A stretch of DNA of 20,720 nt from an uncultured Nitrospira sp. (GTDB lineage: Bacteria > Nitrospirota > Nitrospiria > Nitrospirales > Nitrospiraceae): assembly GCA_946479785.1 (NCBI GenBank), contig CAMLHQ010000059.1, positions 1 through 20,720 of the forward strand, written 5' to 3'. The translations under genes were made by a program, and so were the position numbers. Positions 1 through 20,720 of the stretch are shown piece by piece. Numbering within the stretch: the first letter of the stretch is position 1; every line of letters starts with the position of its first letter. Below the pieces are notes generated by a model. That model ran no database searches. It was given only the letters and a program-made list of their open reading frames with translations, and was not told where the DNA came from.

Positions 1-2
1 TG

Positions 3-431
3 GGCGACGAGTTTTTGTTGAACAATCCCAATGTCACGAGGGTGAACTTAAGCTACGAGGAACTGGACTTGAAATTGTCATACGAGCTGTTCGCTTGGCT
101 GCGATTATACGGAGGCGGCGGATATATCGTGCATCGCTTCCCGGACGATTTAGGCCGTGGGACCACCCAATGGGGAGTGGAAGTGGTCAGCACACAGACG
201 TTTCTAGGAGGACGGCTGCGCCCTGTCGCCTATGGGGACTTTCAATGTAATGAGCGAACGAATTGGGAAATCGGCCGGTCGATCATGGCCGGTGTCCAGT
301 TTGAGAATGCCCGCATCGGAGACCGGCAGATTCAACTGCTGGCCGAGTACTATGCTGGTCCTTCACCAGACGGGCAATTCTACCCACAGCGAGTGTCCTG
401 GTACGGCATCGGCGTGCATCTGTACTTTTGA
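3..431 (+). CDS. DUF1207 outer-membrane protein, C-terminal part
   Basis: The reading frame is open through the left edge, with GDEF ahead of the first possible internal start, so this is the 3' end of a longer gene (142 codons visible). The visible part has the feel of DUF1207 proteins: an LSYEELDLKLSYEL stretch, LRLYGGGGY, a W-G-x-E-V segment, and near the end EYYAG-SPDGQFY followed by RVSWYGIGVHLYF. Alternating polar and aromatic residues and a C-terminal aromatic (F) after hydrophobic positions fit the last strands of an outer-membrane beta-barrel. DUF1207 has no established biochemical role that I know of. The family call rests on remembered motif resemblance; the outer-membrane location is inferred from the strand pattern. 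Confidence 0.8.
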   Translation, partial: GDEFLLNNPNVTRVNLSYEELDLKLSYELFAWLRLYGGGGYIVHRFPDDLGRGTTQWGVEVVSTQTFLGGRLRPVAYGDFQCNERTNWEIGRSIMAGVQFENARIGDRQIQLLAEYYAGPSPDGQFYPQRVSWYGIGVHLYF

Positions 432-443
432 TACTTTTAAATA

Positions 444-457
444 GAGACTCGAGTCTC
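444..457. repeat. Perfect 14-bp palindrome GAGACTCGAGTCTC
   Basis: GAGACTC is followed directly by its reverse complement GAGTCTC, 12 bases after the stop codon of the DUF1207 gene. With no spacer it would make a poor hairpin terminator, so it may equally be a dyad protein-binding site or chance. No T-run follows. Confidence 0.4.
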
Positions 458-553
458 CGTCTCAGAACATTTCCTTCGGATTCTTTAGCACTAAGGCAGA
501 CTCCACGCTCAGCAATTCCCTCTCTTGGTTTCCCAGGGTGTCATACAGTTGAA

Positions 554-571
554 TCTGGGTGAGGCCCTAGT
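554..571 (+). promoter_or_regulatory. Degenerate member of the ACTAGG-N6-CCTAGT site family
   Basis: The sequence is TCTGGG-TGAGGC-CCTAGT. The right half-site is perfect and the left matches 4 of 6 bases. It ends 34 bases before the start codon at 606. A further CCCTAGT (565-571) and ACTAGGG (585-591) form a perfect 7-bp inverted repeat with a 13-base spacer. The same half-sites recur at 9991-10008, 10757-10774 and 11097-11114. The operator role is an inference. Confidence 0.4.
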
Positions 572-605
572 TAGTTCCAGACACACTAGGGTGTACGGTG
601 ACAGC

Positions 606-845
606 ATGGAAGACCACGAACCGATCCTGATGTGTGCGTCCTGCTGGCGAATTCAGCCTTTAGAGGACGACCTGAGTTCGGAACCGGATCGATGGATCGA
701 TCCGACGACGTTTATGGCCTGCGGACAATTGAGCTCACATGAATATGAAATCATTGATGGGTACTGCGATCCTTGCTTGATGGAGATAGCCCTGCGGGAT
801 CACCACGCTCTGGTCCGCGCAGCCGGAGAGCGCACCAACGCGTAA
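606..845 (+). CDS. Small double-CxxC protein resembling the zinc tail of PAS kinases
   Basis: A protein of 79 residues starting MEDHEPILMCASC. Two CxxC pairs (CASC near residue 10, CDPC near residue 58) flank a central tryptophan and an acidic stretch. This order resembles the short tail found at the end of many PAS histidine kinases and receivers (CASCKxIR, a Trp, then HGICPDC), here as a separate protein. The two pairs would suit one structural zinc or a redox pair. The frame is open upstream to a TTG at 525, but the ATG at 606 begins at the conserved part and lies after the palindrome at 554-591; no strong ribosome binding site marks either start. It ends 13 bases before the TPR gene, so the two are probably co-transcribed. 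Function unknown. Confidence 0.65.
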   Translation: MEDHEPILMCASCWRIQPLEDDLSSEPDRWIDPTTFMACGQLSSHEYEIIDGYCDPCLMEIALRDHHALVRAAGERTNA

Positions 846-858
846 GGGAAGAACAGAT

Positions 859-1575
859 ATGCCATGGCTCTCGAAGATCTGGATGCTACCCACGGCAGCC
901 TTCGTTTTTGGATGCCTCGCCTCCTGGCCCGCCGACACGCAGGGTCAGGACACGCTCTGGAATACCTGGAGACAAGGGGGGCTGCAGGCGCTTCATGAGG
1001 GCCGGTTGGTAGATGCCGAGCGATTGCTGACTGCTGCGCTGGAGCAGGCCGAAAAATACGGAGTCGAGGATCTTCGCGTGGCGGATGCGGCAAACGACTT
1101 GGCGGTGGTATATGCGAACTCCGGCAAGCCGGTAGAAGCGGAGCTTCTCTTCAGCCGGGCCTTGGTCATTGGCGAGAAAGGACTGGGTCCGGACCACCCT
1201 GGCGTTGGAGCGACCGTTCAAAATCTCGGCATTCTCTACGCCACACAAGAGCGGTTTCGTGAAGCCGAACCTCTGCTGAAACGTTCCTTGGCGATCAATC
1301 TGAAAGAATTCGGCGGCAAACACCTGCGCACGGCCTTGTCGTTGAAAACACTTTCAAGCTTTTATGCGATTCAGGGGCACATGGGTGAAGCCGAACGACT
1401 GATCCAGAAGTCGCTGGCAATCCTGGAAGAAAGCCGAGTGCGGGAAGGTGACCCGCAGTATACGTCGACTCTGGAGGTGCTCGCGGCCATCCTACGCAAC
1501 ACCAACCGGGAGCAGGAAGCACGGGACCTCGAACGGCGTCTCGAAACTGCTCAAGATACGACGGTGTATCGGTAG
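859..1575 (+). CDS. Exported TPR-repeat protein
   Basis: A protein of 238 residues. The N-terminus (MPWLSKIW, a hydrophobic run, then ASWPADTQGQD) looks like a signal peptide cleaved near residue 28, so the protein is probably periplasmic. From about residue 70 to 230 it carries four or so tetratricopeptide repeats of the long TPR_12 type. The repeated cores are NDLAVVYANSGKPVEAE, QNLGILYATQERFREAE, KTLSSFYAIQGHMGEAE and EVLAAILRNTNREQEA, spaced about 42 residues apart with the GPDHPGVG linker typical of the class. Such repeats bind other proteins; no partner is evident. A GGGAAG ribosome binding site lies at 846-851. The gene follows the CxxC gene by 13 bases and precedes a DUF1328 gene by 31 bases, suggesting one operon. 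Confidence 0.85.
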   Translation: MPWLSKIWMLPTAAFVFGCLASWPADTQGQDTLWNTWRQGGLQALHEGRLVDAERLLTAALEQAEKYGVEDLRVADAANDLAVVYANSGKPVEAELLFSRALVIGEKGLGPDHPGVGATVQNLGILYATQERFREAEPLLKRSLAINLKEFGGKHLRTALSLKTLSSFYAIQGHMGEAERLIQKSLAILEESRVREGDPQYTSTLEVLAAILRNTNREQEARDLERRLETAQDTTVYR

Positions 1576-1606
1576 TAGTCAGTGCGTCTGACGAAAGGAG
1601 CCGACC

Positions 1607-1774
1607 ATGTTGAGCTGGGCAGTTACTTTTCTTGTCGTGGCGATTATTGCAGGCTTGCTGGGCTTGTCCGGTGTCGCCGGCACAGCAACACAAATCGCCT
1701 ATGTGTTGTTCGTAGTGTTCTTGATCTTTGCCGCCGTCAGTTTTGTCATGGGTCGCCGCCCTCCGGTGACCTAG
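1607..1774 (+). CDS. DUF1328 small membrane protein
   Basis: A 55-residue protein starting [16 protein letters not shown], with [13 protein letters not shown] in the middle, a second hydrophobic stretch ([17 protein letters not shown]) and a short basic tail ending RRPPVT. Two transmembrane helices around a small Gly/Ala-rich turn, together with the length, fit DUF1328 (the YtjA family of proteobacteria) closely. The family is of unknown role, often reported in stress-related settings. The start is fixed by a good ribosome binding site, AAAGGAG at 1594-1600, six bases before the ATG. Its place 31 bases after the TPR gene suggests co-transcription. Confidence 0.88.
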
Positions 1775-1825
1775 TGGCAATAAAGAGTTACGGATAGGGC
1801 GAGAAAAGAACGTTTGACGTTTGAG

Positions 1826-1848
1826 CCTATCGATATCGCTTCGATAGG
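1826..1848 (+). terminator. Stem-loop after the DUF1328 gene
   Basis: CCTATCGA (1826-1833) and its perfect reverse complement TCGATAGG (1841-1848) flank a 7-base loop. It lies 51 bases after the DUF1328 stop. Only GTGTTTC follows instead of a proper T-run, so a terminator role is possible but not secure. A direct repeat TTGACGTTTG (1814-1823 and 1893-1902) brackets it. Confidence 0.4.
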
Positions 1849-1956
1849 TGTTTCACGCCTCTATCACTCTCTGTAGTTGTCCAGCCTCGTTCTTGACGTT
1901 TGGATGCGGCTAGTCATTTCTTTCAGCCGGAGGACCCGCTGCTAAGGTGAATCACC

Positions 1957-2193
1957 ATGTGGTTCCACTACCTTGTCCCAGGAGTTATTGCGATAGTTAC
2001 ACCAGCAGCATTTCCGGTGCTGAACATCCCGCAACAGGGCCAAGTCGAAGGCGAAGTGATGCAAGTATTTCCCACCGCGATCGTTATCAAGAATGAACAA
2101 GGCCATGCCACGGTGCTCCAAGTCACCCCTCGTACTCAACTCGGCGCACAATTCAATCCGGGCGACAAGATCGTCGCCTATGTCACTCCTTAG
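1957..2193 (+). CDS. Small exported protein of unknown function
   Basis: A protein of 78 residues. MWFHYLVPGVIAIVTPAAFPVLN is a short signal sequence or anchor. The remainder (about residues 27-78) shows the pattern GxVExEVxxVFP-x-IVIKN, then a run of hydrophobic strands, ending TQL-x6-NPGDKIVAYV. This resembles a single small beta-barrel of the OB or DUF5666-like kind and recalls the protein at 10213-10650 (FERLSIGDRV). The start is supported by AAGGTGA seven bases before the ATG. It stands alone, converging on the kinase array, with a weak stem-loop between. No function is assigned. Confidence 0.65.
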   Translation: MWFHYLVPGVIAIVTPAAFPVLNIPQQGQVEGEVMQVFPTAIVIKNEQGHATVLQVTPRTQLGAQFNPGDKIVAYVTP

Positions 2194-2257
2194 GGCGTTG
2201 CTTCCGTACAATTAAAGGCCAGCACCGCACTCATGCCATAAAGTCCTGAGCGTCGAA

Positions 2258-2280
2258 CTCTGAATCACTGAGACTCAGAG
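2258..2280. terminator. Weak stem-loop between convergent genes
   Basis: CTCTGA (2258-2263) pairs with TCAGAG (2275-2280). Two further pairs (TC 2265-2266 with GA 2272-2273) follow one mismatch, leaving a 5-base loop. It lies between the plus-strand gene ending at 2193 and the minus-strand kinase ending at 2302, so it could serve both. No clear T-run is present on either side. Confidence 0.4.
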
Positions 2281-2301
2281 CAGCCATCAAGCCTCAAAAC
2301 T

Positions 2302-4278
2302 TTAAAACGGCAGAGGTTCCTGTGGATCCACGAGGTGAATTGCACCGCATTGTATGCTTTTAATGGTGTGATAGAGAGAGTCAGCAGCGGACTCTTTGGT
2401 GAGGAGGGTAAGCGCTCCGGCTGCTTTCATGACCTGCTGCATTTGAGGAGAGGCATTGACCGAAAGTCCGATGACGGCCGAGCCAGGTAAGGCTTTTGTA
2501 ATCCGCCTCGTCGCCTCGATGCCATCCATTTGCGGCATGTTGACATCCATGATAATCACGTGCGGGAGCAGTCGCTTGGCCTCATCGACTGCATCCTCGC
2601 CGTTTCCAGCTTCTCCAACGACGTCGATTTCGGGGTATTCATTCAGCAGGGTCCGCAATCCCTCCCGTACCATGGCGTGGTCGTCCACCAACAGCACACG
2701 AATCACTTTCACGTCCCGTTGGGGTGCTGACTCCCGAGTGCGTCGTACCGAGTCAACCGAACGAGCTGATCGCTGATAGGCCCTGATCTCTCCGACAGGC
2801 TCAGCTTCGAATACTTTCAATTCGGCATTGTTGGTGAGCGGCAGCTCGAGCCTGGCAGTCGTACCGCAGCCCGGTGCGGAATCAATCGTGAAGGATCCGC
2901 CGAGCGCGTACATCCGTTCGCGGATGCTGAAGAGACCGAACTTATCGGCAGCGACCTCCGCGGTCGGACGGGCATCGAACCCGATGCCTTGGTCCTTCAC
3001 CGTGATGGTGAGTTGTGCGTCCTTTTCTTCCAGCATCACGAATGCACGCTCGGTCTTGGCATGCTTGACCACGTTCATCAACAACTCTCTCGCCGATTGA
3101 AAGAGCAATCCTTCCTGGTCGATGGAGAGCCACGGCCGCTCCTCCGGGACCTCGACCGTAACGAGAAGTTCATGACGTCGCATCTCTTCGCCTAGCCACG
3201 ACAGGGCCGAGGACAAACCGAATTGCGCGAGCACCGGCGGCAGGAGTTGAGCCACGAGAGATCGCGTATAGGTCAGCGACCGGTTGAGGACGTCGTCGGC
3301 TTCCTCGAGCGTCTCACGCAGTTCCGTTTCCCCACGTGTCTTTAAGGCCTGGGTCAACTTCATCCGGGTCACGACCAGGAGTTGCGCCAGATAATCGTGA
3401 AGTTCGCCGGCCAGACGGCGGCGTTCGCGTTGTTCCGTTAGATTCAGTTCGGACGTCAACGCGCGCAGCCGCTGCTCCGAATCGGTCAGCGCTTTGGTCC
3501 GTTCGGCGACTCGGCGCTCCAGATCCATCGTGAGCCGCATGAGCGCCGCCTCGGCCTCTTTCCGCTCGGTCACGTCCTCGATGACCGCGATGGTGCGCAA
3601 CGGCTCCCCGGCAGAGTCGCGGATCAGGCGCGCGGACACCCGGACCCATCGGATGTCACCGTCCTTCCGAAGATACCGCTTCTCGCTGTGATATACCTCG
3701 ATCTGACCTCGAAGCAGTCTCGTGGTTCCGACATCGTCGCTCGACCGATCTTCCGGATGGGCCAGGTCACGTGGCGTCATCGCCAGGAGCTCATCACGTT
3801 TGAACCCGGTGATGTCGCAAAAACGGTCGTTAACCCGGATGAAGCGGCCGGTCTCCGCACTCATCTGCGCCTGGCCCACCGCGGCCATTTCGAAATTCAC
3901 CCTGAACTGCTCTTCGCTGTCACTGAGCGCAATCTGCTGGCGACGCGCGCGGATCAACAGCAGCGAGACGATCCAGATCAGGACGACGCCCATCCCGCGA
4001 TTGACCATGGCAATCCAGGCGTCAAGGCCTGGACGGGATATAAAGAACAGAGTGGCGATCAAGACGGTCGCCGTCGTCGCACCGCCGATTACTAATCGCG
4101 CGTCAAACGGTGTCGTGCGCGACAGCAGCCAAATAGGCAGGAGATAGAGCAGCCAGACGGCAATGCCCAGTGGCGTGGTGAAATGCAAAAAACCGATCGC
4201 GCCGAACCAGGCCCCGACTGCAGCGTAAAACAACGGTCGTTTTGAAAGGGGACTCATAGATGTCCAGCCGGGCGTCAC
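2302..4278 (-). CDS. Membrane PAS histidine kinase (HisKA_3) fused to a NarL-type receiver
   Basis: A protein of 658 residues. Residues 14-110 hold about four transmembrane helices (TPLGIAVWLLYLLPIW is the second). A PAS domain follows (about 122-240), then a coiled coil (245-275). The HisKA_3 dimerisation domain has its phosphorylated histidine at about 294 in GELHDYLAQLL. The ATPase domain spans about 390-482, with N-box LLMNVVKHA, G1 DQGIGFD and a FGLFSIRERM motif. A receiver lies at 525-640 (VLLVDDH, acceptor Asp578 in IIMDVNMP, Lys in LTKES). The receiver is NarL-like but no HTH follows, so output must pass to another protein. It is third in a three-gene minus-strand array. The GTG start lies 3 bases after the upstream stop, implying coupling; the ATG at 4259 (MSPLSKRP) is an alternative. 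Confidence 0.88.
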   Translation of the reverse strand: MTPGWTSMSPLSKRPLFYAAVGAWFGAIGFLHFTTPLGIAVWLLYLLPIWLLSRTTPFDARLVIGGATTATVLIATLFFISRPGLDAWIAMVNRGMGVVLIWIVSLLLIRARRQQIALSDSEEQFRVNFEMAAVGQAQMSAETGRFIRVNDRFCDITGFKRDELLAMTPRDLAHPEDRSSDDVGTTRLLRGQIEVYHSEKRYLRKDGDIRWVRVSARLIRDSAGEPLRTIAVIEDVTERKEAEAALMRLTMDLERRVAERTKALTDSEQRLRALTSELNLTEQRERRRLAGELHDYLAQLLVVTRMKLTQALKTRGETELRETLEEADDVLNRSLTYTRSLVAQLLPPVLAQFGLSSALSWLGEEMRRHELLVTVEVPEERPWLSIDQEGLLFQSARELLMNVVKHAKTERAFVMLEEKDAQLTITVKDQGIGFDARPTAEVAADKFGLFSIRERMYALGGSFTIDSAPGCGTTARLELPLTNNAELKVFEAEPVGEIRAYQRSARSVDSVRRTRESAPQRDVKVIRVLLVDDHAMVREGLRTLLNEYPEIDVVGEAGNGEDAVDEAKRLLPHVIIMDVNMPQMDGIEATRRITKALPGSAVIGLSVNASPQMQQVMKAAGALTLLTKESAADSLYHTIKSIQCGAIHLVDPQEPLPF

Positions 4279-4281
4279 TCG

Positions 4282-6918
4282 CTAAACTGAGGCCTCAATC
4301 TTCTTCTTTTGTAGGTATTTTGTCGAGGTGGCCACGATGGCCCTATACACCACGTCGGCCGGCGCGCCTTTCGACAAGAACTCGTCCGCGCCGGCTCGCC
4401 GCATGGCGGCCTCTAGTTCCCGTGACGTGTTCACCGAGATACCGACGATGGCGGTGTGCCCGAAGGCCGCCTTGATGCGTCTCGTGGCCTCTATTCCGTC
4501 GATCTTAGGCATATTCACATCCATGATGACACAATCGGGACGGAGTTTGTCGACAAAGGCGACGGCTTCTTCGCCGTCCCACGCTTCACCGACAATGACG
4601 ACGTCGATGTGCTCCTGTAAGAGCCCTCTCATGCCTTCCCGCACCAAGGGGTGATCGTCGACCAACAGCACCCGAATGCGATTCGTGCCCCGCTCAAATC
4701 CTGAGTCTGGAGCACTGGGCGCTGAGTGAAGGAAGCGAGGTGATCGCTGACAGGGCACTGCCTCCCCGAGCGGTTCGGCACTCGTCACCTTTGCTTGAGC
4801 ACTCATTGATAGCGGTAGGACCAATCTGGCCGTCATGCCTTTCCCCGAGGCGGATTCCACCTCGAATCGCCCTCCGATCGCGAGCATCCGTTCCCGGATA
4901 CTGAAGAGGCCGAATTTCGAGGACATAGATGAAGGTGGGTTCGTGGTAGCGGTGGTGAGGGCCATGTGCACACCGGCCCCTTCGTCTCGGACCGTAATGC
5001 GCAAGTCGCCATCCTGTTGCTCGATGGCCACAACTGCCTGATCCGTCCCGGCATGCTTGCGCACATTGATCAACAACTCGCGAACCGATTGGAACAACAG
5101 CACCGCCTGGTCTTCCGGCAGGAGGATCCGGTCGGCCACTGACTGCCGTACCTCGACAGACAATTCCTGCCTGACCATCTGCTCCGCCAGCCACTTCAAA
5201 GCGGCCGGCAGCCCGAATTCGTGCAGAACCGGAGGGCTCAACTGGGTGACGAGTGTTCGTGTGTAGGTGAGGGCTTCGTTGACGACGGCTTCGGCTTCCC
5301 GCACGATTTCCGCTTGTGCGGGCGGAGAGGCCAGACGCTTGATCTGCCCGAGCTTCATGCGTAGCAACGCCAACAGCTGCGCGAGATAATCATGAAGATC
5401 GGTCGCCAGACGCTTTCGTTCACGCTGTTCGGTCAAATTCAAGTCCGTCGTCAACGCGCGAAGGCGTCCATGCAGGTTAACCAATTCGACGGTCCGTTCC
5501 GCGACGCGAGCCTCCAGTTCCTGCGTGAAGGAACGAAAGCGTGCTTCCGCCAACTTGCGCTCCGTCACGTCGAAGTTCACACCGATCATGCGCACTGGAT
5601 TTCCCCGTTCATCCTTGAGTACCCGCCCCTTCGCCGCCAGCCAACGGATCTGGCCATCGGATAAGACGACGCGGAATTCGTATTCCAAGGCGCCCACATC
5701 TTCGATGGCTCGTTGAACAGACTGCTGAATGACCGGGCGATCCTCCGGATGGATGTGGCAGTAGAACTCCGGACGAGAAGCACTCACACTGCCCTCCGAC
5801 AGTCCGAGCAAGGCGAACTCTTTAGAATCCCATCGCGTGGTGTCGTTGACAAGGTCCACGTCCCAGGCGCCCATTTCGCCACCGGCCAGGGCCAACCGCA
5901 AACGCTCCTCGCTTTGACGCAGTTCTTCCTGTGTACGGCGCAAGTCGGTCACATCGGTGTGGGTCCCAAACCAACGGGTAATTCGCCCCTCCCCGTTGCG
6001 AATCGGCGTTGCACGCGACAGAAACCAACGGTATCGGCCGTCCCGTCCTCGCATCGGGAACGTCTCCTCCCATGTTTCTCCCGTGTCACGCGCCCGGCGC
6101 CAGGTTTCGAGGACTCGATCCAGATGGTCGGGATGATGAACCTTCTCCCAGACTCGTCCCTCCGCCTCGTCGAATACGGCCCCCGTGTATTCGTACCAGC
6201 GCCGGTTGTACCAGAAAGGCAATCCGGTGGCATCCGCCATCCAGGCGAATTGGGTGATGTTGTCGGCCAACGTGCGGAACCGCTCTTCACTCTCGCGTAG
6301 CGCGTCATTAGCCAGCTTGCGCTGAGTAATATCGGTGGCAACGCCGAGTACGTGCGTCGCTCGACCCTGCTCGTCGAACAGCGGCCGCTTGACCGTTTGC
6401 AGCCAACGAATCGAACCGGTAGCGTCGGTGATGGTCTCCTCGGGAATGAGTAGGTCTTTGAGCGAATCGAGGACGTCGCGGTCCTTCTGCTGAAAATGAG
6501 CGACTTCGTGCTCATTCGCATTGAAATCCGCGTCCGTCTTACCGAGCAGTCCTTCCACCGTGGTACCGTAACAATCCGCGACTGCCTGGTTGACTAAGGT
6601 GAATCGCCCTTGCCGGTCTTTAGCAAACACGAAATTGGGGTCCGTATCGATGATCTGACGGATGAAGGCATGAGATTTTCGAAGCGCCTCTTCCGTTCCT
6701 TGCCCGTCCGTCGTGTCGCCCACGGCGGTATTGATGCCGAAGTCATACACAACGGCCTCCGACAGCTCAGCGGCGCGTCTTGATCGTTCGTCGGTGACGC
6801 GCAACTGTTCTTCAGCCTGGCGGCCTTGCCCAATCCGCGTTTCGTACTCGGCGAGCTTTAATCGCAGGGCGGTATTTTCACGGAGGAGAGCGTCGTAAGA
6901 GGGCATCGACTCTGTCAT
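4282..6918 (-). CDS. Soluble triple-PAS histidine kinase (HisKA_3) fused to a NarL-type receiver
   Basis: A protein of 878 residues with no transmembrane helix. A coiled coil comes first (about 8-60), then three PAS domains with their PAC motifs (about 80-205, 210-335 and 340-460; THVLGVATDIT, RWFGTHTDVT and MIGVNFDVTERK). A second coiled coil is followed by HisKA_3, with the phospho-acceptor near His509 in TDLHDYLAQLL. The ATPase carries RELLINVRKHA, DEGAGV and FGLFSIRERM. The receiver lies at about 747-860 with acceptor Asp800 in VIMDVNMP. The PAS domains probably sense a small ligand or redox state in the cytoplasm. No HTH follows the receiver. I start at the ATG at 6918; a TTG at 6927 and an ATG at 6906 are alternatives, none with a strong ribosome binding site. 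It is the second gene of the array, 83 bases after the first. Confidence 0.87.
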   Translation of the reverse strand: MTESMPSYDALLRENTALRLKLAEYETRIGQGRQAEEQLRVTDERSRRAAELSEAVVYDFGINTAVGDTTDGQGTEEALRKSHAFIRQIIDTDPNFVFAKDRQGRFTLVNQAVADCYGTTVEGLLGKTDADFNANEHEVAHFQQKDRDVLDSLKDLLIPEETITDATGSIRWLQTVKRPLFDEQGRATHVLGVATDITQRKLANDALRESEERFRTLADNITQFAWMADATGLPFWYNRRWYEYTGAVFDEAEGRVWEKVHHPDHLDRVLETWRRARDTGETWEETFPMRGRDGRYRWFLSRATPIRNGEGRITRWFGTHTDVTDLRRTQEELRQSEERLRLALAGGEMGAWDVDLVNDTTRWDSKEFALLGLSEGSVSASRPEFYCHIHPEDRPVIQQSVQRAIEDVGALEYEFRVVLSDGQIRWLAAKGRVLKDERGNPVRMIGVNFDVTERKLAEARFRSFTQELEARVAERTVELVNLHGRLRALTTDLNLTEQRERKRLATDLHDYLAQLLALLRMKLGQIKRLASPPAQAEIVREAEAVVNEALTYTRTLVTQLSPPVLHEFGLPAALKWLAEQMVRQELSVEVRQSVADRILLPEDQAVLLFQSVRELLINVRKHAGTDQAVVAIEQQDGDLRITVRDEGAGVHMALTTATTNPPSSMSSKFGLFSIRERMLAIGGRFEVESASGKGMTARLVLPLSMSAQAKVTSAEPLGEAVPCQRSPRFLHSAPSAPDSGFERGTNRIRVLLVDDHPLVREGMRGLLQEHIDVVIVGEAWDGEEAVAFVDKLRPDCVIMDVNMPKIDGIEATRRIKAAFGHTAIVGISVNTSRELEAAMRRAGADEFLSKGAPADVVYRAIVATSTKYLQKKKIEASV

Positions 6919-7001
6919 AACAGTCAAAGTGTTGAATCGCCGTCGAGTGAGTAGTTATCTGAATCCACACATTCCCATCACGACAACTCACCATTTTAAA
7001 T

Positions 7002-9896
7002 TCAACATCCGACGTTGACCTTTCGTGTCACTGCTCCGATCGTTTCGTACAGATGATCGGCGGCGCTCTCTTTGGTGAGACATGCAGCAGCCCCGGCGGC
7101 CTTCATCGATTTCACCACATGCTCGTTCACTGAAAGGCCGACGATCAACGTTTCAGGCAATTCTTCCCGAATTCGTTTCGTCGCTTCAATCCCGTCGAGT
7201 CGAGGCATGTTGACGTCCATCACGATGACGTCCGGTTTGAGCAGGCGAGCGAGCGTGATCGCTTCCTCTCCGTCTCCCGCCTCAGCAATAATGTGCAGGT
7301 TCGAATAACCATCCAGGAGGCTTCGCAAGCCTTGCCGTACCATGGCGTGGTCATCCACCAACAGCACACGAATATGATTCGTGTGCTGTGGGAGCGCTGA
7401 GGAGCGAGCACTGAAGACCGAGTGATCCGAGAAGAGGCGTGGTTGCTCAGCCCACAATCCGGTCCTGCCCTCGCCTACTGTGACGCCCAACGCGATTGTT
7501 GTGCCAGCGCCCGGTTGCGATTGCAATTCCATCCATCCGTCGATTGCTTCCATCCTTTCGCGGATACTGAACAGCCCGAATTTGTCGCTTCCTGACTCCA
7601 TGACGGTATTCGGATCACACCCCACTCCATCATCCTGCACTACAATCTGCAGCTTGCCCTGGCCATTGTCGCTCATCCTCACAACAGCCCGGTCGGTGCC
7701 GGCGTGCTTCAAGACATTGAACAGCAATTCACGCACGCACTGGTACAACAGCGTCGTTTGGTCTTCCGACAGCGGCGGAGTCACGGCTGGCGCATCCACA
7801 TGGACACTGAGGCCTTGTTTCAACATGCGCTCGCCGAGCCAGTGCAATCCGGCTGCAAGGCCGAATTGCCGTAAGGTCGGAGGCATCAATTCGGCTACCA
7901 CCGTACGCGTGTATGTGAGGCTTTGATCGATAAGCTGGTCGGCTTCCTGGAGCACGGCGCAGGCCGGATCCGGTGCGATCATTTGAGCCGCATGATTGAG
8001 CTTCAGTCTGGTCACCACGAGCATCTGCGCCAGATAGTCGTGCAGCTCGCTGGCAATCCGCTGACGTTCGCGCTGTTCCGTGAGGGTCAGGTCTTGCGCG
8101 AGGCCGCGGAGGCGGTCGTGCGTACGCACCAGTTCCTTCGTACGTTCATTGACCCGCCGTTCCAATTCTCTCATCCACTCCTGACCTTGCATCTCCGCCT
8201 GCCTGCGTTCGGTAATGTCGAACGTGACGCCGACGAATCTGGTCGGGCGTCCGCCCTCGTCGTAATGAATGCGCCCGTAAGGGGCCAACCACCTGAGTTC
8301 CCCATTATCGGCACGCCGAATTCGATGTTCAGCCTGGCGTAAAGTTCCGGTACTTCTGGCGTTGTCCATGGCCTGACGCACTGGCATCCGATCCTCGTCA
8401 TGCACCAGAGCCCACCATTGTCTAATTGAGGCCTTGCAGGAGTCCGGTTCGTAACCGAGCACGAGTGCGTTTTGGCGGTTCCAGATCACTCGACCGGTCC
8501 GAAGATCCACATCCCACGCGCCCATCCCCGCTCCTTCCGTCGCAAACCGAAGCCGTTCTTCCTGTTCAGCGACCTGCTCGGCGCGCTGCCGCGTTTCTTG
8601 AAGCAGGCGGCGACGCTCCTTCGCCGTCGCCACATAATTCGAGACAGCCTCCATCAATTCCAGGTCCTCCCGATCGAACGACTGTCGGCTGCCGGTCGCA
8701 AATGCCAACGTGCCGAGAAGCCGCTCGCCGACGATCTGGGGAAAACAGGCATAGGCGGTCGAACCGACCGCCTGCATCCGCGACGCTTTGGGATCCGTGC
8801 AGGCTTGCAAACAATCGACGACGACCGGCCGCCGCGATGCCGCCGAGGTACCGCACAGCGCTTGCCCGAACTCCAGGAACATCAGCGGCTGCAGCGCCTG
8901 ATCGGGAATGCCGGACCATGCCACCATGCGAAGCCCGCTGTTGTCGGGGACAACGTCATAATCGAGGAACGTCTCAAGATCCAACGTTGTTTTCAGCGAG
9001 ACAAAAATGTCTTGTATCACCTCGACAGGATCGTCCACGTGCAGGAGCTTGTCCATCGTCTCGCTCAACAGTTGTTGCCGACGGGCGTGCGTCCTCAACT
9101 CGAGTTCCGCCCGTTTGCGCGCGTCGATATCTTCGATGACGCCGATTAACGATTGAATTCTGCCGCCGGCATCCCACTGGATCGAAAACGTGACCGTCAC
9201 CCAGATGATGTCGCCGTCCGGCCGCAAGAGCCGCTGATCCAATGAGACCTCGGAGAGCCCGCCGAGCAACAGTGTCCCGACTTGACTTTCATGTTCTGCG
9301 CGATCGCCGGGATGGGTCAGATCGCGCAACTCCTGTTTTATGAGATCGTGTTCGGGACGTCCGGTGATGACGCACAGCTTCTCGTTTACCCGCAGCAGTC
9401 GCCCGTCCGGACCGACCACACACATTCCGACCGCCGCCTGTTCGAAGAGGCCACGGAATTGTTCTTCACTGCGGCGCAGGCGGGCGAGCAATCCCTCGTT
9501 TTCCCGCTGTCGCTCGCGCAAACGCAGCAGCGATCGAACGGCGGCGAGTAGTTCCTCTTCATCGATCGGCTCAATGAGATAGCCGTCTGAACCCATATCT
9601 AATCCCAACGCCCGGTTCGTTCCGCTCACCAGAGCGGCTGACACATGCAATACCATCGTATCCGTCAGCTCGGGTCGTTTCTTAATCTGGCGGCACAAGT
9701 CGAAGCCACTGATGTCCGGGAGATTCACGTCCATCAATACCAACTCGGGCTGCACGTCTTCCAGCACACGCCAGACGTCCGAGCCGCAGTTTGCATCGAT
9801 GACGCGATAGCCGGCTCGCTCCAATATGCGCCGCCTCACATACCGTCCCGCCTCCTGATCGTCTACGTTGACGATCGTTGCCACCTCTTCGGTCAT
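7002..9896 (-). CDS. Receiver-PAS-GAF-PAS histidine kinase (HisKA_3) with second, NarL-type receiver
   Basis: A soluble protein of 964 residues. The first receiver is at residues 8-125 (acceptor Asp56 in LVLMDVNLP); its usual Lys-Pro is Glu-Pro (GYLIEPID). A PAS domain follows (about 145-265), then a GAF-like domain (about 285-435, with CGTSAASRRPVVV and QIVGERLLGTLAF) and a second PAS (about 450-575). HisKA_3 has its phospho-acceptor near His619 in SELHDYLAQML. The ATPase carries LLFNVLKHA, DDGVGCD and FGLFSIRERM. The C-terminal receiver spans 841-955 with acceptor Asp894 and Lys942. Two receivers around one kinase suggest an input from another kinase and an output to a third protein. The ATG at 9896 is chosen because GAGAGG lies about 7 bases upstream; a TTG at 9914 is less likely. 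It is the first gene of the array. Confidence 0.9.
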   Translation of the reverse strand: MTEEVATIVNVDDQEAGRYVRRRILERAGYRVIDANCGSDVWRVLEDVQPELVLMDVNLPDISGFDLCRQIKKRPELTDTMVLHVSAALVSGTNRALGLDMGSDGYLIEPIDEEELLAAVRSLLRLRERQRENEGLLARLRRSEEQFRGLFEQAAVGMCVVGPDGRLLRVNEKLCVITGRPEHDLIKQELRDLTHPGDRAEHESQVGTLLLGGLSEVSLDQRLLRPDGDIIWVTVTFSIQWDAGGRIQSLIGVIEDIDARKRAELELRTHARRQQLLSETMDKLLHVDDPVEVIQDIFVSLKTTLDLETFLDYDVVPDNSGLRMVAWSGIPDQALQPLMFLEFGQALCGTSAASRRPVVVDCLQACTDPKASRMQAVGSTAYACFPQIVGERLLGTLAFATGSRQSFDREDLELMEAVSNYVATAKERRRLLQETRQRAEQVAEQEERLRFATEGAGMGAWDVDLRTGRVIWNRQNALVLGYEPDSCKASIRQWWALVHDEDRMPVRQAMDNARSTGTLRQAEHRIRRADNGELRWLAPYGRIHYDEGGRPTRFVGVTFDITERRQAEMQGQEWMRELERRVNERTKELVRTHDRLRGLAQDLTLTEQRERQRIASELHDYLAQMLVVTRLKLNHAAQMIAPDPACAVLQEADQLIDQSLTYTRTVVAELMPPTLRQFGLAAGLHWLGERMLKQGLSVHVDAPAVTPPLSEDQTTLLYQCVRELLFNVLKHAGTDRAVVRMSDNGQGKLQIVVQDDGVGCDPNTVMESGSDKFGLFSIRERMEAIDGWMELQSQPGAGTTIALGVTVGEGRTGLWAEQPRLFSDHSVFSARSSALPQHTNHIRVLLVDDHAMVRQGLRSLLDGYSNLHIIAEAGDGEEAITLARLLKPDVIVMDVNMPRLDGIEATKRIREELPETLIVGLSVNEHVVKSMKAAGAAACLTKESAADHLYETIGAVTRKVNVGC

Positions 9897-10212
9897 GTCA
9901 GACCTCTCTATCAATGCAGTTGCACCCGATGTGGGAAGTCGAGTTTAGTAAGAAGGCGAGTCACACTAAAAGTTCGGCGGAGAATTGCATACTAGGGAGG
10001 CCCCTAGGCTTCCAAAAATGAGTTTGCGTGGTGCTTGCCGCAATGCCAACTACTGTGAGGTACTCACGTTGTTAATAGACGGTGGAGATGCAAGAGGCGA
10101 GTACTGGAACGATCTCCTTTTGGATCGGAGGCAATTCGAAGCATGATTGGGAAGAGTAACGTGGAGGAAGCTACGAGTCACCACAACTGTTGTTGTATGG
10201 GCGCACTGACGC
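9897..10212. other. Intergenic region upstream of the kinase array
   Basis: This 316-base stretch holds no convincing gene. It must contain the promoter of the kinase array and carries the palindrome at 9991-10008. A GGAGAT/ATCTCC pair (10084-10089, 10112-10117) with a 22-base spacer is too weak to name. Confidence 0.6.
9991..10008 (-). promoter_or_regulatory. ACTAGG-N6-CCTAGG palindrome upstream of the kinase array
   Basis: On the plus strand this reads ACTAGG-GAGGCC-CCTAGG. Within it CTAGGG (9992-9997) and CCCTAG (10002-10007) are a perfect 6-bp inverted repeat. Read in the direction of the downstream gene (minus) it is CCTAGGGGCCTCCCTAGT, matching the site at 11097-11114 at 15 of 18 positions. 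It ends 94 bases before the kinase start at 9896. An operator or promoter element is the simplest reading; the binding protein is unknown. Confidence 0.5.
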
Positions 10213-10650
10213 TTATTTGGCTGGAGGGGGTAGCTCGTGGACTTCCGCCGGCAGCGTCTCAATGACCTTGATGACGCGGCCGTCTTCGTCGAGCTGCATC
10301 GTGACGCGGTCTCCGATTGACAGGCGCTCGAACAATTCCGGCCGGTCAATTCTAAAAAAGATCGGCTTCTCGAGGTCTGTCATCAGCATCCCTTTTCCCG
10401 CCGATATATCCAATTTCGCGAGCGTTCCCGAGACTCTGAGCTGCGCCTGGGGCTGCTCGAGTGCGAGTCGTGAGTTCTCGCTTCTGCCTGGAATTGGGAA
10501 GAACAAACAGGCGAAAAGGATGGAGGCCAACAGTGTTCCTGAGAGAGAGACGGAGCCGGACAGGGTACCCTCGTTTTCCCGCTGCCTAACGCTGGCGAAA
10601 CCTCTTGCGATTCCCCCGCTGTACTGGCTGCGCTGAGCCGGAGCTTCCAC
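10213..10650 (-). CDS. Membrane-anchored or exported small protein of unknown function
   Basis: A protein of 145 residues. An unusually long N-terminal stretch (about 38 residues) precedes one hydrophobic segment (LLASILFACLFFPIPG), then a domain of about 80 residues. The domain has the pattern RVSGTLAKLDI, MLMTDLEKPIFFRID, FERLSIGDRVTMQLDEDGRVIKVIE and a Pro-rich end (ELPPPAK). This looks like one small beta-barrel and recalls the protein at 1957-2193. The GTG start at 10650 has AGAGGG five bases upstream. A TTG just before ASILFACLFF would give a more ordinary signal peptide, with CAGGA ahead of it, so the start is not settled. A palindrome of the ACTAGG/CCTAGT type lies 107 bases upstream. 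No function assigned. Confidence 0.6.
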   Translation of the reverse strand: MEAPAQRSQYSGGIARGFASVRQRENEGTLSGSVSLSGTLLASILFACLFFPIPGRSENSRLALEQPQAQLRVSGTLAKLDISAGKGMLMTDLEKPIFFRIDRPELFERLSIGDRVTMQLDEDGRVIKVIETLPAEVHELPPPAK

Positions 10651-10756
10651 ACTCGCCCTCTTTAACAGCCACGCGCCCTACCCATGAAGGCTCGTTACCA
10701 CCAAGCCATGCTCCACGGGTACATATGCAGTAAAGCGCGTTTACAGCGGATCCACT

Positions 10757-10774
10757 ACTAGGCTGTGCCCCAGT
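10757..10774 (-). promoter_or_regulatory. ACTAGG-N6-CCCAGT palindrome overlapping a stop codon
   Basis: The plus strand reads ACTAGG-CTGTGC-CCCAGT, one mismatch from a perfect dyad with 6-bp arms. In the direction of the gene at 10650 it is ACTGGGGCACAGCCTAGT. Its last base falls in the stop codon of the winged-helix gene, and it lies 107-124 bases upstream of the next gene's start. Confidence 0.42.
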
Positions 10775-11022
10775 CAAGCGGCCGGGAGGGTGACCATATA
10801 AACGCCAGAGCGCTTGGACAACAGCCGTAGCTCGCCCGTTCGACTGAGATGATCCACTGCAAGGAAGACCTGATTCCACGTGTAGGAAGGACAACCTTTC
10901 ACCAGCTCTTCTATGTCGCACACCTGCCTACACTTTACCATTTGAAAAATCTGGCCAGTGATGTCCGATTGCCGAACGGCATCGGACGACACAGAAGAAG
11001 GAGCAGCCACTAGTGGTTTCAT
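10774..11022 (-). CDS. Small winged-helix-like protein
   Basis: A protein of 82 residues starting MKPLVAAPSS. Residues 20-80 form a compact domain: DITGQIFQMVKCRQVCDIEELVKG, then CPSYTWNQVFLAVDHLSRTGELRLL, then RSGVYMVTLP. The order helix, helix, a longer helix carrying WNQVFLAVDHLSRTGEL, then two strands (a wing) is what a winged helix-turn-helix looks like. It could bind DNA, although the basic surface is modest. The frame is open to 11088, but the ATG at 11022 has an excellent AGGAGG ribosome binding site six bases upstream, so the shorter form is chosen. ACTAGG/CCTAGT palindromes lie 75 bases upstream and across its stop codon, which makes it a candidate binder of them. That link is inference. 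Confidence 0.7.
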   Translation of the reverse strand: MKPLVAAPSSVSSDAVRQSDITGQIFQMVKCRQVCDIEELVKGCPSYTWNQVFLAVDHLSRTGELRLLSKRSGVYMVTLPAA

Positions 11023-11096
11023 AATTCTCCTCCTCTGGTTGTGTGTTTTTGTGGAATGAACAAGATGGAAGTTACGCCGATTAATCAATCGAACCC

Positions 11097-11114
11097 ACTA
11101 GGTAAGCCCCTAGT
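11097..11114 (-). promoter_or_regulatory. Perfect ACTAGG-N6-CCTAGT palindrome
   Basis: ACTAGG (11097-11102) and CCTAGT (11109-11114) are exact reverse complements around TAAGCC. The site sits 75-92 bases upstream of the winged-helix gene, in the divergent region shared with the methyltransferase gene (start 11313). It is the best of the four copies in this window. Confidence 0.55.
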
Positions 11115-11312
11115 TTCTTTGAGCTCGATGTAAAATTTGTGCAATGTGAAGGAAACTGCCTCGCATCACTCATTCTTCAGAGATACACACTCTGCCGGAC
11201 TCTACTCATCATTCATCTCATCCCCTCAGCCCACATATTTCTTGGGTTCTGCCCAGTTGGCTCGCGCTCTTCCGGTTCGTAGAGTGAGCGACACGCATAG
11301 GAGGGGCGGTCC

Positions 11313-12551
11313 ATGGGATTGCCGCAGCATCGAACTGAAGACGAGGCGGAGTTCGTCGCACAACAAGACTCGGGCGGCAAGGAGGATCTCGATCTCGGAC
11401 GGCAGCCGCGCGTCTGTGTCGGATGCCGGTTATGCGGTTCGCGCCGGTCCCGTCTCGTTTGCCCGGACGAGGACATCGCGGCGCAATGGAGATTTCTCGA
11501 ACAATTTTATCGCCGCCGCTGGCGTGAACGGAATGCGGCCACGGCGACGGATCGTCTGCGGTTTACGCAGGATTATGCGACGGAAATCGTAGCTTGTACT
11601 GACTGCGGCCTGCTTTACCGTAACCCTCGTCCGCGCGCGGAGGCGGTGACCAAGGCCTACGAAGCTGATCACTACGATGGCGCCTACTTATGGGCAGAGT
11701 TAGAGGCTCAGCGGGCGTGGGCCAGGACAAAGATGCCGGTTGTGGCCAAACATCTCAAGAAGACCGTGAAACGGGCAACGCCCCGCATTCTGGAAATTGG
11801 CAGCTTCGTCGGCGGATTTCTGTACGAAGGAAGAGAACGAGGCTGGGACATGTTCGGGGTCGACCCGGGCCGGGATGTCGCGGCGTTCTGTCGCGGGCAG
11901 CGGTTGCCGGTATTCGAAGGGACACTCGAAGAAGCGAAGCTCCAGCCGTCATCGTTCGATGCGATTGCCGTTTGGAACACCTTCGATCAACTTCCGGATC
12001 CACATGTGCTCTTGAAGCATGCAGTTCCCTTATTGCGCGACGGAGGCCTGTTGATTGTTCGTGTGCCGAACGGCGCTTGTTTCGATTGGGCGATGAGGGT
12101 GCGAGCGGTTCTGCCACGAGCCATTCGACCGTCGTTAGATCTGGCGCTTGCCTTCAACAATCTCTTGACGTTCCCGTACCTATACGGCTACTCAGCCGAT
12201 CAACTTGAACGACTGACGGCTTCCTATGGATTTCGCCTCCTCGCCTGCCTGCCGGATCAACTGTCGTCAACGCCGGCAGGCCAATTGACCTGGTGGGCCA
12301 AGTGGGAAGAGCAGGTACTTAAATCGCTCTGCCGGGCGGTAGCCGCCGTCTGGCGGGACGATCGGTCTCATCATTACCGTTCTGCTCCCTGGCTCGATTG
12401 CTTCTTCGAGCGGGCATGCGCGGAAGAGGACCGTTTGGTGACTGCGAAGATGCGCCTAGGGGTTGTCCCAGTGTACTCGCCTCTAGTCTTCGAGGACACT
12501 GACTCTGACCGTCGAGGTATGTGGTGGGACCGGGAAGGAGGCTTACCATGA
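11313..12551 (+). CDS. Class I SAM-dependent methyltransferase with N-terminal Zn-ribbon
   Basis: A protein of 412 residues. An N-terminal zinc-binding module is suggested by CVGCRLCG (residues 35-42) and CTDCGLLYRNPRP (95-107). The Rossmann-type methyltransferase domain follows: motif I RILEIGSFVGGFL (158-170), an acidic residue after the second strand (FGVDPG, Asp184), FDAIAVWNTFDQLPDP around 215-230, and LLRDGGLLIVRVPN about 20 residues later. This is the layout of Methyltransf_11/23-type enzymes that modify sugars, quinones or secondary metabolites, often with the CxxC-CxxCG front end. The substrate cannot be told. The ATG has AGGAGGGG at 11299-11306, six bases upstream. Its stop overlaps the start of the next small gene (ATGA). 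Confidence 0.88.
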   Translation: MGLPQHRTEDEAEFVAQQDSGGKEDLDLGRQPRVCVGCRLCGSRRSRLVCPDEDIAAQWRFLEQFYRRRWRERNAATATDRLRFTQDYATEIVACTDCGLLYRNPRPRAEAVTKAYEADHYDGAYLWAELEAQRAWARTKMPVVAKHLKKTVKRATPRILEIGSFVGGFLYEGRERGWDMFGVDPGRDVAAFCRGQRLPVFEGTLEEAKLQPSSFDAIAVWNTFDQLPDPHVLLKHAVPLLRDGGLLIVRVPNGACFDWAMRVRAVLPRAIRPSLDLALAFNNLLTFPYLYGYSADQLERLTASYGFRLLACLPDQLSSTPAGQLTWWAKWEEQVLKSLCRAVAAVWRDDRSHHYRSAPWLDCFFERACAEEDRLVTAKMRLGVVPVYSPLVFEDTDSDRRGMWWDREGGLP

Positions 12552-12730
12552 AGGCTCCAGCTCAAAAAATTCCCGCGATGCCTTTTTTGGTTCCGAAATT
12601 ATTCAGCGCAGGTACGCTCCGGCGTGCCGGTTCGCTTAAGCAACCGGCACGTTCGGTACGTGGTATTGATTCATGGTTGGTGTTCTGCCTGACCCGTATG
12701 GGAAGCCCCCGCTGGGGCGGTATCAAATAA
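12548..12730 (+). CDS. 60-residue peptide coupled to the methyltransferase gene
   Basis: The ATG shares bases with the methyltransferase stop (ATGA at 12548-12551), and a strong GAAGGAGG ribosome binding site lies just upstream, the classic arrangement of a translationally coupled gene. The 60-residue product starts MKAPAQKIPAMPFLVPKLFS, is basic (about ten Lys/Arg against one Asp), has a short hydrophobic patch (DSWLVFCLT) and ends RMGSPRWGGIK. I recognise no family. Part of it is encoded by a perfect 10-bp inverted repeat (12623-12651), and its last 60 bases overlap the end of the minus-strand Zn-ribbon gene. It may be a genuine peptide, perhaps a substrate or partner of the enzyme, or a short leader-like frame over a structured RNA. 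Confidence 0.5.
   Translation: MKAPAQKIPAMPFLVPKLFSAGTLRRAGSLKQPARSVRGIDSWLVFCLTRMGSPRWGGIK
12623..12651 (+). repeat. Perfect 10-bp inverted repeat (hairpin)
   Basis: CGTGCCGGTT (12623-12632) and AACCGGCACG (12642-12651) flank a 9-base spacer that contains GCTTAAGC, itself a palindrome. The GC-rich stem would be very stable in RNA. It lies inside the small coupled gene. There is no T-run after it on either strand, so it is not a standard intrinsic terminator. Confidence 0.65.
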
Positions 12731-12907
12731 CGCGCGACGGCCAGTCTTCGGTCGATTCTTGGGTGCGGTTACGATACGGGTCTGCACCGGCATTGAGACC
12801 TGCATGTCGGTGATGGCGCCGCAGTTGATGCAACGAAGCCCTGTACAGTGAAAAGGTCCGTCGAAGTAGTCAAATACTTTGAAACCTCCGCATCGCTCAC
12901 AACTCAT
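12671..12907 (-). CDS. Small Zn-ribbon protein
   Basis: A protein of 78 residues starting MSCERCGGFKVFDYFDG. Two knuckles, CERCGG (residues 3-8) and CINCGAI (about 25-31), should bind one zinc. The tail (about residues 40-78) is basic to neutral and low in structure (PKNRPKTGRR). The start at 12907 is set by AAAGGAGATG shortly upstream and by the position of the first knuckle; the open frame reaching 13069 is not credible as protein. Short proteins of this SCERCGG/RCINCGA type seem to recur in Nitrospira-like genomes, with no known role. The gene converges on the 60-residue peptide gene and overlaps its last 60 bases on the other strand. Confidence 0.75.
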   Translation of the reverse strand: MSCERCGGFKVFDYFDGPFHCTGLRCINCGAITDMQVSMPVQTRIVTAPKNRPKTGRRALFDTAPAGASHTGQAEHQP

Positions 12908-13083
12908 GCTTGCATCTCCTTTTTCATACCGGTTCATTGCTGGGCGGTGTCGGTTTTGTCGATCCGCCGCTCTCGTTCCGCTGTACAGAGCACAAAGACT
13001 GCCAGGCGATTGTGGAGAGGCTATTCCCTTGAAAAATGGGTGAAAAACTGACAAACCCCGAGAAACCATGATGCACGGAGCCT

Positions 13084-14721
13084 ATGAGCAACGGGACAAC
13101 TTGTCCCGAAAGAGTCCTTGATATGACCGACGATCTCCAACAAACCGTCATCGCAAGGCGCAGCAGATTGATCATCACAATCGTTCTGCTGCTGACCGTG
13201 ACGCTGGCTACCTTCGCGGCCGATCGTTTATTGCCGTTAGGCGTGGCGGTCTGGGTGCTGTATCTGGTTCCTGTCGTCTTGACGACGACCTTATTGCCTC
13301 AGTACACCGGCCTGGCGTTGGCCATCGGCAGCGGACTGCTACTCGTCGGATTGCTCGACTCAGAAGCGGGGATTTCTTATGAACTGGCGGTCATCAACCG
13401 CCTACTCGGTCTCGTGGTATTGGTCTTTACCGGCTTGTTTCTCCTACAGCATCGACGGATGGCGGAGGCCTTGCGGGAAAGTGAAAGCCGCTATCGTCTC
13501 CTCCTGGAGCAGCACGGCCGGGCTAGAGCGGAAGCGGCTCTGCACGAGGTGCAGGAACGGTTCAAGAGCATCTTTCACTCCTCACACGATGCCATCGCCT
13601 ACGCGACGTTCGACGGCAAGCTGTTAGAGGTGAACGACGCCTTCGTCCGCCTATCGGGTCGATCGCGCGAAGCGCTCCTGAATTCGGAGCCCCCCGCGTC
13701 GTTGTGGGCCTCATTGGGCTTGCCCCCGGAACGATTTCAACAGCTCCGCGAGATGGCCACCCCGCTCGCCTATGAAACCCTGTGCCAGCGGGATGATCTC
13801 CCTGTCGAATGGCTGAACGTGCATGCGTTCGTCGTCATGGGATCGGACAAATCCAAAGCCGGCTTGGCGGTGGTGATCCGCAACATCAGCGACCGTATAC
13901 AGGCAGAAGCGGAACTGCGGCGAGCAAGTGAAGAACTACGCGCCAAGAATGAGGCGCTCGCTCGCAGCAATGAGATGCTGTCGGCGGCGCAACACGCGGC
14001 CGCGCGGGCGCAGCGTCTGTCGGCGATCGGCCAGTTCGCCGCCACCGTCGCCCACAAGATCGGCACACCCCTGACCGCCTTGTCGGGCCACGTACAGCTG
14101 CTCATGGAAGACCTTTCGCTTCCTTCCAAGGTACGGGGACGACTCCAAACGGTCGACGCACAGATCGAGCGGACCTCGCGTATCATTCAGGACCTGCTGC
14201 TGTATACAAGGCGTGCCCCTCCCGTTCGGGCGAAAATCGACACCAACGAGTGTCTGCGAGAATGCGCGACTCTTTTCAAGATGGAGTGCGACCGGCAGCA
14301 CGTCTCCTGCATCACGGAACTAGCCAACGGGCTTCCGGCGGTCGAAGCCGATCGCCAGCACGTGCAGGAAGCCGTCAATCACTTGATCGAGAATGCGCTC
14401 CAGGCCATGCCGAACGGCGGATCGCTCTGTCTGCGCACATCGGCCATCGATGCTGTGGCCCTCGGGCGAGGCCTGCGTCAATCGGGTGGCGTGGCGATCG
14501 AAATTACGGATACGGGACACGGAATCAAGCCGGACCATTTGGCGCAGATCTTCCAACCGTTTTTCACAACGAAGCAAGCAGGGAGTGGTACGGGCTTGGG
14601 CCTGGCTATCGTCCAGGAAACGATCCGGGCACATGACGGACGGATCACCGTCGAGAGCGAACCAGGGAAGGGCACGAGCTTCACGATTCATATGCCGGCA
14701 GCTGACGAAGGAAAGAACTGA
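13084..14721 (+). CDS. Membrane PAS histidine kinase, NtrB-like
   Basis: A protein of 545 residues. About four transmembrane helices lie in residues 27-122; the second, PLGVAVWVLYLVPVVL, is strikingly like that of the kinase at 2302-4278. A PAS domain follows (about 155-275) and a coiled coil (275-312). The HisKA domain has its phospho-acceptor at His324 in VAHKIGTPLTAL, where most NtrB-like kinases read HEIRNPL. The ATPase (about 430-540) carries the N-box HLIENALQAMPNGG, DTGHGI, FQPFFTTK and GSGTGLGLAIV. Its stop (TGA 14719-14721) overlaps the ATG of the sigma-54 activator, so this is a kinase-regulator pair. The ATG at 13084 has CGGAG close upstream; the Met at 13123 (MTDDLQQ) is an alternative start. 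Confidence 0.9.
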   Translation: MSNGTTCPERVLDMTDDLQQTVIARRSRLIITIVLLLTVTLATFAADRLLPLGVAVWVLYLVPVVLTTTLLPQYTGLALAIGSGLLLVGLLDSEAGISYELAVINRLLGLVVLVFTGLFLLQHRRMAEALRESESRYRLLLEQHGRARAEAALHEVQERFKSIFHSSHDAIAYATFDGKLLEVNDAFVRLSGRSREALLNSEPPASLWASLGLPPERFQQLREMATPLAYETLCQRDDLPVEWLNVHAFVVMGSDKSKAGLAVVIRNISDRIQAEAELRRASEELRAKNEALARSNEMLSAAQHAAARAQRLSAIGQFAATVAHKIGTPLTALSGHVQLLMEDLSLPSKVRGRLQTVDAQIERTSRIIQDLLLYTRRAPPVRAKIDTNECLRECATLFKMECDRQHVSCITELANGLPAVEADRQHVQEAVNHLIENALQAMPNGGSLCLRTSAIDAVALGRGLRQSGGVAIEITDTGHGIKPDHLAQIFQPFFTTKQAGSGTGLGLAIVQETIRAHDGRITVESEPGKGTSFTIHMPAADEGKN

Positions 14722-16076
14722 TGGACGACCCTGCTCAAATTCTCGTCGTCGATGACGATGAGGAAACCCTCACGCTGCTTCGCGAGATTCTCTCGAAGGA
14801 AGGATACGGCGTGGATACAGCCAACGACGGCAAGGCGGCGTTAGATGAGATCAGCAACCGGACGCCCGATCTCGTCATGTCCGACATCCATATGCCGGAT
14901 CTGGACGGCATGAGCCTGCTGGCTGAGCTTCGGGTCCGCCATCAAGACGTTCCAGTCATTCTGATGACGGCGTATGGTTCCCTCAAAACCGCTGTGGACG
15001 GCTTGCGTTCCGGCGCGTTTGATTATTTGAGTAAGCCATTCATCGTGGATGACATCCGCCTGGTCGTCCGCCGTGCGCTGGAGCACAAATATTTATCCCG
15101 TCAAAACCAGGCGCTCAAAGAACAGCTCAGGCATCGATATCGATTTGACAATCTCGTCGGTAGCAGCCCCGGAATCGTTTCGGTTTATAAGTCCATCGCG
15201 CGTGTTGCCAACACCGAGAGCACGATATTGCTCCAAGGAGAAAGCGGCACAGGGAAGGAATTAATCGCTCGAGCCATTCACGCCAATAGCGCGAGAAGTA
15301 CGGGACCGTTCGTAGCGGTCGACGGCGGTTCACTCGCCGAAACGTTGCTCGAATCCGAGCTCTTCGGGCACGAACGAGGATCATTTACCGGCGCCGTTGC
15401 CTTAAAAAAAGGCCTGCTGGAAAAAGCGCATCTCGGGACGTGTTTTTTGGATGAGGTCGCCGATCTTTCTCCCGTGCTGCAGGGCAAGCTGCTGCGGGTA
15501 ATCCAGGAACGGGAGATCCGCCGGGTCGGCAGTACATCGCCCATGACGATCGACGTGCGGATAGTCGCCGCCTCAAAGAAGGATCTGGATCAGCTGGTGA
15601 AAGCCGGCACCTTCCGTGAAGATCTGTACTATCGCTTGAACGTCATCACCATCAACATTCCGCCTTTACGCGAACGCGCCGAAGACATTCCATTGCTGAC
15701 ACAGTACTTCATCCAGATGTACGGCGCGAAGAAATCGCCTCCGGTCACCGGCATTTCGCCTGAAGCCATGTCTCTCCTAAACCGGTATTGGTGGCCGGGC
15801 AATATCCGCGAATTGGAACACGCGATAGAGCGCGCTCTCGCGCTGACGCCACATCCGGTTATCTTTCCCGAGGACCTGCCGCACACCATTCAGAGCGCCA
15901 CGGTGCAGGCCGCCGCTCAGGCGCGAGGCTGGGTTACGCTGGCGGAGCTGGAAAAGGATCATATTTTACGTGTACTGGAAGCGCACAACCAAGATCTAGG
16001 ACGAGCGGCGACGATTCTCGGCATCCACCGAAAGACCCTATTGAGAAAACTTCGATACTTTGGCTTTCCCTGTTGA
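14721..16076 (+). CDS. NtrC-family sigma-54-dependent response regulator
   Basis: A protein of 451 residues. The receiver (1-120) has ILVVDDDE, acceptor Asp55 in LVMSDIHMP and Lys105 in LSKPF. The AAA+ domain (about 143-375) has Walker A GESGTGKE (173-180), the sigma-54 contact loop GSFTGA (220-225, against the usual GAFTGA), Walker B CFLDEVADL (241-249) and an arginine-finger region with FREDLYYRLNV. The Fis-type HTH is at the end (DLGRAATILGIHRKTLLRKLRYFG). It would activate sigma-54 promoters when phosphorylated by the kinase whose gene overlaps it by one base. No sigma-54 promoter (GG-N10-GC) could be secured in the window, so the targets are unknown. Confidence 0.93.
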   Translation: MDDPAQILVVDDDEETLTLLREILSKEGYGVDTANDGKAALDEISNRTPDLVMSDIHMPDLDGMSLLAELRVRHQDVPVILMTAYGSLKTAVDGLRSGAFDYLSKPFIVDDIRLVVRRALEHKYLSRQNQALKEQLRHRYRFDNLVGSSPGIVSVYKSIARVANTESTILLQGESGTGKELIARAIHANSARSTGPFVAVDGGSLAETLLESELFGHERGSFTGAVALKKGLLEKAHLGTCFLDEVADLSPVLQGKLLRVIQEREIRRVGSTSPMTIDVRIVAASKKDLDQLVKAGTFREDLYYRLNVITINIPPLRERAEDIPLLTQYFIQMYGAKKSPPVTGISPEAMSLLNRYWWPGNIRELEHAIERALALTPHPVIFPEDLPHTIQSATVQAAAQARGWVTLAELEKDHILRVLEAHNQDLGRAATILGIHRKTLLRKLRYFGFPC

Positions 16077-16244
16077 CGGACAGGTTGTCCAGACCCGGAC
16101 AGACCGTCCTCGATGGACAGCAACACGATCCTGACTTAAATCAGAAAATCCCAGGCGCAATCGGATTTCGTGCTTTTTGTGTAAGGTCTGGACCTTGCTA
16201 CCATCAACTGAGTGCCGTAGGACATAAGAAGCGAGGTTGTAGGG

Positions 16245-16679
16245 ATGGATGGCTATGGCAAGCGGGTGCTCGTTGTCGATGATGATGACGACGTGCGCAC
16301 GATCATCTGCACGATACTGATCGAGGCCGGATACAACGTCTATGAAGCATGCGACGGATTGGAAGCAGTCGACGCGTTGAAAAGGCGTCGCTATGATGCC
16401 CTTCTGACGGATTACCATATGCCGAAAATGGACGGCTTGGAGCTCCTGGATCTCACGCAGGCGATGTGGCCTGACTTGCCGGTCATTCTGGCTTCGAGCG
16501 ACAGCCAGCTAACAGATCATGGGGGGAACAGTTTGCTCGATCCGGTATATGCCCTACTGGAAAAGCCGTTTGAGCGGTCCAAGCTGCTTGGCGTAATCCG
16601 GTCGGCCATTGACGGGATGCCCAAGCAAGGTCCTCACCCTGTCCGGGCGCGATTACCGACCCATCAGATTATGGCCTGA
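16245..16679 (+). CDS. Stand-alone receiver-domain protein (CheY-like)
   Basis: A protein of 144 residues. A receiver domain fills residues 6-122: VLVVDDDDDV, acceptor Asp in LLTDYHMPKMDG (near residue 55), a Ser in ILASSDSQ at the usual Thr/Ser position, and Lys in LLEKPFERSK. The last 20 or so residues are Pro/Arg-rich with no output domain. It may work as a phosphorelay intermediate or phosphate sink for the kinases nearby. It follows the sigma-54 activator after 168 bases, a gap large enough for its own promoter. The ATG at 16245 sits just after TAGGG; an AGCGAGG further upstream may also help. Confidence 0.85.
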   Translation: MDGYGKRVLVVDDDDDVRTIICTILIEAGYNVYEACDGLEAVDALKRRRYDALLTDYHMPKMDGLELLDLTQAMWPDLPVILASSDSQLTDHGGNSLLDPVYALLEKPFERSKLLGVIRSAIDGMPKQGPHPVRARLPTHQIMA

Positions 16680-16741
16680 CAAATACGTTCTATCCGGTAT
16701 CAGGCAACGGAAGTCGGCAATCCACGCCTAACAGAGGGGCC

Positions 16742-16882
16742 ATGATCGTTCTCATTGGATTGTTTGCGTTAGGAATGGTCGCGCTTCTCGTGGATTCCGA
16801 CATGGCGCCGAAGAAGGAGCCCGTCCCGCTCGTGGATGAAGCAGATCAAAGCGAAAAGCCCGCTCTCGAAACGACACAGTGA
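16742..16882 (+). CDS. 46-residue single-helix membrane peptide
   Basis: The peptide starts MIVLIGLFALGMVALLVDSD, one transmembrane helix, followed by a charged tail (KKEPVPLVDEADQSEKPALETTQ). AGAGGGG lies directly before the ATG, closer than ideal. It follows the stand-alone receiver by 62 bases. Small peptides of this build often modulate membrane proteins, but nothing here shows a partner. I recognise no family. Confidence 0.5.
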   Translation: MIVLIGLFALGMVALLVDSDMAPKKEPVPLVDEADQSEKPALETTQ

Positions 16883-16930
16883 TGGGAAGACGCCGGCTCT
16901 TCGCGAAGATCTAACGGATAGCGTGGGTCT

Positions 16931-16990
16931 GGAGCGGGCGGAATCGGCTTTCCAACCACCGCCGAAGGCCGAACCGATCCCACCCGCTCC
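16931..16990. terminator. Long imperfect hairpin between convergent genes
   Basis: The arms at 16931-16947 and 16974-16990 are each 17 bases long and pair at 15 positions (outer 8 bp GGAGCGGG/CCCGCTCC, inner ATCGG/CCGAT), around a 26-base loop. It lies between the plus-strand peptide ending at 16882 and the minus-strand lipoprotein ending at 17020, so it could end transcription from both sides. No T-run is present. Confidence 0.55.
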
Positions 16991-17019
16991 GATCAAATGA
17001 CATAGGCCATACGAGGCAA

Positions 17020-17319
17020 TCAACGATCATTATCCAATGACAGTCCTTTGATAATCTTTCCCGTCTCCGCATCCACCCGGAGGAACCGGGTCTTATTAAC
17101 CGTGTCGACGATTTCAACATCGTAGAATACACGGCTGCCAGACCGTCCTAACTCGACTTTGACCGCCCGACCAGATCCATTCACCTCTGCAATCTCCGCC
17201 GCTTGAGAAATCGTGACCGCTGCATGCCGCAGCAGGTAGTCCTTCCCCTGGTCATCGCTAGCGCAGGCGGCCAGCGTCATCATGAACGACCCGATCAACA
17301 TCCACAGTAGAGTACGCAT
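17020..17319 (-). CDS. PepSY-domain lipoprotein
   Basis: A protein of 99 residues. MRTLLWMLIGSFMMTLAACAS is a lipoprotein signal with the lipobox LAAC, so the mature protein would be lipid-anchored at Cys19, with Asp soon after. The remainder (about 30-95) is one PepSY-like domain: AVTISQAAEIAEVNGSGRAVKVELG, VFYDVEIVDT, then FLRVDAETGKIIKG. PepSY domains act as inhibitory or sensing modules in the periplasm. The ATG at 17319 has AAAGGTGGGG just upstream; the frame is open further but the extension is not protein-like. It starts 22 bases after the stop of the HAD-ATPase gene and is very probably co-transcribed with it. Confidence 0.82.
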   Translation of the reverse strand: MRTLLWMLIGSFMMTLAACASDDQGKDYLLRHAAVTISQAAEIAEVNGSGRAVKVELGRSGSRVFYDVEIVDTVNKTRFLRVDAETGKIIKGLSLDNDR

Positions 17320-17341
17320 GTCCCCACCTTTCTGTACTGCC

Positions 17342-19057
17342 TCATGCTTCTGTGGCCGGCAATGTGTAGCGTTCCTCGATAGCATTGGCCACGCGCTTCC
17401 GGCTGTCGTAGGCCGATAATGACGGCGTCTCCTCCACTTGGTGGACCATACGCGCCAACGACGGATCTTTGATCGCGCTTTCCATCCAGCGGGAATAATC
17501 GCCCTTTCGTAAATGATGGAGCCATGTCGCATCGTCGACGCCCTCAGCCAGTTGCCGGAATACAATGAGATTCTGAGCACGGAGGTTCAGCTTCCCGTCC
17601 GGGCCACGAAAATAGAAACTGCGCTCAGGAGGCAGCTCCCCTTCCGCATATTTCCGGCGGTGACGTCGGCGCTCAATGCGGGAAAAGGCCATGAGAAAGG
17701 TCGCAGGAGGGAGGCTTCCCTTGGGCCGCCAGATCATTGCTTCACCCGGTTCCAACACCGTAGACGGTACCGCTGGAATGACCAGGCCCACTCGGTCGGC
17801 AAAAGAGTGCATGGTCCTGACGGGCTCGTCCCCCAAGATAACCGCGGTATCGATCGCCTTCAGCACCACCGGAGACACCTGATCAGGATGTACGGTCACA
17901 AACAGCATGCCGTTCATGTCCCCCATCGCTTCGGAAGCCGGCCTCCACTTCGATGGCAAGAGATGGTGGGTCTCATCAACCAGGATGCGGTGAGGACGGC
18001 CCGATTGAGCCTGCCGTTCTTGAAGACGGGGAAGCAGCTCTAAGAAAAATGCGGGGCGGTCCTCGAGTGGAAGTCCCACGAGATTGACGATGACTTGCGC
18101 CTCGGCATTGTCCAGCGCGGTCAAGATTTCAGCGACAGTCGGGCCCCGCCTGGCATTGCCGAAAACGATCATTTTTTCGATCGACTCATAGTCACCCTCT
18201 GGATCGATGACGCAGACTTGATAACCTCGATCGGTCAGTTGCTCGAGGATGCCATGAGCCAACGACGATTTGCCGCTGCCTGACGTCCCGGCAATCAAGA
18301 GATTTTCGCCGACCGGCGACATGACAACCGTGGCGCCGTCCACAAAGGATCCCAGCGCGACATGATGCCTCGTCAACCGTTCTGATTGATCGGCCAGGTC
18401 ATCAGCGATTAAGGCAGACAAGGCCTCCGCAGTGCCGTTTCCGTTTTCCTGCCTCGTCACCCAATCGGCTACGTCACGGAGCGTTGACACGGCGCTGCCG
18501 ACAGCGATTGCAAGCTCGCTGGATTGAAACAGCGCGTGATCGTTCTCGCTGTCGCCGATTCCCACGACGTTATGGGGTGAAAGTTGCAGCTCGGCTAAAG
18601 CGGATTTCAGGCCGCTGGCCTTATTAATGCCCGGAGGCAATACCATCACCGATTCGCGATTGAATACCACGTGATGCTCGAGACCCAAATCGCGGATGGC
18701 TTCGAGGACTGAGACCTCATGCGGCCTGACCGTCGCCACAATAGAGTCTCCGACCTGCAGCGGCACGCCTTTCCGTTCTAGGGCTTCGATCAAAGGCTTG
18801 GAGACCGGCTCTGCGAGCAACCGTTGTTCGCGAGCGGCTGGACGGTACAACACCGCGCCATTTTCAGCAACGATCCTGGCGCAGAGGTCGGCCTGCGGAA
18901 AAATGGAGAGCAGCTCCTGAAGAATTCGTCCGGTGACCAGGATGAACTTGCGGCCGGAGGCGACGAGATGTTCGAGCGCGGTCACAGTCTTGGGCTGGAC
19001 GGTGCCATTGTGAGCCAGAGTCCCGTCGTAATCGATGGCTACGGCCGCAAATCGCAT
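17342..19057 (-). CDS. HAD-family phosphatase fused to a HerA/FtsK-like ATPase
   Basis: A protein of 571 residues with two enzyme parts. Residues 1-225 are a Cof-type (HAD-IIB) phosphatase: AIDYDGTL (nucleophile Asp9, Asp11), LVTGR (39-43), Lys146 in INKASG and GIGDSEND (166-173). Residues 235-470 are a P-loop ATPase of the HerA/DUF87 kind: LLIAGTSGSGKSSLA (Walker A at about 257-265), VIDPEGDYE (283-291) and ILVDETHHLL (Walker B, 358-367). The C-terminal part (about 470-571) is basic and helical (RRRHRRKYAEGELPP, then LRKGDYSRWMESAI), without a family I can name. All catalytic residues of both parts appear intact. The ATG at 19057 (MRFAAVAIDYDG) starts right at the HAD fold. It is followed after 22 bases by the PepSY lipoprotein gene. 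Substrates are unknown. Confidence 0.87.
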   Translation of the reverse strand: MRFAAVAIDYDGTLAHNGTVQPKTVTALEHLVASGRKFILVTGRILQELLSIFPQADLCARIVAENGAVLYRPAAREQRLLAEPVSKPLIEALERKGVPLQVGDSIVATVRPHEVSVLEAIRDLGLEHHVVFNRESVMVLPPGINKASGLKSALAELQLSPHNVVGIGDSENDHALFQSSELAIAVGSAVSTLRDVADWVTRQENGNGTAEALSALIADDLADQSERLTRHHVALGSFVDGATVVMSPVGENLLIAGTSGSGKSSLAHGILEQLTDRGYQVCVIDPEGDYESIEKMIVFGNARRGPTVAEILTALDNAEAQVIVNLVGLPLEDRPAFFLELLPRLQERQAQSGRPHRILVDETHHLLPSKWRPASEAMGDMNGMLFVTVHPDQVSPVVLKAIDTAVILGDEPVRTMHSFADRVGLVIPAVPSTVLEPGEAMIWRPKGSLPPATFLMAFSRIERRRHRRKYAEGELPPERSFYFRGPDGKLNLRAQNLIVFRQLAEGVDDATWLHHLRKGDYSRWMESAIKDPSLARMVHQVEETPSLSAYDSRKRVANAIEERYTLPATEA

Positions 19058-19216
19058 AATCCAGCCCCCAGAATACACAAGTCATTGATGTATCACTATG
19101 AGTCTAATTTCACCTAGATCTTACCATTACCATTATATATGGAGGAAGCAGCGGAGAGAAGTGGAGACACCTCTCCCTTGATTGAGCACGCTGGACTGTC
19201 ACTTAATGTAGATGGG

Positions 19217-19246
19217 ACCGGCATCGGCCCCTTTGTTGATGCCGGT
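19217..19246 (-). terminator. Hairpin after the BON-domain gene
   Basis: ACCGGCATC (19217-19225) and GATGCCGGT (19238-19246) are perfect 9-base arms around a 12-base loop, 24 bases beyond the stop of the BON gene on the minus strand. The U-run expected of an intrinsic terminator is missing. It separates the BON gene from the HAD-ATPase gene. Confidence 0.55.
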
Positions 19247-19270
19247 TGAGGAGAAATTAGCCGCTTCCCG

Positions 19271-19525
19271 TCACGCAGCTAGGGGCCATGTCAACATCAA
19301 CTCGTCTTGTACCTCGTCCGCCCCTGCATCGAGAGCCAATTCAACCGCCAGCGCGCGGTCTCGATTGCTGACGATATAACCGCGCAACAGTGCAACACCG
19401 CCCGTCACGGACACACATACATCCCGCAAGGATGGACGCCGATTGAACCATTCCAACAACGTTTCGGCAATGATCTCGTCGTGACCTATTTCACGGGCAA
19501 TGTATCCATCATGAACCAGTTGCAT
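19271..19525 (-). CDS. BON-domain protein
   Basis: A protein of 84 residues starting MQLVHDGYIAREIGHDE. A single BON domain spans about residues 22-80: LEWFNRRPSLRDVCVSVTGGVALLRGYI, then DRALAVELALDAGADEVQDEL. This keeps the short first helix, the VxVxxGxVxLxGxV strand pair and the final strand of the family. BON domains bind phospholipid surfaces and usually occur in exported proteins, but no signal peptide is visible here, so this one may be cytoplasmic. The ATG at 19525 has a clear GAAGGAGG upstream; the longer open frame (to 19624) is ignored. Probably a single-gene unit with a hairpin after it. Confidence 0.8.
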   Translation of the reverse strand: MQLVHDGYIAREIGHDEIIAETLLEWFNRRPSLRDVCVSVTGGVALLRGYIVSNRDRALAVELALDAGADEVQDELMLTWPLAA

Positions 19526-19681
19526 GGTGCAGCCTCCTTCACAATAACGAAACGAATCAGTTACCTGTTGAGTGCACAGTCCCTTACCCCTGTAACTACA
19601 ACACGGAACTAAATTGGAGAACATTGGCGAATTCTCTAGCTTCCACAGCCCAACACCCCAGGAGTTTAACCATGGATAGCC

Positions 19682-20185
19682 CTAGTGGGGGGCCGGTTCC
19701 TGGTCGGCCTGCGCCGCGCTGCGTTCGTTCCTTTCCATCGATCGGCGCGCTTGCTCTTCAGAACCGATCGTGATGATGCCGGGAATATTCTGTTCTCCGC
19801 TCGGGTCACTCGATTCAGCCCTGACGACATACTTGACCTCTGTTGGACTCCTGAAACAGACACTTGCCGTATCGTTGGACCCGAGCTTCGCCGTATATTG
19901 ATTGCGGTCCGACGCCATCATTCCGCCAAAATTTCGTTGGCACGTCAGCATCTCCATGACCGGAGTCAGGAAGATGACGCGGACGTCGCCTTGCCGCTTA
20001 TTGATCCAACGAATTTCATCACCGGGACTTGCGGTCAATGTCGTAGGCGAAACCCCCTCTCGAATGACGACATCTTTCACTTCGCCGGTTCTGGTTACGG
20101 TCGGCATGCTATCCCGCACAACCATGTGCTGACAGCCGGTCAGAATGATCAGTGCCGATCCCATGATAAAGCGATGGACTTGCAT
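19682..20185 (-). CDS. Cupredoxin-like lipoprotein without copper ligands
   Basis: A protein of 167 residues. MQVHRFIMGSALIILTGCQH is a lipoprotein signal with lipobox LTGC. From about residue 35 to 130 the order is VKDVVIREGVSPTTLTASPGDEIRWINK, then VRVIFLTPV, then a central variable part, then a strand ending VKYVVRAES. This resembles a cupredoxin beta-sandwich (the PGDEIRWIN strand is typical). However, the fold region has no histidine, so the type 1 copper site is absent; two cysteines (LTCQ, SVCF) may form a disulfide. A Glu/Gln/Pro-rich tail follows. The ATG at 20185 has GAAGGAGGAG upstream. Probably an envelope protein of unknown role. Confidence 0.65.
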   Translation of the reverse strand: MQVHRFIMGSALIILTGCQHMVVRDSMPTVTRTGEVKDVVIREGVSPTTLTASPGDEIRWINKRQGDVRVIFLTPVMEMLTCQRNFGGMMASDRNQYTAKLGSNDTASVCFRSPTEVKYVVRAESSDPSGEQNIPGIITIGSEEQARRSMERNERSAAQADQEPAPH

Positions 20186-20385
20186 TGTTTCTCCTCCTTC
20201 ATACAATCGTAGTGGAGTTCGTTCCGGTCGAGGTCTTTCGAATGCTCAGCAAATCTATTCATCGTTGGTGCAAAAGACACGCCGAACAATCCACGCTTGA
20301 AAACACCGCACCGTTGTAATGACTGAGAATTGACATCACGACATTGAGACAATCTATTCCAACCATCGGACAAACCATTCTCATT

Positions 20386-20424
20386 GCTTCCAGGTGAGAT
20401 CGGCTACAAGAGCCACCTGGAAGC
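20386..20424. repeat. Perfect 11-bp inverted repeat
   Basis: GCTTCCAGGTG (20386-20396) and CACCTGGAAGC (20414-20424) flank a 17-base spacer. It could form a stable stem-loop on either strand. It stands about 200 bases upstream of the cupredoxin-like gene start and no T-run follows. Confidence 0.6.
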
Positions 20425-20590
20425 TGCTATAGAGGCGGAGTGCCGTGCTGGATCGTCAGTTAAAGCGAATAGCGAACCGTAGTGTCGAGAGGACTGTGTT
20501 GACTTGGCTTGCGACAGGGAGGGTCAGGAGCTCGGCTCGGCATTACTTAATGGAAGACGCTTCTTGAACCAACATCGTCCAACACATCGA

Positions 20591-20624
20591 CGACCATCCG
20601 CCGTTCAACTCGACGAGATGGTCG
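20591..20624. repeat. 8-bp inverted repeat
   Basis: CGACCATC (20591-20598) and GATGGTCG (20617-20624) flank an 18-base spacer. Modest in length; it could be a stem-loop or chance. Confidence 0.35.
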
Positions 20625-20695
20625 CCTTGCGCTTTCCGCAGCGGGACCCGCCTACCCTCTCCACGCGCCCCGCCATTTTCTGACATGTTCGTGGG

Positions 20696-20720
20696 CTACT
20701 TTTCCTTCGGCTTCGCCGCT
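20696..20720 (-). CDS. Possible 3' end of a gene at the right edge
   Basis: The last bases on the minus strand read AAKPKEK followed by TAG at 20698-20696. A Lys/Ala/Pro end like this is common in small basic or histone-like proteins. Only seven codons are visible, so this is a suggestion only. A plus-strand ATG at 20685 (MFVGYFSFGFAA, open to the edge) is the competing reading but has no ribosome binding site. Confidence 0.25.

What the first reader, a model, noticed from the sequence alone, without database searches (positions are those of the whole stretch)
9991..11114. A recurrent ACTAGG-N6-CCTAGT palindrome upstream of neighbouring genes
Seen directly: 9991-10008, 10757-10774 and 11097-11114 share ACTAGG, a 6-base spacer and CCTAGT with at most one mismatch; a weaker copy is at 554-571. 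Read in the direction of the gene that follows, all four end in an intact CCTAGT and start with (A/C/T)CT(A/G)GG. They lie 34, 94, 106 and 74 bases before the start codons of the CxxC protein, the first kinase of the array, the membrane-anchored small protein and the winged-helix protein. Constant spacer, dyad symmetry and upstream placement point to a dimeric regulator's operator that I cannot match to a known one. That it controls these genes is inference.
Basis: partly seen in the sequence, partly recalled or inferred. Interest (0 to 1): 0.7.

Follow-up and report, generated by a model that had tools for sequence, protein, structure and literature searches.

The report
Shared stress-gene switch in Nitrospira promoters
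The repeated 18-letter DNA palindrome is most likely the docking site of a gene activator, placed at one fixed distance before many stress-survival genes in the nitrite-oxidising family Nitrospiraceae; the activator is probably a response-regulator protein, which has not been proven.

Summary
The sites belong to a promoter architecture of the family Nitrospiraceae: ACTAGG-N6-CCTAGT, exactly 22 nt, then a -10 hexamer (TAnnnT). The palindrome thus covers about -52 to -35, the place of a class II activator. Among 147 Nitrospiraceae genomes the composite occurs 335 times, the reversed control 52 times; of 151 further genomes of the phylum only one has it. In fetched loci 131 sites are intergenic and 9 coding. 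Sites cluster in stress-gene islands; the window looks like part of one. Sites precede homologues of the window's CxxC and winged-helix proteins. The best-supported binders are NarL/FixJ response regulators with the helix KTVEFHK: 33 genomes without a match hold 2 sites (control 11). A convergent RR1/RR2 gene pair shows in 19 of 20 fetched loci (the 20th is cut by a contig end), and 17 of 20 carry sites. CRP-type and winged-helix rivals fit worse. Binding is untested.

The parts
554..571 (+). operator TCTGGG-N6-CCTAGT (2 mismatches) reading to the CxxC protein gene
594..599 (+). -10-like hexamer TACGGT, 22 nt after operator 554
606..845 (+). CxxC protein (79 aa, no Pfam match); similar to the small CxxC protein behind the RR3-linked operator in other Nitrospiraceae (alignment scores 82 and 90, best of 300 shuffles 41 and 38)
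9991..10008 (-). operator CCTAGG-N6-CCTAGT (1 mismatch) reading to the first hybrid kinase gene
9963..9968 (-). -10-like hexamer TAGTGT
7002..9896 (-). hybrid histidine kinase (two Response_reg, PAS, GAF, HisKA_3, HATPase); no DNA-binding domain in the Pfam list
10757..10774 (-). operator ACTGGG-N6-CCTAGT (1 mismatch) reading to the small membrane-anchored protein gene
10729..10734 (-). -10-like hexamer TTTACT (one departure from TAnnnT)
   Evidence: no Pfam match
11097..11114 (-). perfect operator ACTAGG-N6-CCTAGT reading to the winged-helix protein gene
11069..11074 (-). -10-like hexamer TAACTT
10774..11022 (-). winged-helix-like protein (82 aa; fold read from sequence only), family, no Pfam match; homologues follow the operator in relatives
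11240..11257 (+). weaker candidate operator TCTTGG-N6-CCCAGT (3 mismatches) reading to the methyltransferase gene at 11313
11280..11285 (+). -10-like hexamer TAGAGT, 22 nt after operator 11240

Best explanation
The palindrome is an activator operator in sigma-70-type promoters of a stress regulon in Nitrospiraceae. A dimer binds the two half-sites (ACTAGG/CCTAGT, 12 bp apart) at about -52 to -35, in place of a -35 element, and recruits RNA polymerase to a -10 that lies exactly 22 nt downstream (class II activation). The dimer is most likely one or more paralogous NarL/FixJ response regulators (REC plus GerE-type HTH with recognition helix KTVEFHK; RR1, RR2 and RR3 are my labels), phosphorylated by HisKA_3-type (hybrid) kinases. 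Shown by computation: the site, its fixed spacer, the fixed -10 distance, intergenic placement, recurrence before homologous genes, near-restriction to Nitrospiraceae within the phylum sample, and co-occurrence with these regulators. Inferred: direct binding, activation, phosphorylation, and which paralogue acts.
For: -10 geometry: of 107 non-redundant sites (133 before filtering), read both ways, 33 of 214 have a -10 above 4 bits at offset 22, against 0-9 at every other offset from 0 to 63. In 20 loci chosen by the RR1 protein and not by the motif: 26 composites at offset 22, 1-9 at other offsets from 10 to 35; 0-1 at other spacers. Direction: of 88 oriented sites the promoter points at the flanking gene in 42 and away in 14; 32 with genes on both sides or on neither say nothing. 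Family scan: 335 against 52 control, 82 of 147 genomes with a site; 34 genomes have 4 or more, control 0. Outside: 1 of 151 newly drawn genomes has it (G295, 3 sites); in it an RR1/RR2-like convergent pair and a 63% RR3 relative lie 1.2 and 2.2 kb from two of those sites. Regulator: 20 genomes with RR1 at 85% identity or more hold 156 sites, 28 with RR1 at 59-68% hold 98, 66 with only other members hold 79, 33 with no match to RR1 at E<=1e-60 hold 2 against control 11; Fisher p 6e-9, not corrected for kinship (one of the 33, G033, matches with the RR3 query). A convergent second regulator stands beside RR1 in 19 of 20 fetched loci (the 20th, L149, is cut by a contig end), and 17 of 20 carry a composite site. 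RR1-RR3 are Response_reg + GerE. Precedents, passages read: CrbR, a LuxR-family response regulator, needs an inverted repeat at -52 to -36 (PMC5715377); GacA box TGTAAGN6CTTACA (PMC11837529); UvrY binds an 18-nt palindrome (PMC4682653).
Against: No binding or expression data. RR1 lies in the island that carries many sites, so its correlation with site number is partly linkage. Genomes without the regulators are often small and may be related or incomplete; completeness is not told. In some searches only about 20 candidates per genome were scored, so member counts are lower bounds. Counter-examples: G024 has 2 composites and an exact site but no match to the RR3 query even at E<=1e-40; G082, G044 and G144 have an RR1 orthologue but no composite at one mismatch; G143 and G130 have several members and no composite, and G002 has at least six and only two composites. 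G269, G217 and G244, outside the 147, have RTVEFHK regulators without a composite. Three of 27 RR3 loci lack the linked site in the listings. The window holds no full NarL-type regulator, and several of its -10 hexamers are weak.
Confidence: 0.72

Rival explanations
1. A CRP/FNR-family regulator binds the site (half-site-N6-half-site resembles the CRP design) and activates from about -41.5.
For: A CRP-like gene lies beside sites in G001 and G006, homologues lie within about 1.5 kb of sites in G024 and G007, and the layout resembles class II CRP sites (recalled).
Against: The homologue is found at E<=1e-60 in 44 of 147 genomes, and in only 5 of the 20 site-rich genomes with RR1 at 85% or more; it is missing from G092, G097, G072, G050 and G111. 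Other CRP/FNR subfamilies were not profiled. The centre implied by the 22-nt gap is -43.5, 2 bp from the classical CRP position (recalled).
Confidence: 0.1
2. The small winged-helix protein encoded behind the site is itself the dimeric regulator and controls its own gene and others.
For: The site lies just upstream of its gene in the window and of 16 of the 21 best family matches (cross-reading, biased because the profile came partly from such loci); autoregulation is typical of regulators (general knowledge).
Against: The family occurs in 140 of 147 genomes, including 26 of the 33 that lack an RR1-type match and hold 2 sites in all; G002 has 11 copies and 2 composites. A fixed -10 distance over many unrelated genes suits an activator better than a repressor.
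Confidence: 0.06
3. The operator is real but is bound by an unexamined regulator (for example another LuxR-type or a MerR-, TetR- or LysR-type protein) that co-occurs with the stress island.
For: Only three regulator types were profiled; the NarL correlation has counter-examples.
Against: 18-bp size, N6 spacer and -52 to -35 position match NarL/FixJ precedents, and NarL genes are recurrent neighbours of the sites.
Confidence: 0.17
4. The repeat acts as an RNA hairpin (attenuator or terminator) or is a mobile repeat.
For: It is an inverted repeat in intergenic DNA.
Against: It lies upstream of the -10, so it would not be transcribed from that promoter. Changes at the outer pair are mostly uncompensated: pair 1-18 is not a standard pair in 37 of 127 distinct sites (sites were picked by closeness to the consensus). 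Flanks are mostly unrelated: 107 of 133 sites survive a 60% identity filter.
Confidence: 0.02

Closest known systems
CrbR/ACTU motif of Pseudomonas (LuxR-family response regulator with hybrid kinase CrbS)
   Same: inverted repeat at -52 to -36 before an RpoD promoter, required for activation (PMC5715377, passages read)
   Different: different half-site sequence, acetate genes, gammaproteobacteria; the regulator there was shown by reporter tests
GacA/UvrY (Gac box TGTAAG-N6-CTTACA)
   Same: 18-bp palindrome with hexamer-N6-hexamer design, bound by a response regulator (PMC11837529; PMC4682653, passages read)
   Different: other sequence; UvrY signal lies far upstream (csrB -222 to -142) and drives small RNAs; here the site abuts the core promoter of protein genes
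lux box / LuxR
   Same: palindrome near -42.5 in class II promoters (recalled, not from a call)
   Different: 20 bp, CTG/CAG halves, acyl-homoserine-lactone-binding regulator (recalled); here a REC domain is expected
CRP class II sites
   Same: half-site-N6-half-site near -41.5 (recalled)
   Different: TGTGA halves, shifted 2 bp, cyclic-nucleotide-binding regulator (recalled); the CRP-like candidate is missing from 15 of 20 site-rich genomes

Membership tests
NarL/FixJ-type response-regulator operator (class II) | palindromic site of about 18-20 bp with fixed spacer | tested here: met
   spacer 6; 18 bp
NarL/FixJ-type response-regulator operator (class II) | position overlapping or abutting -35 with a -10 at fixed distance | tested here: met
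   offset 22 peak; transcription starts not mapped
NarL/FixJ-type response-regulator operator (class II) | a REC+GerE regulator co-occurs with the site | tested here: met
   exceptions G024, G082, G044, G144; no correction for kinship
NarL/FixJ-type response-regulator operator (class II) | direct binding of the regulator and activation | not testable with these tools
   needs DNA-binding and reporter assays
CRP/FNR operator | cognate CRP/FNR-type regulator present where sites are | tested here: not met
   for the one subfamily found beside sites: 44 of 147 genomes; missing in G092, G097, G072, G050, G111
CRP/FNR operator | site centred at -41.5 | tested here: inconclusive
   centre -43.5 if the -10 begins at -12; starts not mapped
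autoregulatory operator of the winged-helix protein | protein absent where sites are absent | tested here: not met
   present in 26 of the 33 genomes without an RR1-type match

The most novel reading that the evidence does not exclude
A whole family of nitrite oxidisers may run its general stress response through one operator read by a set of paralogous response regulators, with the convergent RR1/RR2 pair acting as opposing or cooperating switches, and with the hybrid kinases that feed them encoded under the same operator (positive feedback): a stand-alone alternative to a stress sigma factor.
Probability: 0.25. Interest if true: 0.78.

Novelty: new member of a known kind. Interest (0 to 1): 0.6.

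Why it matters
Nitrospira drive nitrite oxidation in soils, water works and sewage plants (general knowledge), but little is known of their transcriptional control. A directional 46-bp promoter signature that works across much of the family lets anyone propose the regulon from sequence alone, ties small proteins of unknown function (CxxC, winged-helix) to stress genes, and names a few regulators to test. Three paper searches, for Nitrospira with ACTAGG, with general stress response plus response regulator, and with CsbD, listed 1, 9 and 1 papers, none describing it by title and abstract start. A fourth, on Nitrospira regulons and binding motifs (10 of 467 papers listed), gave a CRP/FNR study whose passages that I read show no such motif.

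Tried and rejected
CRP/FNR-type binder of the subfamily found beside sites: rejected as the general binder. Winged-helix protein as binder: rejected as determinant. RNA hairpin: disfavoured. A small RNA behind the RR3-linked site (by analogy with GacA): the conserved stretch next to it is a small CxxC reading frame. Upstream half-site CTAG at -21: in 25 of 76 oriented sites of the first set but 3 of 56 in the later set, so a feature of some promoters only. The reversed pattern as control for the bare motif at one mismatch does not favour the motif: its count equals or exceeds the motif's in 14 of 15 genomes. With no mismatch the motif leads, 32 against 6 in 32 genomes, and the directional composite gave the clear contrast. 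No relatives in viral contigs; no tRNA and no Rfam match in the window. A paper search for CCTAGT with response regulator and palindrome listed seven papers; I looked into one, CrbR, where CCTAGT is in a primer. One search (GacA words, 8 of 1,175 listed) gave nothing used. Filters: 133 to 107 sites by 60% identity; 88 oriented and 76 by -10 score. One search's list was cut, so some one-mismatch sites of the last genomes were never fetched. Five listed places that I had first left out were fetched and counted later; three of them are copies of one in-gene site. The later set includes loci L108-L137 chosen by the composite, so its offset-22 peak is not independent; on RR1 loci is.

Full report
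Observation. They exceed chance by far: with at most one mismatch 3 sites are seen and a mean of 0.0025 is expected; no simulation of 400 reached the observed counts. No whole genome is held for the window. Its winged-helix protein found two relatives in genome contigs, both in Nitrospira genomes, RSF6 (G001) and UBA2083 (G002), so the window is read as Nitrospira-like.

The motif in relatives. In the 32 genomes of the genus of G001, 32 exact sites stand against 6 of the reversed pattern, in 17 of 32 genomes. I fetched 79 stretches around sites from 16 genomes. With a simple codon-usage gene finder, the window and these stretches hold 131 intergenic and 9 coding sites of up to two mismatches, while 295,835 bp were coding and 143,297 not; the 32 exact sites among them are all intergenic. 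The window alone has 5 intergenic and 2 coding. Four of the nine coding sites are one in-gene site in four related genomes. One search, before five listed places were added, had 129 and 6.

Promoter geometry. After removing similar flanks (133 to 107 sites), the -10 score has one sharp peak, exactly 22 nt after the palindrome (33 hits above 4 bits among 214 orientations; 0-9 elsewhere). In the oriented logo (88 sites, chosen by their -10 score) T stands at -12 in 61, A at -11 in 66, and G precedes the -10 in 42. There is no other strong element between site and -10. The palindrome then covers -52 to -35, taking the -10 to begin at -12. Each of the four window sites, read toward its gene, has a -10-like hexamer at this offset, and so has a weak fifth at 11240; the window alone would not prove the offset (6 hits against 1-5 elsewhere). 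The promoter points at the flanking gene 42 times and away 14 times; 32 cases are uninformative.

A directional test. The composite ACTAGG-N6-CCTAGT-N22-TANNNT with at most one mismatch was sought in 147 Nitrospiraceae genomes: 335 sites against 52 of the reversed composite; 82 of 147 genomes have a site; 34 have four or more, control none. In 198 genomes drawn from the phylum, 27 have a match; among the 151 not drawn before, only G295 has any (3 sites), while control hits number 49 there by my count of the table. So within this sample the architecture is nearly confined to Nitrospiraceae, and the reversed control overstates the true background.

What it controls. In G092 and G095 the sites mark starts of gene groups in an island of about 50-95 kb. 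Pfam confirms CsbD, ferritin, Fe-superoxide dismutase, Ku, BrkB/YihY, YtxH, BON, AI-2E, hemerythrin, alpha-amylase-type, NDH-2 and GH15 proteins in G092; four of the island proteins scanned had no match, and labels such as LigD or Hsp20-like are my reading of the sequence. The window carries island-type genes too: DUF1328, PepSY, BON (below its Pfam cut-off), a HAD-plus-HerA-like ATPase, and HisKA_3 hybrid kinases; its DUF1328 and HAD-ATPase genes have counterparts in G092 by sequence. The winged-helix protein matches the C-terminal part of a CxxC-winged-helix protein whose gene follows a site in G123, G050, G092, G076 and G099. Of the 21 best winged-helix matches, 16 have a site within 500 bp upstream (cross-reading); the profile came partly from such loci. 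The window CxxC protein resembles a small reading frame behind the site next to RR3, present in 7 of 7 loci aligned (alignment scores 82 and 90 against at most 41 in 300 shuffles). Of 27 genomes with RR3 at 84% or more, 22 show that site in the listings, 3 do not, and 2 could not be read.

The regulator. Recurrent neighbours are NarL/FixJ response regulators with the recognition helix K(T/A)(V/I)EFHK (Pfam Response_reg + GerE). Site number follows them: 156 sites in 20 genomes with RR1 at 85% or more, 98 in 28 with RR1 at 59-68%, 79 in 66 with only other members, 2 in 33 with no match to RR1, where the control gives 11; one of the 33, G033, matches with RR3. RR1 and a second regulator are convergent in 19 of 20 loci fetched by RR1 (L149 is cut by a contig end), and 17 of 20 carry a composite within the fetched 3-4.7 kb. 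G295, the one new genome with sites, carries such a pair and an RR3 relative at 1.2 and 2.2 kb from two sites; in 28 other newly drawn genomes searched with RR3, the three closest matches are 50-55% identical. Several of these outside regulators carry KT(V/I)ETHR instead.

Against. RR1 is inside the island, so linkage inflates the correlation, and kinship was not corrected. G024 has sites without a match to the regulators; G082, G044 and G144 have RR1 without composites; G143 and G130 have members without composites; three outside genomes have RTVEFHK without composites. No experiment supports binding.

Comparison. CrbR, a LuxR-family response regulator, acts on an inverted repeat at -52 to -36 (PMC5715377, passages read), nearly the same place. 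The Gac box has the same 6-6-6 design (PMC11837529), and UvrY binds an 18-nt palindrome (PMC4682653). I file the system as a new regulon of a known kind, with the regulator assignment open.

Noticed in passing
window 594-608: The predicted transcription start for the CxxC gene lies about 6-7 nt after the -10, at the ATG itself, so the transcript may be leaderless.
   Followed up: no
window 2302-9896: Three kinase frames with a C-terminal receiver of NarL type; the two scanned with Pfam (2302-4278, 7002-9914) show HisKA_3 and no DNA-binding domain, as if output went to a separate regulator.
   Followed up: partly
L146-L165: RR1 and a second NarL-type regulator are convergent neighbours in 19 of 20 loci fetched by RR1 (L149 is cut), in several beside a superoxide-dismutase-like and a porin-like gene.
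   Followed up: partly
L075, L079, L082, L104, L105 and others: In the genus of G001 a CTAG(TAA) half-site recurs exactly 21 nt upstream of the palindrome start (25 of 76 oriented sites), often at winged-helix genes.
   Followed up: partly
window 17342-19057: One protein joins a HAD-type phosphatase with a HerA-like ATPase; an equivalent stands in the G092 island.
   Followed up: no
L111, L112, L121, L124, L129, L130, L136: Behind the small CxxC gene lies a stretch without a predicted gene that holds several highly conserved blocks, before an outer-membrane-efflux-like gene.
   Followed up: no
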